This document shows, piece after piece, positions 1-64,000 of a DNA stretch of 64,000 bases (positions are counted from its first letter, which is position 1; each line of letters starts with the position of its first letter). The stretch is taken from assembly GCF_011927955.1 (NCBI RefSeq), contig NZ_JAATJN010000001.1, forward strand, positions 4,154,001-4,218,000. Reading direction: 5' to 3'. Source of the DNA: Brevibacterium marinum. Its GTDB lineage: Bacteria; Actinomycetota; Actinomycetes; Actinomycetales; Brevibacteriaceae. Under the pieces are notes generated by a model. It was given only the letters and a program-made list of their open reading frames with translations, was not told where the DNA came from and ran no database searches. The position numbers and the translations under genes were made by a program.

Positions 1-992
1 ATGCTCACACCCGTGCCGATCTGCATCGCCGCAATGCCCAGGGCGGCCGCGGTGCCGAAGAGTGTCGCGACGATCGCGAAGATGTCGACGAGTTTGCCGG
101 CGTAGCCCTCGGTCCGGCGTTTGCCGAACAGGGACTGGAAGATCGAGGACAGCAGCAGCGAACGCCCGCGACGGTAGGCGGCATAGGCGATCGCGCCGCC
201 GACGAGGGCGTACATCGCCCAGGCATGGAAGCCCCAGTGGAAGTAGGTCTGAGCCATCGCCCCGTGCAGGGCCTCGATCGTTTCGGGATCGTTCGTCAGC
301 GGTGGTGGGCTGATGAAGTATGTCAGAGGCTCGGACGGGCCGAAGAACAGCACGCCGATGCCGATGCCGGCGGCGAAGAGCATCGCCACCCAGGAGAAGG
401 TGCTGAATTCCGCCTTCTCATCGTCCTTGCCCAGCGGGATCCTGCCGTAGGAGGAGAACGCGAGGATGAGAAGGGCGACGAGCACGACGATGGCGACCAC
501 GTTGAAGAACCAGCCGACGTTCATCGTCGCCCAGTCGTAGGCGGTCTGCGCCACCGAGGCGACGCCGCCGGGATTCGTGATCCCCCAGATCACGAATGCC
601 ACCGTGAGGGTGCCGGCGATGGCGAAGATGATCTTGTCGAGGGAGTAGCGGCGACGCTGTTCGTCGATCGCGATGCCCGGGACCAGGATCGGGTGGGTGT
701 TGTGCGGGTATTGGGTGTTGTTCGCCGGCTCGTCGTCGGGGCGGCGGGGGCGGCTGTAGTCCAGCTTGCCCAGGCCCTTGCGGGTCTCGCGGCTCATTCG
801 CCGGGCATCGGCTTTGAGCTTCTCGCGTGAGACTCGGCGCTCGGTCGTCACGCCGCCGGAAGAGGCGGTCTCAGAGGCTGCCGTGTCGGAGGCAGCCGTG
901 TCGGAAGAAGCGGTGTCGGGCGTTGCGGGTTCGTGCGGTGCGGTGTCATCGGAGTTGAGGTTCTCCGATGTGGGTGTGGAGTCATCGGACAT
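1..992 (-). CDS. BCCT family osmolyte transporter (3' part outside window)
   Basis: Membrane symporter of the betaine/choline/carnitine family, expected to import compatible solutes with sodium or protons. About 330 N-terminal residues are visible and the frame runs off the window start. The first ~100 residues are a hydrophilic cytoplasmic tail containing a DTA(A/S)S pentapeptide repeat. Membrane segments follow, including the family signature AAGIGIGVLFFGPSEPLTYF, which resembles the glycine-rich TM3 stretch of BetP. The ATG at 992 is chosen because GAGAAAGG lies upstream. Long charged tails in BetP relatives sense osmotic stress, so osmotic regulation is possible. The substrate cannot be told from this part. 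Family assignment is firm. Confidence 0.9.
   Translation of the reverse strand, partial: MSDDSTPTSENLNSDDTAPHEPATPDTASSDTAASDTAASETASSGGVTTERRVSREKLKADARRMSRETRKGLGKLDYSRPRRPDDEPANNTQYPHNTHPILVPGIAIDEQRRRYSLDKIIFAIAGTLTVAFVIWGITNPGGVASVAQTAYDWATMNVGWFFNVVAIVVLVALLILAFSSYGRIPLGKDDEKAEFSTFSWVAMLFAAGIGIGVLFFGPSEPLTYFISPPPLTNDPETIEALHGAMAQTYFHWGFHAWAMYALVGGAIAYAAYRRGRSLLLSSIFQSLFGKRRTEGYAGKLVDIFAIVATLFGTAAALGIAAMQIGTGVS
861..920 (-). repeat. 15-bp tandem repeat inside the BCCT N-terminal tail
   Basis: About four copies of a 15-bp unit encode DTASS-DTAAS-DTAAS-ETASS in the cytoplasmic tail of the transporter. The repeat length is a multiple of three, so copy-number change would alter tail length without a frameshift. 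Confidence 0.7.
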
Positions 993-1281
993 TCAGCGAT
1001 GGCCCTTTCTCAATCGTCGAGGTTGCAGATGATCGAAAATCGCTGAACCGATCTACGGCTCCGAGCCACACCACCCGATGGCCGCGCGTTCCCAGGAATC
1101 ATTGGCATAGCCTGCCGTGGGGCGGGGCGCGGTGCGAGTCGCAGAGACGGTCCGGGCACAGAGGAATGCCCGGAAGATACCTGTCTGTGCCATAGCTTCG
1201 GACCCTAACAGCTTCCTGTGAGCTTCTCAAAGAAGACCTGGTATCGCCCAGAGCCGCTCTGCGGACACCGTGCTGCGGACG
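993..1281. other. Intergenic region between BCCT and TetR genes
   Basis: This 289-bp gap holds the BCCT promoter side and the 3' side of the TetR gene, both on the minus strand. The only clear structure is a 7-bp stem CCGGGCA/TGCCCGG at 1152-1173 with an 8-nt loop, which could be a weak terminator for the TetR gene. No ORF with coding character was seen. Confidence 0.5.
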
Positions 1282-1887
1282 TCAGCCGGTGAGGAATCGC
1301 TGCTCGACGAGGGATACGATCTCCTCACTCGCCGCAATCGCGTCGAAGTCCGGGTCCTCGAGAGCTTCCGCGACGACAGCGTCGATAGCGCCTCCGATGA
1401 TGAGTGCGGCCGTCCGCGATTCGGATGCTGCCTCGGCTCCGCGGGTGCGTCGAGCTGCGTCGATGAGTTCGGCCACGGGCTTCCACCTCTCCGAACTCCC
1501 GGTCCCTCCCTCACCATGGGTCAGCGCCTCGATGGTCAGGCGGGCGTGGCTGGGACGGTTGACGAAATGAGCGACCATCGCCCGCACATAGACACTCGGA
1601 CGGTCGGCCACCTCGGCGGCGTCGATCGCATTGCCGACCGATTCGACCATCGCGTCCAGGACGCTTCGATATGTGCAGCTGACCAGATTGGCTTTGTCCG
1701 TGAAGTGATAGAGCACGGTCGGCTTGGTCACACCTGCGCGGTCGGCGATCTGCGACAGCGAAACACCGGAGAATCCGTGCTCGGCGAGGAGTTCGATCGT
1801 GGACTCGATGATCTGAGCTCTCCTGGCTCGCTGTGTGAAACTCGGTCGACGGTCGTACGACTTCTCCTCCGCGAGGTCTTGTGCCAT
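1282..1887 (-). CDS. TetR family transcriptional regulator
   Basis: A 201-residue TetR-type repressor. The N-terminal helix-turn-helix (about residues 22-68) reads IIESTIELLAEHGFSGVSLS followed by IADRAGVTKPTVLYHF, the classic TetR pattern. The C-terminal ligand domain is not recognisable to a specific effector. The gene is divergent from the exported hydrolase at 1941 with 53 bp between starts, and ACCGATCGGT at 1919-1928 sits in that gap. Control of itself and of the hydrolase gene is therefore likely by inference. Length is normal for the family. Confidence 0.9.
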   Translation of the reverse strand: MAQDLAEEKSYDRRPSFTQRARRAQIIESTIELLAEHGFSGVSLSQIADRAGVTKPTVLYHFTDKANLVSCTYRSVLDAMVESVGNAIDAAEVADRPSVYVRAMVAHFVNRPSHARLTIEALTHGEGGTGSSERWKPVAELIDAARRTRGAEAASESRTAALIIGGAIDAVVAEALEDPDFDAIAASEEIVSLVEQRFLTG

Positions 1888-1918
1888 GACGCAATGCTAC
1901 TTTATGGTTGAATCACTG

Positions 1919-1928
1919 ACCGATCGGT
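1919..1928. promoter_or_regulatory. Candidate TetR operator (ACCGATCGGT)
   Basis: A perfect 10-bp palindrome in the 53-bp gap between the divergent TetR and hydrolase genes. Short ACCG..CGGT cores are common in TetR-family operators. It overlaps the promoter side of both genes. Confidence 0.5.
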
Positions 1929-1940
1929 AGAGGATTTTTC

Positions 1941-2978
1941 GTGAACCCTGCTCCCGCTGCACCTCAGAGACCATGGCTGCCGCGCCGTGGAGTGATTGTC
2001 CCGGCGGCCTCTGCCCTCGTCATCGCGGGGCTCGTCGGGTTCTTCCTCCGGCCCACGTCTCCCGTGGGGCATTGGAACAGTGCCGAGGGAGAGGAGAAGT
2101 TCTTCTCGGCCTACGACAAGGCATTCGCGAGCATGCCGGATCCCGCCGAGTCCAGGGACGTCCGCACGGATTTCGGCATCGTCCGGGTCTACCGGTTCGA
2201 AGGTGCCGGCGAGGCGGCGCCGATGATGCTTCTGCCCGGGACTGCTGCGTCGACTCCGATCTGGGCAGGCAATATGCCGTCGCTGCTCGAGGTCGGTGAC
2301 GTCTACGCGCTCGACCTCCTCGGCGAACCGGGCCGAAGCGTGCAGTCCTCACCGATCTCCGGGCCGGAGGACGAGGCCGAATGGCTCGCCCAGACGGTCG
2401 CCGCGCTTCCCGAGGACTCGCTGAACCTGGTCGGCCTCTCACTCGGAGGATGGACCGCCGCCAACCTCGCCATCCATCATCCGGAGCACGTGCGGTCGCT
2501 GACCCTGATCGATCCCGTCAACACCTTCGACAGCATTCCGCTGGAGACGGTCCTGCGTGCCGTTCCCGCCTCCGTGCCGTGGTTTCCCCGAGCAGGTCGA
2601 GATGCGTTCAATTCCTATACCGCCGGCGGTGCTCCTGTCGAGGATGTGCCGGTCGCGGACATGATCGAGGCGGGGATGCAGCACTACTCCATGAAGAAGC
2701 CCCAGCCTGTTCGGATCACCGAGCAGCAGCTGTCGGGTCTGACGATGCCGGTGCTCGCGCTCATCGCCGGCGACTCGGTGATGCATGACCCGCCGACGGC
2801 TGCGGCCACTGCGAAACGAGCTCTGGGTGCTTCAGCGGGGAGGGACTCCGGGGCGGCCTCTCGCACCGTCCGTGTCTACGAAGATGCGTCGCATGCCGTC
2901 AACGGAGAATATCCCGAGGAGATGGCTGCCGACATCGAACAGCTCATCACAGACGGTGCTCGGAGGTCCTCCGGATGA
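1941..2978 (+). CDS. Membrane-anchored alpha/beta hydrolase
   Basis: A 345-residue protein with a short proline-rich start, one hydrophobic segment (about residues 18-36, VIVPAASALVIAGLVGFFL) acting as signal anchor, then an alpha/beta-hydrolase domain. The nucleophile elbow is GLSLGG near residue 167. A late DASHAVNGE supplies the likely catalytic histidine, and LALIAGDS the acid region. Start is GTG at 1941 with AGAGGA just upstream. It probably acts at the outer face of the membrane on an ester or similar substrate that is unknown. The divergent TetR gene is its likely regulator. Confidence 0.85.
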   Translation: MNPAPAAPQRPWLPRRGVIVPAASALVIAGLVGFFLRPTSPVGHWNSAEGEEKFFSAYDKAFASMPDPAESRDVRTDFGIVRVYRFEGAGEAAPMMLLPGTAASTPIWAGNMPSLLEVGDVYALDLLGEPGRSVQSSPISGPEDEAEWLAQTVAALPEDSLNLVGLSLGGWTAANLAIHHPEHVRSLTLIDPVNTFDSIPLETVLRAVPASVPWFPRAGRDAFNSYTAGGAPVEDVPVADMIEAGMQHYSMKKPQPVRITEQQLSGLTMPVLALIAGDSVMHDPPTAAATAKRALGASAGRDSGAASRTVRVYEDASHAVNGEYPEEMAADIEQLITDGARRSSG

Positions 2979-3011
2979 TGGAGTACGACAGGCGAACAAC
3001 ACAGCCGCAGG

Positions 3012-3803
3012 TCAGTTCAGCAGGGCGCGATCGCCCAGCGTTGCGCCCTTGAGCTTCGAGAATTCGTCCAGCAGCGTCTCCACCGTCAGCGTCTTCTTCT
3101 CCTCGGCCGATGCCTGGTAGATGATCTCGCCCTCGTGCATCATGATCAGGCGGTTGCCCAGTGTGATCGCCTGTTCCATATTGTGGGTGACCATGAGCGT
3201 GGTCAGCCCGTCATTCGACACGATCTTGTTCGTCAGCTCCGTCACGAGGGCGGCTCGCTGCGGATCGAGGGCCGCAGTGTGCTCGTCGAGCAGCAGGATG
3301 CGCGGCTGGGTGAAGCCGGCCATGAGCAGGCTCAGGGCCTGCCGCTGTCCCCCGGAGAGCAGACCGACCTTGGTCTTCAGCCGGTTCTCCAGACCGAGTT
3401 CCAAGGTGGCGAGCTCGCCTCGGAATCTCTCCCGCCTCGCCGAGGTGGTTCCCCGTCCCAGCCCGCGCGACTTTCCGCGTTTGAGGGCCAGGGACAGGTT
3501 CTGTTCGATCGTGAGGTCGGGTGCGGTTCCGGCCATGGGATCCTGGAACACACGACCCAGATATTTGGCGCGCTTGTATTCGGGCATCCGGGACACCTCG
3601 GCGCCGTCGATCGTGATCGACCCGGTGTCGATGGGCAGGCGGCCCGAGACCGTGTTGAGCAGGGTCGACTTTCCGGCTCCGTTGGATCCGATGACGGTGA
3701 CGAAATCGGACTCGTCGAGTTCGAGCGAGAGGTTCTGCAGGGCCTTGCGCTCGTTGACGGTGCCGGGGAAGAAGGTCTTCGAGATGGAATCGATCTTCAG
3801 CAT
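3012..3803 (-). CDS. ABC transporter ATP-binding protein
   Basis: A 263-residue ATPase that powers the permease and lipoprotein encoded upstream on the same strand. Walker A is GSNGAGKSTLL (about residue 40), the signature is LLSGGQRQALSL, Walker B is RILLLDEHTAALD, and the switch histidine follows in MVTHNMEQA. The ATG at 3803 is chosen over further-upstream starts because AAGGAG lies 9 nt before it and it follows the permease stop by 5 nt. The three-gene set resembles importers with PF04392-type binding proteins, such as streptococcal TrpXYZ, but the substrate here is unknown. Confidence 0.92.
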   Translation of the reverse strand: MLKIDSISKTFFPGTVNERKALQNLSLELDESDFVTVIGSNGAGKSTLLNTVSGRLPIDTGSITIDGAEVSRMPEYKRAKYLGRVFQDPMAGTAPDLTIEQNLSLALKRGKSRGLGRGTTSARRERFRGELATLELGLENRLKTKVGLLSGGQRQALSLLMAGFTQPRILLLDEHTAALDPQRAALVTELTNKIVSNDGLTTLMVTHNMEQAITLGNRLIMMHEGEIIYQASAEEKKTLTVETLLDEFSKLKGATLGDRALLN

Positions 3804-3808
3804 CGGAC

Positions 3809-4900
3809 TCAGCGCTCCTTCTGTTCCGGGGCCGCCGTGGTACCGGCCGTCGTCGTTCCGGCGGGTGCTGTTCCGACCGTCGTTCCGGCGGGTGTCGCCG
3901 ACGTCTCCGCGGGGACGTCGGTGCCCTCGGACGGTGTGTCGGTGGTGCCGGCGGGCACCTGTGTTCCCGCTTCGTTCGCGGGGTCGTCGGCCGTTTCGTC
4001 GTCCGGAACCGCTGGTGCCGCCCGATTGCCGCGTGACCTCAGCGACGGTATTCGCCTGAGGAATCCCCAACGGGGCAGCAGCAGAGCGAGGACGACGAGG
4101 AGCGCCGTCGTGAGCTTCATGTCATTGGTGTCGAGTCCAGCGCGCAGCGCGAGGAAGATGATGAGTCGGTAGATGACCGAGCCGAGCATGGCGCCGAGGC
4201 TGGCCATGAAGATGTTGCGGCTGCCGAAGACGGCCTGACCCAGGATGACCGAGGCCAGTCCGACGAGGATGAGGCCGATGCCCATGCTGATGTCGGAGAA
4301 GCCCTGGTACTGGGCGACCAGTGCTCCGCAGAGTGCGACGAAGCCGTTGGACAGGGCCAGGGTCAGCATCGTCGTGTTGTCGGTGTTGACGCCGAGGCTG
4401 CGGATCATCTGCCGATTGTTGCCATTGGCCTGGATCGCCAGCCCCAGGTCGGTGGTGAGGAACCAGTCGATGGCGAATTTGAGGATCAGGGTGAAGACGA
4501 GAAGCACGGAGATGGAGATCCAGGTGCCCAGCCACATGTTCTCCCGCAGAGGGGTGAACACGGTGTCCTCTCGCAGGAGCGGAAGGTTCGCCTTGCCCAT
4601 GATCCGCAGGTTGATCGACCACAGGCCGATCATCGTGAGGATACCCGCGAGGAGGCCGTCGATGCCGCCCTTGGTGTGGAGGAGACCGGTGATGTAGCCG
4701 GCGATGAGCCCGGCGCCGATGGCGGCCAAGGTCGCCAGGAAGGGGTTGACCCCGGCGATGATCAGCGATGCGGCTGTGGCGCCGCCGGTGGTGAAGCTTC
4801 CGTCGACGGTGAGGTCGGGGAAGTTGAGGACTTTGAAGGTCAGATAGACCCCGAGCGCCATCGCTGCGTAGATGAGCCCGAGTTCCAGTGCTCCGAACAT
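3809..4900 (-). CDS. ABC transporter permease with long Thr/Ala/Pro tail
   Basis: A 363-residue permease of the branched-chain/BmpA-like class (PF02653 type), with about eight to nine hydrophobic segments up to about residue 285 and a typical start (MFGALELGLIYAAMALGVYL). It partners the downstream ATPase and the upstream lipoprotein. The last ~75 residues are a low-complexity acidic tail rich in Thr, Ala, Pro and Gly (repeats such as PAGTT), which is not part of the normal fold and should lie in the cytoplasm or outside depending on topology. The order binding protein, permease, ATPase indicates one operon. Confidence 0.88.
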   Translation of the reverse strand: MFGALELGLIYAAMALGVYLTFKVLNFPDLTVDGSFTTGGATAASLIIAGVNPFLATLAAIGAGLIAGYITGLLHTKGGIDGLLAGILTMIGLWSINLRIMGKANLPLLREDTVFTPLRENMWLGTWISISVLLVFTLILKFAIDWFLTTDLGLAIQANGNNRQMIRSLGVNTDNTTMLTLALSNGFVALCGALVAQYQGFSDISMGIGLILVGLASVILGQAVFGSRNIFMASLGAMLGSVIYRLIIFLALRAGLDTNDMKLTTALLVVLALLLPRWGFLRRIPSLRSRGNRAAPAVPDDETADDPANEAGTQVPAGTTDTPSEGTDVPAETSATPAGTTVGTAPAGTTTAGTTAAPEQKER

Positions 4901-4984
4901 GTGATTCCGATCAGGTGGTGAGGTGTCGAGTTGGTGCGGACCGCCGGCCGGTCACGAGAGTTCCGACCGGCGATCGGGATCCGC

Positions 4985-5971
4985 TCATTCGATGACGCTG
5001 TCGGCCTCATCGATGATGTCCTGTGGGATCTCCACACCCTGTCTCTTCGCGGCATCCGGGTTGACGACGAGCTCGAGGTCGGAGCTGGTCTCGACAGGCA
5101 TGTCGGCCGGCTTCTCCCCGTCCTGGAGGATCTTCAGCGCCATCGTGCCGGTCTGCTCGCCGAGCTTCGTATAGTCGATGCCGCGGGTGATCGCCGCACC
5201 CTGCTCCACCTGGCCCGCTTCCGAACCGACCAGCAGCGCCTTGTGCTTCTCGGCGGCCTGGACCATGGTCGTGACCGCGGAGACGACGTTGTTGTCGGTG
5301 GGCACGTAGTAGGCGTCGACATCGCCGAGGGAGTTCACGGCCTGCGCGAGTTCGCCGGAGTTGGCGATCGTGGCTTCCTTGATCTCGACGTCGAGGTCCT
5401 TCGCGGCTTCTTTCGCCAGATCCACCTGCACCTGCGAGTTGACCTCACCGGAGCTGTAGACGATGCCGACGGTCTTCGCATCGGGTTTGAGGTCCTTGAC
5501 CAGCTGGACCTGCTCGGCGACCGGGTTGAGGTCGGAGGTTCCGGTGACGTTGCCGCCGGGTGCGTCGTTCGATTTCACGAGACCGGCCTCTTCGGCGTCG
5601 GTGACGGCGGTGAAGAGGACCGGCATGCTCGTGATGGCCTGTGCTGCGGCCTGGGCCGCAGGGGTGGCGACCGCGAGCACGAGGTCAAGGTCCTGGTTCG
5701 CGAACGTCTGTGCGATGGAGGTGGCGTTGGCCTGCTCGCCCTGTGCGTTCTGCTCGTCCCATTCGACGGTGACGTCGGCGTCCTCGAAGGATTTCTTGAA
5801 GCCTTCGCTGGCCGCGTCGAGGGCCGGGTGCTGAACCAGCTGGGAGATGCCGATCGAGTAGGAATCGCCGCCGTCGCCCTCGCCGCCGGCGCCGTCTCCG
5901 CCCGAACATGCTGACACCGCAATTACCGAACTCACTGCCACGATCGCCGTGGCCAGACGTTTGAGACGCAT
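4985..5971 (-). CDS. ABC substrate-binding lipoprotein (TrpX/PF04392-like)
   Basis: A 328-residue exported lipoprotein that should capture the ligand for the permease and ATPase next to it. The signal peptide is MRLKRLATAIVAVSSVIAVS with lipobox VSAC, cysteine about residue 22, followed by a Gly/Asp linker. The mature part has the periplasmic-binding pattern of PF04392 proteins (IGISQLVQHPALD, LVLAVATPAAQAA, TVGIVYSSGEVNSQ, AYYVPTDNNVV). In streptococci this family imports aromatic amino acids, and other members are uncharacterised, so the ligand is a guess. First gene of the operon, ATG at 5971 preceded by GGGGAGAAG. Confidence 0.9.
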   Translation of the reverse strand: MRLKRLATAIVAVSSVIAVSACSGGDGAGGEGDGGDSYSIGISQLVQHPALDAASEGFKKSFEDADVTVEWDEQNAQGEQANATSIAQTFANQDLDLVLAVATPAAQAAAQAITSMPVLFTAVTDAEEAGLVKSNDAPGGNVTGTSDLNPVAEQVQLVKDLKPDAKTVGIVYSSGEVNSQVQVDLAKEAAKDLDVEIKEATIANSGELAQAVNSLGDVDAYYVPTDNNVVSAVTTMVQAAEKHKALLVGSEAGQVEQGAAITRGIDYTKLGEQTGTMALKILQDGEKPADMPVETSSDLELVVNPDAAKRQGVEIPQDIIDEADSVIE

Positions 5972-6296
5972 TCTTCTCCCCTTTGAAAAACCGGTTCAAC
6001 CGTCCAGAACCGGAACGAACACTGTCGCCGTTCCCGTACGGTCCCGTCGATGGGACCGCCGTGGAACTGCAGACGGACCACACGCGGCCCGCGGCTCAGT
6101 TCATTCTGGTTCCGCAGACGCGACGGGTACGGCTGTGATGGTCACCACTCTATTGGGCGCCGCTGACACGGGTGACCGATTCGGGGTTTTGGAGACAATC
6201 GTCCCAGTATCGTTATCTATCGCGACAAACGTCCCGCGGCCGGGTCGACCAGCCGCCCAGGTGTCCCGTGCGCCCTCGCGGGACGCCCCGACGGCG
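5972..6296 (-). other. Leader region of the PF04392-type ABC operon
   Basis: A 325-bp gap between oligopeptidase B (stop at 6297) and the ABC operon, both on the minus strand. It contains a GTCCCG/CGGGAC hairpin near 6260-6285 that may terminate the peptidase transcript, a GGTCCC/GGGACC hairpin near 6044-6062, and a terminator-shaped hairpin at 5985-6013 directly before the operon. I found no T-box signature and no leader peptide with tandem aromatic codons. Confidence 0.5.
5985..6013 (-). terminator. Terminator-like hairpin in the ABC operon leader
   Basis: Read on the minus strand, CCGGTTC pairs with GAACCGG across a 9-nt loop and is followed at once by TTTTTC, then by the ribosome-binding site and ATG of the binding-protein gene. 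A U-tailed hairpin placed just upstream of the first gene suggests transcription attenuation rather than ordinary termination. Confidence 0.5.
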
Positions 6297-8708
6297 TCAG
6301 GCCTCGATCTCGACGTCCGACCTGCCCAGCACGTCGAGGATCCAGGCGAAATCGAACGCGGTCTCCCGCCACGAGTCGTAGCGGCCCGAAGCGCCTCCAT
6401 GGCCGGCGGCCATTTCGGTCCTCAGCAGCGCATCGGCGCCGACCTCGCGCAGGCGGGCGACCCATTTCGCTGGTTCGACGTAGAGGACCCGGGTGTCGTT
6501 GAGTGAGGTTACGGCCAAGATCTTCGGATGATCCGCCTCGGCGACGTTCTCATACGGCGAGTACGAGCGCATGTACTCATACACGTGCACATCGTGGAGG
6601 GGATCGCCCCATTCCTCCCATTCGATGACGGTCAGCGGGAGTTCGGGCATGAGGATCGAGGTCAGCGCATCGACGAAGGGCACATGGGCACTGACGCCGG
6701 CGAAGAGGTCCGGTGCCATGTTCGTCACCGCACCCATGAGCAGCCCGCCGGCCGATCCCCCGGTGGCCACGAGCTTCTCAGGTGCCGTCCACCCTTCGGC
6801 GACGAGGTGGCGTCCGGCTGCGATGTAGTCCGTGAACGTGTTCCTCTTCGCCGAGGTCTTGCCCTGGTCGTACCAGTGGCGTCCCATTTCGCCGCCGCCG
6901 CGCACATGGGCGATCGCGAAGACGACCCCGCGGTCGAGCAGGGAGAGCCGGGAGACGGAGAAGTACGGGTCCATGCTCATCTCGTAGGAGCCGTAGCCGT
7001 AGAGCACCAGTGGGGCGGGCTCGGTCGGGGCTGTGCCTTGAGACTCCGGTTCCCTCGCCGAGGCGACCTCCCCCGCCGAGGCGGTCGTGCCGTGGGCGGG
7101 CGAGACGAGGTCGGTGCGATAGACCAGGGAGATCGGGATCTGCGTTCCGTCCTCGGCGCCGGCCCAGACGAGGGACTCGGCGTAGCGCTCGAGGTCGACG
7201 GACCCGAGGACCGGCTGGCGTTTGAGGATGGTGTCAGTGCCGTCTGCCACGCTGTGCTGATAGATCACAGCGGGCGTGGACATGGAGGTGAAGAGCAGTC
7301 GGATGCTCGTCTGTGTGAACTCGGGGTTGCCGGCGAATCCCAGGGTTCCGGTCTCACGAGAGAAGGGAAGTTCCTGCAGTCGGCCATACGGCGAGCCGAC
7401 ACCCCCGCCTTCAGCGGCGGACGCTTCCGCCGAGGCGGCCCGCCTCCCTGGCGCCGCCTCGATTCTATCCGTCGCCGGCTCGGGCCCTGGCGTCAGCTCG
7501 ACGATGCCGACGCGGGCGAAGCCGCCGCGACGATAGCTGACGACGATGAAGTCCGCGAAGGCGTCGACGTCTTCGATGCGCAGACCCTCGACGTCCTCGA
7601 GCAGGGGACGTCCGATGGCCAGCGGATCGGCGACAGTTCCGGGGTCGTCGACCGCGTCGGCGGTTTCGCGGGCGGTGCCGGCGGGGTCGGTGACGGACAC
7701 GTCGATGATGTCGAAGTCGGCGCGATCCTGGTTGTGGGTGATGAGGAACCGGTCCTCGTCGGCGATGATCGCGTGCTCGACGGAATACTCGACACCCTCG
7801 ACCCGGGGCCAGACCACCTGCGGTGCCGCTTCCAGGTCCTCGGCTTCGAGAAACCAGAAGCCCGTGGTCGTCTTCGACCCGGTGACGACGAACATGTACT
7901 CACCGGACCGGGAGAATCCCGAGCCGACGAAGAAGCGCTCGTCGGGTTCATGGAAGATGCACACGTCCTCGCCGCTGTCGGTGCCGACGGCATGGCGCCA
8001 GACCTTCTCCGGGCGCCAGGCATCGTCGACGGTCGTGTAGAAGAGGAATCGTCCGGTGGGGTCGATCGATGCTCCTGCGAAGGTGCCTTCGACGGTGTCC
8101 GGCAGGTCCTCACCGCGGCTGAGGTCGCGAAGTCGCAAGGTGTAGCGCTCATCGCCGGAGGTGTCGATGCCGACAAGCAGGTATCTGCCGTCGTCGGTCA
8201 GCGAGAAGGTCCCCAGAGAGAAGAACTCCTGGCCCTCGGCCGCGACGTTCGAGTCGAAGACGACCTCCTCGCCGGGCAGCGGCTCCTCACCGACCTCGGG
8301 CGGAGTCCAGTCCTCGGCGTCGGCGATGGGCACACGGACGCTGATGCCGTAGTCGAGCCCCGCCTTCGTCCGCGAGAAGTACCAGTAGTTCCCGCGCCGG
8401 GTCGGCACGGACATGTCGGTCTCCTTGATGCGAGTTCTGATCTCGGTGAAGATCGATTCGCGCAGCGGCTCGAGCTGAGAGGTCTGTGCCTCCGTCCACT
8501 CGTTCTCGGCCTCGAGGTGGGCGATGACGTCCGGGGAGTCCTTGTCGCGCATCCACTCGTAGTCGTCGACGAAGGTATGACCGTGGTGCGTCCGTTCGTA
8601 CGGGATCTTCTGGGCGACGGGAGCGCCGACCGTAGTGGTGGGAGCGCCGACCGTGGCGGCGCCTGCAGAGGGGCCGGGCTCGGTGGCTTCGGGAGCAGAG
8701 TCATTCAT
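6297..8708 (-). CDS. Oligopeptidase B / prolyl oligopeptidase family serine peptidase (S9A)
   Basis: An 803-residue cytosolic peptidase that cleaves short peptides, typically after basic residues in this subfamily. An N-terminal beta-propeller domain (from PYERTHHGHTFVDDYEWMRD) is followed by the catalytic alpha/beta-hydrolase domain. Serine lies in TGGSAGGLLMG near residue 652, aspartate in TSLNDTRVLYVEP, histidine in AAGHGGASGRYDSW. ATG at 8708 is preferred to the upstream start because GGGAG precedes it and the upstream extension looks non-coding. There is an Ala/Glu/Gly low-complexity insert (around RRAASAEASAAEGGG). Divergent from tctC. Confidence 0.92.
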   Translation of the reverse strand: MNDSAPEATEPGPSAGAATVGAPTTTVGAPVAQKIPYERTHHGHTFVDDYEWMRDKDSPDVIAHLEAENEWTEAQTSQLEPLRESIFTEIRTRIKETDMSVPTRRGNYWYFSRTKAGLDYGISVRVPIADAEDWTPPEVGEEPLPGEEVVFDSNVAAEGQEFFSLGTFSLTDDGRYLLVGIDTSGDERYTLRLRDLSRGEDLPDTVEGTFAGASIDPTGRFLFYTTVDDAWRPEKVWRHAVGTDSGEDVCIFHEPDERFFVGSGFSRSGEYMFVVTGSKTTTGFWFLEAEDLEAAPQVVWPRVEGVEYSVEHAIIADEDRFLITHNQDRADFDIIDVSVTDPAGTARETADAVDDPGTVADPLAIGRPLLEDVEGLRIEDVDAFADFIVVSYRRGGFARVGIVELTPGPEPATDRIEAAPGRRAASAEASAAEGGGVGSPYGRLQELPFSRETGTLGFAGNPEFTQTSIRLLFTSMSTPAVIYQHSVADGTDTILKRQPVLGSVDLERYAESLVWAGAEDGTQIPISLVYRTDLVSPAHGTTASAGEVASAREPESQGTAPTEPAPLVLYGYGSYEMSMDPYFSVSRLSLLDRGVVFAIAHVRGGGEMGRHWYDQGKTSAKRNTFTDYIAAGRHLVAEGWTAPEKLVATGGSAGGLLMGAVTNMAPDLFAGVSAHVPFVDALTSILMPELPLTVIEWEEWGDPLHDVHVYEYMRSYSPYENVAEADHPKILAVTSLNDTRVLYVEPAKWVARLREVGADALLRTEMAAGHGGASGRYDSWRETAFDFAWILDVLGRSDVEIEA

Positions 8709-8817
8709 GTCTCCCAGCCTAGCCACCTCGGCGTTGACTGCACACAGCACTCGAATGAGCACAATGCGCAGAAGGGGAAGAACGAGCAGAACGCAATCAG
8801 TGCGCACAAGCACGTAA

Positions 8818-8834
8818 TGTGACCTTGATCAACA
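8818..8834. promoter_or_regulatory. Weak CRP/GlxR-like site upstream of tctC
   Basis: TGTGA-CCTTGA-TCAACA resembles the CRP-type consensus TGTGA-N6-TCACA with a poor right half, and contains the palindrome TTGATCAA. It lies in the divergent region between oligopeptidase B and tctC, where catabolite control of a tricarboxylate transporter would make sense. Confidence 0.3.
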
Positions 8835-8872
8835 TAGGCTATGACGAGCCTCACATGTAACTCACAACAGAT

Positions 8873-9934
8873 ATGAAAGTTTGGTCAATGACGAACCAAT
8901 CCGCCTCAGATCCTGGCGCAGATTCACGGTCCGGGCCGCCGCATCCGACGCGACGCATGTTCGGTCGAATCGCCTACGGCGCCCTCGCCGTGGCAGCCAT
9001 TGGCACGGCCTCGACCTACTCCGTCAAAGCGGCCTCGGCCAAGGGTGATCTCTCTTCGAACCTCACGCTCATCGCACCTGCCGGAGCCGGCGGCGGCTGG
9101 GACGGATTCTCCCGAGAGACCCAGCAGGCCATGCGTGTGAACAAGCTGGCCAACAATGCCCAGGTCGTCAACATCCCCGGGGCCGGCGGCACCATCGGCC
9201 TCGGCAAGTTCTCCACCATGCACGGCCGGGCCGACACGATGCTGGCCACAGGCACCGCGATGGTCGGCGGCATTGCGCTCAACGATTCACCCGTCGGCTT
9301 CGATGATACGACGCTGCTCGCCCGCGTGGCCGAGGATTACGATGTGCTCATCGCCGCCGCCGACTCCCCCTACAACACTCTCGATGACGTCATCGGCCAG
9401 TGGAAGAAGGACCCCGAGGGCTTCGTCTGGACGGGCGGATCCGCCGGCTCCGTCGATCACCTCACGATCGCCCAGTTGGCGCTGCTGTCCGGCGTCTCCG
9501 CCTCGGGCATCACCTACATTCCGAAGGCCGGGGGCGGCGAGGCCATCCAAACGCTGCTCTCGGGGACCACCGACTTCGCCTCGTGCGGTTTCAACGAAGT
9601 CTCGGACCAGATCGAAGCCGGCAGGGTCAAAGCGATCGGCGTGGCCGCACCACAGCGCATCGCCGGCTACGAGGACGTCCCCACGATGACCGAACAGGGA
9701 TACGAGGTGACGCTGACGAACTGGCGCGGCTGGCTCGGCGCTCCCGGCATCGGCGAGGACGAGACGTCACAGCTTCTCGACGTCCTCAGACAGACCCGCG
9801 ACAGCCCGGAATGGGCGAACGCCCTCGAACGCAACAAATGGACGGATGTGTGGCTGACCGGTGATGAGTTCGCGGAATTCATCAAGGAGGACACCTCTCG
9901 AGTCGAGACGCTGCTGAAGGAGTTGGGACTGTGA
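8873..9934 (+). CDS. tctC: Tripartite tricarboxylate transporter binding protein TctC (copy 1)
   Basis: A 353-residue extracytoplasmic receptor of the TctC/Bug family that delivers citrate-like or other carboxylates to TctAB. The family pattern is clear: LTLIAPAGAGGGWDGFSR, VVNIPGAGGTIGLGKF, TYIPKAGGGEAIQTLLSG. The N-terminus has TRRMFGR followed by a hydrophobic stretch ending near KAASA, a twin-arginine-like signal with no lipobox, unlike the second TctC in this window. ATG at 8873 or 8888 could start it; neither has a good Shine-Dalgarno. First gene of tctCBA, overlapping tctB by 4 nt. Confidence 0.88.
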   Translation: MKVWSMTNQSASDPGADSRSGPPHPTRRMFGRIAYGALAVAAIGTASTYSVKAASAKGDLSSNLTLIAPAGAGGGWDGFSRETQQAMRVNKLANNAQVVNIPGAGGTIGLGKFSTMHGRADTMLATGTAMVGGIALNDSPVGFDDTTLLARVAEDYDVLIAAADSPYNTLDDVIGQWKKDPEGFVWTGGSAGSVDHLTIAQLALLSGVSASGITYIPKAGGGEAIQTLLSGTTDFASCGFNEVSDQIEAGRVKAIGVAAPQRIAGYEDVPTMTEQGYEVTLTNWRGWLGAPGIGEDETSQLLDVLRQTRDSPEWANALERNKWTDVWLTGDEFAEFIKEDTSRVETLLKELGL

Positions 9935-10608
9935 GCACGGAGACGGCACCGCGGAAGAGCACCAGGACGGGCCACCTCGGCGCCGGCACCTGGTGGCAGG
10001 GACGATCGGGGCTCCTGGTCCCGCTCATCATGGCCGGTTTCTCGACCTACCTGCTCATCGGCATCATCACGATGGAAGTCGCCGAGGACGCGGAGCAGCC
10101 GGGGCCGCAGTTCTTTCCCATGATCATCATGATCGTCGGCTACATCCTCACGATCCTGCTGACGATCGCCTATATCCGCAACCCCGAACCCGTCGACGTC
10201 GATGACGACATCCCCGCCGAGGCGGCCGAGGACAAGGCGTTCTCGACTCCTGTCACCTCGGCGGTGTCGGCCTCGCACCTGGACCCGCACGAAGAGGACG
10301 AACCGGCCGCCGACCGCACGGCACTCGCCCGGGCCAGGGCCGCCGATTCGCGGCATCGGACCCACAGTGACTTCGTGTCCCTGGCCTGGGGTGCGGGCGG
10401 CTTTGCGGCGTTCGCACTGATCCTCGAGTTCGCCGGGTGGATCCTCGCCGCGGCGCTTCTGTTCTGGTGTGTGGCCCGGTCGATGGGTTCGAAGCGGCCC
10501 CTGTTCGACCTCACCGTGGCACTGACGTTCTCGTCCCTGGTCTACATTGCGTTCTCGGTGCTGCTGGGGCTCAATCTTCCTTCGGGAATTCTGGGAGGTG
10601 GCTTCTGA
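9931..10608 (+). CDS. tctB: Tripartite tricarboxylate transporter small membrane subunit TctB (copy 1)
   Basis: A 225-residue, four-helix membrane protein. TM1 starts near LLVPLIMAGFSTYLLIG and is followed by the TctB-typical QPGPQFFPMIIMIVGYIL. An acidic cytoplasmic linker (about residues 90-145) separates the helix pairs, longer than in most TctB proteins. It forms the membrane complex with TctA. GTG start at 9931 overlaps the tctC stop (GTGA), which points to translational coupling. Confidence 0.85.
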   Translation: MSTETAPRKSTRTGHLGAGTWWQGRSGLLVPLIMAGFSTYLLIGIITMEVAEDAEQPGPQFFPMIIMIVGYILTILLTIAYIRNPEPVDVDDDIPAEAAEDKAFSTPVTSAVSASHLDPHEEDEPAADRTALARARAADSRHRTHSDFVSLAWGAGGFAAFALILEFAGWILAAALLFWCVARSMGSKRPLFDLTVALTFSSLVYIAFSVLLGLNLPSGILGGGF

Positions 10609-10609
10609 T

Positions 10610-12154
10610 ATGGACTCTCTCATGTCCCTCTTCGAAGGCTTCGCGCACGCTCTGACGCCGATGAACCTGCTCTGGGTTCTCGTCGGCTGCTTCCTCGGCA
10701 CCGCCGTCGGCGTGCTGCCGGGCCTGGGGTCATCGATGGCCGTGGCACTGCTGCTGCCGATGACCTTCGCCCTCGACCCGACCGGCGCATTCATCATGTT
10801 CGCCGGCGTCTATTTCGGTGGTCTCTTCGGTGACTCCACCATGGCCATCCTGATGAACACTCCCGGTCAGGCGTCGGCGATCGCCTCGACGTTCGAAGGC
10901 CACAAGATGGCCCGCAACGGGCGAGCGCCGCAGGCCCTGGCCACGGCCGCGATCGGCGCGTTCATCGGCGGTTTCGTCTCCTGCTTCCTCGTCGTGTTCA
11001 TCGCCCCTGCCCTGGCGGACTTCTCGACGAACTTCGGCCCCGCCGAATTCTTCGCCCTCGCGCTCTTCGCCTTCGTCGCCACGTCCTCGGTCGTCGCAGA
11101 CTCCGTGCTCAAGGGCCTCATGGCGCTGGTGCTCGGCATCGGATTCTCGGTCATCGGCATCGATTCGGTCTCGGGCACGGAGCGCTTCACTTTCGGCGTG
11201 CCCGAGCTCTTCGACGGCGTCTCACTTGTCACCGTGACCGTGGCGATCCTGGCGCTGGGCGAGGTCTTCTTCATCGCCTCGCGGATCCGCCGCAAGGTCA
11301 ACGACAATACGATCAACTCCTCGGGTCGGCCCTTCCTCTCGCGCGGGGAAGTCGCCGAGGCGCTGCCCGCCTGGCTGCGCGGCACCGCGATCGGTCTGCC
11401 CTTCGGCGTCATTCCCGTCGGCGGTGCCGATGTGCCGACGTTCATGTCCTACGGTCTCGAACGCAAGCTCGACTCCCGCCGCAAGCATCCGAAGTTCGGC
11501 GACAAGGGTGCCATCCGCGGCCTGGCCGGGCCCGAGTCGGCGGGCTCCGCCACGACCGGCATCGCCATGGGCGCCCTGCTGGCCCTGGGGCTGCCGATCT
11601 CCGCGACGGCCGCGATCATGCTGGCGGCTTTCCGGCAGTACGGTCTGCAGCCGGGACCGCTGCTCTTCGACCGGTCCCCGGAGCTCGTCTGGGGTCTGCT
11701 GGCGAGCTTCTTCATCGCCATGATCGTCCTGCTGATCATCAACCTGCCCTTCGCTCCCCTGTGGGCGAAGCTGCTCAAGATCCCGGATCCCTACCTCTAC
11801 GGCGGCATCGCGGTGTTCTGCGGGTTGGGCATCTACGCCACCTCGGCGTCGCAGTTCGAGCTCTTGATCCTGCTGGGAATCGGCATCATCAGCTTCGTGC
11901 TCAAGCGCTACGGTGTGCCGCTGGCTCCGCTGATGATCGGCATGGTCCTGGGTCCGCTGGCCGAGTCGAGTCTGCGCGATGCCCTGCTGGCCTCGGGCAA
12001 CGATGTGACCGTGCTCGTGTCCTCGCCGATCACGATCGTCCTCTACATCATCCTCATCGGCGCACTGCTCTACACAGGCGTCGGTCGCGTGCTGGCACGC
12101 CGTCGGCAGAAGCAGGCTGTGACTGCGGCGAAGAGTGAGACCGTCGGCTCGTGA
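10610..12154 (+). CDS. tctA: Tripartite tricarboxylate transporter large permease TctA (copy 1)
   Basis: A 514-residue, about 12-helix permease carrying the substrate path of the TctCBA uptake system. The conserved TctA stretches are present: GVLPGLGSSMAVALLLPMTF, GVYFGGLFGDSTMAILMNTPG, RGLAGPESAGSATTG. ATG at 10610 begins one base after the tctB stop with GGGAGG about 10 nt upstream; a longer in-frame extension into tctB is rejected for that reason. The operon ends at the strong hairpin at 12205-12252. Substrate not predictable. Confidence 0.92.
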   Translation: MDSLMSLFEGFAHALTPMNLLWVLVGCFLGTAVGVLPGLGSSMAVALLLPMTFALDPTGAFIMFAGVYFGGLFGDSTMAILMNTPGQASAIASTFEGHKMARNGRAPQALATAAIGAFIGGFVSCFLVVFIAPALADFSTNFGPAEFFALALFAFVATSSVVADSVLKGLMALVLGIGFSVIGIDSVSGTERFTFGVPELFDGVSLVTVTVAILALGEVFFIASRIRRKVNDNTINSSGRPFLSRGEVAEALPAWLRGTAIGLPFGVIPVGGADVPTFMSYGLERKLDSRRKHPKFGDKGAIRGLAGPESAGSATTGIAMGALLALGLPISATAAIMLAAFRQYGLQPGPLLFDRSPELVWGLLASFFIAMIVLLIINLPFAPLWAKLLKIPDPYLYGGIAVFCGLGIYATSASQFELLILLGIGIISFVLKRYGVPLAPLMIGMVLGPLAESSLRDALLASGNDVTVLVSSPITIVLYIILIGALLYTGVGRVLARRRQKQAVTAAKSETVGS

Positions 12155-12204
12155 GCTGAGCTGATCGGCAGCTGACGACGGTCGCACTGCTCGAGACCAG
12201 AAGA

Positions 12205-12252
12205 GAAGCGGCCCCGAGGATGATTCATTCGAATCGTCTGCGGGGCCGCTTC
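12205..12252. terminator. Bidirectional terminator between tctA and the MFS gene
   Basis: A perfect 12-bp GC-rich stem (GAAGCGGCCCCG/CGGGGCCGCTTC) continues after a small bulge into a 7-bp inner stem around loop ATTC. It sits between two convergent genes. No U-run follows on either strand. Confidence 0.8.
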
Positions 12253-12290
12253 GTCCCATCGACCGAGCGTGCGCCGCCTCCACTGCACGA

Positions 12291-13868
12291 TCAGGGGCCG
12301 GCGATCTCCGCCTCGATGGGTGCCTGAGAGTCGACCCCATCGGCCTCGGCGCTGCCGGGCAGCAGTCTCCCAGCGCCCTTGAGTCCGAAGCTCGTGAGCA
12401 CCGCCGCAGTCAGCGCGAGGACGACCGCTGCACCGGCGGCCCACTGCACGCCGAGGTCGAAGGACGTCACCGCCGCCTCGGCGATCTGCTCACCGACGCG
12501 ACCGCCCTGTGCACCCGCGGATTCGAGCGCCGAGCCGAGCGTCTCGAAATCGGGCCCGGTGGCTCCGGCGCCGAGAATCGTCTGCAGGTGGGCGCCGTAG
12601 ACCATCGTCGAGAGACCGCCGAGGACGGCGGTGCCCATGACCGAACCGAACTCGTAGGCGGTTTCGGAGATCGCCGAGGCGGCTCCGGCCTTGTTCGCGG
12701 GCACCGCAGCCAGGATGAGGTCGTTCGTGATGACCTCGGCCGTCCCGATGCCCATGCCGAGGATCAGGAACGAGATGATCACGCCCGCCACCGAGTGCTC
12801 GGGTGAGAACGCGATGATGCCCAGTCCGATCGCGTTGAGGACCAAAGCGCAGGGAACGACCACGCGCGGCTGCAGGCGGGCGATGATCGGCACCGCCGCA
12901 TAGCCCGCGGCGATGGAGGTGGCCAGCCCGGGCACCAGCACCAGAGCGGCCTCGACCGGTGAGAGTCCGAGCACCAGCTGGAGCAGCTGCGTGCCGAAGT
13001 AGAGGAATCCGGCCAGGCCCATGACGCTGAGCAGGTTGGACAGCACTGCGGAGGTGAAGACCTTGTTCGCGAAGAGTCTGACGTCGAGCATCGGGTTCGA
13101 CGAAGCGAGCTGACGAGTCACGAATCCGACTCCGGCAGCTGCCGCGACGACGATGCTGACCCAGAACGGCAGATCCGCACCGACGGCCATGACGTGTTTG
13201 ATGGCGAAGACGAGTGGGGCGAGCATGAGCATCGACAATCCGATCGACAAGGGGTCGATCCGGCCAGGGTTCGGGTCCCGCGATTCCGGCAGCAGGAGGA
13301 TCGCTGCGGGGATGAAGATCGCGATCAGCGGCAGGTTGATGAAGAAGACGGAGCTCCAGTGGAAGTGTTCGAGCAGGACACCGCCGACGATGGGGCCCAG
13401 CGCCGCACCGCCACTGAACATGGCGGCCCAGGTGGCGATCGCGATGCGACGGTCCTTGTCGTCGGCGAAGATATTGCGGATCAGCGACAGGGTCGAGGGC
13501 ATCAGCGTAGCGCCGAAGAGACCCAACAGTGCGCGGGCGAGGATGAGCATCTCCGCCGAGGTGGAGAACGCAGCCAGAAGCGAGGCCAGGCCGAAGCCTG
13601 AGGCCCCGATGACCAGGAGTTTGCGGCGACCGACCCGGTCACCGATGCTGCCCATGGCCACGAGCAGGCCGGCGAGCATGAGCGCATAGATGTCGACGAT
13701 CCAGAGCAGCTGGGTGCCGGTGGGATGCAGGCCGGTGCTGATGGCCGGTATCGCGAATCCCAAGACCGTGTTGTCGATCGAGATGAGCAGAACGGGGATC
13801 ATCAGCACAGCCAGGCCAGCCCATTCGCGCCGGCCGGCGCGCACGTGTGGTGTCTGTGATGTGAACAT
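12291..13868 (-). CDS. MFS drug efflux transporter, DHA2/EmrB-QacA family
   Basis: A 525-residue protein with about 14 membrane helices. Helix 1 carries LLISIDNTVLGFAIPAI (the D-x-T motif of the DHA2 group) and loop 2-3 carries MGSIGDRVGRRKLL (motif A). Such proteins expel lipophilic cations, antiseptics or antibiotics using proton motive force. ATG at 13868 is preferred over a GTG at 13877: TATAGT lies 7 nt upstream, so the transcript is probably leaderless and the GTG would precede the predicted start of transcription. The divergent TetR gene and palindrome at 13876-13899 form its likely switch. Confidence 0.9.
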   Translation of the reverse strand: MFTSQTPHVRAGRREWAGLAVLMIPVLLISIDNTVLGFAIPAISTGLHPTGTQLLWIVDIYALMLAGLLVAMGSIGDRVGRRKLLVIGASGFGLASLLAAFSTSAEMLILARALLGLFGATLMPSTLSLIRNIFADDKDRRIAIATWAAMFSGGAALGPIVGGVLLEHFHWSSVFFINLPLIAIFIPAAILLLPESRDPNPGRIDPLSIGLSMLMLAPLVFAIKHVMAVGADLPFWVSIVVAAAAGVGFVTRQLASSNPMLDVRLFANKVFTSAVLSNLLSVMGLAGFLYFGTQLLQLVLGLSPVEAALVLVPGLATSIAAGYAAVPIIARLQPRVVVPCALVLNAIGLGIIAFSPEHSVAGVIISFLILGMGIGTAEVITNDLILAAVPANKAGAASAISETAYEFGSVMGTAVLGGLSTMVYGAHLQTILGAGATGPDFETLGSALESAGAQGGRVGEQIAEAAVTSFDLGVQWAAGAAVVLALTAAVLTSFGLKGAGRLLPGSAEADGVDSQAPIEAEIAGP

Positions 13869-13875
13869 GGACCCC

Positions 13876-13899
13876 ACTATACCGTCTAGACGGTATAGT
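13876..13899. promoter_or_regulatory. Perfect 24-bp palindromic operator over the MFS/TetR promoters
   Basis: Half-site ACTATACCGTCT is followed immediately by its exact reverse complement. It contains TATAGT, usable as a -10 box on both strands, so a bound dimer would block transcription of both the MFS gene and the divergent TetR gene. Confidence 0.8.
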
Positions 13900-14006
13900 T
13901 GAAAAGTCGAATGCCGGAATGCTCAACTCAAGGTCAGCCGTCACCTCGATTGCGCGACATGCTCCCCCTACCGCGCCCGCACCAGAGTTCGACTAGGCTC
14001 ATGGTC

Positions 14007-14528
14007 ATGGCACGAAACTCCTCCGACACGAAAGAGAGACTGCTCGATTCGTTCGAGACTCTCCTCGATGAACACGGCGCAGCGGGTGCCACCCTGGATG
14101 CCGTCGCAGCGAAGGCAGGCGTGTCCAAGGGTGGTCTGCTCTATCACTTCGGGTCGAAGGCAGAGCTGGTCAAGGGCAGCCTCGAACGCCTCGGCAGACT
14201 CGTCGTGGAAGACGTCGAAGAGATGAAGGCCGCCGGCGACCGTCTGCATTCGTACTATCTCGAGACCTCGGCGGAGGTCGGCACGCCACTCGATCGCAGT
14301 CTCATCGCCGCCGGCCGCCTGGCCCAGGAGAACGAGGAAGCGAAGACCGCGTTGCGGAAGACCCGGGAAGCCTGGTTCGACGTGCTCAACGAACACCTCG
14401 GCGACCCACATCTGGCCATGACGGTCCAGCTCATCGGCGACGGCATGTACTTCAACCAGAACTTCGGGCTCTCCCAGGACGACGCACTGGCCCATGTGAA
14501 GAACGTACTCGCCCGCCTCGGGCTGTGA
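14007..14528 (+). CDS. TetR family regulator, probable repressor of the MFS exporter
   Basis: A 173-residue TetR protein. The helix-turn-helix region reads KERLLDSFETLLDEHGAAGA, then AKAGVSKGGLLYHFGSKAEL. The C-terminal part matches the TetR_C group often found beside efflux pumps (ends DDALAHVKNVLARLGL). ATG at 14007 (MARNSSDTKE) is chosen because the earlier in-frame region has no conserved character; ATG at 14001 is an equal alternative. It is divergent from the MFS gene with the 24-bp palindrome in between, the usual arrangement of an inducible efflux system. Confidence 0.88.
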   Translation: MARNSSDTKERLLDSFETLLDEHGAAGATLDAVAAKAGVSKGGLLYHFGSKAELVKGSLERLGRLVVEDVEEMKAAGDRLHSYYLETSAEVGTPLDRSLIAAGRLAQENEEAKTALRKTREAWFDVLNEHLGDPHLAMTVQLIGDGMYFNQNFGLSQDDALAHVKNVLARLGL

Positions 14529-14583
14529 ACCGTCAGCCGCCATCAAGCGCCCCGCTTCACAAGCAGCACCCCGTCAGTTCATT

Positions 14584-14644
14584 CTTAGCTGGACGTTTTG
14601 GGCCGACTTTTCTGCCGGTTATCAGCCCAAAACGTCCAGCTAAG
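14584..14644. repeat. Palindromic intergenic element, copy 1
   Basis: Perfect 20-bp inverted repeat: left arm CTTAGCTGGACGTTTTGGGC at 14584-14603, right arm at 14625-14644, loop of 21 nt. The same arms recur at 15766-15826 on the other side of the nuclease-like gene, while the loops differ. It could act as a hairpin terminator of the TetR gene, but the duplication suggests a repeated genomic element. Confidence 0.9.
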
Positions 14645-14733
14645 GACGAGGAAACATGATTGCGCCCTCTGCGGCAAGGGTTGTTTGGTACCCGGGGTCG
14701 TGGTGAAACGGCCTTGCACTTAAGTTCGATTTG

Positions 14734-14760
14734 CTGTGGATGACGGGCCTCCATCCACAG
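14734..14760. other. Hairpin upstream of the nuclease-like gene
   Basis: CTGTGGATG at 14734-14742 pairs with CATCCACAG at 14752-14760 across a 9-nt loop. It covers the earliest possible start codons of the nuclease-like gene, so it either lies in its 5' leader or marks the promoter side. Confidence 0.5.
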
Positions 14761-14802
14761 GTCCGATTTTCGACCTTCCCATCCCAGCACCACTGCACCA
14801 CC

Positions 14803-15741
14803 ATGATCTCCATGTTCAACGATTCGAAGTGGGAGATCCGCAGCTACCCGCGACTTTTCCACGCGCAGAGTGCCGAATCGTTGGGAATTACGCGCCACGG
14901 GCTGTTCCACACTGACCGCTACCCGGTGGTACTGCCGGGCATCAGGATGGACCGGGAGTCCTTCGATCGCTTCCGCACACCTCGATGGGCCGATCAGAGC
15001 TGGGAAAGCGAAACCTTGAGGCTTCGTGCCGCTGTGCTCAAGTTCCCCCACGTTGTCGCCAGTCATGCGAGCGCCGCAAGAGTCTACGGCTGGCCCCTGC
15101 CACCACGACTGATGACCAACCGCCTGCACGTCTCGACCAACGACATAGACACCCGCATTCGGATGCCTCAAGTCACACTTCACCGGACTCCGCACTTCTC
15201 CAAGTGGAGGTGGCTCGATCTGCCCGTACTGAAGCCGGAGGACGTCTTCATCAGCCTTGCCACTGAACTATCGGTGCATGATCTGGTGATGCTTGGTGAC
15301 GCCGCAATCGGCAAGTGGCACGGTCCGCCCCAGACAAACATCGCTGACCTGCGCAGACGCTTGGACGGTTACCCTCGAGTCCGCGGACGTCGGCATCTGC
15401 TCGAGGCACTGGAATTGATACGCCCCAAAGTCGACTCTCCAGCGGAGACCAAACTGCGCTTGTGGGCCAGAGCTGTCGGGTTGCCTGAACCGGTCGTTCA
15501 CCCACAGATCCGCAGCCGCCTGTTGACACGAGTGATCGAACCAGACCTGGGGTACCCGGACAAGAAGCTCGCGTTGGAATACGAGGGCGAACAGCATCTG
15601 AGATCCAAAGACCAATGGATCAGTGACATCGATCGCGATGAAGCAATGGTCTACGCGGGTTGGACCGTCCTCAAAGTGACCAGCAGAACCGACATGCAAC
15701 AGCTCGAGGCAAAGATCCGCGACCACCTCGACCTATTGTGA
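14803..15741 (+). CDS. Endonuclease-domain protein (DUF559/Vsr-like PD-(D/E)XK fold)
   Basis: About 312 residues. The N-terminal half has a winged-helix/AbiEi-antitoxin-like look (FHAQSAESLGITRHGLFHTD), the middle FPHVVASHASAARVYGWPLP is typical of actinobacterial DUF559 proteins, and the C-terminus carries EPDLGYPDKKLALEYEGEQH, then DIDRDEAM, which fits a PD-(D/E)XK/Vsr-like nuclease core with D, E-x-E and a following D-R-D. The start is uncertain: TTG 14731, ATG 14740, 14803 or 14812, none with a Shine-Dalgarno. Function unknown; related genes are scattered in actinobacteria. It is bracketed by two copies of a palindromic element, which suggests the unit moves or is marked as one cassette. 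Confidence 0.7.
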   Translation: MISMFNDSKWEIRSYPRLFHAQSAESLGITRHGLFHTDRYPVVLPGIRMDRESFDRFRTPRWADQSWESETLRLRAAVLKFPHVVASHASAARVYGWPLPPRLMTNRLHVSTNDIDTRIRMPQVTLHRTPHFSKWRWLDLPVLKPEDVFISLATELSVHDLVMLGDAAIGKWHGPPQTNIADLRRRLDGYPRVRGRRHLLEALELIRPKVDSPAETKLRLWARAVGLPEPVVHPQIRSRLLTRVIEPDLGYPDKKLALEYEGEQHLRSKDQWISDIDRDEAMVYAGWTVLKVTSRTDMQQLEAKIRDHLDLL

Positions 15742-15765
15742 TGCCACACTTGGCGCTCAGCTCCA

Positions 15766-15826
15766 CTTAGCTGGACGTTTTGGGCTGACATTTTCACCTC
15801 TCGTCAGCCCAAAACGTCCAGCTAAG
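15766..15826. repeat. Palindromic intergenic element, copy 2
   Basis: Inverted repeat with 24-bp arms (15766-15789 and 15803-15826) whose outer 20 bp are identical to copy 1. The loop is 13 nt and unrelated to that of copy 1. It begins 24 bp after the stop codon of the nuclease-like gene. Confidence 0.9.
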
Positions 15827-15843
15827 ACTGCCGGATCGCTTGG

Positions 15844-15899
15844 GCCGGCGGCCGGCGGCGGGGCCGCGGGGCCGCGGGGCCGTGCTGGCGGCGGGGCCA
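15844..15899. repeat. GC-only low-complexity run
   Basis: A stretch made almost entirely of G and C with short repeats of GGGGCCGC, between the palindromic element and the 3' end of the monooxygenase gene. It can fold in many ways and may serve as a 3' structure, but no single stem stands out. Confidence 0.6.
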
Positions 15900-15904
15900 C
15901 CACC

Positions 15905-17725
15905 TCAGCTCAGGTGGTGCACCTCCTGGAGGCCGTACACCGGGGTGTCGATGCCCTCGTAGCGGGCCTTGAGCTGTAGAGCCAGGTACAGCGAGTAGTG
16001 ACGTGACTGGTGCAGATTGCCTCCCTGGAACCATAGGTTCTCCTGCTGGGTCGGCTTCCACATATTGCGCTGCTCGCCTTCCCACGGTCCCGGGTCCTTC
16101 GTGGTATCGGAGCCCAGTCCCCAGCACTTGCCCACCTTGTCAGCGGTCTCCTGGTCGACGAGGTCGGCGACCCAGCCGTTCATCGAACCGTAGCCGGTCG
16201 CGTAGACGACGAGGTCGGCCGGCAGCTCGGTGCCGTCGGCCAGCACTACGGAGTCCGAGGTCAGGTGGTCGACTTCGCCTTTGGCCAGCTTCACCTTGCC
16301 GTCGGCGACGAGTTCTGCGGAACCGACGTCGATGTAGTAGCCGGAGCCTCGCCGCAGATACTTGAGGAACATCCCGGATTCGTCGTCTCCGAAGTCGAGG
16401 TCGAAGCCTGCGTCCTCCATCCTCTGGTAGAAGTCCTTGTCGCGTTCCCTCATCTGGTCGTAGAGCGGAATCTGGAACTCGTGCATGATCCGGTACGGCA
16501 GGGACGCGAATGTGAGATCGGCCTTCTCCGTGGTCACCCCATTGGCGAGCGCCCTCTCCGAATAGAGGTCGCCGAGGCCGATCTCCATGAGCGAGTCACT
16601 CTTGACGATGTGCGTGCTCGAGCGCTGCACCATCGTCACGTCGGCGTCGTTCTCATACAGTGCCCCGCAGATGTCGAACGCGGAGTTGTTGCTGCCGATG
16701 ACGATGACCTTCTTGCCCCGGTAGGCGTCCGGTCCAGGGTGCTGCGAGGAGTGCTGCTGCTCGCCTTGGAAGACCTCGGATCCCGGGAACGAGGGGACGT
16801 TCGGCTTTCCGGACATCCCGGTCGCCATCACCAGATGGGTGGGTTTGAGCGTCATCTTCTCGCCGTCGCGGTCGATCTCGACCGTCCACCGCTTCGACGT
16901 CTCGTCGAACGTCGCCGAGGTGGCTGCCGTGGCTGACCAGTACGGAATCTCCATCACCTTGGTGTAGAACTCCAGCCAGTCGGCGATCTTGTCCTTGGGC
17001 GCGAACACCGGCCAGTTCTCGGGGAATTTCAGGTAGGGCAGGTGGTCGTACCAGACCGGGTCGTGCAGACACAGCGACTTGTAGCGTGAGCGCCACTGGT
17101 CACCCGGGCGGTTCCACCGGTCGATGACGAGGGCCGGAACCCCGAGCTGGCGCAGGCGAGCGCCCAACGCGATTCCGCCCTGGCCCCCGCCCACGACGAG
17201 CGTGTAGGGCTGAGCCGTCTCGCCCCAGGCCGCATCTTCGTCCGCGAGCTTCTCCGACCAACTCTTGCGATCGGGGTCGACCCCATGCTCGGCACCCTTG
17301 GGCCGACGCGTCCCCTGCGGCTCTTCGTGGCCCTTGAGCTCCTGCAGGGTGGTCAGCAGCGTCCACGCCTTCGTGCCGTCCTCGTCGATCAGCCGGACCA
17401 TGCCCTTGCCCCTGCCCACCGCTGTGGAGTATGTGAACCAGGCTTCTGTGACTCCGTCGGCCGAGGCCGCCGGTTCGCTGAGTTCGAACTCCGAGGCAGA
17501 GACCCGTTCGATGACCTCCGTCAGCAGATCCCTGATCCCGTCGTGGTTCTCCACCGTTGCGAGATTCCAGGAGAAGCCCACGAGGTCTCTCCAGTAGCTG
17601 GTCGTGGCGAAGAGCTCCACCGCTGCTTCGACGTCGCGGCTGCGCATGGCAGCTTCGAAGGTGCCCAGCCATTGGGTTGCGATGTCGTCGGCGGTGAGCT
17701 GAGTACGGTCAATTGTCGTTGTCAT
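15905..17725 (-). CDS. SnoaL/NTF2-like domain fused to flavin-containing monooxygenase
   Basis: A 606-residue two-domain protein. Residues ~1-135 form an NTF2/SnoaL-like cone (TQWLGTFEAAMRSRDVEAAV, SYWRDLVGFSWNL). Residues ~160-606 are an FMO-type oxidoreductase: FAD site TLVVGGGQGGIALGARLRQL, FMO-like FQGEQQHSSQHPG, NADPH site VIGSNNSAFDIC, late ATG motif LVVYATGYGSM. It should oxygenate a carbonyl or heteroatom substrate with NADPH and O2. ATG at 17725 has GAGGAG close upstream; the longer upstream frame overlaps the divergent regulator and is rejected. The divergent GAF regulator is its likely controller. Substrate unknown. Confidence 0.9.
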   Translation of the reverse strand: MTTTIDRTQLTADDIATQWLGTFEAAMRSRDVEAAVELFATTSYWRDLVGFSWNLATVENHDGIRDLLTEVIERVSASEFELSEPAASADGVTEAWFTYSTAVGRGKGMVRLIDEDGTKAWTLLTTLQELKGHEEPQGTRRPKGAEHGVDPDRKSWSEKLADEDAAWGETAQPYTLVVGGGQGGIALGARLRQLGVPALVIDRWNRPGDQWRSRYKSLCLHDPVWYDHLPYLKFPENWPVFAPKDKIADWLEFYTKVMEIPYWSATAATSATFDETSKRWTVEIDRDGEKMTLKPTHLVMATGMSGKPNVPSFPGSEVFQGEQQHSSQHPGPDAYRGKKVIVIGSNNSAFDICGALYENDADVTMVQRSSTHIVKSDSLMEIGLGDLYSERALANGVTTEKADLTFASLPYRIMHEFQIPLYDQMRERDKDFYQRMEDAGFDLDFGDDESGMFLKYLRRGSGYYIDVGSAELVADGKVKLAKGEVDHLTSDSVVLADGTELPADLVVYATGYGSMNGWVADLVDQETADKVGKCWGLGSDTTKDPGPWEGEQRNMWKPTQQENLWFQGGNLHQSRHYSLYLALQLKARYEGIDTPVYGLQEVHHLS

Positions 17726-17788
17726 GTCACTCCTCTTCTTTGAGCTGTGTGGTCCCACGCTATGCCGCCCGATCCCGGCCCGAAAGAG

Positions 17789-17804
17789 TTGCATCATGTT
17801 GCAT
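17789..17804. promoter_or_regulatory. TTGCAT direct repeat between monooxygenase and GAF regulator
   Basis: Two TTGCAT words 10 bp apart, one helical turn, in the 114-bp divergent region. This is a candidate activator or repressor site controlling both genes. Confidence 0.4.
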
Positions 17805-17827
17805 GGCCAGGCTCGATCACCCGTGCC

Positions 17828-17833
17828 TATACT
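17828..17833 (+). promoter_or_regulatory. -10 box of a probable leaderless promoter for the GAF regulator
   Basis: TATACT lies 6 nt upstream of the ATG at 17840, so transcription should start at or next to the start codon. No ribosome-binding site is present, in keeping with a leaderless mRNA. Confidence 0.55.
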
Positions 17834-17839
17834 CGTCAT

Positions 17840-19009
17840 ATGCCTCAGCCCGATCTGGTGCATCTCGCCAGAGATCTGACACGCATTCACGATGCCGTGA
17901 TCACCGGCGGTTCGCCGCCGGAGCAGCCGCGAGCGCTCGTCGCGCGCTCGTGGCATCGAATGCTGCGTTTGGGTCTTGATCCCTCGGGAGGCAATCGTCG
18001 AGTCGTGGCCGCCGAGGCGGACGTCGAGTTCCGCAGGCGCCGGTCGAAGCTGCGCCTCATCGTCGAAGAGCTGAGATCCGTGCTGCTGCAGATGCCCGAT
18101 GCGGCGACGTTCATCCTCGTCGTCGCCGATGCCGAGGGTGTGATCCTGTGGCGCGACGGCGCTGCTGCCGCCCGACATCAGGCAGACGGTCTCGGGTTCG
18201 TCGAAGGCGCGCACTGGTCCGAGCCCACGGTCGGCACCAACGCCATCGGCACGGCACTGGCCGAAGAGGCCCCGGTCCAGCTGTTCTCCGCCGAGCACTT
18301 CGAAACCTCGCAACACCCCTGGTACTGCAGTGCTGTGCCCATCCACGACCCCATCGACGGCGGCCTCCTGGGCGTCGTCGACATCAGCGGGCCGGCGCTC
18401 ACCCTCCATCCTGCCGTCCAGTCGCTCGTGACGACGGCTGTCCACTTGGCCCAGGCTCGGCTCTCGCTCATCCAGCAGGAGCAGCTGAACAGTCTGCGCA
18501 ATCGCATGTCGACCGTCCTCAGCGGCAGCACGGGTCCGGCACTGGTCGTCGATGACGATGGCTGGGTCGCCTACCAGCAGGGAGTCCGCAGCCGGGACCG
18601 GATCGAGGTGCCGGTGCCCGACCGTACGATCCTCGTCCCCGGGGCGGGACTGTGCCTGCCGGAGAAGGTCACCGGAGGGTGGCTGCTGAGACCATCAGGC
18701 GACGCCGAGGGCTCCCAAGTCTCGGTGACACTCCGGCGGACTGTTCAGCCCGCGGTGCTTGAGATCATGTCCGGAGCCGAGCCCCTCAACGTTCCGCTCA
18801 CTCCGCGCCGTACGCAGATCCTCGCAGCGATCACCTCGGCGGGGGCAGCCGGGATCAGTGCTGCCGAGCTCAGCCGGACACTGTACGGCGACGCCGAGCA
18901 TCTGGTTACGGTGCGCGCCGAGGTGTCCCGACTGCGACGCTCGATCGGCGCACTCCTTGCGACGCAGCCTTATCGGTGGGCCGAAGGCGTCAGTGCACGA
19001 GTGGAGTGA
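17840..19009 (+). CDS. GAF-domain transcriptional regulator (AcoR-like without AAA+ domain)
   Basis: A 389-residue regulator. The N-terminus (RALVARSWHRMLRLGLDP) is typical of AcoR-type activators, followed by a GAF domain (about residues 80-215) containing HWSEPTVGTNAIGTALAE and CSAVPIHDPIDGGLLGVVDI. A linker leads to a C-terminal winged-helix region (LTPRRTQILAAITSAGAAGI then EVSRLRRSIG). There is no AAA+ ATPase or FIS helix. It probably senses a small ligand and controls the divergent SnoaL-FMO gene. ATG 17840 chosen over an upstream start because of the adjacent -10 box. Confidence 0.85.
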   Translation: MPQPDLVHLARDLTRIHDAVITGGSPPEQPRALVARSWHRMLRLGLDPSGGNRRVVAAEADVEFRRRRSKLRLIVEELRSVLLQMPDAATFILVVADAEGVILWRDGAAAARHQADGLGFVEGAHWSEPTVGTNAIGTALAEEAPVQLFSAEHFETSQHPWYCSAVPIHDPIDGGLLGVVDISGPALTLHPAVQSLVTTAVHLAQARLSLIQQEQLNSLRNRMSTVLSGSTGPALVVDDDGWVAYQQGVRSRDRIEVPVPDRTILVPGAGLCLPEKVTGGWLLRPSGDAEGSQVSVTLRRTVQPAVLEIMSGAEPLNVPLTPRRTQILAAITSAGAAGISAAELSRTLYGDAEHLVTVRAEVSRLRRSIGALLATQPYRWAEGVSARVE

Positions 19010-19018
19010 CACGGACGA

Positions 19019-19672
19019 TCAGTTTCCCGCAGCATCGAGCCACCAGCGATAGCGCATGCGCAGCGCTCTCTCCGTGCTGGCGACCGCGGCAGCTGCACCC
19101 AGGCTGATGCTGAGCCACAGGGGCAGGTCGATCAGCGGTTCGACAGGACCGATCTGCTCAGCAATGGGTGGGATCTGCAATATCGGCACGGCGATCTGCT
19201 GAAGCAGCAGCACGACGCCCACCAGCAACAGCACAACAGAGATCGCACCGACCACACGACTCAACAGCGGACGGCTCTCGTCCAATCTGGCTCTGCGGCC
19301 CTCCGCCGATCGGGGATCGGGCCGCATCTGCCGTTCAACTCCAGCGTCGGCGACGAAGTGACAGCGCTTCAGCCCGAAGTTGCTGGAAGCGACTTCGATG
19401 TTCCCACCCTCGACTGAAAAAACGGCAGGAACCCTCGAGACTTCATGCTGTCGATCATTGCGGTAGAGGAAGACCTTCATATAGCCGTTCTCGTCTGTCT
19501 TCCACTGCCGCACATCCACTGCGTATCTCACGGGCCTGCCCCCGAAGTCGACGAGTTCAAGGTGAAGCAGTGATCTGCCCAACAGCTGCCACCAACGGAA
19601 CCTCGGCAGCGGCCTACCGTCCCCAAGCTCGACTCGATTGAGCGCTCGACGCCTTCGCCATTGCTGGAACAT
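19019..19672 (-). CDS. Hypothetical membrane protein with C-terminal TM pair
   Basis: A 217-residue protein of unknown function. The first ~125 residues are soluble and beta-rich in appearance, and basic at the start (MFQQWRRRRALNRVELGDG). Two hydrophobic segments follow, about residues 136-165 (VVGAISVVLLLVGVVLLLQQ) and 185-205 (LPLWLSISLGAAAAVAS), ending in a basic tail. It is divergent from the TetR gene at 19786, and the paired palindromes at 19703-19752 lie between the two, so TetR control is likely. I do not recognise a domain. Confidence 0.75.
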   Translation of the reverse strand: MFQQWRRRRALNRVELGDGRPLPRFRWWQLLGRSLLHLELVDFGGRPVRYAVDVRQWKTDENGYMKVFLYRNDRQHEVSRVPAVFSVEGGNIEVASSNFGLKRCHFVADAGVERQMRPDPRSAEGRRARLDESRPLLSRVVGAISVVLLLVGVVLLLQQIAVPILQIPPIAEQIGPVEPLIDLPLWLSISLGAAAAVASTERALRMRYRWWLDAAGN

Positions 19673-19702
19673 CGGGCTGCCTCCTCGGCACTCGCCATAG
19701 GA

Positions 19703-19752
19703 CCAACACAGTGTGTTGGCACGATCACCAGTAGACTAACACGGTGTGTTGG
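19703..19752. promoter_or_regulatory. Two tandem palindromic operators between the membrane protein and TetR genes
   Basis: CCAACACAGTGTGTTGG at 19703-19719 is a perfect 17-bp palindrome; CTAACACGGTGTGTTGG at 19736-19752 is a near copy. Centres are 33 bp apart, about three helical turns. They fill the divergent promoter region and are the likely target of the TetR protein at 19786. Confidence 0.75.
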
Positions 19753-19785
19753 TAAGTAAAAGATGCAAAGGGGGCGATCGCGCGA

Positions 19786-20427
19786 ATGAGCACTCATGAC
19801 AGCGAGACCACCAGTGACAGTCAGAGCACCCGTGAGCGGATCCTCGCAGCGGCAGCGGAGATCATTGCCGAAGACGGCGTGACCGCGAAGCTGAGCGTGA
19901 GGGCAGTCGCTTCACGGGTGGGGGTCAGCACCGGCTCGCTGCGCCACCACTTCCCCACCCAGCAGATGCTGCGGGACGAGGTTATGCAGCGTGTCTATGA
20001 CTGGGTGCTTCCGGACTCCGAGATCGGCAACTCAGCGGTCCCGCCCCGCGACCGTCTGGTCGATTGTCTCCGCCAGGTGCTGGCTATGACTGGTGCCGGA
20101 CCCGAAGCACGGGCCGCGATGGACACAGTCACCGCCACGTTCATCGCCGTCGAACAGACCGAGCAGGTCCGTGAATCGTACTTGGCCATGCAGCGTGATG
20201 GGCAGCGCCGGGTGGAGGAGTGGCTGCGCGTGCTCGCCGAGGAGGGAGCGCTGACTGACAAGAGCCGGATCCCTCAGCTGGCGCGCTTTCTCTGCTCGGT
20301 CCTCGACGGCATCTCCCTCGAACGAGCTCTTCCGGCGGAGGATTCACTCGCGCAGCTGGAGACCGAGACGCTCTACGTGGCCGCGGACGCGGTGCTCAAT
20401 CCTCAGCCCCGACCTGCTCCTCGGTAG
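19786..20427 (+). CDS. TetR family transcriptional regulator
   Basis: A 213-residue TetR regulator. The DNA-binding part reads TRERILAAAAEIIAEDGVTA and VASRVGVSTGSLRHHFPTQQ. The C-terminal domain (from about residue 75) belongs to the TetR_C6-like type with no known ligand. A purine-rich AAAGGGGG stretch precedes the ATG. It is divergent from the membrane protein at 19672, with two palindromes between them. Its last 25 bp overlap the 3' end of the convergent VOC gene. Confidence 0.88.
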   Translation: MSTHDSETTSDSQSTRERILAAAAEIIAEDGVTAKLSVRAVASRVGVSTGSLRHHFPTQQMLRDEVMQRVYDWVLPDSEIGNSAVPPRDRLVDCLRQVLAMTGAGPEARAAMDTVTATFIAVEQTEQVRESYLAMQRDGQRRVEEWLRVLAEEGALTDKSRIPQLARFLCSVLDGISLERALPAEDSLAQLETETLYVAADAVLNPQPRPAPR

Positions 20428-20816
20428 GTGCCGATCGACCACAGCACACCTTCGGGATCCTGGATGCTGAAGTCGAGCGAGCCGTAGTCCTGTTCGGTCA
20501 GGCCCATGACCTCGGTGGCACCGGCGTCGATCGCTCGGTGGTAGAGTTCCTCGACGTTCGTCGCAGCGAGATAGACCGATCCGGCGGCGATCCCGGTCTT
20601 CGTCATCACGCCCTGGTCATCGCGGACCGAGCCGAGCATGACTCCCCCGCCGTCGGGCCATGACAGCTCGGCATGGTCGACGCGCTGCGGATCATCGGCG
20701 TTGGTGTATTCGGCCGCGATTTCGAACCCGAGGGCTTCATGCAGGAAGGCGATCGCGGCCTTCGCATCCCGATAACGGAAAGTGGGCCAGACGTTGGCTC
20801 CAGTGCTGTTCGACAT
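20403..20816 (-). CDS. VOC family (glyoxalase/bleomycin-resistance fold) protein
   Basis: A 137-residue protein with two beta-alpha-beta-beta-beta modules. WPTFRYRDAKAAIAFLHEAL starts the first, and VYLAATNVEELYHRAIDAG begins the second, ending with FSIQDPEGVLWSIGTY. Members are metalloenzymes or resistance proteins; which reaction applies is unknown. ATG at 20816 has AAAGGA upstream. It follows the AraC-type gene on the same strand, a common pairing. Its 3' end overlaps the convergent TetR gene by 25 bp. Confidence 0.85.
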   Translation of the reverse strand: MSNSTGANVWPTFRYRDAKAAIAFLHEALGFEIAAEYTNADDPQRVDHAELSWPDGGGVMLGSVRDDQGVMTKTGIAAGSVYLAATNVEELYHRAIDAGATEVMGLTEQDYGSLDFSIQDPEGVLWSIGTYRGAGRG

Positions 20817-20933
20817 ATCGTGTCCTTTCATCGTTTTTCCGGTACACACCATCATGGGCCGACAAGCACCTCGGGAGCTTGGACAAATGGGAACTGCAAG
20901 AGCCATCACAGAAGTTCGCCGAGGCGGCCCTCC

Positions 20934-21764
20934 CTATTCCGGCGAGCGCCGGTCCCGATCCTGCCGCACCACGGGATCTTCGCTCAGCCACCCTCTCGGG
21001 CTGGTCCCCGTCAGCGCACGGAAGTCACGGTTGAGGTGAGACTGATCCGAATAGCCGCAGATCGCAGCGATGTCGGCCAGTGTCCGAGTCTGTGTCGAGA
21101 TCATCCGCCGGGCACGGTCGAACCTCATGACCCGTGCCGCCTCCTTGGGGCCGATGCCGAATTCTGCTCGGAACTGCCCGTTGAGATATCGCCTGCTCCA
21201 TCCGACCTCCTCGGCGACCCGTGAGACCGGAACCTCGCCGTGGCTGCGCGCGATCTGCCTCCACGAGTCGGTCACCTCGCGTCTCGGTCCGGCCCCATCG
21301 TCGATGGCACGCAGGAGCACCTGGTCGATGGCGTCGAATCTCGCCGACCAGGTGGGGGCCTCGTTGACCCGTTCATGGAGTTCGGCGGCGACCGGGCGTG
21401 AGATCTCTCCGAGGTCGTGTGTGCGATGAGCGAGCTCGACGGCCGGGATTGCGAAGAATGCTCGCGGGGCGAATGGGGTGAAGTTGATCTGGATTCCGGC
21501 CAGCGTCCCGTTGTGGCGGATGAGCGTGGGCTTCAGGTGGAGGCCGGCCAAGAGCACGTCGAAAGACTCGGCGGTGTCGGTGACCGCGTCGTACTGCTGC
21601 AGCGGCCGGTCGATCGCGACGATGAATGTCAGCGCGCCGGACGGCAGGCCCAGATGCGTCCCCGCGGGGACGCCCGAGATGTCGTAGCCGACGTAGTCAC
21701 CGACGAAGGCACGCAGCCGCGGATGTGGGCTGCGAATCAGATCATCGGTGGTCGCCGCAGGCAT
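20934..21764 (-). CDS. AraC family transcriptional regulator
   Basis: A 276-residue regulator. The C-terminal ~100 residues hold the double helix-turn-helix: VSRVAEEVGWSRRYLNGQFR and LADIAAICGYSDQSHLNRDF, followed by RALTGTSPRGW. The N-terminal sensor half resembles the DUF6597-type domain (HPRLRAFVGDYVGYDISGVP). It lies between the arylamine acetyltransferase gene (stop 87 bp upstream) and the VOC gene (118 bp downstream), all on the minus strand, so it may be part of a larger transcript. Effector unknown. Confidence 0.9.
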   Translation of the reverse strand: MPAATTDDLIRSPHPRLRAFVGDYVGYDISGVPAGTHLGLPSGALTFIVAIDRPLQQYDAVTDTAESFDVLLAGLHLKPTLIRHNGTLAGIQINFTPFAPRAFFAIPAVELAHRTHDLGEISRPVAAELHERVNEAPTWSARFDAIDQVLLRAIDDGAGPRREVTDSWRQIARSHGEVPVSRVAEEVGWSRRYLNGQFRAEFGIGPKEAARVMRFDRARRMISTQTRTLADIAAICGYSDQSHLNRDFRALTGTSPRGWLSEDPVVRQDRDRRSPE

Positions 21765-21850
21765 GACAGCAGTCTAAACCTGCGGTCTGGCATGAGCCCG
21801 GGCCGTCCGGCGACGCCCAGGTCACTCCTCGGCCGCTCAGGACACGATCC

Positions 21851-22765
21851 TCAACCTTCCGCGGTCATGCTCCACACCAGATCCGAGAACCCCGTGTCGA
21901 GGTCGAGCCCGAAGTCGGTCGAGAGCACTTCGGCGAACTCCGTGGCGTCGGCCAGTGATCGTTCGTCGGATTCCGTCTGCGCAACGCCGATCGCACGACG
22001 CAGCCGACGCCCTTCCAGCGTGTTCCTGCCGCCGTCTGGGAGCGGCCGAGCGAGAATCGGAGGACCGGTGAACCGGCTCCCCGGGTGGGTCGAGGTGAAC
22101 CAGTTCGCCAGCTCGAGATCCGCCTGCGCACGTCGGGCCTCGCTGAACGCATAGACAGTGCGGAAGTCCTGGTCACTGCGGGTCCGCGATTGGAGCACCC
22201 AGTCACTGTCGGCACGCAGCTGTGGTTCCAGAGCCGTCGTGGCCGGGACCAGACGATGCTCTCCGTGCGGAGTCGTCCTGGCTTCGGCGGACCCGGACAG
22301 TTCGAGGGCGGCTTCAGGTGTGCCGCCGCCGAATCCCGGGTCGATGAGATACCGACGCCCATCGAGTTCGACGATCGTCGCCTGATGCGTCAGTCCTCCC
22401 GGTGCGTCGCCGGGGCCGCCGAGGTGGACCCGCGCAAGGACCGGATGCGCAGTCAGCCCCAACTCGGTGACGGCCGCTCGGATGAGCACCGCGTGCTCGT
22501 GACAGTAACCGCCTCGGCCGGCGTCGAGCAGCTTCTCGGCAACTCCGTCGACATCGATGGAAACGGCTCTGAGGTCCCCTCGGGCACGGTAGGCGACGAC
22601 GTCGAGATTCTCGAAGCAGATCGCGTGCGTGTGCGCGAGAAGGATCTCGTCGAGCAGTCCGAGAACCTGCTCGCGCGTCCCCTGAGCACGTCGGTGCAGG
22701 TCGAGGACGGAACCACCGAACCCGAGCCGATCCGCATAGCGGCTGAGGAGCGAATGCTGCGTCAT
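21851..22765 (-). CDS. nat: Arylamine N-acetyltransferase
   Basis: A 304-residue enzyme transferring an acetyl group from acetyl-CoA to arylamines or hydrazines. The catalytic triad is visible: cysteine in AGRGGYCHEHAVL (RGGYC), histidine in GLTHQATIVELDGR, aspartate in YLIDPGFGG. Length is slightly above the typical 275-280. The ATG at 22765 overlaps the stop of the DUF1989 gene (ATGA), so the two are translationally coupled; the much longer upstream frame is that gene's shadow. Cotranscription with tctCBA and DUF1989 hints that it modifies a compound imported by that system. Confidence 0.92.
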   Translation of the reverse strand: MTQHSLLSRYADRLGFGGSVLDLHRRAQGTREQVLGLLDEILLAHTHAICFENLDVVAYRARGDLRAVSIDVDGVAEKLLDAGRGGYCHEHAVLIRAAVTELGLTAHPVLARVHLGGPGDAPGGLTHQATIVELDGRRYLIDPGFGGGTPEAALELSGSAEARTTPHGEHRLVPATTALEPQLRADSDWVLQSRTRSDQDFRTVYAFSEARRAQADLELANWFTSTHPGSRFTGPPILARPLPDGGRNTLEGRRLRRAIGVAQTESDERSLADATEFAEVLSTDFGLDLDTGFSDLVWSMTAEG

Positions 22766-23613
22766 GGGGTCGAGCCCCAGGTCTGGGGAGTCAGCCCGTG
22801 CTGCCCCCGGTAGTTCGGTGATGCCGGTTCGCTCCAATCGCCGAGGAGGTTCTCCTCGAGCGCATAGACGGTGACCTTGAGTGGGTGGCAGTTGCCGACC
22901 GGGTCGTCGCTGTTCTCGCCGAACAACGGCGCAGACAGGTCTCCGCCGGGACAGGTCGACAGGGCTGCGAGCAGGTCCTGTTCTGCGAAGAACTCGAAGT
23001 GATCGCCCGGCCTGGCAGGGCAGGTCTTCATGAAGTATTCGTCGTTGTCGTTGAGTCCCGTGCATTGGAACACGTTGAGGACGTCGTGGACGTCGAACTC
23101 CGTCAGGCCGAACGGGAGGATGGCGCGGACAAGGTTCGAATGACAGTGGTAGTCGAAGTCGACGCCATTGAGCATCGTGGAGACATAAGGGTCGCACCGT
23201 GTGCCCAAGGTGTCGTGGAGGCGTCCGCCTTCGGCATCCGTCCCGTAGTCGGCCAACGTGTCGCCGACGATCGTGGCCATCGGACGGAGGAAGGGCAGAG
23301 TCGACCACAGGCGGTCGAACGTCGACAGGTGTGCGGCCTGGAGCTGGCGGGTCCGCGACGCCCAGAACCTCTCCCGGGGGTCGTGACGGTTCCAGAGGTT
23401 GAGATCGCCGACCTGCGGGCCCTCGACGGTCGAGATCCGGCAGATGTGCCCGGCAGGCACGTCCCATGCCTGTCCCGAGCGGATCGGGATGGTGAACTCG
23501 TCGACGACGTGACGATTCTCGGCATCCTCCCCGAGCGCTGAGTAGAAGTCACGATCGGCTTCGAGAGCAGGCCCCTGATAGGCGGCTTCGGTCAATCGCG
23601 GTTCGGGCGACAT
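22762..23613 (-). CDS. DUF1989 (urea carboxylase-associated) family protein
   Basis: A 283-residue cytosolic protein of the DUF1989 family, which includes subunits of carboxyguanidine deiminase and other proteins linked to urea/guanidine metabolism. Family landmarks seen are GPQVGDLNLWN, a H-C-H-S-N cluster, DVLNVFQCTGLN, and CPARPGDHFEFFAEQDLL followed by STCPGGD. Cysteine and histidine residues near HCHSN may bind metal. ATG at 23613 has AAGGA 8-10 nt upstream. It follows tctA by 62 bp and overlaps the nat gene by 4 nt. The exact reaction is unknown. Confidence 0.85.
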   Translation of the reverse strand: MSPEPRLTEAAYQGPALEADRDFYSALGEDAENRHVVDEFTIPIRSGQAWDVPAGHICRISTVEGPQVGDLNLWNRHDPRERFWASRTRQLQAAHLSTFDRLWSTLPFLRPMATIVGDTLADYGTDAEGGRLHDTLGTRCDPYVSTMLNGVDFDYHCHSNLVRAILPFGLTEFDVHDVLNVFQCTGLNDNDEYFMKTCPARPGDHFEFFAEQDLLAALSTCPGGDLSAPLFGENSDDPVGNCHPLKVTVYALEENLLGDWSEPASPNYRGQHGLTPQTWGSTP

Positions 23614-23675
23614 GTGGTGTCCTTCCGTCTGCTCCAGGGTGCCATCCATCCGTATCACTGCCGGGACACGATGAT

Positions 23676-25196
23676 CTACTTACTCACTGACGCCTTCTCG
23701 CCCACAGCGTCCTGCCTGCCCAACATCCGCTTCCACGGCAGCGCAGTCAGCAGGGACAGCGCGGCGATGGCCAGGAACACGATGACGATCGGCTGGGAGA
23801 TCACTGCTGCGAAGTCGCCACCGGTCAGTCCGAGTGCCTGCTGCAGGTTGCGTTCGAGCATCTCGCCCAGGACCAGTCCGATCACCAGCAGCGCCGGTGA
23901 CATTCCGACCAAGCGCATCACATAGCCGAGCACGCCGAAGCCCAGGGCGATGTAGACGTCGGTCGCGGAGTTGTGGATGCTGTAGCACGAGATGAGCGCC
24001 AGCATCAGGATCACCGGTGCCATGTAGGGCATCGGGATCGCCAGGATTTTGGCCAGCAGCGGTGAGGCCGTGATGTTGATGACGACGCCGAGGACGGCGC
24101 TGATGAGAAGCGCGCCGATGATCGACCACCCCAGGGCCGGGTTGGCGTCGAAGAATCCGGGCCCGGGGTTGAGCCCGTACATCATCAGATAGGCCAGCAG
24201 CACGGCGGTCGTTCCCGACCCCGGAATGCCCAGTGTCAGCAGCGGAACCATCGACCCGGACACCGCAGCGTTGTTCGCGGACTCGGGTGCGACGAGTCCA
24301 CGCACCGCTCCTCTGCCCATTCCCGCCGAGGCGGGCGCGAGTCGTTTCTCCAGACCGTAGGAGAAGAACGCGGCGATCGTCGTGCCCGCACCGGGGAGAA
24401 CTCCGGCGATGAACCCGATGACCGAGCCTCGCAGCCCCGGCAGAGTCCCCTGCTTGATCTCCGCCTTGGTCGGGAAGAAGCGACCGGTGAGGCGGGACAG
24501 GCTCTGGCCGGAGCTTCCCATCATGGTGCTGGCGAGGATCTCACCGACGCCGAAGACGCCGATGATCGCCACGATCGGGTCGATGCCCTCGAGCAGGGTG
24601 AACGTTCCGAAGGTGAAGCGCGGCAGGCCGGACTGGAGTTCGATGCCGACGGTGGAGATCGCGACGCCCAGCACCACAGCGGTCAGACCGAGCATCGGCG
24701 CATTCCCGACCAGGGTGGCGCTGAGCACGAGTGCCATGACGACGACGGCGAAGTACGCGGCGGGGCCGAAGGCCAGACCGAGTTCGGACATCGGCCCGGC
24801 GATGAAGGCCAATCCCAGGAACGCGATGATGCTGCCCACGAATGAGGCAAGGGCCGAGATCGACAGGGCGGTGGCGGCCTTGCCCTTGAGCGCCATGGGG
24901 TGACCGTCGAGGGTGGTCATGATCGCCCCCGGATCACCCGGTATGTTGAGCAGGATCGCCGAGATGCGACCTCCGTACTCAGCACCCAGGTACAGGGAGA
25001 CCATCAGCGGCAGAGACAGTTCGGCCGGCATGGTGATCGCCACCGGCAGGAGCAGTGCGATCGCCGTCGACGGTCCGACGCCCGGCAGCAGCCCGGCGAC
25101 GGTCCCGAGGATCACGCCGCCGAAGATGACGAGAAGCAGGGTCGGCGAGGTGGTGATCGTGCCCAGCGCGCCCAGCAGTTCGGTCCAGGTGTTCAT
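23676..25196 (-). CDS. tctA: Tripartite tricarboxylate transporter large permease TctA (copy 2)
   Basis: A 506-residue, about 12-helix permease. It carries GLLPGVGPSTAIALLLPVAI, LYLGAEYGGRISAILLNIPG and RGLVAPESANNAAVSG, the conserved TctA blocks. ATG at 25196 overlaps the tctB stop (ATGA); an in-frame upstream extension inside tctB is rejected. The protein is only distantly similar to the copy at 10610, so the two systems probably take different acids. It is followed by DUF1989 and nat genes in the same direction. Confidence 0.92.
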   Translation of the reverse strand: MNTWTELLGALGTITTSPTLLLVIFGGVILGTVAGLLPGVGPSTAIALLLPVAITMPAELSLPLMVSLYLGAEYGGRISAILLNIPGDPGAIMTTLDGHPMALKGKAATALSISALASFVGSIIAFLGLAFIAGPMSELGLAFGPAAYFAVVVMALVLSATLVGNAPMLGLTAVVLGVAISTVGIELQSGLPRFTFGTFTLLEGIDPIVAIIGVFGVGEILASTMMGSSGQSLSRLTGRFFPTKAEIKQGTLPGLRGSVIGFIAGVLPGAGTTIAAFFSYGLEKRLAPASAGMGRGAVRGLVAPESANNAAVSGSMVPLLTLGIPGSGTTAVLLAYLMMYGLNPGPGFFDANPALGWSIIGALLISAVLGVVINITASPLLAKILAIPMPYMAPVILMLALISCYSIHNSATDVYIALGFGVLGYVMRLVGMSPALLVIGLVLGEMLERNLQQALGLTGGDFAAVISQPIVIVFLAIAALSLLTALPWKRMLGRQDAVGEKASVSK

Positions 25197-25810
25197 AGGT
25201 TCAGTCCTCCGAAGAGCAGGTATTCGATCCAGCCGACGGGCAGGAGCACGTTCAGCCAGACGTCGAAGACGAGGAAGAGCACCAATCCGATGACGAGCCC
25301 GACGAAGAGCAGCCACGCCGCACGTGTGGGGGAGACTCGGACCCCGAACACGAGAACGGTGGTGAGGACGGAGAAGATCGCCGCCGCCTCGGCGAATCCG
25401 ATGAGGAAGATCGAAGCGGTGAAGAGCGCGAAGAGGACGATGCAGATCGCGACTCGCAGCAGTTCCTTCCCCGATACGGCCCGCACCTCGACCCGACCGC
25501 GCAGCAATGTGAGCACGCCGAGTGCGGTGGTGCAGGTCAGAACGACGGCGACGACGATGGGAAAGGTCCTGGGCCCCATGCCCTCGTCGGTTTCGGCGTT
25601 GGGCAGAAGCAGCGCGTTGATCAGGTAGAAGACGGCAAGGACCACGAGGATGACGGATGCGATGCCGGTCGAGGCTCTGGTGCTCTCAGCCTCAGGTCCT
25701 GCAGTGCCGGGTGCTGTAGTGCCGGGCCCTGCGGGGCCGGGTCCTGCGCGGCCGGATTCCGCGGCGTGGTCTGCTCGCTGGGCATCTGTCTGTGTCGGAT
25801 CGGATGTCAT
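25193..25810 (-). CDS. tctB: Tripartite tricarboxylate transporter small subunit TctB (copy 2)
   Basis: A 205-residue membrane protein. A soluble Gly/Pro/Ala-rich leader (GRAGPGPAGPGTTAPGTAG) precedes four hydrophobic segments beginning SVILVVLAVFYLINALLLPN; GMGPRTFPIVVAVVL matches the G-P-x-x-FP block of TctB. ATG at 25810 overlaps the tctC stop and its own stop overlaps tctA, so all three genes are coupled by 4-nt overlaps. Confidence 0.85.
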   Translation of the reverse strand: MTSDPTQTDAQRADHAAESGRAGPGPAGPGTTAPGTAGPEAESTRASTGIASVILVVLAVFYLINALLLPNAETDEGMGPRTFPIVVAVVLTCTTALGVLTLLRGRVEVRAVSGKELLRVAICIVLFALFTASIFLIGFAEAAAIFSVLTTVLVFGVRVSPTRAAWLLFVGLVIGLVLFLVFDVWLNVLLPVGWIEYLLFGGLNL

Positions 25811-26859
25811 TTCGCCAGTCCCACCTTCTCGAGCACCTCGGTCGACTCTTCCTTCTCCGGCAGAATGACCGACTCCAACCATTCATCGCCTGGCATATAT
25901 GCGGGATCGATGCCCAGCGCGTCTGCCTGATCTGCGAATTCTTCGGATTCGACGCTCTTTTCGAGGGAGTCCTGCCACCAGCGGACGGCCTCATCGGACA
26001 TGCCTGCGGGTCCGAAGACTCCGCGCCAGTGGTTGATGGTGATGTCCATGCCGAGGTCGTGCCAGGTCGGTGCACCCTTGGCCGGGCCCTCCGTGAGCGG
26101 CTCGGGTGCTGAGACCGCGATGATCTCGACGTCTCCGGATTCGACGAGTTCCATCGCTTCCGAGAGTCCTGTCGAGGCGACGTCGACGCGACCGCCCAGC
26201 AGCTCGTTGTTGAGGTCGCCACCGTCGGAGAACGCGACGAGGTTCAGCGACTCGAGGTCGTTGATTCCATATTCGCTGGCCGGGCGGAGGACATTGAGCT
26301 GATCGTCGCTGGGGACCGTGCCGATCCCGAACTTCACCGATTTCGGATCGTCTTTGACGCTGTCGAGGACCTTCTGCGCCGAGTCGAACTCCGATCCGGG
26401 TTTGGCCAGCCAGACTTCGTAGTCGGTGGTCAGCTGCGCGACCGGTGTGAAGTTCTCCAGCGACATGTCGGTCGTGCCGGTGATGTGGGACAGGAAGACG
26501 CGGTTGGATTCGACGACCACGCTCGTCCCGTCGTTCTCACGTTGGAGGACTGCCGCCCGCGCGGGGTTGCCACCGCCTCCTCCCATATTCTCGATCGTCA
26601 TCAGACTCTCGACGCCGGCGGCTTCGAGGCCGTCCTTGGTCATCCGAGCGGCCAGATCCAGTCCGCCTCCCGGCGATCCCGCCGCAATGGCCGTGACTCG
26701 CGGTGGAGGAAACCCCTCGTTCCGGTTGATGTCGGGCATGCAGGCCGTTGTCGACATGGCGATCAGCACCGCGACGGCGCCTGCCAGGGGCCTTCGCAGA
26801 GTGCACGTCACCGACGACGGGGCCGATGTTCGCTTCGGCGCGAACAGGGTAGTGAACAT
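25807..26859 (-). CDS. tctC: Tripartite tricarboxylate transporter binding lipoprotein TctC (copy 2)
   Basis: A 350-residue receptor. The signal peptide (RRPLAGAVAVLIAMSTTAC) ends in a lipobox with cysteine at about residue 40, so this copy is membrane-anchored, unlike the one at 8873. The mature part shows VTAIAAGSPGGGLDLAARMT and MTIENMGGGGGNPARAAV, the TctC ligand-pocket stretches. No Shine-Dalgarno precedes the ATG; an AGCGT-CGA-ACGCT inverted repeat ends right at the start codon. First gene of tctCBA-DUF1989-nat. Confidence 0.88.
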   Translation of the reverse strand: MFTTLFAPKRTSAPSSVTCTLRRPLAGAVAVLIAMSTTACMPDINRNEGFPPPRVTAIAAGSPGGGLDLAARMTKDGLEAAGVESLMTIENMGGGGGNPARAAVLQRENDGTSVVVESNRVFLSHITGTTDMSLENFTPVAQLTTDYEVWLAKPGSEFDSAQKVLDSVKDDPKSVKFGIGTVPSDDQLNVLRPASEYGINDLESLNLVAFSDGGDLNNELLGGRVDVASTGLSEAMELVESGDVEIIAVSAPEPLTEGPAKGAPTWHDLGMDITINHWRGVFGPAGMSDEAVRWWQDSLEKSVESEEFADQADALGIDPAYMPGDEWLESVILPEKEESTEVLEKVGLAK

Positions 26860-27051
26860 AGCGTTCGACGCTAGCAGTCAGCAGGACACGCTCTCAACAT
26901 TTCTTGCGAATATGAGATGAGTTCGCTGAGGTCGCAGTGCCTGGAAACTCTTCGGTGGTGCGGATCTCTGCCCTTCGGTTCACCTCGGTGTCAGGTCTAT
27001 GCTGATTGAAGAAGCCTCTGAGAGACGTCACGTGAGAAAGGCAGTCGGATC

Positions 27052-27330
27052 ATGGCAGCAGATCGGATCGATATCGAAATGCAGGACACGGGCGAGTTCC
27101 TCGCTCTCATCCACACGGATTCGGGAACGAGCGAATTGGTGCTCATGCTCTCCGATGCCGAAGACGCAACGGACGGTGTCCTCGCCAACGATGAAGCCAC
27201 CGCCCGTGCGGTCGTGGAATTCATGCTCAAGCACCAGGTTTCGTCCGACCTCCCGGAACGCATCGACATCACCGACCTCGATGCCGCTTATGAGGGTGCG
27301 ATCGAGTCCATCCGCGATCTACGCCAATGA
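27052..27330 (+). CDS. Small hypothetical acidic protein
   Basis: A 92-residue acidic protein of unknown function. It has no signal peptide and no membrane segment. The middle is rich in Asp, Glu and Ala (MLSDAEDATDGVLANDEATA) and the end is helical (AYEGAIESIRDLRQ). GAAAGG lies about 10 nt upstream of the ATG. It is followed 61 bp later by the AhpD-like gene on the same strand, so the two may be cotranscribed. Codon use looks normal for the region, which supports it being a real gene. Confidence 0.65.
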   Translation: MAADRIDIEMQDTGEFLALIHTDSGTSELVLMLSDAEDATDGVLANDEATARAVVEFMLKHQVSSDLPERIDITDLDAAYEGAIESIRDLRQ

Positions 27331-27391
27331 CATCGGCCGCCGGAGAACTCTCCGGGCCAAGCAAGTGAAACTCATCGACAGGAAGAAGATG

Positions 27392-27841
27392 ATGACAGTG
27401 TCTACGACTCAGCGTCTCGATATCTCAGCGGTCGACAAGCGGGCCTATGCGCCGCTGCTGGACATGGAGAAGTACATCCATGGCGGCAGCCTCGGCGAAG
27501 GTCTTCTGGCGTTGGTGAAACTGCGCGCTTCGCAGCTCAACGGATGCGCGTTCTGTTTGAACATGCATGCCAAGGAGGCCAGGAAAGCAGGCGTCGACCA
27601 GGTCAAGGTCGATGTTCTGGCAGGCTGGGATGAAGCCGCCGAGGTTTACAGTGACCGAGAGCGCGCCGCGATCCGGCTGACCGAAGAGGTCACCGAGATC
27701 GGCGAGGGCGTCTCCGACGAAACCTGGAACGACGCCTCAACCGCCTTCAACGACCAGGAGATGGTCGAGCTGCTCATGGCGATTTCAGCAATCAATGTCT
27801 GGAACCGGCTCGCTGTGAGCACACATCAGCGACTGGACTGA
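27392..27841 (+). CDS. Carboxymuconolactone decarboxylase/AhpD-like alkylhydroperoxidase
   Basis: A 149-residue helical protein of the AhpD/CMD superfamily. The redox motif is CAFCLNMHAKEARKAG (C-x-x-C-x3-H), the proton-relay cysteine pair of AhpD-type peroxidases. The last third, ELLMAISAINVWNRLAVSTH, matches family members of the YnfB/COG2128 type. These reduce organic peroxides, often with lipoamide-linked partners. ATG 27392 is favoured over 27389 by its distance from AGGA. The gene ends 18 bp from the convergent purA stop. Confidence 0.88.
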   Translation: MTVSTTQRLDISAVDKRAYAPLLDMEKYIHGGSLGEGLLALVKLRASQLNGCAFCLNMHAKEARKAGVDQVKVDVLAGWDEAAEVYSDRERAAIRLTEEVTEIGEGVSDETWNDASTAFNDQEMVELLMAISAINVWNRLAVSTHQRLD

Positions 27842-27859
27842 GCCGCCGGCACGCCTGGA

Positions 27860-29146
27860 TCAGTCCAACAGATCGTGCCTGACGATGGACTGCTCACGGT
27901 CAGGACCGACGCCGATGACCGACATCCGGCAGCCCGAGAGCTCCTCGAGGGCGAGGACGTACTTCTGTGCGTTGACCGGCAGATCCTCGAAGGTCCGGGC
28001 ATTGGTGATGTCTTCGGTCCAGCCGTCGAAGTACTCGAAGACGGGCTCGGCGTGATGGAACTCGGTCTGGGAGACCGGCATCTCGTTCTGCCGGACGCCG
28101 TCGACCTCGTATGCCACGCAGACGGGGATGCGTTCGATGTTGGAGAGCACGTCGAGCTTCGTCAGCACGTAGTCGGTGAAGCCGTTGACGCGTGAGGCGT
28201 AGCGGGCGATGACGGCGTCGTACCAGCCGCAGCGACGCGGGCGCCCGGTGTTGACGCCGACCTCACCGCCGGCCTTCTGCAGGAGCTCGCCCATCTCGTC
28301 GAAGAGCTCGGTCGGGAACGGGCCTGCGCCCACACGCGTGGTGTAGGCCTTGACGATGCCGACGACGCGATCGATGCGGGTGGGGCCGACGCCCGAGCCG
28401 ACGCAGGATCCGCCGGCGGTCGGGTTCGACGAGGTCACGAACGGGTAGGTGCCGTGGTCGACGTCGAGCATCGTGGCCTGACCGCCCTCCATGACGATGA
28501 CCTCGTCACGGTCGAGGGCGTCGTTGAGCAGCTGCTCGGTCTCTGCGACATAGGGGCGCAGGCGCTCGATGAAGGGCTCGAAGTATTCGACGATCTCTTC
28601 GACATCGACGGCCCTGCGGTTGTAGACCTTGACGAGGAGTTCGTTCTTCTGCCGCAGCGACCCTTCGATTTTCTGCCGCAGGATCGATTCGTCGAAGATG
28701 TCCTGGACACGGATGCCCAGACGCCCGATCTTGTCCATGTAGGCCGGGCCGATGCCGCGGCCGGTGGTGCCGATGGCGCGCTTGCCCAAGAATCGTTCGG
28801 TCACCTTGTCCAGGGTCTGGTGATAGGGCGCGACGAGGTGGGCGTTGGCCGAGATCCGCAGCTTCGAGGTGTCTGCCCCACGCGATTCCAGGGTCTCGAT
28901 CTCCTCGAAGAGCGCCTCGAGGTTGACGACGACGCCGTTGCCGATGACCGGGGTGACGTTCGGCGAGAGGATGCCCGCCGGCAGGAGTTTGAGTTCGTAC
29001 TTCTCACCGCCGACGACAACCGTGTGGCCTGCGTTGTTCCCACCGTTGGGCTTGACCACGTAGTCGACGCTGGTGCCGAGGATATCGGTCGTTTTACCTT
29101 TACCTTCGTCGCCCCATTGAGCGCCGACGACAACGATTGCTGGCAT
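27860..29146 (-). CDS. purA: Adenylosuccinate synthetase
   Basis: A 428-residue enzyme that makes adenylosuccinate from IMP, aspartate and GTP, the first committed step to AMP. The GTP-binding P-loop [11 protein letters not shown] lies at residues 8-18, followed by [33 protein letters not shown] and the C-terminal aspartate loop ([15 protein letters not shown]) are intact. Length is normal. ATG at 29146 with GAGGTGA upstream. It reads away from the TetR gene at 29345; a perfect palindrome at 29203-29217 lies in its promoter region. Confidence 0.98.
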
Positions 29147-29202
29147 GAGAGTTGTTCACCTCGAAGTGAAAGGAGGGGATGTCATTACCGCATTAGTCTA
29201 CT

Positions 29203-29217
29203 GCGTCACCGTGACGC
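29203..29217. promoter_or_regulatory. Perfect 15-bp palindrome in the purA upstream region
   Basis: GCGTCAC-C-GTGACGC, 57 bp before the purA start and 128 bp before the divergent TetR start. A purine-responsive or TetR operator is possible; the sequence does not show which. Confidence 0.5.
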
Positions 29218-29308
29218 CACAGCGAGCAGGTCGGATCGGAACCGGGCAGATCGCCTCATGTCCTCCCTCCCCTCGGCACCTCCCACGGCCAGCGCCTCTC
29301 CTCGGCTC

Positions 29309-29337
29309 TTGACAGGCGAAGAACATCACCGCAAACT
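29309..29337 (+). promoter_or_regulatory. Promoter of the TetR/FAD monooxygenase unit
   Basis: TTGACA at 29309-29314, a 17-bp spacer, and a weak -10 CAAACT at 29332-29337. The ATG at 29345 lies 7 nt further on and has no ribosome-binding site, which fits a leaderless transcript. Confidence 0.5.
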
Positions 29338-29344
29338 TGGCCAT

Positions 29345-29947
29345 ATGACCAATGCAGATGACCAATCTTTCCGTCCGAGTTCCGGCACCGAACGCGGACG
29401 AGCAGTTCGCGCGAAGCTGCAGTCGGCCGCGACCGAACTCATCAGCGAGATCGGGTGGAACGCGGTGACCACGCGTGGCCTGGCGGATCGCGCAGGAGTT
29501 CGCTCCGGTCTGGTGCACTACCACTTCGACTCGCTGCAGGACCTGCTGAGGAAAGCGGCATTGGCGCAGTTCAAGTCGGTCGTCGATGCGCTCCTCGACG
29601 AGGAGGCGAATATCAGGGGCGGGCCCGCAGCGCTGCTGGCCATCACCGAGGACTTTGCTGGCTCCGATGCGAAGTCGGTGCTGATGATCGAGACCTACCT
29701 CTCCGCTGCTCGGGATCCGCTGCTCAAGGATCAGCTGGCGCAGAACGTCGACAGATTTCGTCGCGCACTGATATCCGCGTTGGCCCATCAAGGGGTCCCC
29801 CACCCGGAAGCGGCAGCACTGGTGATCCTGGCCGCGCTCGATGGACTCACGCTTCAGAAGGGCCTCGACGACGAACTCGACATCGGCGACGCCGTCGCGC
29901 TTCTGCGCACCTTCACCTCAGCCCCACAGTCAGGGCAGCACTCATGA
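29345..29947 (+). CDS. TetR family transcriptional regulator
   Basis: A 200-residue TetR protein. DNA-binding region: RAKLQSAATELISEIGWNAV then LADRAGVRSGLVHYHFDSLQ. The C-terminal part shows the TetR_C_33-like pattern with no known ligand. The ATG at 29345 sits just behind a -10 box. Its stop overlaps the start of the FAD monooxygenase gene (ATGA), so regulator and enzyme are made together and this regulator probably controls its own operon. Confidence 0.88.
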   Translation: MTNADDQSFRPSSGTERGRAVRAKLQSAATELISEIGWNAVTTRGLADRAGVRSGLVHYHFDSLQDLLRKAALAQFKSVVDALLDEEANIRGGPAALLAITEDFAGSDAKSVLMIETYLSAARDPLLKDQLAQNVDRFRRALISALAHQGVPHPEAAALVILAALDGLTLQKGLDDELDIGDAVALLRTFTSAPQSGQHS

Positions 29948-31137
29948 GAGCACTGATATGCGGAGCCGGAATCGCCGGTCTGACGCTGGCAGGGCGGCTC
30001 GAACACCACGGCTGGAACGTCACTCTCGTCGACAACTCACCAGGCCCGCGTCGCCACGGGTACATGATCGACTTCTCCGGCCCAGGATTCGAAGCTGTCA
30101 CCGCCATGGGGCTCGAATCCCGGCTGCGACAGATGGCAAGTTCGGTGGAGAGATTCCGGTATATCGACGACGCGGGGCGCACGACCGTCAGTCTCGACTA
30201 TGATCGCTTCGTCAAGGCTCTGGGCGGTCAGATCGTCAGCATCATGCGCCCGGACCTCGAACAGATGCTTCGGGAAGCGCTCGGGGACGGCGTCGATCTC
30301 CGATACGAACTCACGGTCGATCTGGTGACTGACAGCACGGCGGTGCTCTCGGACGGAACCGCCATCGACGCCGACCTCATCGTGGGAGCCGATGGCATCC
30401 ACTCTCGCATCCGGTCACTGACCTTCGGCTCCGAAGCGGACTACCTGCGGGACCTCGGAATGAACACCAGCGCCTTCGTCTTCGAGGACCAGGCGATCTT
30501 CGACGAGGTGCGCGACCAGTTCGTGCTCACCGAAACACTCAACCGGCAGATGGGCCTCTATGGTCTCGACGACGGACGAGTGGCGGCATTCACCGTCCAT
30601 CGCTGCGATGAACCGGCCTCGTCCGACAACGCCCGGCAGGAAGTGCGTGCGGCCTTCTCCGGAGTCGGTCCTCTGGTCGATCGCGCACTGGCCAACTGTC
30701 CCCCGTCTGAGGAGATGTATTCCGATCGAGTCGCGCAGATCGTGATGCCGCACTGGACGACCTCCCGGGTCGCCTTGGTCGGCGACGCAGCCTACGCGGT
30801 CTCGCTGGTCGCCGGGCAGGGCGCCTCGCTCGGAATCGCCGGAGCGTACATCCTCGCAGAGATGCTCGCCTCGGACCGCTCTGTCCCTGAAGCCCTCGCG
30901 GAATACGAACGCCGGTGGCGGCCCACGGCCACTCAGATCCAGAGCGCGGCCCGCAACCAGGTCATCGAAGTCTTCCTTCCGCGCTCCAAACGCACGCTGC
31001 TGCTGCGACGCTGGGGCTTCCGCGCCATGCGCATCCCCGGCATGAGTCGGGTGATGACCGGCTCACTCTTTCCCAAGGGGTCTCGCTCGATCACCGAACT
31101 CAGCACCGCCGGTTCAAGCCAACTGCGGAATGCATGA
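29944..31137 (+). CDS. FAD-dependent aromatic-type monooxygenase
   Basis: A 397-residue class A flavoprotein hydroxylase (PF01494 type). The FAD dinucleotide site is GAGIAGLTLAGRLEHHGW at residues 7-24, the DG motif is LIVGADGIHSRIRSL, and the GD motif is RVALVGDAAYAVSLVAGQGA. Such enzymes hydroxylate phenolic or polyketide-like rings, or inactivate antibiotics, using NAD(P)H and O2. The N-terminus MRALICGAGIAG is compact with no signal. Coupled to the upstream TetR gene and followed 57 bp later by an alpha/beta hydrolase. Substrate unknown. Confidence 0.9.
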   Translation: MRALICGAGIAGLTLAGRLEHHGWNVTLVDNSPGPRRHGYMIDFSGPGFEAVTAMGLESRLRQMASSVERFRYIDDAGRTTVSLDYDRFVKALGGQIVSIMRPDLEQMLREALGDGVDLRYELTVDLVTDSTAVLSDGTAIDADLIVGADGIHSRIRSLTFGSEADYLRDLGMNTSAFVFEDQAIFDEVRDQFVLTETLNRQMGLYGLDDGRVAAFTVHRCDEPASSDNARQEVRAAFSGVGPLVDRALANCPPSEEMYSDRVAQIVMPHWTTSRVALVGDAAYAVSLVAGQGASLGIAGAYILAEMLASDRSVPEALAEYERRWRPTATQIQSAARNQVIEVFLPRSKRTLLLRRWGFRAMRIPGMSRVMTGSLFPKGSRSITELSTAGSSQLRNA

Positions 31138-31194
31138 ACTTGCGGCCGATGAGCCGACTGGACGGCGACCGCAGAATCACAGGAGGGACAAGGA

Positions 31195-32013
31195 ATGCTG
31201 CCCAGCTTCGACAGAACCAAGCTGCGACTGAGCAATGGGGCGCTCATGCCCATCGTCACCATAGGACACGGTCGCACGCCGGTCGTCTATATCCCTGGGG
31301 CAGGCGACGGCTTGTCGACCGCCTATGATGCAGCATGGAATATGGCATGGTTCTTTCGCTCACGCACACCGCGTCAGCGGCTGCACATCATCAGCCGCCG
31401 GGAAGACATTCCCGGCCGATACGACATCGCTGACCATGCTCGAGACTATTCCGAAACGCTTGACCGGTTACGGTTCGGGCCGGTCGTCCTCGAGTGCAAT
31501 TCCGCGGGTGGCCCGATCGGACAGCTCATTGCTGCTCATAGACCGGACCTGGTGCGCGCCCTTGTGTTGGCGTCGACCGCCCCCAGGATCGATGCCCGCG
31601 CCCACGAGGTCTTCACCAGTTGGTTGACGATGGTCGACAGCGGGCAGTGGGCGGAACTCACATGGGACACCACCGTCAGGACTTACCGTTCGGCACTGCG
31701 CGCCCAGTGGGCGGGCCCCTTACTGAAGCCGATCCTCGGTGCGCTGTCTCGCCCCAAGAACCCTGAGCGATTCAAACGACTCCTCGAGGGGCTGCTCTCG
31801 GTCGACAACAGCAGCGTCCTCGAAGACATCTCGTGCCCGACACTGGTCTTCGGCGGGACTCGAGATCCCATCTTCGCAAGTGGGCTGCAACAGCAGATGG
31901 CTGCCGCCATCTCCCATGCCAGATATGTCGGGGCCCCGGGCCTTCTCCATGGGGCGGACCTCGAGAGCCCGGCCTACCCCGCAGCCATGAACGAGCTCAT
32001 AGCGGCCTCCTAG
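31195..32013 (+). CDS. Alpha/beta hydrolase
   Basis: A 272-residue hydrolase. The elbow around the nucleophile is LECNSAGGPIG, so the usual G-x-S-x-G has cysteine in place of the first glycine. The acid region is LVFGGTRDPIF and the histidine lies in GAPGLLHGADLESP. CAGGAGGGACA directly upstream is a strong ribosome-binding site. It follows the FAD monooxygenase gene and may act on that enzyme's product. It ends 6 bp from the convergent MarR stop. Confidence 0.85.
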   Translation: MLPSFDRTKLRLSNGALMPIVTIGHGRTPVVYIPGAGDGLSTAYDAAWNMAWFFRSRTPRQRLHIISRREDIPGRYDIADHARDYSETLDRLRFGPVVLECNSAGGPIGQLIAAHRPDLVRALVLASTAPRIDARAHEVFTSWLTMVDSGQWAELTWDTTVRTYRSALRAQWAGPLLKPILGALSRPKNPERFKRLLEGLLSVDNSSVLEDISCPTLVFGGTRDPIFASGLQQQMAAAISHARYVGAPGLLHGADLESPAYPAAMNELIAAS

Positions 32014-32019
32014 AATCGG

Positions 32020-32487
32020 TCAGCCAACCGCGGTGCCGCGATGGATTTCGGACGAGAGTCCGCGAGAGTCCGCGATCCGCCCCAGCAGGCTGCGCAGAAG
32101 GTCGGCTTCGTCGAGACTCAGGCAATCGGTGTATGCCTGCTCGTGAGCCTCCGCCAGCGGCCTGATCTCGGCGAGGACCTCCTGACCGTTTGCGGTCAGA
32201 CTGACCTCGTGACTGCGTCGATCGCTCCTGCTGCGACGGCGCTCGATCAGCTCACGCCGTTCGAGGCGATCGAGCACCGCAACGATCCGGCTGGGCCCGA
32301 CCCCGATCTGCTGACTGAGTACGCGTTGACTGACTCCGGGAGTGCGGCCGATCAGTCGGAGCAGACCTGCATCTGAAGGGGTGATATGCAACGACTGCAA
32401 TGCCTGTTCGAAACCGCTGGCGGCATCGGCACCGAGTTGAGAGAGCAGGAAGGCGATTCGATGATGGGGCTGCGACATGGATGTCAT
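32020..32487 (-). CDS. MarR family transcriptional regulator
   Basis: A 155-residue winged-helix regulator. The recognition region is VSQRVLSQQIGVGPSRIVAV and the wing is RRSRSDRRSHEVSLTANGQE. An ATG at 32487 or 32478 starts it; TATTAT lies about 7 nt upstream of the first, so the mRNA may be leaderless. It is divergent from the membrane protein at 32541 with 53 bp between starts, and probably represses it. Effector unknown. Confidence 0.88.
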   Translation of the reverse strand: MTSMSQPHHRIAFLLSQLGADAASGFEQALQSLHITPSDAGLLRLIGRTPGVSQRVLSQQIGVGPSRIVAVLDRLERRELIERRRSRSDRRSHEVSLTANGQEVLAEIRPLAEAHEQAYTDCLSLDEADLLRSLLGRIADSRGLSSEIHRGTAVG

Positions 32488-32505
32488 TGTCCCATAATAG
32501 ACCTC

Positions 32506-32533
32506 TTGCTAAACCATTCATAGGGTGTATCAT
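32506..32533 (+). promoter_or_regulatory. Promoter of the membrane protein/NTF2 operon
   Basis: TTGCTA at 32506-32511, 16-bp spacer, TATCAT at 32528-32533, then ATG at 32541. The 7-nt gap and missing Shine-Dalgarno indicate a leaderless message. The promoter overlaps that of the divergent MarR gene. Confidence 0.6.
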
Positions 32534-32540
32534 ATTTCCC

Positions 32541-33263
32541 ATGAATGAAAATGCGACCTCACGAGTCAACCGATCCGACGGGCAGCGACGTCGACCAGAC
32601 GGGCCCCACCCTGGAATCGTCGGCACCGTCTGCATCGGTCTCTTCGTGGTAAGCCTCGTACTGATGGCAGCCCTCAGCAATGGAGGCACCATCATCTCCC
32701 CGTTTGCCGACGACTCAGCGGACTTCTTCTCACAGCACGGTCTCGCGGCACGGCTGTCTGCATTGCTGCAGTTGGGGTCATCTGTGCCCCTGGGCATCTA
32801 CGCCGCCACCATGTACGCCCGCCTCCAGCGGCTCGGCGTACGAGTGCCCGGACCCGTGATAGCTCTCGTCGGCGGCGCCAGCGCCTCATTGCTGCTGGCG
32901 ATCTCGGCTGTTGTCACGTGGACAGCCGGCCAAGACGTCATCGCCGCAAATCCCGAGCTGACCCGCGCCTTGGGATTCCTCGCGTTCGGGACCGGCGGCT
33001 TCGCTCACCTGCTCGGCCTGGGGCTGCTCGTCGCCGGAATCGCAGTACCGAGTCTGATCCTGCGACTGCTGCCGGCTCCCCTGGCCTGGGCCGGTCTCGC
33101 GATCGCCGCGATCTGCGAACTCAGCATCCTCACCATGGCTCTCGAGCCGCTCATGGTCCTCATCCCGATCGGTCGCTTCACGGCCCTCGCCTGGATCGTG
33201 GCCACAGGCTTCCTCCTGCCCCGCACTCGCCAGCACACGAACACACCGAAGGAGAAGTCATGA
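32541..33263 (+). CDS. Hypothetical multi-pass membrane protein
   Basis: A 240-residue membrane protein with about six hydrophobic segments (VGTVCIGLFVVSLVLMAALS, then further helices to LAWIVATGFLL). After TM1 the loop contains ISPFADDSADFFSQH, a pattern seen in DUF4386-like proteins, though I would not assign it firmly. It is read from a leaderless promoter that faces MarR and is coupled (ATGA) to the NTF2-like gene. Likely function is a stress- or drug-inducible membrane protein by context only. Confidence 0.75.
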   Translation: MNENATSRVNRSDGQRRRPDGPHPGIVGTVCIGLFVVSLVLMAALSNGGTIISPFADDSADFFSQHGLAARLSALLQLGSSVPLGIYAATMYARLQRLGVRVPGPVIALVGGASASLLLAISAVVTWTAGQDVIAANPELTRALGFLAFGTGGFAHLLGLGLLVAGIAVPSLILRLLPAPLAWAGLAIAAICELSILTMALEPLMVLIPIGRFTALAWIVATGFLLPRTRQHTNTPKEKS

Positions 33264-33646
33264 ACACCATCAACGACACCCTGACCACATGGGCCGACGC
33301 GGAACGACGCTGCGATGCGGCAACGACGGACGAGCTCCTGACCGAGGACTTCCTCGGCATCGGACCGGTGGGCTTCCAACTCCCGAAGGGTGCCTGGCTC
33401 CAGCGGCTCACTGACGCTCAGCTGCACTACGAGGAGCTCTCGCTCACCGACGTCAGCACCCGCGAGTACTCCGACTCAGCGCTCGCCGTTGCTCGGCTGA
33501 ACACGCGCGGATCGGCCCGTGGCAATCCGCTGCCGACCACTCGGAGCACATTCCATCTGGTGCGCGTCAACGACGAGTGGCGCATTGCCGGAATCCAACA
33601 CGGTTTCATCGCGGGCGCACCCGGCTCACCCGTCCCGGCGCCATAG
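33260..33646 (+). CDS. NTF2-like/SnoaL-type protein
   Basis: A 128-residue cone-shaped protein of the NTF2-like superfamily (DUF4440 type). The N-terminal helix TLTTWADAERRCDAATTDEL and the strand block TRSTFHLVRVNDEWRIAGIQ are typical. Such domains act as small enzymes or ligand pockets. The start overlaps the preceding stop and GGAG lies just upstream. Function with the membrane protein unknown. Confidence 0.8.
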   Translation: MNTINDTLTTWADAERRCDAATTDELLTEDFLGIGPVGFQLPKGAWLQRLTDAQLHYEELSLTDVSTREYSDSALAVARLNTRGSARGNPLPTTRSTFHLVRVNDEWRIAGIQHGFIAGAPGSPVPAP

Positions 33647-33848
33647 ACGCAGGGTCGACAACCGTCGACGCACAGAATCCGACACCGGCGAGATCTGCCT
33701 CGACTCACCCACCGGACCACGACCCTTGCCCCGCTGAGCTAGTGGTACTTATGCTGAGGTCACCATTAGTACCGTCGTTCGGGCATCATGCTCCTGAACA
33801 TCGCCGGTGACGTCGAGGTCCGGGGGCACACGCCTGCTGGAGGTTGCC

Positions 33849-35114
33849 ATGTCCACCGTGAGCTCGTCAGCATCATCCCCGACAAGTCCGACCCTGCCGC
33901 TGGCCACTCGCGCCGACAGCCTCGTCGGATCGGTCATCGATTCCTCGACCAGTCTGCTGGCCTCCTATACCCACGACATCGTGAAGTTCGGGATGGGTGC
34001 CCCAGCCCCGGATATGCTTCCCTCCAGCGAATTCGCCCGGATCGCGAAGAGCGTCTTCTCCCCGGAGAGCTTCACCTACGGCGAGACCCAGGGCGAGCCG
34101 GTCCTCATCGACGCTCTGCTGAAATACCTCGAGGACACGTCCCAGATCCCGGAGGAGCACTTCGGTCAGCGTGAGCGCCTCGTCATCACCTCGGGCGGCA
34201 TGCAGGGCCTCGACCTGGGTTTCAAGCTCTTCGTCAGCCCGGGCGACCTCGTGTTCTGCGAATCGCCGACCTATACGAACGGTTCGGCCACGGCCATGAG
34301 CTATGAGGCCGAGGTCGTCGAGGTCCCCGTCGATCACGAAGGCATGCAGGTCGACGCGCTCGAGGGACTCGTCGCGCAGGCCGGTCGCTCACCTGCGGTG
34401 ATCTACACGATCCCGACCTTCCAGAACCCGGCTGGAGTGACGATGTCGCTCGAGCGCCGCAAGGAACTCCTCGAGTTCGCCCACCGGCACAACTCCGTCA
34501 TCCTCGAGGACAACCCGTACGGCACTCTGCGCTTCTCCGGGGAGTCGATCCCCACTCTCAGCCAGCTCAGCCCCAACGATCCGCTCATCTTCGGCGTCCG
34601 CACCTTCTCCAAATTCGTCGCACCGGGCCTGCGCATCGGCTGGATCGACGTCGACCCCGAGATCCGCGGGCTCGCCATCAATGCCAAGCAGACCATGGAC
34701 ACCTGCACGAGCGTCCCCACCCAGCACATGGTCGCCCAGTGGCTGAGCGAGGGCGGTGCGAACGACCACGTCGATCACCTGCGTGACGCCTACCTGGAAC
34801 GCAAGAAGACCATGGCCACGGGCCTTGACCAGCTCTTCGGCGATGAGGTCAGGTCAACCGACCCCGACGGCGGATTCTTCTTGTGGGTGACCTTCGAAGA
34901 CGATTCGATCAACACCGAGAACCTTCTGCCGGCGGCCCTGGACGAGGGGGTCGCCTATATCCCGGGGCCCGCATTCTCGCCTGCGGGAGCCTTCACGAAC
35001 GCCCTGAGGCTATGCTTCGCCTCCAATGCCCCGGATCGGATCGACGAGGGCCTGCAGCGTCTGCGCTCCGCCGTCGACAAGCACCGGACGCCACATTCAC
35101 GCGCCCACCACTAG
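33849..35114 (+). CDS. PLP-dependent aminotransferase, class I/II (LysN/2-aminoadipate type)
   Basis: A 421-residue fold-type I aminotransferase related to the catalytic half of MocR regulators and to 2-aminoadipate/kynurenine transaminases, without the DNA-binding domain. Landmarks: HDIVKFGMGAPAPDMLPS, TSGGMQGLDLGFKLFVSPGD, IPTFQNPAGVTM, and the PLP lysine in RTFSKFVAPGLRIGWID. ATG at 33849 has GGAGG 5 nt upstream. The 200-bp upstream gap contains GGTACT...AGTACC inverted words near 33742-33772 that could be a regulator site. Substrate not determinable. Confidence 0.88.
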   Translation: MSTVSSSASSPTSPTLPLATRADSLVGSVIDSSTSLLASYTHDIVKFGMGAPAPDMLPSSEFARIAKSVFSPESFTYGETQGEPVLIDALLKYLEDTSQIPEEHFGQRERLVITSGGMQGLDLGFKLFVSPGDLVFCESPTYTNGSATAMSYEAEVVEVPVDHEGMQVDALEGLVAQAGRSPAVIYTIPTFQNPAGVTMSLERRKELLEFAHRHNSVILEDNPYGTLRFSGESIPTLSQLSPNDPLIFGVRTFSKFVAPGLRIGWIDVDPEIRGLAINAKQTMDTCTSVPTQHMVAQWLSEGGANDHVDHLRDAYLERKKTMATGLDQLFGDEVRSTDPDGGFFLWVTFEDDSINTENLLPAALDEGVAYIPGPAFSPAGAFTNALRLCFASNAPDRIDEGLQRLRSAVDKHRTPHSRAHH

Positions 35115-35147
35115 GCAGTCGTGTGCAGCACGCCGAGGTCCGGCGTG

Positions 35148-35840
35148 CTATCGCTTGCCTTCGCCGAGGCGGCCGATCCATTCGATGAGCAGCGCAGTTT
35201 CGGCTGCCCCGAGGATCTCCGGGTGCGCGGCTGCGCGTTCGATGACCGAGTGCCCCAAGCGCTCTCGATAGTCGTCGGCCCGCGCTGTGCCGGTGATCGC
35301 CGCGAGCACTCCTTCGCGGACCCCCGCCGAAAGTTCGGGATCGTCCCTGCCCTGGATGATCAGTCGCAGAGTCACACCGATATTCGTCGCCAGAATATGG
35401 GCCGCGGCCTGCTCATGGTCGACGACGAGGCGGCCCTCAGCCTCTGCCCGAGAGGTCAGAGAGCGGAGGATCTCGCTGGGCTTCGACTGCGCCTCGGGTG
35501 AATACCCGGGTCGGACCTTGCCGTACATGAGCGTGTAGAAGCCGGGGTTCTCCAGACCGAATGCGACGTGGGCGTCCCAGCCCATCCGCAGGTCATGAAT
35601 CGGATCACCGCTGGACTCCGACGAGGACTTCGCCGAGAGGTACATGTCGAAGCCGCGTTCGATGACGGCCTCGATGAGCCCCTGTTTGTTGCCGAAGAAG
35701 TGGTAGAGGGTGGGCATCTTCACGCCCGCGGCGTCACAGACCGCCCGCAGCGAGAAGTCCTCGCCGGGAGCCGCGGCGATGAGGTCCGCGGCCGCGTTGA
35801 GCAGCCGGGTCCGTGTATCGTGCGACACCGTCTCTGTCAT
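35148..35840 (-). CDS. TetR family transcriptional regulator
   Basis: A 230-residue TetR protein. DNA-binding region: TRTRLLNAAADLIAAAPGED then VCDAAGVKMPTLYHFFGNKQ. The C-terminal region contains NPGFYTLMYGKVRPGY, seen in the TetR_C_13-like group. It is divergent from the SDR gene at 35904, and two TCGCTATA(C/G)T repeats lie between. TAGTAT is 6 nt upstream of its ATG, suggesting a leaderless mRNA. It probably represses the SDR/NTF2 pair. Confidence 0.88.
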   Translation of the reverse strand: MTETVSHDTRTRLLNAAADLIAAAPGEDFSLRAVCDAAGVKMPTLYHFFGNKQGLIEAVIERGFDMYLSAKSSSESSGDPIHDLRMGWDAHVAFGLENPGFYTLMYGKVRPGYSPEAQSKPSEILRSLTSRAEAEGRLVVDHEQAAAHILATNIGVTLRLIIQGRDDPELSAGVREGVLAAITGTARADDYRERLGHSVIERAAAHPEILGAAETALLIEWIGRLGEGKR

Positions 35841-35841
35841 A

Positions 35842-35872
35842 TCGCTATACTATCGTGTATTGTCGCTATAGT
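35842..35872. promoter_or_regulatory. Candidate TetR operator with two direct repeats
   Basis: TCGCTATACT at 35842-35851 and TCGCTATAGT at 35863-35872, starts 21 bp apart (two helical turns), between the divergent TetR and SDR genes. The repeats overlap the likely -10 boxes of both. Confidence 0.6.
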
Positions 35873-35903
35873 CAGATGTACCACCGCTACATAAGGAGAT
35901 GTC

Positions 35904-36659
35904 ATGACCGAACGCACACTTCAGGGCAAGACTGTTCTCATCGCCGGAGGCGGCAAGAACCTCGGCGGACTCATCGCCAGGCAGGCTGCCGAGGCGGGAG
36001 CCGATATCGCTATCCACTACAATTCCGACTCCTCCCGTGCCGAGGCCGAACAGACCCTCGCCACGGTCGAAGCCAGCGGGGCGAAGGCGGTGCTCTTGAC
36101 CGGGGACCTCACCAGGCCCGCCAACGTCGAGAAACTGTTCGCCGATGCCACCTCGGCGCTGGGGACGATCGACATTGCGATCAACACAACGGGGAAGGTG
36201 CTGCGCAAACCCATGGCGGAGACCACCGAGGACGAGTACGACGCGATGTTCGACATCAACTCCAAAGCAGCGTTCTTCTTCATCAAGGAGGCTGGGAAGC
36301 ACATTGCCGACAACGGCAAGATCATCACGATCGTGACCGCGCTGCTCGCGGCGTTCACGGACGGCTACTCGACCTACGCCGGAGGGAAGAGCCCGGTCGA
36401 GCACTTCACCCGGGCCGCAGCGAAGGAAAATGCGGAGCGTGGAATCTCGGTCACGGCCATCGCTCCCGGCCCCATGGATACGCCCTTCTTCTATGGGCAG
36501 GAGACGCCCGAGCGGGTAGAGTTCCACAAATCGCAGGCGATGGGCAATCAGCTCACCCAGATCGAGGACATCGCTCCCATCGTGCGGTTCCTCGCGACCG
36601 AGGGCTGGTGGATCACAGGCCAGACGATCTTCGCCAACGGCGGGTACACCACCCGCTGA
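35904..36659 (+). CDS. Short-chain dehydrogenase/reductase
   Basis: A 251-residue NAD(P)-dependent oxidoreductase. The nucleotide site is AGGGKNLGG (a variant of TGxxxGxG) and the structural NNAG is replaced by NTTG. The catalytic pair Y-x3-K is in YAGGK, but the residue 13 before the tyrosine is threonine (IVTALLAAF) rather than serine. AAGGAG precedes the ATG. Preceded by the divergent TetR gene and followed by an NTF2-like gene. The substrate is unknown, and the altered active site may lower or redirect activity. Confidence 0.88.
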   Translation: MTERTLQGKTVLIAGGGKNLGGLIARQAAEAGADIAIHYNSDSSRAEAEQTLATVEASGAKAVLLTGDLTRPANVEKLFADATSALGTIDIAINTTGKVLRKPMAETTEDEYDAMFDINSKAAFFFIKEAGKHIADNGKIITIVTALLAAFTDGYSTYAGGKSPVEHFTRAAAKENAERGISVTAIAPGPMDTPFFYGQETPERVEFHKSQAMGNQLTQIEDIAPIVRFLATEGWWITGQTIFANGGYTTR

Positions 36660-36745
36660 GCCGAGGTCCCGCGCCGCGGATCGCGCGCCCGAGCAGCACG
36701 CACGTCAATCGCACATCACAGAGTTCACCAGCAAGGAGAGCAACC

Positions 36746-37075
36746 ATGTCAGATCTGCAGATCCCCGAACCGGTCGCCGGCTTCATCGACATCGTCAATG
36801 CCCACGACGATCAGGGTTTCCTCGACGCATTCACCGCCGACGCCACCGTCGACGACTGGGGACGCGAGTTCACCGGCCGCGACGCCATCAAAGCCTGGAG
36901 CGACAAGGAATTCATCGGCGCGACCGGCGTCCTCACGCCCGAAGAGGTCTCGGTCGACGGCGATGAGGTCACCGTCGTCGGCGACTGGCGCTCAACCCAC
37001 GCGAACGGCCGGTCCTCGTTCACCTTCGCGATTGCCGGAGACAGGCTGAGCCGAATGACCATCCGCGAGGGCTGA
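36746..37075 (+). CDS. NTF2-like/SnoaL-type protein
   Basis: A 109-residue NTF2-superfamily protein (VAGFIDIVNAHDDQGFLDAF, FTADATVDDWGREFTGRDAI). It has the fold of SnoaL-like cyclases and isomerases, but no firm catalytic assignment can be made. AAGGAGAG lies upstream of the ATG. It follows the SDR gene by 86 bp in the same direction and is likely part of the same TetR-controlled unit. Confidence 0.82.
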   Translation: MSDLQIPEPVAGFIDIVNAHDDQGFLDAFTADATVDDWGREFTGRDAIKAWSDKEFIGATGVLTPEEVSVDGDEVTVVGDWRSTHANGRSSFTFAIAGDRLSRMTIREG

Positions 37076-37082
37076 GGCCTCG

Positions 37083-37178
37083 CCCGGCGCTGAGTCGCCG
37101 CCCGGCGCCGAGGCGAGGTTCGGCGCTGAGGCGGGGCTCGGCGCTAAATCGCCGCCTGGCGCTGAGGCGGGGCTCCCC
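37083..37178. repeat. Degenerate ~18-bp tandem repeat
   Basis: About five imperfect copies of a unit like CGGCGCTGAGGCGGGGCT between the NTF2-like gene and the asparagine-synthetase-like gene. On the reverse strand it opens a frame encoding a repeating (R/A)xLSA peptide, but no start with a ribosome-binding site goes with it. It is taken as a non-coding minisatellite. Confidence 0.75.
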
Positions 37179-37233
37179 AGGTCCGACCCCGGCGGCAGAG
37201 GACATAGACTGGAAGTCGAACGAGAGGACGGTC

Positions 37234-38757
37234 ATGTCAGGTTTGGTTGCGGCTCACGGTCGGTTCGACTCGAAAATGGGTTCGCGCATGGTGGAGAGGC
37301 TCGTCCATCGTGGCCCTCATGGTTCGGGCCACAAGGAGCTGGATGAGGCGTGGCTGGGCAACCGCTACCTGTCGATCGTCGATCCGCAGGCCGGGGACCA
37401 GCCGTTGTCGGGCGGTGCGAATCGCGACATCTGGCTCGTCGGAGACGGAATGATCCACAATCATCGCCGCATCCGCGCCGAGTTGGGCGACGAGCGCTTC
37501 TACACCGACTCCGACCTCGAGGCTGCCATCGTCCTCTTCGAAGACCACGGGCCTGCCGCCTTCGAACGACTGTGGGGCCCATTCGCATTGGCCATCGCCG
37601 ATACTCGCGGTCGGTTCGCTGTGGGCCGGGATGTGCTGGGCCTGTCGCCCCTGTACTGGGCGAAGGCTGGCGACTCGGTCCTCTTCGCCTCGGAGCTCAA
37701 GGCCTTCGACAAGAGCCTGCGCACACACGTCGAACCCTTCCCTCCCGGACATGTCTGGACCCCGGAACGAGGGCTCGAAGCCTTCCGGGAGTTCCCCGGT
37801 GCCTCACCCGTCCTCCTGCAGAGTCGCGCCCCGCACGAAGACCCACCGGAGTGGATCTTCGATGCCGTCCGCGAGACTCTGATCCGGGCCGTCGAACGGT
37901 CGGTGACCAGCCGGCAGTCGGTCGGTGTGCTGCTCTCCGGCGGGGTCGATTCATCCATCATCACGGCGATCGCCGCTCGCCACAGTGCCAACGCGGGCCG
38001 CAGGCTCAAGACTTTCGCCGTCGGACTGGCAGGCAGCGGCGATCTGCTCGCGGCCCGGTCGGTGGCCGAACACTGCGGCACCGATCACCGTGAGCTCGTC
38101 TACACGGCCGAGGATGCCATCGAAGTGGTGCCCGAGGTGATCGCCGGTCTCGAGTCCTTCGACCCGACTCTCGTCCACTCGGCAGTTCCCAACTACTTCG
38201 TCTCCCGGCTGGCGGCACGTCATGTCAAGATCGTGCTGGTCGGCGAGGGGGCCGATGAGCTCTTCGCCGGATACACACACTACGGTCGTCACGATGTGGG
38301 CGAAGAGCTGCATGCCGAGCTGCTCGAGACGCTCAAGGGCATGCACATCGGCGGACTGCAGCGGGTGGACCGGGTGGCCGGCGCTCTCGGCGTCGAACCC
38401 CGACTGCCGTTCCTGGACCTCGACATGGTGGAGTTGGCTATGGCGCTGGCACCGGAGTGGAAGCTCGTCACCGGAGACCGCCCGGCCAAGTGGCTGCTGC
38501 GCCGCGCCTTCGACGGCTGGCTGCCCGACGAGGTGCTGTGGCGACGGAAGGAGCAGTTCGGTGAAGGCACGGGAATGAACACCGTGCTGTGTGATCACTT
38601 CGAAGACACGGTGGCCCCTGAAGATTTCGACGCGGAGGCCGATGTGCTGCAGCCGCGGCTGCGCACCCTCGAGGAACTCGCCTATTACAGGATATTCGCT
38701 GCCTCGCTGCCGGGAGTCGATGCGCAGGCCACGGTCGGCAGATTCGTCGACGCCTGA
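37234..38757 (+). CDS. Asparagine synthetase-like protein with defective glutaminase domain
   Basis: A 507-residue AsnB-family protein. The C-terminal synthetase domain is intact in outline: PPi loop LLSGGVDSSIITAIA, LVGEGADELFAGY, RLPFLDLDMVELAMAL and RRKEQFGEGTGM. The N-terminal class II glutaminase fold is present, but the nucleophile Cys is Ser (MSGLV), and the glutamine-binding N-G-E is D71-G72-M73. R44 and the later GRDVLGLSPLYW are kept. It should therefore use free ammonia or do another adenylating reaction. Start ATG 37234, preceded by AGAGGA. Stands alone before a terminator. Confidence 0.88.
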   Translation: MSGLVAAHGRFDSKMGSRMVERLVHRGPHGSGHKELDEAWLGNRYLSIVDPQAGDQPLSGGANRDIWLVGDGMIHNHRRIRAELGDERFYTDSDLEAAIVLFEDHGPAAFERLWGPFALAIADTRGRFAVGRDVLGLSPLYWAKAGDSVLFASELKAFDKSLRTHVEPFPPGHVWTPERGLEAFREFPGASPVLLQSRAPHEDPPEWIFDAVRETLIRAVERSVTSRQSVGVLLSGGVDSSIITAIAARHSANAGRRLKTFAVGLAGSGDLLAARSVAEHCGTDHRELVYTAEDAIEVVPEVIAGLESFDPTLVHSAVPNYFVSRLAARHVKIVLVGEGADELFAGYTHYGRHDVGEELHAELLETLKGMHIGGLQRVDRVAGALGVEPRLPFLDLDMVELAMALAPEWKLVTGDRPAKWLLRRAFDGWLPDEVLWRRKEQFGEGTGMNTVLCDHFEDTVAPEDFDAEADVLQPRLRTLEELAYYRIFAASLPGVDAQATVGRFVDA

Positions 38758-38780
38758 TCCTGCTGCCTACCGAATAGAAT

Positions 38781-38809
38781 CCCCAGGTCCGCACATCACG
38801 GGCCTGGGG
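38781..38809. terminator. Bidirectional terminator
   Basis: CCCCAGG pairs with CCTGGGG across a 15-nt loop, extended by A/T pairs outside, between the convergent AsnB-like and opuC genes. Confidence 0.7.
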
Positions 38810-38830
38810 TTCTACTGATTCGGGCGGGGT

Positions 38831-39766
38831 TCAGCTGGCGATGAGCCCCTCGTCCTCGAGCCATTCCTCAGCGACGTCTTCGGGCATCTCGCCTTCCGTG
38901 TCGACTCGGCCGTTGAGCTCCATCACCACTTCATCGGTCAGCTTTTCCGAGATCGGGGCCATGATCTTCGCGATCTCCGGGTATTCGTCCAGAGTCTCCT
39001 GGCGCAGGGTCATCGCACCCTGGTACTGGACGAAGAAGTCCTTGTCATCTTCGAGCACCTTCATGTCGTTCGCTTTGACCCGGGCATCGGTGGAGAACAC
39101 CTCGCCGAACTGGCACTTCTCGCCGACCTGCGGGTAGATGAGATTGAGGTCGAGTTCCACGACATCGGAGAATTCGAACCCATAGGCCTGTTCAAGACCG
39201 GGCAGACCGTCGTCGCGGTTGATGAACTCGCTGGCTGCGCACACCTTGCCCTGGTCCTCGTTGGCACCGATGAACTTGGCGGCATCAGACATCGTCTCCA
39301 GACCGTTCTTCTCCGCGAAGTCGCTCTTGACCGCGATCCGATAGGTGTTCTCGAACGGTGCCGGATCCAACCACGAGATGCCGTTCTTCGCATCGGCCTC
39401 GGACACGGCTTTGAACAGATCCTTTGGCGCGTCCTTGGTGGTGTGTCCCAAGATGTTCACCCAACCGGTGCCGGTGTAGTCCCAGTAGAAGTCGACCTCG
39501 TCGCTCTCCAGGGCCTCTCGCACAGTGGCGCTGCCGGAGATGCCGGTCTGGTCCTCGATGGATGCGCCGGCATCCTCGAGAGCCTTCGAGGTGATCTGCG
39601 ACAATACGATCGATTCGGTGAATTCCTTCGATCCCGCGGTGAGCTCGGCTCCGTCGAGCAGTCCTGCGTTCGGGCTCTCGCCGCCTCCGTCCCCGCAGGC
39701 GCTGAGCAGCAGCGTGGCCGCGGCGGCCGTGCCGACCACGGTGCCCCACATCGATTTCCTGAACAT
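38831..39766 (-). CDS. opuCC: Quaternary-amine ABC transporter substrate-binding lipoprotein
   Basis: A 311-residue lipoprotein (lipobox LSAC, cysteine about residue 24) of the OpuAC/PF04069 family that captures glycine betaine, carnitine, choline or similar osmoprotectants. The start of the mature part, LTAGSKEFTESIVLSQITSK, and DFYWDYTGTGWVNILG are typical of OpuC/OsmX proteins. AGAGGGAA precedes the ATG. Last gene of the opuC operon, separated by 68 bp from the permease upstream. Confidence 0.92.
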   Translation of the reverse strand: MFRKSMWGTVVGTAAAATLLLSACGDGGGESPNAGLLDGAELTAGSKEFTESIVLSQITSKALEDAGASIEDQTGISGSATVREALESDEVDFYWDYTGTGWVNILGHTTKDAPKDLFKAVSEADAKNGISWLDPAPFENTYRIAVKSDFAEKNGLETMSDAAKFIGANEDQGKVCAASEFINRDDGLPGLEQAYGFEFSDVVELDLNLIYPQVGEKCQFGEVFSTDARVKANDMKVLEDDKDFFVQYQGAMTLRQETLDEYPEIAKIMAPISEKLTDEVVMELNGRVDTEGEMPEDVAEEWLEDEGLIAS

Positions 39767-39834
39767 GAAGTTCCCTCTCTACATTGTCTTCTCGGATAGC
39801 GCCACGGAGTGGGCGATTGACTGCGTCGGATTCC

Positions 39835-40644
39835 TCATAGGCCCTTGGGACGCAGGAAGTCCTCGGCGATGCCGGCGATGTAGTCGATGAGCAGCGCGAG
39901 CACCGCAGTCAGCGCCGCACCGACGATCTGGACGAGAACACGGTTGGTCGACAGACCGGCGACGATGATGTCACCCAGACCACCGGCGTTGATGTAGGTC
40001 ACCAGCGTTGCGGTGCCGACGTTGATCACCAGTGCGGTGCGCACTCCGGCCAAGATGACCGGCACAGCCAGAGGCAGCTCGAGCCGACGCAGCACCTGCA
40101 TCCGCGACAGGCCCATTCCCCGTCCGGCCTCCAGCACATTCCCATCGACCTGTTCGAGACCGACCATGGTGTTGAGCAGCACCGGGATGATCGCATAGAG
40201 CACCAGACCGACGATGGCCGCCTGGAACCCGAGGAACAGGAACGCCACCGCCAGCAGCACCAGGATGGCGATGGTGGGAACGGCCTGCAGAATGGTCAGC
40301 ACGCCGATGATGAATGGGCGGATCCGACGGGTCAGCGGTCGGGTCAGCAGGATCCCCAGTGGCACAGCGATGATCAGCGTGACAATGGTGGACACAGCAG
40401 TGAGTACGACGTGCTCCTGCAGGGCCGCGGTGATCGCACCGACGTTGAGGGACCGCTGCTCGATCGAGTCGAGCTCCCTGCTCTGCACGTAGAGGAACAG
40501 GCCGAGGCAGACGAGTCCGAGGATCACGGGGATGGTGAGGTAGCCCATCCAGGTCCGGCGGTGGGATGCCGACGGGGTTTGGGTGACGACTCCGCCGTCG
40601 ACGCTGTTCTCGGGTGTCCTGTTCTCAGCTGCCGAGGAACTCAT
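39835..40644 (-). CDS. opuCD: Quaternary-amine ABC transporter permease
   Basis: A 269-residue inner-membrane permease of the OpuC type with about six helices after a soluble leader. The EAA loop is NVLEAGRGMGLSRMQVLRRL ELPLAVP region near residues 175-200. It forms the channel with the second permease at 41906. Start overlaps the ATPase stop (ATGA). Confidence 0.9.
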   Translation of the reverse strand: MSSSAAENRTPENSVDGGVVTQTPSASHRRTWMGYLTIPVILGLVCLGLFLYVQSRELDSIEQRSLNVGAITAALQEHVVLTAVSTIVTLIIAVPLGILLTRPLTRRIRPFIIGVLTILQAVPTIAILVLLAVAFLFLGFQAAIVGLVLYAIIPVLLNTMVGLEQVDGNVLEAGRGMGLSRMQVLRRLELPLAVPVILAGVRTALVINVGTATLVTYINAGGLGDIIVAGLSTNRVLVQIVGAALTAVLALLIDYIAGIAEDFLRPKGL

Positions 40645-41909
40645 GAGGATCCCTCCGCGGGGCCGGCCCCCGAAGAGCCGTCCTTCACGGGTGCAGCAGT
40701 TGCGGCGTCATCCGATGTGAACTCCGTGCGCGCCTCGGCGACGGCGGAGCTGCGCATCGTGCGGATCGCCTCGTTGATCTGGTCGATATCGACCACACCC
40801 TGATAGCGGCCGTGTTCGTCGACGACCACCGTGACGGCGTAGCGGGCGGCTACCAGTTCATTGAGCGCGTCGCTGAGAGTGGCTCGCGGTTCGATCACGG
40901 CCTGGGGCACGGAGCCGACCTGGTCGAGCCGCTCCCCCGCGCCGCGGCGAAGGTCGTCGGCTCCGGCCCACCGCACGGGCCGGCGCTCCTCGTCGAGAAC
41001 GAGGACCGCGCTGTGCTTGGAGTTGGCGAGCAGTTCATGGGCCCGCTCATGAGTGTCCTCGTTGGTCACTGTCGGCCAGCTGCCCAATTCGATCTCGCCG
41101 ACCCGTGAGAGGTTGAGCCGTTTCAGCGAGGCACCGGATCCGATGAAGTCTTTGACGAAGTCGTTCGCCGGAGCTGTGAGGATCCGTTCGGGTGTATCGT
41201 ACTGGGCGATCCGGGAGCCTTCCTGCAGGATCGCGATCCGGTCCCCCATCTTGATCGCCTCGTCGATGTCGTGGGTGACGAACACGATCGTTTTGCGGAC
41301 TTCGGACTGCAGACGCAGGAACTCGTTCTGCAGCCGGTCACGGGTGATCGGGTCGATCGCCCCGAAGGGCTCGTCCATGAGCATCACGGACGGGTCGGCG
41401 CCGAGTGCGCGGGCAACGCCGATGCGCTGCTGCTGACCGCCGGAGAGCTGCTTGGGGTATCGGTCGCGGTACTCGTCCGGGTCCATGTTCACCATCGACA
41501 TGAGTTCGTCGACACGGGTGCGGACGCGTTCGGCACTCCAGCCGAGAAGCTTGGGGACGGTGGCGATGTTCTCGCCGATGGTCATATGGGGAAACAGGCC
41601 GACCTGTTGGATGACGTAGCCGATCTGCCGACGCAGATCGTCGGCGTTGGTCGTCGTCACGTCCTGATCCTTGAGGATGATGTGCCCCGACGAGGGTTCG
41701 ATGATCCGGTTGATCATCTTCATCGTGGTGGTCTTGCCGCAGCCGGACGGGCCGACGAGAACGACGATCTCCCCTTCGTGGATGTCCATGGTGAGCGCGT
41801 CGACGGCATTGACCTTCTGTCCGGGGAAGCGCTTGGTCAGCCCTTCGAGACGGATCATGACACTGGAGTCGGTGCCGGAACCGGGCGTGGAATTCGTGGT
41901 CTGAGTCAT
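40641..41909 (-). CDS. opuCA: Quaternary-amine ABC transporter ATPase with CBS domains
   Basis: A 422-residue ATPase. Walker A is VGPSGCGKTTTMKMI, the signature LSGGQQQRIGVARAL, Walker B VMLMDEPFGAID, switch FVTHDIDEA. After residue ~270 two CBS repeats follow (for example HSAVLVLDEERRPVRWAGAD and YAVTVVVDEHGRYQGVVDID), which in OpuA/OpuC sense ionic strength or cyclic di-AMP. ATG at 41909 overlaps the stop of the first permease gene; the longer frame is rejected. Confidence 0.93.
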   Translation of the reverse strand: MTQTTNSTPGSGTDSSVMIRLEGLTKRFPGQKVNAVDALTMDIHEGEIVVLVGPSGCGKTTTMKMINRIIEPSSGHIILKDQDVTTTNADDLRRQIGYVIQQVGLFPHMTIGENIATVPKLLGWSAERVRTRVDELMSMVNMDPDEYRDRYPKQLSGGQQQRIGVARALGADPSVMLMDEPFGAIDPITRDRLQNEFLRLQSEVRKTIVFVTHDIDEAIKMGDRIAILQEGSRIAQYDTPERILTAPANDFVKDFIGSGASLKRLNLSRVGEIELGSWPTVTNEDTHERAHELLANSKHSAVLVLDEERRPVRWAGADDLRRGAGERLDQVGSVPQAVIEPRATLSDALNELVAARYAVTVVVDEHGRYQGVVDIDQINEAIRTMRSSAVAEARTEFTSDDAATAAPVKDGSSGAGPAEGSS

Positions 41910-42550
41910 CGGATACCTCGCGAAGTGGTGAGTCTCTGAACTGCGTAGAAGATGAGGTCGAACAGAACCGCCAGGATCATCACACCGACTGCTCCGCACA
42001 GCACCAGATTGACAGCGACCGGTGTGCCGACTCGGGCCAGACCGGTGAAGATCAGCTCGCCGTAGCCGGGACCGTTGACGATCGCGCCGATGGCGGCGAT
42101 GCCGAGCAGGACCAGCGTCGCCACTCTCACGCCGGTGATGATGACCGGCCAGGCCAGTGGCAGTTCGATGCGCATCAGGCGCTGGCGGCGATTGAGCCCC
42201 ATGCCTTTGGCCGATTCGATGATCGCCGGGTCGACTCCTCGCAGGCCGGTGATGGTGTTGCGCACCACCGGCAGCAGCCCGTAGAGGACGAGCGCCAGAA
42301 GGACAGGACGCCAGCCCAGACCGAGGGGACTGAGCAGCAGGATGAAGAGCGCGAACGACGGGATGGTGAGGAAGGAACCGGTCAGAGCCAGGGCCAGATC
42401 GCGGGCGCGCTCGTTCCGATAGGTCAGCACACCGATGGCCACGCCGAGGACGGTGGCGATGATCACCGCAGCGCCGACGACGATCGCGTGGGCGAGCCCG
42501 AGCTCGAGCATGTCATCGGCACGTTTGACGAGAAATTCGAAGAACCCCAT
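41906..42550 (-). CDS. opuCB: Quaternary-amine ABC transporter permease (first gene)
   Basis: A 214-residue permease with five to six helices and an EAA loop IIESAKGMGLNRRQRLMRIE. GAGGAAGG precedes ATG 42550, which is preferred to an upstream start. First gene of opuCB-CA-CD-CC, all joined by 4-nt overlaps except the last. The operon provides osmolyte uptake in parallel with the BCCT transporter at the window start. Confidence 0.9.
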   Translation of the reverse strand: MGFFEFLVKRADDMLELGLAHAIVVGAAVIIATVLGVAIGVLTYRNERARDLALALTGSFLTIPSFALFILLLSPLGLGWRPVLLALVLYGLLPVVRNTITGLRGVDPAIIESAKGMGLNRRQRLMRIELPLAWPVIITGVRVATLVLLGIAAIGAIVNGPGYGELIFTGLARVGTPVAVNLVLCGAVGVMILAVLFDLIFYAVQRLTTSRGIR

Positions 42551-42678
42551 AGGTCTACCTTCCTCATCGACGACACGGACAGCCGGGCACACGGCACTGC
42601 ATGACAGTGTAGTTCACGAACTTCCCAGCCGAGCCCAACGCATTGTCCAGGCTTGTCGCAGCCCCGACCAGACTCCGG

Positions 42679-44493
42679 TCAGTAGATCAAGCGCACCGCC
42701 GTCTCACGCAGATAGCGATCCACCAGCAGGTACGCGTCTCGTGTGAGCGCCCGCCACAGCAGCAGGGCCAGCTGCGGGTCAGCGGCCTCGAGATCCTCGA
42801 TCGCCTCGGGGGTGAGCACCATGAGCTCGACGGAGCCGACGGCCTTCTCCGTGGTCTCCTGGCGGTCGTCGCTGCCCAGGGCCAGTTCGCCGAAGGTCAT
42901 TCCGGCGCTCAAGGTGTTCAGCCGCACCCGGTCGCCCTGCGGGTCAGACGCGATCGTGTTGACCTGACCGGAGACGATGAAGTGGACTCCGCCGAATCGC
43001 TGTCCGACGCGGCGGATGATGTCGCCGTCCTCGTGGTTCCGGGGTTCCATATAACCGACCAGCCGGGTTCGCTGCCACTCGTCCAACGGTGAAAGCGCGG
43101 GACTGTCCGGGACCACAACGCGGTCCGGCTCGCCGATGTCCGCTCCCAGGGCCACGAGAAGCCGATTCTCGCAGTATTCGACCGCTCCGCCTCTGCTGAG
43201 GAAGATCGGGACTCCGGGGTCGGCAGACAGTCGCGTATCGTCGAGGAGGCCCTTGCCTTCGATGAGAATCATCTGTCGGCTGTTCGCGGCCAGTCGCCTC
43301 TCGAGGTCGTCGAGCATCTGCACGGCCAGGCTGCTGACTTCGTTGACCTGCTGCATGTCCAGCACCACGAGTGTCACCTCCTCGTCCAGATCGCTGACGG
43401 CGCGGACCAACGATTCCGTGCCGGCGAAGGCCAGGTCGCCGGTGACCTCGATGATGCGGCATCTCCCGTTGAAGCGCTCGATCACTTCGGCCTGCTCCTC
43501 GGTGCGACGGATCCGCGAAGGCAGCTGGGTGATTCCCACTCCGGTCTTCACCGTCGAGTTGCCGCCGGTCGCGGCGCGGACGAAATGCATCTCCATATCG
43601 GAGGAGAGCCGGCGGCACGTCTCGACTCCACGCACGCTGCTGCCATGGGCATCCAGCGGCGGTGAGAACACGGCCAGCCCGGCCTGTCCCGGCAGAACGG
43701 CGAGGGTGCCGCCGCCGACGCCCGATTTGGCCGGCATGCCTACGCTGCTGACCCAGGAACCGGCATCGTCGTACATGCCCGAGGTCATCATCACCGACAG
43801 CACCCGCTCGACCTGTTCGATCTCGAGTGCGGTCTCACCGGTGCGCGGGTTGGTGCCGGCGTTGGCGAGGGTCCCCGCCATCATCGCCAGGTCCCGGCAC
43901 GTGACCTGCGCCGAACATTGACGCAGATAGTTCTCCAGCGCCCGAGTCGGATCGTCGTCGATGACCCCGAACGAGCTCAGCAGGTAGGCCAGCGAGTGGT
44001 TGCGGTCGCTGTTGCGCATCTCGACGTCGAAGACAGCTTTGCTTCCGGCCAGTCGTCGACCGGCACATTTGGAGTAGAAGTCCATGATGCGCCGTGGAGC
44101 GGTCTTCCCTCCGCTGCCTTTGATCATCGACACGACCGCCAGTGCTCCCGCGTTGATCATCGCGTTGGCGGGCCGTCCCGTGCCCGGCGCCAGCGAGATC
44201 TCGTTGAAAGGGTCCCCCGAGGGTTCGACGTCGACCTTCTCGTCGACTGCCTCGATTCCGTGGTCGGCCATCGCCAGACCGTAGCTGAAGGGTTTGGAGA
44301 TCGATTGGATCGAGAAGCGCTTGTCCGAGGCGCCGACCGAATACACGTACCCGTCGACGGTGGCCAGGCAGATTCCGAAGTCCTGCGGGTCCGGTGCACT
44401 GCCTGATGGATGGATCGGGTAGGGCGTGCCCATGGTCTCGCCGCTGACGTCAGCGAGCAGCTGCTCAAGGTAGCTCTGGATCGGGGATTCCAT
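42679..44493 (-). CDS. glsA: Glutaminase with C-terminal STAS and cyclic-nucleotide-binding domains
   Basis: A 604-residue, three-domain protein. Residues ~15-305 are a serine-dependent glutaminase (GlsA, beta-lactamase-like fold) with catalytic S-x-x-K in SIQSISKPF and the block GRPANAMINAGALAVVSMI. Residues ~340-440 form a STAS domain (VTLVVLDMQQVNEVSSLAVQ). Residues ~470-600 are a cyclic-nucleotide-binding-like fold (HEDGDIIRRVGQRFGGVHFI, LSAGMTFGELALGS). It converts glutamine to glutamate and ammonia, with the added domains probably gating activity. The ammonia could in principle feed the nearby AsnB-like enzyme, but that is speculation. Confidence 0.9.
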   Translation of the reverse strand: MESPIQSYLEQLLADVSGETMGTPYPIHPSGSAPDPQDFGICLATVDGYVYSVGASDKRFSIQSISKPFSYGLAMADHGIEAVDEKVDVEPSGDPFNEISLAPGTGRPANAMINAGALAVVSMIKGSGGKTAPRRIMDFYSKCAGRRLAGSKAVFDVEMRNSDRNHSLAYLLSSFGVIDDDPTRALENYLRQCSAQVTCRDLAMMAGTLANAGTNPRTGETALEIEQVERVLSVMMTSGMYDDAGSWVSSVGMPAKSGVGGGTLAVLPGQAGLAVFSPPLDAHGSSVRGVETCRRLSSDMEMHFVRAATGGNSTVKTGVGITQLPSRIRRTEEQAEVIERFNGRCRIIEVTGDLAFAGTESLVRAVSDLDEEVTLVVLDMQQVNEVSSLAVQMLDDLERRLAANSRQMILIEGKGLLDDTRLSADPGVPIFLSRGGAVEYCENRLLVALGADIGEPDRVVVPDSPALSPLDEWQRTRLVGYMEPRNHEDGDIIRRVGQRFGGVHFIVSGQVNTIASDPQGDRVRLNTLSAGMTFGELALGSDDRQETTEKAVGSVELMVLTPEAIEDLEAADPQLALLLWRALTRDAYLLVDRYLRETAVRLIY

Positions 44494-44593
44494 GGACTCA
44501 ACTCTAAGTCAGCGCGCAACCGGTCCACCTGATGAACACTGTCTGGCATCATGCCCTCTGTGGCAGAATGACCGCAGACGCCTCAGGTGTCAC

Positions 44594-44645
44594 GGCGGTG
44601 GGGCTCGCCGTTCCCAACCTCGGTTCTCCGACAACAGTCCCTACC
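44594..44645 (+). ncRNA. Fluoride (crcB-motif) riboswitch-like aptamer
   Basis: The leader has GGCGGTGGGGCTCGCC (matching the aptamer start GGxGATGGxGxxCGCC), then CCCAACC, a TCGG/CCGA stem, and CAACAGTCCCTACC resembling the final ATGxCxCCTAC block. It lies 38 bp before the first gene of a stress protein/CrcB/CrcB operon. The 3' half departs from the consensus, so the call rests on the first half plus the gene context. Confidence 0.65.
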
Positions 44646-44683
44646 TCGACCGGCGTCAGCATGCCCAGAAGGTAGGAGTGACC

Positions 44684-45217
44684 ATGACCAGTGCCCCCGA
44701 CACAATGCCCGCGCGCCCGGAGTCGCCAGCGCACGCCTCCATCATCGTCGGCGTCGTCCCCGATCAGCCCGCGGAGGTGCTGTCCACCGCTGCCGTCTAC
44801 GCGAAGAGATTCGGTGCCGAGCTCCTCTGCGCCCACGTCGATGAATCCCGGTACACCGTCAGTGCCGGTTCCGACGGGACGGCCGTGTCGATGCCCATCG
44901 ATCCCGACACCACCGCCGAGGCGAGCGCCGAGTTCGATCCCGAACTGCGGACCCGTATCGCCTCCGCGCTGGAGAGCTCCGACGTCGAATGGTCGGTCCG
45001 TGCATTGGCTGGTGCGCCCGCACGGGAGCTGACCGACCTCGCCGAGGCGCTTGATGCACAGATGATCGTCGTCGGAGTCCGTCGGGCGGGGATCAGAGGC
45101 TCCCTCCACGAGTTCTTCAACGGTTCGGTCGCCATCCAACTGGCCCGCCAACAGCATCGACCGTTGGTCGTCGTTCCCCTGCGAGCAGAGTCGCCGGAGA
45201 TCGGGGACGGGAAGTGA
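44684..45217 (+). CDS. Universal stress protein A family
   Basis: A 177-residue UspA-type protein (HASIIVGVVPDQPAEVLSTA at the start, LDAQMIVVGVRRAGIRGSLH near the end). The usual ATP-binding G-2x-G-9x-G(S/T) block appears as GVRRAGIRGSLHEFFNGSVA, so nucleotide binding is likely. AGGAG precedes ATG 44684. It is the first gene after the fluoride-riboswitch-like leader and overlaps crcB1, suggesting a role in fluoride stress. Confidence 0.85.
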   Translation: MTSAPDTMPARPESPAHASIIVGVVPDQPAEVLSTAAVYAKRFGAELLCAHVDESRYTVSAGSDGTAVSMPIDPDTTAEASAEFDPELRTRIASALESSDVEWSVRALAGAPARELTDLAEALDAQMIVVGVRRAGIRGSLHEFFNGSVAIQLARQQHRPLVVVPLRAESPEIGDGK

Positions 45218-45681
45218 GCCGCCCCGTTCACCTGCGCCTGCCCTATCTGGGATTGGCCCTCCTCGGCGGCACCTTCGGCACTGCCGTGCGCGAAGGTCTG
45301 ACACTCACGTTCACGTCGACAGGCGACATCCCCTACGCGATCTTCGCCGTCAACGTCCTCGGTGCGTTCCTGCTCGGCCTGCTTCTCGACTCACTGGCAC
45401 GCATGGGCCCCGACGAGGGTCGCAGGCGCAGGATGCGGATCATGGTCGGGACCGGGTTCATGGGCGGGTTCACTACCTACAGTGCACTGGCTGCGGATAC
45501 GGCGGGCCTCCTCGGGGGAGGGCGTGTCGGTGTCGGGATCGCCTATGGCCTGGGTACAGTTCTCGTCGGCGGTCTCGCCACGTGGGCGGGCATCGCCACG
45601 GCGACTGTACTGCATGGCAGATCCCGCGCGGTGGCGAGGCGACGAACGTTGGATGCACCCCGGAGTGGTGATTCGCGATGA
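45214..45681 (+). CDS. crcB: Fluoride channel subunit CrcB/FluC (1)
   Basis: A 155-residue, four-helix membrane protein that lets fluoride leave the cell. Family motifs: GGTFGTAVRE in helix 1, NVLGAFLLGLL in helix 2, GTGFMGGFTTYSALA in helix 3. A basic tail follows. GTG start overlaps the stress-protein stop (GTGA). Adjacent to a second CrcB; such pairs may form heterodimers. Confidence 0.93.
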   Translation: MSRPVHLRLPYLGLALLGGTFGTAVREGLTLTFTSTGDIPYAIFAVNVLGAFLLGLLLDSLARMGPDEGRRRRMRIMVGTGFMGGFTTYSALAADTAGLLGGGRVGVGIAYGLGTVLVGGLATWAGIATATVLHGRSRAVARRRTLDAPRSGDSR

Positions 45682-46055
45682 CTCCACTGGTCTTCATAGC
45701 CCTGGCACTGGCCGGGGGCATCGGGGCCTCGGCAAGAATGCTGCTCGACGGGCTCATCAAATCGCGTGTAAGCGGCGCCGTGCCGTGGGGGACGATCACC
45801 ATCAACGTCAGCGGCTCACTCGTGCTCGGCCTGCTCACCGGGTTGGCGAGCGCTCAGCTCCTGCCCGAGGCGTGGCAGCTGATCGTCGGCACGGGGTTTC
45901 TCGGCGGCTATACGACGTTCTCGACCGCGAGCTTCGAGACCATCCGCCTCATCCAGGAGCGGAGATGGGCCGCCGGCCTCGTCAGCGCCCTGGGCACGCT
46001 CGTCCTCGCGACCGCGGCAGCCGGGCTGGGGCTGTGGGCCGGCGGGCTGACGTGA
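45678..46055 (+). CDS. crcB: Fluoride channel subunit CrcB/FluC (2)
   Basis: A 125-residue partner of the preceding gene. Motifs: GGIGASARMLLDGLI, INVSGSLVLGLLTG, GTGFLGGYTTFSTASFE. ATG overlaps the crcB1 stop (ATGA). The pore phenylalanine/serine positions look normal. The operon ends at a hairpin 3 bp downstream. Confidence 0.93.
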   Translation: MTPLVFIALALAGGIGASARMLLDGLIKSRVSGAVPWGTITINVSGSLVLGLLTGLASAQLLPEAWQLIVGTGFLGGYTTFSTASFETIRLIQERRWAAGLVSALGTLVLATAAAGLGLWAGGLT

Positions 46056-46057
46056 CA

Positions 46058-46089
46058 GGTGCGGGCAGAGCTGCCCCTCCACCCGCACC
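46058..46089. terminator. Terminator between crcB2 and the OYE gene
   Basis: GGTGCGGG pairs with CCCGCACC over a 16-nt loop, between convergent genes. No U-run. Confidence 0.6.
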
Positions 46090-46116
46090 GGCACCTATTA
46101 CCGGTTCCCGACCGAC

Positions 46117-47193
46117 CTACTTGTAGGCGCGGTGGTACTGCGCCGGCTTGTAGTCGATCTGATGCCGCAGAGCATCCGCTGCCCGGATCGGGAAGTTCGG
46201 ATCGCGCAGCGACTCACGACCCAAGAGAACGACATCCGCCTGTTCGGTCGCGAGGATGTGCTCGGCCTGGAAGGGCTCAGTCAAGAGTCCGACGGCGGCG
46301 GTCGGGATTCTCGCCTGCTTGCGGATTCCTTCGGCGAAGGTCGTCTGGTAACCGGGGCCAACGGGGATTGTGGCCATGACGTTGCCGCCGGTGGAGACAT
46401 CGACGAGGTCGACACTGTGGTCCTTCAGCCACGCGGACAACTGTGCCGTGTCATCGAGACTCAGTCCGCCCTCGGTCCAATCCGTGGCGGACAGGCGCAC
46501 GAGCACGGGAACGTCCTCACCCACCTCGGCGCGGGTGGCATCGACGACCTCGAGGAGGAAACGGGCACGGTTCTCCGGGGATCCGCCGTAGGAGTCGGTG
46601 CGAGTGTTGGACAGCGGGGAGAGGAATTCGTGGAGCAGGTAGCCGTGGGCTCCGTGGATCTCGACGAAGTCGAAGCCGGCTTCCATCGACCTGCGGGCCG
46701 AGGCGGCGAACGCCGATACGATCTCGCCGATCTCTGCTTCGCTCAGTTCGCGCGGGGCTTCCAAACCGGGGAAGGCCTCCGCCGAGGGGGCCGATGTCTG
46801 CCAGCCGCCCTCGCTCTCGGGCAGGCTGCCCTCGAAGTCAGTACCCCACTCGGGGTAGGTCGAGGCCTTGCGGCCGGCGTGGGCGAGCTGGATTCCCGCG
46901 GCCGCGCCCTGGGAGTGCATGAAGTCGACGACCGGGATCAGCGCGTCGCGCTGTTCATCGTTCCACAGGCCCAGGTCCTTCTCGGAGATCCGTGCTTCTG
47001 GGGTGACGCCGGTGGCTTCGACGATGACTGCACCGGCACCGCCGCGGGCCAGGGACCCGTAGTGGACGAGGTGCCACGGCGCGGCCATGCCGTCGAGGCT
47101 CTCGACGGAGTACTGGCACATCGGCGGGACCCAGGATCGGTTGCGGAAGGTCAGGCCACGCAGGGTGAGCGGTTCGAACAGCAGATGGGACAT
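46117..47193 (-). CDS. Old Yellow Enzyme family NADH:flavin oxidoreductase (YqjM type)
   Basis: A 358-residue FMN barrel enzyme that reduces activated C=C bonds of enones or nitro/nitrate ester compounds. The YqjM-subclass signs are PPMCQYSVESLDG (cysteine at about 26 tuning the flavin) and GIQLAHAGRKAST, with substrate-binding EIHGAHGYLLHEFLSPLSN. Divergent from the ArsR-type regulator at 47349, whose likely operator lies at 47249-47264. Confidence 0.93.
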   Translation of the reverse strand: MSHLLFEPLTLRGLTFRNRSWVPPMCQYSVESLDGMAAPWHLVHYGSLARGGAGAVIVEATGVTPEARISEKDLGLWNDEQRDALIPVVDFMHSQGAAAGIQLAHAGRKASTYPEWGTDFEGSLPESEGGWQTSAPSAEAFPGLEAPRELSEAEIGEIVSAFAASARRSMEAGFDFVEIHGAHGYLLHEFLSPLSNTRTDSYGGSPENRARFLLEVVDATRAEVGEDVPVLVRLSATDWTEGGLSLDDTAQLSAWLKDHSVDLVDVSTGGNVMATIPVGPGYQTTFAEGIRKQARIPTAAVGLLTEPFQAEHILATEQADVVLLGRESLRDPNFPIRAADALRHQIDYKPAQYHRAYK

Positions 47194-47248
47194 GCGACCC
47201 CTTGATCGTCAGTGGGTTCGAGCCACGGGAGTGGGACTCGAGATGAAG

Positions 47249-47264
47249 TACGAGATTCTTCGTA
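47249..47264. promoter_or_regulatory. Candidate operator of the ArsR-type regulator
   Basis: TACGA-GATTCT-TCGTA inverted repeat in the divergent region. It lies just upstream of TTTACC at 47273-47278 and TACAAT at 47297-47302 (18-bp spacer), a plausible promoter for the regulator. Confidence 0.45.
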
Positions 47265-47348
47265 GTTCGATGTTTACCGTACTACCAGCAAGGCCGTACA
47301 ATCAAAGGACGGCGAATCAGTGTGACGAATGCGACGAGGAGGTGGCCC

Positions 47349-47684
47349 TTGCGGACCCTTGAGCATCCCGCGCGGGATGAGATGCGGCTCGACACCGTGC
47401 TCGCGGCACTGGCCGATCCCATCCGCAGGCACATCGCCTGCCGCCTGAACGCGAATCATCACGACCATGCCTGCGTGACATTCGAGTTGCCGGTGTCGAA
47501 GTCGACCGCGACCTATCACTTCAGGACCCTGCGTGAGGCCGGCGTGATCCGCCAGGAGTACCAGGGCACCTCGATCATGAACTCGCTGCGCAAGGACGAC
47601 CTCGACGCCCGCTTCCCGGGGCTGCTCGACGCCGTGTTCACGGCCCAGGACATCGAGGGCGGGGCTGCGGTCGTCTCGGTCTGA
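47349..47684 (+). CDS. ArsR-type winged-helix regulator
   Basis: A 111-residue HTH regulator (LDTVLAALADPIRRHIACRL, ELPVSKSTATYHFRTLREAG). TTG at 47349 is chosen as start because a perfect AGGAGG lies 6 nt before it; a GTG at 47322 has no such site. No cysteine metal box of true ArsR sensors is present, so it likely senses a redox-active or small organic molecule. It is divergent from the OYE gene and probably represses it. Confidence 0.85.
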   Translation: MRTLEHPARDEMRLDTVLAALADPIRRHIACRLNANHHDHACVTFELPVSKSTATYHFRTLREAGVIRQEYQGTSIMNSLRKDDLDARFPGLLDAVFTAQDIEGGAAVVSV

Positions 47685-47745
47685 GCTGGAGAACAGTGGT
47701 TTACGAGCCTGAGACGCGAAACAGCGGCACAAGCGCGACTCTCGG

Positions 47746-48510
47746 CTACCGAGCGCTGTAACCTCCGTCTACGTGCAGCACCGTCCCAGTCGTTCCGCTG
47801 GACTGGCTCGAGAGTAGGAAGACTGCTGCGTTGGCGATCTCTGCCGGATCGTTGAGTCGTCCCGCAGGAGTTCGGGACGTCCATTCGCTGTAGGTTTCAG
47901 GAGACTCGGCCTGGAGATTGTCCAGAATCGGTGTAGCTGTGTATCCGGGCGCGATGGCGTTCACTCGGACACCGGACCTCGCCCATTCCACCCCAAGCAG
48001 CTTGGCCATATGAGCCACAGCTGCTTTGGTCGTCCCATAGGCGACGTGGGCCTCAGGGGACACCACTTTGAACCCAGCAATCGACGAGGTGACTACGATA
48101 GCCCCTGCGCCTTTGTCGATCATCCGTCTCCCGAAATCACGACAGCACCAGAAGACACCGTTGAGGTTGATGTCAACGGTCTTCAGCCACAGGTCATCCG
48201 AGTAGTCGACTGCAGCGCTGCTGGGGGCGATACCGGCGTTGGCCATGAGTCCGTAGACCGGCCACCCGTCATTTTCCAGTTGCTGGGCGCAGGACGCTAC
48301 GGCCTCAGGTTTGGTGACGTCCAATGGTTCGAAGCGAAGTGTGCCCCCGGTCGCTGCTGCAACTTCTTTCACCGCATCGTGACCGGCCTCTTCGTCGCTG
48401 TCGGTGATGACGACACGTCCACCGGCTTGTGCCAATGCTGTGGCGGTTGCCTTTCCGATCCCGCCGGCGCCTCCGGTGATGAGAAAGACGTCTCCGTGGA
48501 AATGATTCAT
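47746..48510 (-). CDS. SDR family oxidoreductase (last gene of the ketone operon)
   Basis: A 254-residue classical SDR: TGGAGGIGKATA nucleotide site, ANAG in LMANAGIAPS, catalytic S in VTSSIAGFKVV and Y-x3-K in YGTTKAAV. Acidic residue after strand 2 (VVITDSDEEAG) suggests NAD preference. Overlaps the preceding dehydrogenase by 4 nt. Likely acts on a hydroxy intermediate of the pathway. Confidence 0.9.
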   Translation of the reverse strand: MNHFHGDVFLITGGAGGIGKATATALAQAGGRVVITDSDEEAGHDAVKEVAAATGGTLRFEPLDVTKPEAVASCAQQLENDGWPVYGLMANAGIAPSSAAVDYSDDLWLKTVDINLNGVFWCCRDFGRRMIDKGAGAIVVTSSIAGFKVVSPEAHVAYGTTKAAVAHMAKLLGVEWARSGVRVNAIAPGYTATPILDNLQAESPETYSEWTSRTPAGRLNDPAEIANAAVFLLSSQSSGTTGTVLHVDGGYSAR

Positions 48511-49457
48511 CTGTCTTCCTTTCTCAGGTTCGGTTGACGCGAGTTGAGCAGTTTCATGAGCTCGAGATCGCGGTCGGCGACCGCATCGTCCCACGAGCTG
48601 AGCGGGACTTCGCGTCGCCGTGCCGCCTCCACCTCATCGATCATGGCCTCGGTCCACGCCTCGCTGGGTCCGCGACCGGAGGCCATGCGCTGATATGCGT
48701 CTCCCATGCGTTTCGCGTGTGCACGGATCCCTCCGCGGACGTTGAGATCGCTGGTGGCAAATGGGCCGAGTACTGCCCATCTCAACCCCAGCCCGTCTCT
48801 GACCAAGGTGTCGAGTCCATCCGGATCAACTGTTCCTTCACTGACCAAGGCATAGGCTTCGCGCAGAACCGCGCCTTGAAGTCTGTTGAAGACAAACCCC
48901 TCGATCTCTTGTCGGATGCGCACCGGAGTCAGATCGGCTTTCGCGTAGATCGATTCCGCCCTCGACAGCACTTCCTCTGAGGTCGCCGGATTGCCGACGA
49001 TTTCGATGATGCGCAGCAGGTACGGAGGATTGCCCGGATGGGCGATGAGCGCTCTTTCAGCTGACGTCTCAGGCACAAACCGGCTCGTGGGAATCGACGA
49101 GGACGAACTTGCCAGGATCGTGTGTGGTGAGGTCGCGGCGGTCAGGTCAGCGAAGATCTGCCTCTTCTGGACAACGTCTTCTGGCCCTGATTCCTGCACG
49201 AGAAGGGCCTCATTCACCGCCTCGGCGACTGTCGGCACGTAGTCGATGAGTCGACTGATCCGTTCGTGATCTGATCGCAGCAGTCCATACTGAGCCAGCT
49301 GAGATGCCCGGTTGCTGATAGTCTCCTGTGATCGAGCAGCGGCGCTCAGGTCAGGGTCATAGACCCGTACGCGGTATCCGGCATCGGCGAAGAGCAGCGC
49401 AAACGCACTGCCTATCGACCCGGCGCCGATGATACCGATGCGGCTCAACTGTCCCAC
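48507..49457 (-). CDS. 3-hydroxyacyl-CoA dehydrogenase family protein
   Basis: A 316-residue NAD-dependent dehydrogenase: GIIGAGSIGSAFALLFADAG nucleotide site, LASSSSSIPTSRFVPET, the catalytic His-Glu region in RALIAHPGNPPYLLRIIEIV, and a C-terminal helical domain starting EGFVFNRLQGAVLREAY. The H-P-G-N-P form resembles lambda-crystallin/gulonate 3-dehydrogenase and 3-hydroxybutyryl-CoA types. GTG at 49457, overlapping the alcohol dehydrogenase by 13 nt, with GGAGAT upstream. Confidence 0.9.
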   Translation of the reverse strand: MGQLSRIGIIGAGSIGSAFALLFADAGYRVRVYDPDLSAAARSQETISNRASQLAQYGLLRSDHERISRLIDYVPTVAEAVNEALLVQESGPEDVVQKRQIFADLTAATSPHTILASSSSSIPTSRFVPETSAERALIAHPGNPPYLLRIIEIVGNPATSEEVLSRAESIYAKADLTPVRIRQEIEGFVFNRLQGAVLREAYALVSEGTVDPDGLDTLVRDGLGLRWAVLGPFATSDLNVRGGIRAHAKRMGDAYQRMASGRGPSEAWTEAMIDEVEAARRREVPLSSWDDAVADRDLELMKLLNSRQPNLRKEDR

Positions 49458-50689
49458 CAGTTCAGATCTCCGCGGACTCCGCCCAGCAGGATCTCCTCCA
49501 TGATGGGAACCGGAAGCGGACGTGGGTTGTTGGCGATCAGTCGAGTGGATGCCGCCGCTGCTTCGGCAACTGCGGGAACGTCGCGTTCGGTCATGCCCAG
49601 CTGGTTCAGATCATTCGGAGCTCCGATGGTGACGACCAGGGTCTCCACCTTCTCGACTGCGGCACGAGCGTCCGTCTCCTCGTTTCCGGTTGCCTGGACT
49701 CCCAGTAGCTTCCCCAATCGAGCAAATTCGGGGATCCGGGCAGGAAGGTTGTAGCGCATCACGTACGGCAGGAGCGCGCCGACTCCATATCCGTGCGAAG
49801 TACCCGTCAGCGCACCGATCGGTGACTGTAGGGCATGGCACCCGGCAGTTCCTGCAGTGTTGATCGCCAGTCCGGCACAATAGGCCGCCAGCATCACATC
49901 GGTTCGTGCTTCCAAACTGCCAAGGTTCTCCGCCAGAGCCGGGATACCTCGCCCAATGAGCTCCAGCCCCTTTTCTGCCCACACGTCGGTCAGGACGTTC
50001 TTGCCGACGTAGAGGTGGTCTTTCATGTCCTGAGACGACGGATTCTTCGCTGTTGCGGTATACGCCTCAATCAGATGCGACAGGGCGTCCACAGCAGTAG
50101 CCGCGGTCAGCGCACTGGGTGCCGTCAGGGTGAGTTCAGGGTCGATCACTGTCGCCACGGCTTCCATGAACGCACTGGCGGCTCCGACCTTCACCCCTTT
50201 GTCTTCATCGTTGACCACTGCGATGCAGGTGGATTCGGCACCGGTGCCTCCAGTCGTCGGCACGGTGATGACTGGCAGACCGGGCCCGGCAACACGGTTT
50301 TCCCCGAAGATTTCACGAACGTCTGCAGGAGAATTGATCAAAATGCCCATCACCTTGGCGAAGTCCATGCAGCTGCCCCCGCCCAGGCCGATCAAGACGT
50401 CGATATCTTCACCGGCGAGTGCGTCCACTGCAGTTTGGATGTCCGTTCGGGGAAGGTCGGGACGAACATCACCGTAGGCAATGACTCTCATCCCTGCACT
50501 TTCCAACCCTGCTTGCAGGTCGAGGCAGGCTTGCTCTGAGAGCATTCGCCTGTCGGTGCAGATCAAAGCGGTGGTTCCCAAACGTCTGGCCAGAGTCGGA
50601 AGCTCACGCCTCTGTCCTGGACCGAAGATCACGGTCGCCGGTTGCCGCAGCAGTCCCAATCCCAATGAGTTCTCGTTGCGTGCTTCCAT
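49445..50689 (-). CDS. Iron-containing (group III) alcohol dehydrogenase
   Basis: A 414-residue dehydrogenase. Nucleotide-binding region VLIGLGGGSCMDFAK; metal ligands expected in TAVDALSHLIEAY and CHALQSPIGALTGTSHGYGV (D, H, H, H). It likely oxidises a primary hydroxyl released by ester hydrolysis to an aldehyde. Its ATG shares one base with the stop of the Baeyer-Villiger gene (TGATG). Confidence 0.9.
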   Translation of the reverse strand: MEARNENSLGLGLLRQPATVIFGPGQRRELPTLARRLGTTALICTDRRMLSEQACLDLQAGLESAGMRVIAYGDVRPDLPRTDIQTAVDALAGEDIDVLIGLGGGSCMDFAKVMGILINSPADVREIFGENRVAGPGLPVITVPTTGGTGAESTCIAVVNDEDKGVKVGAASAFMEAVATVIDPELTLTAPSALTAATAVDALSHLIEAYTATAKNPSSQDMKDHLYVGKNVLTDVWAEKGLELIGRGIPALAENLGSLEARTDVMLAAYCAGLAINTAGTAGCHALQSPIGALTGTSHGYGVGALLPYVMRYNLPARIPEFARLGKLLGVQATGNEETDARAAVEKVETLVVTIGAPNDLNQLGMTERDVPAVAEAAAASTRLIANNPRPLPVPIMEEILLGGVRGDLNWWDS

Positions 50690-52359
50690 CAGATGACCAC
50701 CGATTCGTCCATTGAAGTCGCCAGGCGTTCAGCATCTGGCTGATGCCCGGAGAGAAAGCTAGCATAGTTGTCTTTCTCGGCTTGCCGGCACCATTCTTGG
50801 TACACCTGTCCCCCTCCCAAGTAGACCTGATATTCAAGAGACTTTCCGGGGATGTTGCCGCCGATGAACCAGGCTCCCGCTTTGGGTCCTTCGACCGACA
50901 TCACCGTTGCTTCTGCGCCACGGACGGTTTCGTCGTTCCAGGTCTCCTCGGCCGTCCTGCTGGATTCGAATACCTCAATGCCCTGTTCGGTGAGGAACTT
51001 CAGGAACCGCTGCATCCACTGCGCTCCGAGTTGAATCGGCACGACAAGGTTCGAATACGGTGTCTGTGGGCCAAGCGACATGAGGAAATTGGGGTACCCG
51101 TGAACTGAGAGCCCAAGGTTCGTCCGCAGCCCCTGCTCGGACCATTTGTCTCTGAGGACGACCCCGTCCCGGCCGATGATGTCAATGTTGGTGAGAGTTC
51201 CTGTCATCGCGTCGAACCCTGTCGCGAAAACAATGGCGTCCAGTGGGTACTCGGTGTCTCCCAGTACTATTCCGGCCTCGGTGATGCGGGTGATTGCGGT
51301 GGACTTTGCATCCAGCAAATGAACATTCTGTCTGTTGAATGTCTCGTAATAGCCGTGGCCAGTGGGCACGCGTTTGCCGTTGAAAGAATAGCTCTTCGGA
51401 CACAGCAGCTCAGCGGTGTCCGAGTCGTCTACGATTTCACGGATCTTGGATCGGATGAACTCCGAGGCCAAATCGCTGGCCTCGGCGTCACTGGCCAGGT
51501 CGGTGAAGCATTCATTGGCGAAGTGAAAACCGCCTTCTTTCCACTTGCTCTCGAAGATCTGGCGTCGTTCCTCGGCCGAAACCTCGGTGGCGGAGGCATT
51601 TGGGTACTCCATGTCCACTCCGAACGGGTGGAGCGCCGATCGGTCGAAGATCTCATCATAGTGATCTCTCACGTATTGCATCCACTCCTGATCGACCTTG
51701 TCGTTGTTGCTTTCGACGACATAGTTGGGAGTGCGCTGGAAGACGAAGAGTTCTTCTGCCTGCTTGGCCAACTCTGGAATGATCTGGATGCCCGAAGCGC
51801 CGACTCCGATCACGCCGACGCGTTTTCCGGTGAAGTCGACTCCGTCGTTCGGCCATGCGGCCGTGTGATATTTGGCTCCGGCGAATGCTTCGATGCCGTC
51901 GATGGTGGGGAAGACCGCCTGGCTCAGTGCCCCCATCGCGCTGATGAGATAACGTGCTCGCTTGGTCGTCCCATCAGCGAAGGTGACTTCCCACAGGGCG
52001 TCTTCAGCGTGCCATCGAGCTGTCTCTACCCTGGAGTTGAGTTGAATGTCGCGACGAAGGTCGAGCCGGTCTGCAATGAAGTTCAAATAGTCTGAGACTT
52101 CTGCACCGTCTGGGTAGCGCTGGCTCCACGTCCATTCGTCTCGGACTTCCTTGCTGAAGGAGAACGAGTAGTAGTGGAACTCGCTGTCTGTGCGGACTCC
52201 TGGGTAGCGGTTGATCCACCAGGTGCCGCCCACGCCGTCCGTCGCTTCCACCACCCGGGTGTCGAGTCCGATTTCGCGAAGGTGATGCAGAATCGCCAGG
52301 CCGGAGAAGCCTGCACCGATGACGATCGCGTCATGGTCCATTTGAGTAGTTTTGATCAT
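50689..52359 (-). CDS. Baeyer-Villiger monooxygenase (cyclohexanone monooxygenase-like)
   Basis: A 556-residue FAD/NADPH flavoprotein inserting oxygen next to a ketone carbonyl to give an ester or lactone. FAD site AIVIGAGFSGLAILHHLREI, second site RVGVIGVGASGIQIIPELAK, and the type I fingerprint F-x-G-x3-H-x3-W in FAGAKYHTAAWP. Late FATGFDAMTGTLTNID is the third family motif. ATG at 52359 with AGGAAC upstream. Downstream of the esterase gene by 59 bp. Preferred ketone (cyclic, long-chain or aromatic) cannot be read from sequence. Confidence 0.95.
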   Translation of the reverse strand: MIKTTQMDHDAIVIGAGFSGLAILHHLREIGLDTRVVEATDGVGGTWWINRYPGVRTDSEFHYYSFSFSKEVRDEWTWSQRYPDGAEVSDYLNFIADRLDLRRDIQLNSRVETARWHAEDALWEVTFADGTTKRARYLISAMGALSQAVFPTIDGIEAFAGAKYHTAAWPNDGVDFTGKRVGVIGVGASGIQIIPELAKQAEELFVFQRTPNYVVESNNDKVDQEWMQYVRDHYDEIFDRSALHPFGVDMEYPNASATEVSAEERRQIFESKWKEGGFHFANECFTDLASDAEASDLASEFIRSKIREIVDDSDTAELLCPKSYSFNGKRVPTGHGYYETFNRQNVHLLDAKSTAITRITEAGIVLGDTEYPLDAIVFATGFDAMTGTLTNIDIIGRDGVVLRDKWSEQGLRTNLGLSVHGYPNFLMSLGPQTPYSNLVVPIQLGAQWMQRFLKFLTEQGIEVFESSRTAEETWNDETVRGAEATVMSVEGPKAGAWFIGGNIPGKSLEYQVYLGGGQVYQEWCRQAEKDNYASFLSGHQPDAERLATSMDESVVI

Positions 52360-52418
52360 CGTCTGTTCCTAAAAATGCCGTCATGGAAAATGAGGGTCAG
52401 GAAGAGCTTGACGCCGAG

Positions 52419-53315
52419 TCAGCGGCACCAGTCCGCGATTTCCGCAATCGCCTGATCTGCGGCTGCGAGGTTTCCGGCCTGCATCGGAAACACGTGTTGC
52501 TGCCCGTGCACGATCGAGAGAGTGACCTCGGCTCCATGTGCTTCAGCCTGAGCTGCCAGGCGGGTGCTGTCTGCATAAAGTGACTCGGTGTCACTCGCAC
52601 AGATGTAGAGCCTGGGGAATCCGGTGAAATCCGCGTAGAGAGGATTGACGAGCGGGTCGCGCGGGTCTGCTCCTCCGCAAAGATACCGGTCAATGTTGCC
52701 CTGCAGCCCCTCTCGGGTGATGAGGAAGTCAGTGTCAGCATTCGTTTCGATGGTTTCTCCGGTATTCTCCATGTCCAGCCACGGGGACATCGTCACCACC
52801 TGTTCGGGCAGCTCTCGGCCACCTTCGCGCAGTTTCAGCACACTGCTGATTGCGATGCTTGCACCAGCACTGTCACCTACGGGAATGATGTTCTTGGTTG
52901 CGACGCCTTGTTCGTTCAAAGCATCAATCACCGATACTGCGTCGTCGATCTGAGCAGGGAACGGGTGCTCTGGCGCGAGGCGGAAGTCGGCCACGAAACA
53001 AGTGACGCCGGTCTTCTTTGCGAGGTGGCCAGCCAACTTGCGGTGACTATTGGACGACCCCAAGGCGAACCCTCCACCGTGCAGCTCCAACAGCACTCTC
53101 GACCGGTCAGCATCATCGGGAAGAACCCAGATTCCAGGCACCCCGCCTTCCGTGCTCTCGCGGTATCGAACATTGGACGGTTCCGAAGTGACACGTTGCC
53201 AATCCTCGAAAACCCAGCGCATCAACCCCAGCGACATCTCAGGATGGGCTGCAAATTCCTGATCCCATTGCGAATAGATGACGCTCAGCGGATCTGATGG
53301 TTGCGCGGTAGGCAT
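52419..53315 (-). CDS. Alpha/beta hydrolase, hormone-sensitive lipase (HSL) family esterase
   Basis: A 298-residue esterase/lactonase. Oxyanion motif LELHGGGFALGSS, nucleophile VGDSAGASIAISSVLKL, aspartate in YICASDTESLYAD, histidine in IVHGQQHVFPMQ. It should hydrolyse the ester or lactone made by the monooxygenase encoded next. AAGGAGG precedes ATG 53315. First gene of the operon, with the paired palindromes at 53402-53437 in its control region. Confidence 0.92.
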   Translation of the reverse strand: MPTAQPSDPLSVIYSQWDQEFAAHPEMSLGLMRWVFEDWQRVTSEPSNVRYRESTEGGVPGIWVLPDDADRSRVLLELHGGGFALGSSNSHRKLAGHLAKKTGVTCFVADFRLAPEHPFPAQIDDAVSVIDALNEQGVATKNIIPVGDSAGASIAISSVLKLREGGRELPEQVVTMSPWLDMENTGETIETNADTDFLITREGLQGNIDRYLCGGADPRDPLVNPLYADFTGFPRLYICASDTESLYADSTRLAAQAEAHGAEVTLSIVHGQQHVFPMQAGNLAAADQAIAEIADWCR

Positions 53316-53583
53316 GTAGACCTCCTTGTCAGAATTTAATGACGACCTCATAAGAGGCACAGAAGTAAGTCTTCACGCACATTTGGTTATTGTGAACGTC
53401 GTTCTCAGCTTGAAACAGTCAAGTCTCAAGTTGAGACAGGTGGATTCGACGCGGATCGACCCTCCACGATCGACATGCGCAGGACCGCCCCGGGAGTGGA
53501 ACGGCAAATTTCGCGTCCAAGCCGCAGAGTCAGCATTGAACGTCTCATGCATCGCCTGACCGGCGTTGTCTCATGCAGCACCT
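53316..53583 (-). other. Control region of the ketone operon
   Basis: 268 bp between the esterase start and the regulator stop. It contains the operator pair at 53402-53437. No ORF of coding character. I see no clear sigma-70 hexamers close to the operator, so the promoter may need activation. Confidence 0.6.
53402..53437. promoter_or_regulatory. Operator pair of the ketone-catabolism regulon (esterase operon)
   Basis: GTCTCAA-G-TTGAGAC at 53423-53437 is a perfect palindrome; TCTCAGCTTGAAA at 53403-53415 is a weaker copy 21 bp upstream. The same half-site TCTCAA occurs at 56280-56306, between the two SDR genes, so one regulator likely binds both places. Confidence 0.75.
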
Positions 53584-55278
53584 TTATTGCACCAGTTTGT
53601 ACTGTTTGATCTTGCGATAGATCGTTGCGCGTGAGACCCCGAGGATTGCAGCAGCCTGCGAACGATTTCCCTGCGCCTGCTGCAGCGCCTGGAGAAGCGC
53701 ATGCCGTTCTGCCCGTTCGATCATCGTTGCTCCGATGGGTGCCGAACGAATGGCTGCGGGGAGAGCGTCGACGTCGATGTCTGCCCCCGGTGTGTTGCGA
53801 CTAGCGGTCGCAGCAACGTGATGGAGTTCGCGCAGATTTCCGGGCCAGTGGTACTCGGTGACCGCGTTCTGTGCCGGTGCGCTCAGCCTCGACGCACGAC
53901 CGCTCTTTCCGGCGAGTGATTCCCACAATTGGAGTATTCGATCAGGCTGTTCGCGAAGAGCGGGAAGCACAACCGTCGGAGCTACTGTGGCGTGAAGCGA
54001 TTGGCCTGATTCGGCGCCGTAGTCGGTAGTCGTCGTCAGGGCCATGTATGGGTTGTCCGCTGAGGTGAAAAGAGCTCGCAGCTCGATACGCTCACGCTCT
54101 GTGAGGCACTCGGCTCCTCGTACGACCAGACTATGCCCGGAGTCCAAATCCTCGGCGATTCGTCTCAGCATCGACTGCCAACCGTCGACCTTGGCGCGGA
54201 CGGCGTCAACCTCTTTGAGGGGGTGGCTCGAGGCCACCTGGCGCATCGCCATTGCTGCCAGTGTCGCTTTCCCGGTTCCGGACTCTCCGACGATCATCAC
54301 AGCATGGTGGCTCTGCAACGTCAGGGATATACTTTCCAATTGCTCTTGCCATAGCGAGTCGCGCACGACCGGCATATCCCCGGTCTCCCCCTGCAGCGCA
54401 CGGGTGGAGGTGGCGTCACCAAGAAGACGCAAAGAGTGACGTCCATCTCCGTCGCGTGTAAACTCCACATCCACCCCCTCCACTGACACACCTCCGAAAA
54501 CAGAGGACATCTGGGGGTCGGCACCATCGTTACTGCGGTCTTCAGCTGTCTCAGCGGCCGTGACACGTTCGCGGACGGGAGACTTCAGAGGGCCAGCAGT
54601 CGTGTTCAGCGTGCTGGGAAGGTCGGCTTGCAAACCGTCCGGCAGGAGTTCGTCATCGTCGGCAGTTCGAAGTATCCGCAGCTGCATCTGTGCCACTAGA
54701 CCTCGCAGCAACGGCAGCAGCAGATTCGAATGTGCTCCGTCATCGCCGGAGAGCACGATAGCACCGAGCACTTGCCCAGACTCCGGGTGAAAGACCGGTT
54801 CTCCCATACACAACGCATTGGTGTAGAAGTCAGCGTAGTGTTCGGGGCCGCTGACCTGAACCCCCTTCCCGGAGACGATGGCTGTGCCTAGCCCGTTGGT
54901 GCCGACCGCCTGTTCGGACAGATCGGCACCACGTTCGGTGTTGACTGTTCTCAGATGGGCCTGAGCAAACCGATCACTCGACCAGGTCTCCACCACTCGG
55001 CCGGCGGCATCGGACAAGAGGATTCCCTGGCCTGACCCGACAAGCTCACCGGCAAATGTGTGAATCTGATCTCGACAGAGCTCGAAGAGAGAGTTGTCGA
55101 TCTCCTCGTCATCGGCATGAGGAACTCGAACGACTGCATCGGGTGCACCGAAAAGCAGATGAGACCGCTCCCAGGAATGGAGCAGAAACGGCGCGCGTTC
55201 GCCGCGACTGTTCATCACGGCGAGGACTGCTTCTTTCGCTTCTCGAAGTTCGTCGGCGTCCATCGGCTCCACTCTCAT
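53584..55278 (-). CDS. AcoR-like regulator: GAF, degenerate AAA+ and FIS-type HTH
   Basis: A 564-residue activator. N-terminal GAF region ~50-215 (with QAVGTNGLGTAIVSGKGVQV and ALCMGEPVFHPESGQVLGAI), AAA+-like domain ~300-480 with Walker A VGESGTGKATL near residue 333, and C-terminal FIS helix RSQAAAILGVSRATIYRKIK. There is no GAFTGA loop and Walker B is weak (SLVVRGAE), so it should work with the housekeeping sigma factor. It probably binds TCTCAA-N-TTGAGA and senses a pathway compound. Lies between SDR 2 and the esterase operon. Confidence 0.9.
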   Translation of the reverse strand: MRVEPMDADELREAKEAVLAVMNSRGERAPFLLHSWERSHLLFGAPDAVVRVPHADDEEIDNSLFELCRDQIHTFAGELVGSGQGILLSDAAGRVVETWSSDRFAQAHLRTVNTERGADLSEQAVGTNGLGTAIVSGKGVQVSGPEHYADFYTNALCMGEPVFHPESGQVLGAIVLSGDDGAHSNLLLPLLRGLVAQMQLRILRTADDDELLPDGLQADLPSTLNTTAGPLKSPVRERVTAAETAEDRSNDGADPQMSSVFGGVSVEGVDVEFTRDGDGRHSLRLLGDATSTRALQGETGDMPVVRDSLWQEQLESISLTLQSHHAVMIVGESGTGKATLAAMAMRQVASSHPLKEVDAVRAKVDGWQSMLRRIAEDLDSGHSLVVRGAECLTERERIELRALFTSADNPYMALTTTTDYGAESGQSLHATVAPTVVLPALREQPDRILQLWESLAGKSGRASRLSAPAQNAVTEYHWPGNLRELHHVAATASRNTPGADIDVDALPAAIRSAPIGATMIERAERHALLQALQQAQGNRSQAAAILGVSRATIYRKIKQYKLVQ

Positions 55279-55311
55279 TGCTGCTCACCTTCGTCGGTGT
55301 GCAAATGTGTA

Positions 55312-55330
55312 CCTTGGATTTTTCCAAAGG
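55312..55330 (-). terminator. Hairpin between SDR 2 and the regulator gene
   Basis: CCTTTGGA pairs with TCCAAGG around a short A-rich loop. It may reduce read-through from SDR 2 into the regulator. The region also holds two GTGCAA words. Confidence 0.4.
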
Positions 55331-55415
55331 CGTGCAACTCTGTCGACCCCGCCCCGCTGCCTCTGCCTCTTCGGACGCGCACTCCGGACAGAAGTCAGCA
55401 CTCTCGATTCATCGA

Positions 55416-56165
55416 CTATTGAGCGAGGTACCCACCGTCGATCACCAGTTCGGATCCGGTCATGAAGGATGACTCGTCACCTGCCAGAAAAATTGCCCCT
55501 GCAGCTATCTCGTCTGGAGTGCCAGACCGCCCCATCGGCGTCTGCCCCACCACATACTCGTTCACTGCCGCATCTTGAGCTTCCGTGAGGGGCGTGTCGA
55601 TGAACCCTGGGATCAGCGAATTCACCCTGATGGAATCGTCGGCATATGTGATCGCGGCATTCTTGGTCATCATGCGCAAAGCACCTTTGGTCGCATGATA
55701 AGCATGCGCACCCCCTACCGCTGCCACTCCCCAAATGGACACCACATTGATGATCGCGCCTCCTCCCCTGGTCCGCATGTGAGGAATCGCTTTGCGCATT
55801 CCCAACCATGGCCCGGTCTGATTGGCGGCAACGATCTGGGCCCATGCCTCTGTGGTCAACTCTTCGAGCGGATCGTACGCAATCTGTCCTGCATTGTTGA
55901 CGAGGATGTCGACGCCGCCGAACGTTGAGATCGCGCTGTCGAAGATGTGCGTCCAATCTGCTTCTTCGCAGACGTTACCGGGCAGGTGCAGATAGGCATC
56001 GCGGGTGAAGCGTTCACCCGAGTCGTTTGCGTGCTGCTCGTTGTCGAACGATCGCCCCACCGAGACAACCTTGGCACCCTCTGCCAGAAATCGCGTGGCA
56101 ATTGCCAGACCGATGCCGCGAGTAGCACCTGTCACTACGGCCACTTTGTCTTCCAAACGTCCCAT
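55416..56165 (-). CDS. SDR family oxidoreductase (SDR 2)
   Basis: A 249-residue classical SDR: TGATRGIGLAIATRF, VNNAGQIAYDP, catalytic S in VVSIWGVAAVG and Y-x3-K in YHATKGAL, C-terminal FMTGSELVIDGGYLAQ. Probably oxidises an alcohol substrate or intermediate. ATG 56165 with AAGGAGG upstream. Divergent from the SDR at 56381; the repeated palindrome at 56280-56306 lies between them. Confidence 0.92.
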   Translation of the reverse strand: MGRLEDKVAVVTGATRGIGLAIATRFLAEGAKVVSVGRSFDNEQHANDSGERFTRDAYLHLPGNVCEEADWTHIFDSAISTFGGVDILVNNAGQIAYDPLEELTTEAWAQIVAANQTGPWLGMRKAIPHMRTRGGGAIINVVSIWGVAAVGGAHAYHATKGALRMMTKNAAITYADDSIRVNSLIPGFIDTPLTEAQDAAVNEYVVGQTPMGRSGTPDEIAAGAIFLAGDESSFMTGSELVIDGGYLAQ

Positions 56166-56279
56166 CGAACCTCCTTGTTCAAGATTGTTGTCCACGCGGC
56201 TGTGCTCCAGTCAGAACAGTGGAAGCGGCCGCCGATGTCTTCACTCCAGACTTTCGCACAGCTGCACGACACCGCGGCG

Positions 56280-56306
56280 TCTCAATTTGAGAGTCTCAAT
56301 TTGAGA
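56280..56306. promoter_or_regulatory. Tandem operator between the two SDR genes
   Basis: TCTCAATTTGAGA at 56280-56292 and again at 56294-56306, repeat step 14 bp. Each copy is a perfect palindrome around a central T. Half-sites match those of the esterase operon operator at 53423-53437. Confidence 0.8.
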
Positions 56307-56380
56307 TCGTCGGCACGGCTGCAATTCGCGCAGACTGAATGCAGAAGCGAAACAGATTTCACTTGAGATAGGGAGCGACG

Positions 56381-57151
56381 ATGAATCGAATGGACAGCAA
56401 AGTGACAGTCATCACCGGCGGCGCGGCTGGGATGGGTCGTATCCAATCTGAACTTTATGCGCGTGAGGGTGCCAGAGTCGCCGTCATCGACATTGACGAA
56501 AACAGTGGAGCGGAGACAATCGCGGCCATCGAGGCTGACGGTGGCACAGCAGCCTTCTGGAACGTGGATATTTCCGACGAGTCTCAGGTGCGCGGCTCAG
56601 TCGACGAAATTGTCCAGCAGTTCGGAAGAGTCGATGTCTTGATCAACAATGCCGGTGTGACCGGAGTGGATAAACCTACTCACGAAGTTTCGGAGCAGGA
56701 GCTTGATGCCGTATTGGGCGTTGACGTCAAGGGACTGTTCTTCATGACCAAGCACGTCGTCCCTCATCTCAAAGACGCAGGTGGAGGCGCGATCGTGAAC
56801 TTCGCGTCAATCTACGGTTTAGTGGGATCGCAGGAACTGACGCCCTACCACGCCGCCAAGGGAGCGGTCGTCGCTATGACCAAACAGGACGCAGTCACCT
56901 ACGGACAGGACAACATTCGGGTGAATGCCGTAGCTCCCGGAACGATCCTGACCCCGCTGGTGAAAGAGCTCGGGTCCCGCGGACCGGGCGGGCTCGATGC
57001 CTACAAGGAGCTGATGGGCGCCAAACATCCCATCGGCAGGTTGGGCCAGCCTGAAGACGTCGCCCACGCGACACTGTTCCTCGCCTCCGACGAATCGGCC
57101 TTCATCACCGGCACAGTGCTGCCCGTAGATGGCGGTTACACAGCCCAGTAA
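56381..57151 (+). CDS. SDR family oxidoreductase (SDR 1)
   Basis: A 256-residue SDR: TGGAAGMGRIQSELYAREGA, NNAGVTGVDKPTHEVS, S in NFASIYGLVGS and Y-x3-K in YHAAKGAVVAM, closing with GTVLPVDGGYTAQ. The acidic residue in VIDIDENSGAE indicates NAD. AGGGAG precedes the ATG. Likely converts the starting alcohol to the ketone that the Baeyer-Villiger enzyme uses. Confidence 0.92.
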   Translation: MNRMDSKVTVITGGAAGMGRIQSELYAREGARVAVIDIDENSGAETIAAIEADGGTAAFWNVDISDESQVRGSVDEIVQQFGRVDVLINNAGVTGVDKPTHEVSEQELDAVLGVDVKGLFFMTKHVVPHLKDAGGGAIVNFASIYGLVGSQELTPYHAAKGAVVAMTKQDAVTYGQDNIRVNAVAPGTILTPLVKELGSRGPGGLDAYKELMGAKHPIGRLGQPEDVAHATLFLASDESAFITGTVLPVDGGYTAQ

Positions 57152-57161
57152 GACCTGGCCC

Positions 57162-57623
57162 CTACTCCCCCGCAGCCATGGCATCAATGGCTGCCGGGTC
57201 GGACGAGCGCAGGAACTCTTCGATCCGAGCCGCCTCCTCACCTTCGCCGATCGCACCGGCGGCACGCCCGAGGGCATTGAGCGCGCGGAGGAACCCGCGG
57301 TTGATCTCGTGCTTCCACGGGATCGGCCCGGAGCCGCGCCAGCCGGCGGCGCGCAGGGCATCGAGTCCGCGGTGGTAGCCGACTCGAGCGTAGGCATAGG
57401 AGTCGACGAGGCGGCCTTCGCTGTGGGCTTCATCGGCCAGGATCGCCCAGGCCAGGGACGAGGCCGGCAGACCGGCGACGATGTCGATGGGCTCTTCGCC
57501 TGCGTCGAGGCGCTTCTTGGCTTCGACATCGGCGTGGTCGTCGGGCAGGTAGGTCGGCTGTGGGCCGAGCTGCGAGGCGTCGAGGTTGCCGATGTGCGAT
57601 GGGTTGCCGATGGGCTGTGTCAT
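57162..57623 (-). CDS. DUF3151 family protein
   Basis: A 153-residue protein of a family confined to actinobacteria, function unknown. It is helical throughout (LPASSLAWAILADEAHSEGR, DSYAYARVGYHRGLDALRAA) and contains the family block GWRGSGPIPWKHEINRGFLR. AGGAG precedes ATG 57623. The stop lies 10 bp from the convergent SDR. The two genes upstream on the same strand (84 bp and more) may share its transcript. Confidence 0.85.
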   Translation of the reverse strand: MTQPIGNPSHIGNLDASQLGPQPTYLPDDHADVEAKKRLDAGEEPIDIVAGLPASSLAWAILADEAHSEGRLVDSYAYARVGYHRGLDALRAAGWRGSGPIPWKHEINRGFLRALNALGRAAGAIGEGEEAARIEEFLRSSDPAAIDAMAAGE

Positions 57624-57707
57624 GTCATCTCCTGATCGTGGGTTGTGCTGGTCGGGCCGACGGTGCGTCACCGTCGCCGAGGTGCTCTGCCCGCCATCCT
57701 GTCAGAC

Positions 57708-58634
57708 TCAGTCGGTCTTCACATCCGAGGGCTGGATCGTGTACGGGTTGGTGCTCAGGGCTCCGAAGACCCCCTCCTCTGCGAGTTCCTTGAGCTGCGC
57801 CTCGTCCTTGACTCCGGTCGCCCAGACCTTGAGATCCGTGCCGGTCCACTTCGCCGCAGATTCCGCGTCCACGGCGATCATCGAGTACCCCATGGCGGCC
57901 AGCGACTCCTCGTCGGATGCGGTCGGGTCGCCGGTGTACATCGCGGCCACTCCGAATTTGGACGCCGCTTCGGCGACTTCGGCATTCGCGGTCCTCACGA
58001 TCGTCGAATCGGCGATGTCCGCCTCGGCGATCTTATCCAGCACTGGGCCCGCCACCTCTGGGGATTCGATCAGGGGCATGAGGACGGTGGCACCGGCCAT
58101 CTGGTCGACCATCTGATCCCAGGTGATGGGCTCGCCGGGCGCAGTGTCCTTGCGCGGGGGTTTGATGGTCTCGTCGAGGAACGAGTCACGATCCAGCGAC
58201 GACAGATCGTCCTCGAGCCCCATGTCCTCGGGCGCAGTCTTCGGGTCAGCCGCGATGATCGTGCCGTCGCCCAGCTTCGCCAGGGTCGGGGCCGGCAGGT
58301 AACCGAACTTCGTGTTCTCGGTGAAGGCACGTTCGGAGTTCGCCGGATAGACCTCGGATCCGCCGTCGAGGGCGGCGACCGTGGGCTGCTCGAGAGAGTC
58401 GATGGTCAGGTGGTTCTCCTCGCCGAAGAAGCTGAGGCCGAGCACGACGGCGAGGCCGATGACGACGACGAGACCGGCCCACAGTGGCGCGTTGAACTTC
58501 TTCGGCTCCGGGCGCTCGGGCACAGGAGCGCGTTCGACGTCGTGCGGCTGATCGGTCGGCTGACCGCTGGCGGCCTGAGCCCGGTTGACCTGGTCGCGCT
58601 CATTGCGACCGTACCGGCGCTTCTTCTTGCTCAA
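57708..58634 (-). CDS. Membrane-anchored protein with degenerate GDPD-like domain
   Basis: A 308-residue protein. A basic cytoplasmic start (SKKKRRYGRNERDQ) is followed by one TM helix (LWAGLVVVIGLAVVLGLSFF) and an outer domain with the outline of glycerophosphodiester phosphodiesterases: VYPANSERAFTENTKFGYLP resembles the P-E-N-T-x-x-A-F region, and KVWATGVKDEAQLKELAEEG the last strand-helix. The catalytic His-Arg and metal acidic residues are not recognisable, so it may be non-catalytic. Start is TTG 58634, overlapping the glycosyltransferase stop by 4 nt with AAGGACGG upstream. Confidence 0.75.
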   Translation of the reverse strand: MSKKKRRYGRNERDQVNRAQAASGQPTDQPHDVERAPVPERPEPKKFNAPLWAGLVVVIGLAVVLGLSFFGEENHLTIDSLEQPTVAALDGGSEVYPANSERAFTENTKFGYLPAPTLAKLGDGTIIAADPKTAPEDMGLEDDLSSLDRDSFLDETIKPPRKDTAPGEPITWDQMVDQMAGATVLMPLIESPEVAGPVLDKIAEADIADSTIVRTANAEVAEAASKFGVAAMYTGDPTASDEESLAAMGYSMIAVDAESAAKWTGTDLKVWATGVKDEAQLKELAEEGVFGALSTNPYTIQPSDVKTD

Positions 58635-59710
58635 CGGCTGCCGTCCTTCGTCGATCCGGCGCCGGTGACCAGGCCGCGCAGGAAGCCGGCACCCCAGCAC
58701 AGGTGCATGGTGGGCAGGATGAGCCCGAACCAGGCGCGTTCGCGTCGTCCGCAGTCCTCGGCCGCCGAGGCGGTCGCCAGGATCCCCGAGATGTAGCCCA
58801 AGCTGGGCACGTGGACCAGAGAGGTGAAGCGGCGCAGGAACTTCGGCCACGCCTTCGTCCGCCCCGTGATCTGCAGGAGGGCTTCGATGACGCTGGCGCC
58901 CATGCCGAGGACCAGCAGAGGGGGCGCGAAGTAGCGCAGCGAGTTGGCCGATCCGTAGCGGCGGATGAGTTCTGCGCGCCAGATGCCGGTGGCCCAGAAC
59001 TGCTGGCCGATCTTCGACCAGGAATCGCGTGGCCAGTAGGTGACTTCCATGTCCGGGTTGAACCAGATGCGGCCGCCGGAGGTGCGGATGCGCAGGTTGA
59101 GCTCCCAGTCCTGGCCGCGTTTGATGCCTTCATCGAAGCCGCCGAGGTGATCGAAGACCTCACGTCGATAGACGCCGAGGTAGGCCGACTCGGCCTCGCC
59201 CGCTTCGTCACCGGAATGATAGGCGGGACCGCCGAGGCCGACCGGTGACGTATAGGCCCGAGCGACGGCCTTCTGGAAGGAGGTTGTGCCGCGGGCGAGC
59301 ATGAGCCCACCGCAGTTGGCGGCCCCGGTCTCACGCAGGGTGTCGATGGCCTGACGTGTGTACTCGGGGTTGAGCCCGGAGTGTGCGTCGACGCGGATGA
59401 TGACCGGGTGTCGGGTCACGGCGATCGCGAGGTTGAGTCCGATCGGGGTCGCCGCATCGGGATTGTCGACGGTCTGGATGCGGGAGTCCTGTGCCGCCAT
59501 GTCCGCGATGATGGCGTTCGTGTCGTCGGTCGAAGGGCCGAGCGCGAGGACGACTTCCTTGTCCCCGTCGTAGTCCTGGGCCAGGATCGTGGTGATCGCT
59601 TTGGCGATGTGCTCGGCCTCGTTGAGGACCGGCATGATGAAGGAGACTCCGGGCTTATCAGCCAAAGGCGGCAGACCCTCCGGGGTCAGGATCTCAGGAT
59701 TTTTCGACAC
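58631..59710 (-). CDS. Glycosyltransferase family 2
   Basis: A 359-residue GT-A enzyme with C-terminal membrane segments. GVSFIMPVLNEAEHIAKAIT opens the nucleotide-sugar fold, VIIRVDAHSG carries the acidic motif, and KRGQDWELNLRIRTSGGRIW the ED-like base. Hydrophobic stretches from LRYFAPPLLVLGMGASVIEA onward anchor it. Similar to glycosyltransferases that build surface polysaccharide or glycolipid. GTG start at 59710 with GAAGG upstream. Coupled to the GDPD-like gene. Confidence 0.9.
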   Translation of the reverse strand: MSKNPEILTPEGLPPLADKPGVSFIMPVLNEAEHIAKAITTILAQDYDGDKEVVLALGPSTDDTNAIIADMAAQDSRIQTVDNPDAATPIGLNLAIAVTRHPVIIRVDAHSGLNPEYTRQAIDTLRETGAANCGGLMLARGTTSFQKAVARAYTSPVGLGGPAYHSGDEAGEAESAYLGVYRREVFDHLGGFDEGIKRGQDWELNLRIRTSGGRIWFNPDMEVTYWPRDSWSKIGQQFWATGIWRAELIRRYGSANSLRYFAPPLLVLGMGASVIEALLQITGRTKAWPKFLRRFTSLVHVPSLGYISGILATASAAEDCGRRERAWFGLILPTMHLCWGAGFLRGLVTGAGSTKDGSR

Positions 59711-59809
59711 GCCTTCAATCTTCCCACATGCCTGCCATCTCGGCCTGGAGGGAGTGTTCAGGAGCCAGCGAGCCGGTCAAGGCCCCTGAGCGACCTCCCC
59801 CATGGCGCA

Positions 59810-60031
59810 GTGGCAGATATCGACGATGCCCATGCCTCGCAACCAGAAGGCACAGACAAGCTGATGGTCGCCGTCCAGCTGTCAGGCGACGGATACGACA
59901 AGGGCTCATTCGCCGGTGTCGTCGTCGACCCGGACATCGGCAAGACATCCGATCAGGTCCAGGTGAAGGCAAACCAGTCGTCGGACGCCGAGGCTCAGGT
60001 GACCACCTGGGTGAATGGCGAGTCGCAGTGA
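59810..60031 (+). CDS. Small ORF, possible N-terminal part of a Cys-rich peptide precursor
   Basis: A 73-residue frame: it has protein-like composition (LMVAVQLSGDGYDKGSFAGV, DPDIGKTSDQVQVK, TTWVNGE) and good codon bias, so it is likely or was recently coding. The frame stays open upstream, but the only usable starts are GTG 59810 and ATG 59864, neither with a ribosome-binding site, so the 5' end may be lost. Its stop overlaps the GTG of the 40-residue ORF. Alternatively it is the remnant of one longer protein split by a frameshift. I know no firm family. Confidence 0.5.
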   Translation: MADIDDAHASQPEGTDKLMVAVQLSGDGYDKGSFAGVVVDPDIGKTSDQVQVKANQSSDAEAQVTTWVNGESQ

Positions 60032-60150
60032 TCATCATCAGCACCTGCGCGTCCGCGTGTGCGGTGACCGTCGGAGCCGGATGCGTGGCATGCGTAGCCG
60101 GTTTCACCGCGATCGGAGGAGCTAGTGTCGGAAGATGCCTGAGCACGTGA
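60028..60150 (+). CDS. 40-residue cysteine-rich hydrophobic peptide (bacteriocin/RiPP-like)
   Basis: The peptide starts MIIISTCASACAVTVGAGC and continues VACVAGFTAIGGASVGRC, with cysteines at 7, 11, 19, 22 and 37 in an Ala/Gly/Val background and no charged residue except Arg36. The spacing C-x2-C-x-A-G-F slightly recalls halocin C8-type peptides. GTG start overlaps the upstream stop (GTGA), the coupling used elsewhere in this window. A 64-residue two-helix membrane protein follows, a possible immunity protein. The antimicrobial role is a guess; it could also be the tail of a frameshifted protein. Confidence 0.5.
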   Translation: MIIISTCASACAVTVGAGCVACVAGFTAIGGASVGRCLST

Positions 60151-60217
60151 CTCATCATGGAACTATGATGGCCATAGCAACAACTCCACTTGAGACCACA
60201 AACCAACTGGAGGGACA

Positions 60218-60412
60218 ATGAGAATTCCGCTGAAAGCCAGATGGATCATCGCCCTGTTGTTTCTTGCGATCGCGTCGCAAGCGCTTGCATTCGCTCCGGG
60301 ACTGCATGATCTCACAGCAGTATTCTGGGGACTGTCTTTCGCCTTCATGGTCGGCGCGCTCGTCGTCGCGGTCATACGCTTCCGCGAAGAGCGGACGAAA
60401 TCGACCGAATAG
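60218..60412 (+). CDS. Small two-helix membrane protein
   Basis: A 64-residue protein with helices WIIALLFLAIASQALAF (about 9-26) and VFWGLSFAFMVGALVVAVI (about 35-53), then a charged tail RFREERTKSTE. GGAGGGAC precedes the ATG. It lies 67 bp after the Cys-rich peptide and before a strong terminator, so the small ORFs may form one transcript. Size and layout resemble bacteriocin immunity proteins, but small membrane proteins of this look have many roles. Confidence 0.75.
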   Translation: MRIPLKARWIIALLFLAIASQALAFAPGLHDLTAVFWGLSFAFMVGALVVAVIRFREERTKSTE

Positions 60413-60437
60413 CGACGATCGCGCTCTGAGCGATCAG

Positions 60438-60477
60438 AGGGGCCCGGCGCGCTGTGCATGCAACGCGCCGGGCCCCT
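60438..60477. terminator. Strong terminator hairpin
   Basis: Perfect 14-bp stem (AGGGGCCCGGCGCG/CGCGCCGGGCCCCT), 12-nt loop, downstream of the small membrane protein gene. No U-run. Confidence 0.8.
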
Positions 60478-60558
60478 CGACGTGGTGCACCCAAGGGCGC
60501 GGTGACGCCCCGAAGGCTTGTGCGCCGCCCCACACCCGGCGTACATTGGCAACATAGG

Positions 60559-60576
60559 ACATCAGACGTCTTATGT
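60559..60576. promoter_or_regulatory. Candidate GntR/FadR-type operator of the sialic-acid operon
   Basis: ACATCAGACGTCTTATGT is an 18-bp palindrome with one mismatched pair. It lies just downstream of TTGGCA (60546-60551), 59 bp before the symporter start. GntR-type repressors commonly control such operons, but no such gene is visible in the window. Confidence 0.5.
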
Positions 60577-60634
60577 ATCAGTCGGGACTTGGCATCGACG
60601 CGGATCCCGTTCGGTCTTCATGTGAGGAGGGAGC

Positions 60635-62233
60635 ATGGACGCTCCGGGACTCGGCGGCCTGAATTGGGCCGTGATCATCATCTATCTGCTCGCGACACTG
60701 GGAATCGGAGTGTGGTTCACCCGCAAGGCGAGCACCGGAACCGAATCCTTCTTCAAGGCCAATGGCCGCATCCCCGCCTGGGCGGCAGGCTTCAGCATCT
60801 ACGCGACGACACTGTCCGCCATCACCTATATGTCCACGCCCGAGCAGGCCTTCCTCACTGACTGGTCCTATGCGGCCGGCAACATCGCCATCTTCGCGAT
60901 CGTCCCGCTGCTCGTGATCTTCTACATCCCCTTCTTCCGCAAGCTCGACGTCACCACCGCCTATGAATACCTCGAGGAGCGCTTCGGACCCACCATCCGC
61001 GTGCTCGGATCGGCCCTGTTCGTGCTCTTCCACATCGGCCGTGTCGCCATCGTGATCTACCTGCCCACACTGGCGATCAGCTCGGTCACCGACATCAGCC
61101 CCGTCCTGGTCGCCGCCGCGGTCGGCGTCCTCTCCGTCGTCTACACCTTCCTCGGCGGCATCGAAGGCGTCATCTGGTCGGATGTGGTCCAGGGCATCAT
61201 CCTCCTCGTCGGTGCCGCCGTGATCCTCGCCTTCGGCATCGCCGCCCTCGACGGAGGCCTGGTCACCGTGGCCGCGGACGCCGCGGCCGACGACAAGTTC
61301 ATCTCGGCCGACAACTGGAAGTTCGGCGGAGCGGCCGCGGCCATTCCGATCGTCTTCCTCGGCTCGGTATTCAACAACCTCCACCAGTACACCGCCAGCC
61401 AGGACGTGGTGCAGCGCTATCAGACGACCGATTCGCCGAAGTCCACCGTGCGGTCGCTGATCGTCAACGGAATACTCGCCCTGGTGACCATTCCTCTGTT
61501 CTACGGAATCGGCACGGTCCTCTACAGCTACTACCAGCACGCCGAGGCTCTCCCCGAGGGGTTCAACACCTCGGCGCTGGTGCCCTACTTCGCCGTCACC
61601 GCTCTTCCGGCCGGCATCTCCGGACTGCTGATCGCTGCGATCTTCGCCGCCGCGCAGTCGACGATCTCCTCGAGCCTGAACTCGATCTCGGCTTGCGTGA
61701 CCGTCGACATCCGCGACCGCTTCTTCCCCCACAAAGACGGCCAGGCACACACCGGAGTCGGCTTCTCCCGACTGGTCATCGTGATCGTCGGTGCCATTTC
61801 GGTTGCGGTCGCCCTGTACCTGTCCGTCACGGACCAAGCACAGACCTGGGACCTGTTCCTGTCCATCACCGGGCTGTTCGGAGTTCCGCTCGCAGGCGTC
61901 TTCGCACTCGGCATCTTCACCAGACGCGCCAACAGCGCAGGAGTCCTCGGCGGCCTCCTGCTCGGCGCCGCACTCGCCTGGTACGTCCAGGACGTGGCAG
62001 GGTTGACACCGTTCGCCGTATCGACTGTGGCATTCATCGGCGCCGTCATCTTCGGCTACGTGATCTCCCTGTTCACCGGTTCCCGGAACCTGGGCGACCA
62101 CGACGTGACCGCCCTGACGATCTACGGCAGACGAGCGACGTACACCCGTCGCACCTCATCCTCTCCCTCCTTGGCAGCAACCGCCTCGGCAGGGGACAGC
62201 AACAACACCGAGCAAGGACAGATCAATGAGTGA
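60635..62233 (+). CDS. Sodium:solute symporter (SSS family), sialic-acid-type
   Basis: A 532-residue symporter with about 13 helices (first LNWAVIIIYLLATLGIGVWF). SSS family landmarks are AGFSIYATTLSAITYMSTP, and AAIFAAAQSTISSSLNSISA in TM8 which holds the Na2-site serines. The C-terminal tail is hydrophilic (Ser/Thr/Gly). Next to a NanA-type lyase and ROK kinase it most likely imports sialic acid. ATG 60635 with AGGAGGGAG upstream. First gene of the operon. Confidence 0.9.
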   Translation: MDAPGLGGLNWAVIIIYLLATLGIGVWFTRKASTGTESFFKANGRIPAWAAGFSIYATTLSAITYMSTPEQAFLTDWSYAAGNIAIFAIVPLLVIFYIPFFRKLDVTTAYEYLEERFGPTIRVLGSALFVLFHIGRVAIVIYLPTLAISSVTDISPVLVAAAVGVLSVVYTFLGGIEGVIWSDVVQGIILLVGAAVILAFGIAALDGGLVTVAADAAADDKFISADNWKFGGAAAAIPIVFLGSVFNNLHQYTASQDVVQRYQTTDSPKSTVRSLIVNGILALVTIPLFYGIGTVLYSYYQHAEALPEGFNTSALVPYFAVTALPAGISGLLIAAIFAAAQSTISSSLNSISACVTVDIRDRFFPHKDGQAHTGVGFSRLVIVIVGAISVAVALYLSVTDQAQTWDLFLSITGLFGVPLAGVFALGIFTRRANSAGVLGGLLLGAALAWYVQDVAGLTPFAVSTVAFIGAVIFGYVISLFTGSRNLGDHDVTALTIYGRRATYTRRTSSSPSLAATASAGDSNNTEQGQINE

Positions 62234-63143
62234 ATTCCACGGCATCATCCCACCGCTGCAGACACCGCGCACCGCGGACGGTCAGGTCGACTGCGCAGGC
62301 ATCTCCGCTCTCGTCGACCACCTCGTCGACGGTGGAGTCCACGGCATCTTCGCACTCGGCTCTTCCGGTGAGGTCCCCTACCTCACCGACGACGAACGTG
62401 ATCTCGTGCTGCGCACGGCCCTCGAGGCCGCCGGTGGTCGAGTCCCGGTTCTCGTGGGAATCAGCGAACAGAGCACGAACCGCGTCCTCGCTGAGGCCGA
62501 TCGGCTGCTGTCGATCGGTGGGGACGCTGCCGTGGTGACCACTCCCTTCTATGCGCTCTCCGATGCCGCCGAGGTGGAGCGACATCTGCGCACGATCGCC
62601 GGAGGAATCGACCTCCCCCTCTTCGCCTACGACATTCCCGTGCGCACCCATATGAAGATGCCGCTCGAGCTCACTGTGCGCCTCGCCCAGGAGGGTGTGC
62701 TGGCCGGGGTCAAGGACTCCTCGGCCGATGACGTGGCCTTCCGCCGGCTGCTGCTCGAGATTCGCGACCTTCCCGAGTTCGCCGTCTTCACCGGCCACGA
62801 GGTGGTTGCCGACGGTGCTCTCCTCGGCGGCGCCGACGGGATCGTCCCGGGTCTGGGCAATGTCGATCCCGCGGGCTATGTGCGCCTCTACGAGGCCGCG
62901 AAATCCGGGGACTGGACGGCCGCGAGAGCCGAACAGGATCGTCTGGCGCGACTCTTCCAGATCACCGGGGCGGCCGATCCTCAGCGTGTCTCGGCCGGGG
63001 CGACCGGCCTCGGCGGGTTCAAGACCGCCCTGCAGCTCATGGGCGTCATCGGCTCGAACCGCATGGCCGAGCCGATGCTCGCCCTCGACGCGGCAGAGAC
63101 CAGCCGGGTCAGGAAGACGATCTCCGCAGAGGGACTTCTGTGA
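62226..63143 (+). CDS. N-acetylneuraminate lyase/DHDPS family aldolase
   Basis: A 305-residue class I aldolase of the DapA/NanA superfamily. GSSGEVPYLTDDERDLVLRT contains the G-x-x-G-E motif, the Schiff-base lysine is in AGVKDSSADDV, and the catalytic tyrosine is in PLFAYDIPVRTHM. It should cleave sialic acid to ManNAc and pyruvate, judging from neighbours; other aldolase substrates remain possible. ATG 62226 overlaps the symporter by 8 nt. Confidence 0.88.
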   Translation: MSEFHGIIPPLQTPRTADGQVDCAGISALVDHLVDGGVHGIFALGSSGEVPYLTDDERDLVLRTALEAAGGRVPVLVGISEQSTNRVLAEADRLLSIGGDAAVVTTPFYALSDAAEVERHLRTIAGGIDLPLFAYDIPVRTHMKMPLELTVRLAQEGVLAGVKDSSADDVAFRRLLLEIRDLPEFAVFTGHEVVADGALLGGADGIVPGLGNVDPAGYVRLYEAAKSGDWTAARAEQDRLARLFQITGAADPQRVSAGATGLGGFKTALQLMGVIGSNRMAEPMLALDAAETSRVRKTISAEGLL

Positions 63144-64000
63144 CCCGAGCCGCCGTCGTTGCCGTCGATGTCGGGGGCACGAAGATCCGTACCGGTTCGG
63201 TCATCGACGACAGCGTGGGCCACCTCCGTGAGGTGCCCACCCCCGCCGCTGCGGGTCGAGAGGCCATACTCGACTCCATCGCCGAGGTGGCTCATGCGGT
63301 GATGACAGACGCCGCTGAGGCCCCCGGTGGGCCCGATCTCCGTTGGAGGGTGGGCCTCGGTTCGGCCGGAGTCATCGACCCCGAGACGGGAACGGTGGTC
63401 TCGGCGACCGACTCGCTCACCGGCTGGACAGGGACACGCCTGACCGCAGGACTTCGCGACCGGCTCGGCCTTGAGACACGGGCTGTCAACGACGTCCATG
63501 CCCATGCTCTCGGGGAGGCGCTCGCGGGAGCGGCCCGAGGGACCCGCAGCTGCCTGCTGGTGGCTGCGGGCACGGGAATCGGCGGCGGTCTCATCACCGC
63601 AGGACGCCTGCTGACGGGGCGTCATGCGGCGGCGGGACACATCGGCCACATGCCGGTCGCATCTGCCCAGGCACTGCCCTGCCCCTGCGGCGGAGTCGGG
63701 CACGTCGAGGCGATCGCCTCAGGTCCCGCCATCCTCGCGGCGCATCGCCTCGCCGGCGGCGGGAACGTAACCTCGACACGCGAGCTGGCTCAGGTCGCAG
63801 CCGCCGGCGATGCGATCGCTGCGCGTGCCTTCGACCGGGCCGGACGTGCACTGGGCTCGGCGCTGGGCGGATTGGCCAATGTGCTGTCCCCGGAGGCCAT
63901 CGTCATCAGCGGTGGCCTCGCCGGCGCCGGCGAGCCCTGGTGGCGCCCGATGCGTGAGGCATTCGAGGCCGAACTCATCCCCGCCGTGCGCGGGCTCGAA
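63140..64000 (+). CDS. ROK family sugar kinase (probable ManNAc kinase), 3' end outside window
   Basis: 287 residues visible. ATP-binding start VVAVDVGGTKIRTGSVIDD, catalytic aspartate in RAVNDVHAHALGEAL, phosphate loop VAAGTGIGGGLI, and the ROK zinc region AAGHIGHMPVASAQALPCPC followed by GGVGHVE. The consensus C-x-C-G-x-x-G-C-x-E has His instead of the third Cys. It should phosphorylate the ManNAc released by the lyase. GTG start overlaps the lyase stop (GTGA). Runs off the window. Confidence 0.9.
   Translation, partial: MTRAAVVAVDVGGTKIRTGSVIDDSVGHLREVPTPAAAGREAILDSIAEVAHAVMTDAAEAPGGPDLRWRVGLGSAGVIDPETGTVVSATDSLTGWTGTRLTAGLRDRLGLETRAVNDVHAHALGEALAGAARGTRSCLLVAAGTGIGGGLITAGRLLTGRHAAAGHIGHMPVASAQALPCPCGGVGHVEAIASGPAILAAHRLAGGGNVTSTRELAQVAAAGDAIAARAFDRAGRALGSALGGLANVLSPEAIVISGGLAGAGEPWWRPMREAFEAELIPAVRGLE

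Follow-up and report, generated by a model that had tools for sequence, protein, structure and literature searches.

Halocin C8 is produced from a single precursor, ProC8, which is exported by the Tat pathway and whose N-terminal part, HalI, confers immunity (PMC11509114). Alicyclobacillin 24 (Ali24), grouped with geobacillin 26 in class III (model NF035925), is a plasmid-borne secreted bacteriocin of narrow spectrum, which kills relatives through membrane damage (PMC13176240). On colicin and microcin plasmids, orphan immunity genes exist beside heavily truncated toxin genes or without any toxin gene (PMC12546727). In the genus Brevibacterium, the known accessory antibacterial genes (linocin M18, lactococcin 972-like, lanthipeptide, and LAP clusters) belong to families other than the one described here, and the available parts of two surveys of such clusters (PMC5719810, PMC10588199) do not mention the present family.

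The window analyzed here is a stretch of 64,000 nucleotides (positions 4154001-4218000) from the complete, single-contig genome (4.22 Mb) of Brevibacterium marinum. On sequence comparison it is likely to contain what is left of a locus for a cysteine-rich bacteriocin secreted by the Sec pathway, originally arranged as glycosyltransferase-P1-P2-two-TM immunity gene, that was recently killed while its immunity gene survived. P1 and P2 are paralogous precursors that are found intact in other genomes of the genus.

Comparison with known bacteriocins

The intact precursors resemble ProC8 and the TIGR04450 proteins (putative immunity/bacteriocin fusions) in that they are of similar size, secreted, and made of a soluble N-terminal part and a hydrophobic Cys-rich core. 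P1, P2, and a relative in Streptomyces have sub-threshold, colinear matches to the halocin C8 and TIGR04450 models. Compared with ProC8, however, the core has six cysteines, the signal lacks a clear twin-arginine motif on inspection whereas ProC8 uses Tat, and the immunity candidate is a separate two-TM gene and not an N-terminal part such as HalI (PMC11509114). Geobacillin 26 and Ali24 are alike in being about 240 aa long and Sec-secreted and in having a C-terminal hydrophobic helix, but Ali24 has two cysteines and the six-Cys core is absent there. The orphan immunity genes of colicin and microcin plasmids belong to other toxin and immunity families, while the case described here is chromosomal, in Brevibacterium, and putative in its immunity function.

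The halocin C8-type likeness noted in a preliminary description of this DNA is confirmed for the layout but not for model membership. The curated cut-offs (NCBIfam) are 200 bits for NF040679, 27 bits for TIGR04450, and 40 bits for NF035925. The halocin C8 model NF040679 gives 10.3 bits (E=0.39) with P1 of one Brevibacterium genome, G027, and no match with its P2. TIGR04450 (Gpos_C8_like) gives 12.5 bits with the same P2, 13.2 bits with the Streptomyces relative, and none in B. marinum. The geobacillin-26 model NF035925 gives 18.9 bits (E=0.001) with a second core in B. marinum itself (locus L013) and no match with the others. Membership in any of the three groups is rejected, as every score lies below the curated cut-off. 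When the family profile (A3) is compared with plasmid-encoded Ali24 by hmmsearch and hhalign, the result is no better than with shuffled sequence. By analogy the present family may work like the halocin C8 and geobacillin-26 groups, yet it falls outside their models.

The arrangement of two different precursors in tandem with one membrane immunity ORF is also found in the two-peptide bacteriocins of class IIb. Class IIb bacteriocins have a double-glycine leader and an ABC exporter, whereas P1 and P2 have a Sec signal and a long pro-part and other loci of the family carry a single precursor. That P1 and P2 with their one small membrane gene form a two-component bacteriocin is a guess.

Organization of the locus

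The features of the locus are as follows.

58631..59710, minus strand: family 2 glycosyltransferase, the left syntenic anchor (Pfam PF00535, E=1e-16; 91.6% identical to the neighbour of the intact genes in G027)
59733..59785, no strand: 5' deletion junction, about 50 bp unmatched to either intact locus (blastn/mafft against the G027 and G025 loci)
59786..60028, plus strand: P2 pro-part remnant, codons 65-145, containing the 73-aa frame from the GTG at 59810 (72.8% identity to G025 P2 residues 65-145)
60022..60031, plus strand: 121-bp deletion scar, lying at a short repeat (G027 and G025 alignment; overlapping blastn pieces)
60022..60150, plus strand: P2 core remnant, codons 184-225 and stop, hydrophobic, with five of the six original cysteines, containing the 40-aa frame (88% identity to G025 P2 residues 184-225)
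60218..60412, plus strand: intact 64-aa two-TM protein, candidate immunity factor, with ribosome-binding site and start CTGGAGGGACA-ATG (downstream ORFs of G027 and G025; third-position bias; helical hairpin model)
60437..60478, plus strand: GC-rich hairpin 3' of the candidate immunity ORF, with no T tract (RNA fold -50.7 kcal/mol, z -5.04)
60635..62233, plus strand: sodium:solute symporter belonging to the sialic acid (nan/nag) cluster, which flanks the bacteriocin locus on the right and lies outside it (Pfam PF00474, E=7e-37; cluster order)

The 73-codon open frame (59810-60031, plus strand) starts with GTG. Its stop overlaps, as GTGA, the GTG start of a 40-codon open frame (60028-60150, plus strand; VIIISTCASACAVTVGAGCVACVAGFTAIGGASVGRCLST), which has cysteines at positions 7, 11, 19, 22, and 37, and a 64-codon frame follows at 60218-60412 (plus strand). 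The lengths, the GTGA overlap, and the cysteine positions of the two overlapping frames agree with the preliminary description. Beyond it, homology starts at 59786, 5' of the GTG at 59810, the gene lacks its 5' part and the first cysteine of its six, and the paralogue upstream of it is gone. Since the left glycosyltransferase and the right nan/nag region are common to the window and G027, the window locus is the same locus as in G027.

The two frames are pieces of one precursor gene

With both window frames joined as the query, relatives were sought among genomes of the genus. Two genomes, G027 and G025 (Brevibacterium sp. CCUG 69071), hold both pieces within one ORF, with E = 3e-34 and 2e-13 for the two frames against the intact homologue of G027 and 1e-28 and 8e-14 against that of G025. 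The intact P2 has 225 aa in each (L011 5633-6310 in G027; L053 8001-8678, from an ATG, in G025). In both loci the paralogue P1 (242 aa in G027) lies 5' of P2 and a two-TM ORF lies 3' of it. P2 begins with a hydrophobic signal region, continues with a pro-part that is acidic and rich in strands, and ends in a hydrophobic domain that contains six cysteines (C174, 192, 196, 204, 207, and 222), and the window pieces align to residues 65-145 and 184-225. By this alignment the two window frames are pieces of one precursor gene, and two genes are ruled out. The earlier suggestion that they are the pro-part and the Cys-rich core of one precursor is borne out by these single-ORF homologues, which are full-length and have both parts, the outcome that the description itself named as support.

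Few genomes of the genus have precursors or cores of the P1/P2 type, and the precursor family is present in two of the 396 genomes of a sample of the phylum. Neither Pfam nor PADLOC gives anything at cut-off for the precursor or the candidate immunity protein, and a sequence search against solved structures finds none matching. In a structure model of P2 (mean pLDDT 65.9), the pro-part is predicted, at low confidence, as one helix on an antiparallel sheet. Foldseek with this model gives no match under 0.001. The best match by VIA-align (Z 5.7), in which residues 50-127 align with a designed protein of the cystatin fold, is too weak for use.

How the gene was broken

Between the two window pieces, 121 bp are missing at the repeat TCGCA(G/C)TG, copies of which flank both sides in the relatives. 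The loss takes P2 codons from about 146 to 183 (38 codons), including Cys174, the first of the six cysteines. As 121 is not a multiple of three, the frame shifts, and the TGA and the GTGA overlap arise. Of the two explanations offered earlier for the overlap, a split by a recent frameshift agrees with this deletion relative to the intact P2 of G027 and G025. Coupled genes are not supported, as the overlap is, by the alignment with both genomes, a deletion scar. On the 5' side, where the G027 locus has about 1.3 kb comprising all of P1 and the start, the signal region, and the first ~64 codons of P2, the window has about 50 bp without a match. An assembly error is unlikely, as the genome is complete in a single contig and the deletions are two and separate, with a repeat at one of them.

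Because the signal peptide, the P2 start, and P1 are deleted and the frame is shifted, no secreted product is possible from the window locus. What remains is a pseudogene whose partner gene survives, and the live bacteriocin locus envisaged earlier must be given up, with P1, the signal peptide, ~64 codons, and a further 38 codons inside the gene all lost.

As dN/dS estimates (NG86/YN00) saturate, differences were counted by codon position. Against G027, the pro-part has 4/5/36 differences at the first, second, and third positions (36 of 45 at the third) and the core has 3/4/22 (22 of 29 at the third). The two intact genes differ from each other with a similar skew. The strong third-position bias of both pieces implies that coding constraint acted on precisely these frames during almost the whole divergence, and thus that the deletions are recent.

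The small two-TM protein

The 64-aa protein has two hydrophobic segments (10-26 and 37-53) and is modeled as a helix-turn-helix hairpin (H5-24 and H30-63, mean pLDDT 75.8), in agreement with its earlier description as a two-helix membrane protein. The ORFs directly 3' of P2 in G027 and G025 are 75% and 67% identical to it. Its codon-position differences from G027 are 12/6/24 (p = 0.0025); the ORF is constrained but evolves faster.

Of the 57 genomes in the genus, about 24 have homologues of the two-TM protein, and in most cases a precursor is absent from the nearest 1.5 kb. In G036, for example, the small two-TM gene adjoins the nan/nag cluster and the precursor is absent there. Within the genus, every precursor or core locus found has a two-TM ORF directly downstream. 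The two-TM protein is probably a self-protection (immunity) factor. Of the earlier proposal that the small membrane protein gives immunity, the standing partnership downstream of such precursors is confirmed, and we infer the protection itself.

Precursor and two-TM pairs in other loci

The pairing recurs outside the window, in intact and in broken form. Four of the loci concerned are the following.

L056 4043-5015 (B. marinum C1 ~2284042-2285014), minus strand: P3 and a 62-aa ORF
L013 5515-6424 (B. marinum C1 ~1415014-1415923): tRNA-Thr, then a 5'-truncated P1-type core ORF, 98 aa, open, with six cysteines, and its own two-TM ORF
L077 1653-2132, minus strand: core fragment of G642, outside the genus, directly before a two-TM ORF
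L075 ~2501-2900: truncated, internally deleted core on Bacillus velezensis pDMB05-1, beside an intact two-TM ORF

P3 is a third type of precursor in the B. marinum genome. It is intact (256 aa), has a signal peptide and a Cys-rich C-terminus, and is followed by a 62-aa two-TM ORF; an intact orthologue of the pair exists in G020. B. marinum may still produce a related bacteriocin from P3. Intact precursors with a two-TM ORF are also found in G316, from a different family, and on the plasmids plaBV1 of B. velezensis and pDMT04 of Terribacillus. The paired two-TM ORFs have 54-69 aa. A signal peptide (judged solely from the N-terminal hydrophobic stretch) and a co-located small membrane protein are found together in G025, G027, the P3 locus of B. 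marinum (G000), G020, G316, plaBV1, and pDMT04. In the Streptomyces relative the two-TM ORF lies just upstream of the precursor, and in the relative on B. licheniformis pFL5 a larger ORF with four segments lies downstream. When the two-TM profile alone was used for searching, a match was found in G642, which belongs to another family of the order, and its upstream neighbour is a Cys-core fragment. This is an independent test of the association of precursor and two-TM ORF, which the association passed.

Genes for thioredoxin and DsbB (L060 687-1534) adjoin the Cys-rich precursor gene of pFL5, which suggests disulfide formation as maturation. The preliminary description considered a RiPP locus. 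Among the genes adjacent to the intact loci (a glycosyltransferase, nan/nag genes, an SNF2 helicase identified by Pfam, and a 122-aa protein with no Pfam match), there is no modification enzyme or exporter. Together with the Sec-type signal peptide and the pFL5 neighbours pointing to disulfides, this leaves a RiPP cluster unsupported by the neighbouring genes, though a distant enzyme may exist.

Probable repeated loss of the toxin gene

In the window the putative toxin gene is broken, with two deletions in P2 and P1 gone, and the 64-aa ORF is whole. At least four other loci have a broken core adjoining an intact two-TM ORF. They include the L013 core, which lies ~270 bp past a tRNA-Thr, the loci of G642 and pDMB05-1, and a fossil core with a common stop codon in G027, G006, and G023. 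In the genus, the distribution looks like loss of the toxin with the immunity gene kept.

Selection may act on the surviving ORFs after the loss of the toxin; the counts differ among loci. The two-TM ORF of pDMB05-1 differs from that of plaBV1 in 7 of 54 residues, with codon-position counts of 7/0/11 (p = 0.006), and third-position bias is found in several pairs of a vertically kept orphan two-TM group with common flanks. At the fossil locus, which is older, the bias (5/3/7) is not significant. Note that the chance of a small ORF escaping every lesion is not negligible, and that the loss in the window is too recent to reveal later selection.

Alternative explanations

Many overlapping spurious frames of like size exist near the two frames, as would be expected if these were chance ORFs in GC-rich DNA that were never a gene. 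The E values of 3e-34 and 1e-28 to intact ORFs and the strong third-position bias in both pieces have already refuted this, and its probability is close to nil. The remnant might instead be functional in a new form, with the 73-aa and 40-aa frames coupled or joined by a -1 frameshift and acting inside the cell, for example with the core as a membrane-active toxin and the two-TM protein as antitoxin. Both frames are open, with strong third-position bias and little visible decay, and the genome keeps a second, 5'-truncated open core with six cysteines. Recent deletion, however, accounts equally well for the bias, there is no signal peptide and no visible ribosome-binding site 5' of the 73-aa frame, no slippery heptamer is seen at the junction on inspection, and exactly at the scar the gene has lost 38 codons together with one of its six conserved cysteines. 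We regard such a function as quite improbable.

Two further readings, both unlikely to about the same degree, concern the products. One takes the two-TM protein as a small membrane protein with a general role in the genus, found beside precursors by chance and not for immunity. Its homologues in ~24 of 57 genomes, often with no nearby precursor, and the vertical retention of some of them in common flanks with third-position bias would agree with this. Against it, none of the precursor or core loci found in the genus lacks a two-TM ORF directly downstream, the immunity profile alone recovered the core fragment in another family (G642), and two-TM ORFs of equally small size occupy the same position next to unrelated precursor types and in the relatives on Bacillus plasmids. 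The other takes the precursor as a secreted Cys-rich protein that is not antimicrobial (a signal, an adhesin, or a developmental factor), with an accessory membrane protein. The bacteriocin-model matches are all sub-threshold and a patchy distribution would suit other accessory traits too, but a gene that is rare, patchy, partly plasmid-borne, and often lost, that has divergent paralogues in tandem, and that comes with a small membrane partner of its own is typical of bacteriocins.

Proposed mechanism and implications

For the bacteriocin reading, the following mechanism is proposed. Each intact precursor (225-250 aa) would cross the membrane by means of its Sec signal peptide, and the pro-part would keep the hydrophobic C-terminal domain inert. 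The conserved cysteines, probably paired in disulfides, would hold the helical hydrophobic core, which, perhaps after proteolysis, would attack the membrane of related bacteria. The producer would be protected by the co-encoded two-TM protein. The signal regions, the conserved cysteines, the thioredoxin and DsbB genes of pFL5, and the membrane damage by the similarly laid-out Ali24 speak for this mechanism. In B. marinum, the large 5' deletion removed P1 together with the P2 start and signal peptide, and the 121-bp deletion took the junction of pro-part and core with one cysteine and shifted the frame, probably leaving the strain as an immune non-producer, to which the kept gene may be of benefit.

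A broader proposal, to which we give somewhat less than even weight, is that these loci represent an undescribed family of Sec-secreted bacteriocins with six disulfide-linked cysteines and a separate two-TM immunity protein, present in actinobacteria and bacilli and sometimes as two-component P1 and P2 pairs. In Brevibacterium the family would then be represented mostly by immune non-producers, in which toxins die repeatedly and independently and the two-TM gene, as a means of protection, is retained and spreads. Should the two-TM protein be an immunity factor, the genus offers many natural loci with a dead toxin and a living immunity gene for asking whether toxin loss or immunity gain comes into play. 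The secreted Cys-rich proteins form an uncatalogued group, probably of bacteriocins, in a genus that serves in the ripening of cheese, and relatives of the group exist on Bacillus plasmids. Two tiny ORFs that looked odd have here become a gene loss legible at the level of single bases, and the case cautions that pairs of small ORFs overlapping in GTGA can be deletion scars instead of coupled genes.

Minor observations

The strong terminator reported earlier after the two-TM ORF is a strong hairpin (-50.7 kcal/mol, z -5.0), but it has no T tract, and a terminator scan calls no terminator-like site. On Alicyclobacillus pDSM3922.1 (L074 25600-26203, minus strand), a small frame that lacks annotation and has two hydrophobic stretches comes after the Ali24 gene. 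This is a possible immunity gene, unmentioned in the available passages on Ali24. In G027, fragments of nanE and nagB (L011 4656-5079) lie between the intact nagB and the two-TM gene, and the nan cluster is eroded there.
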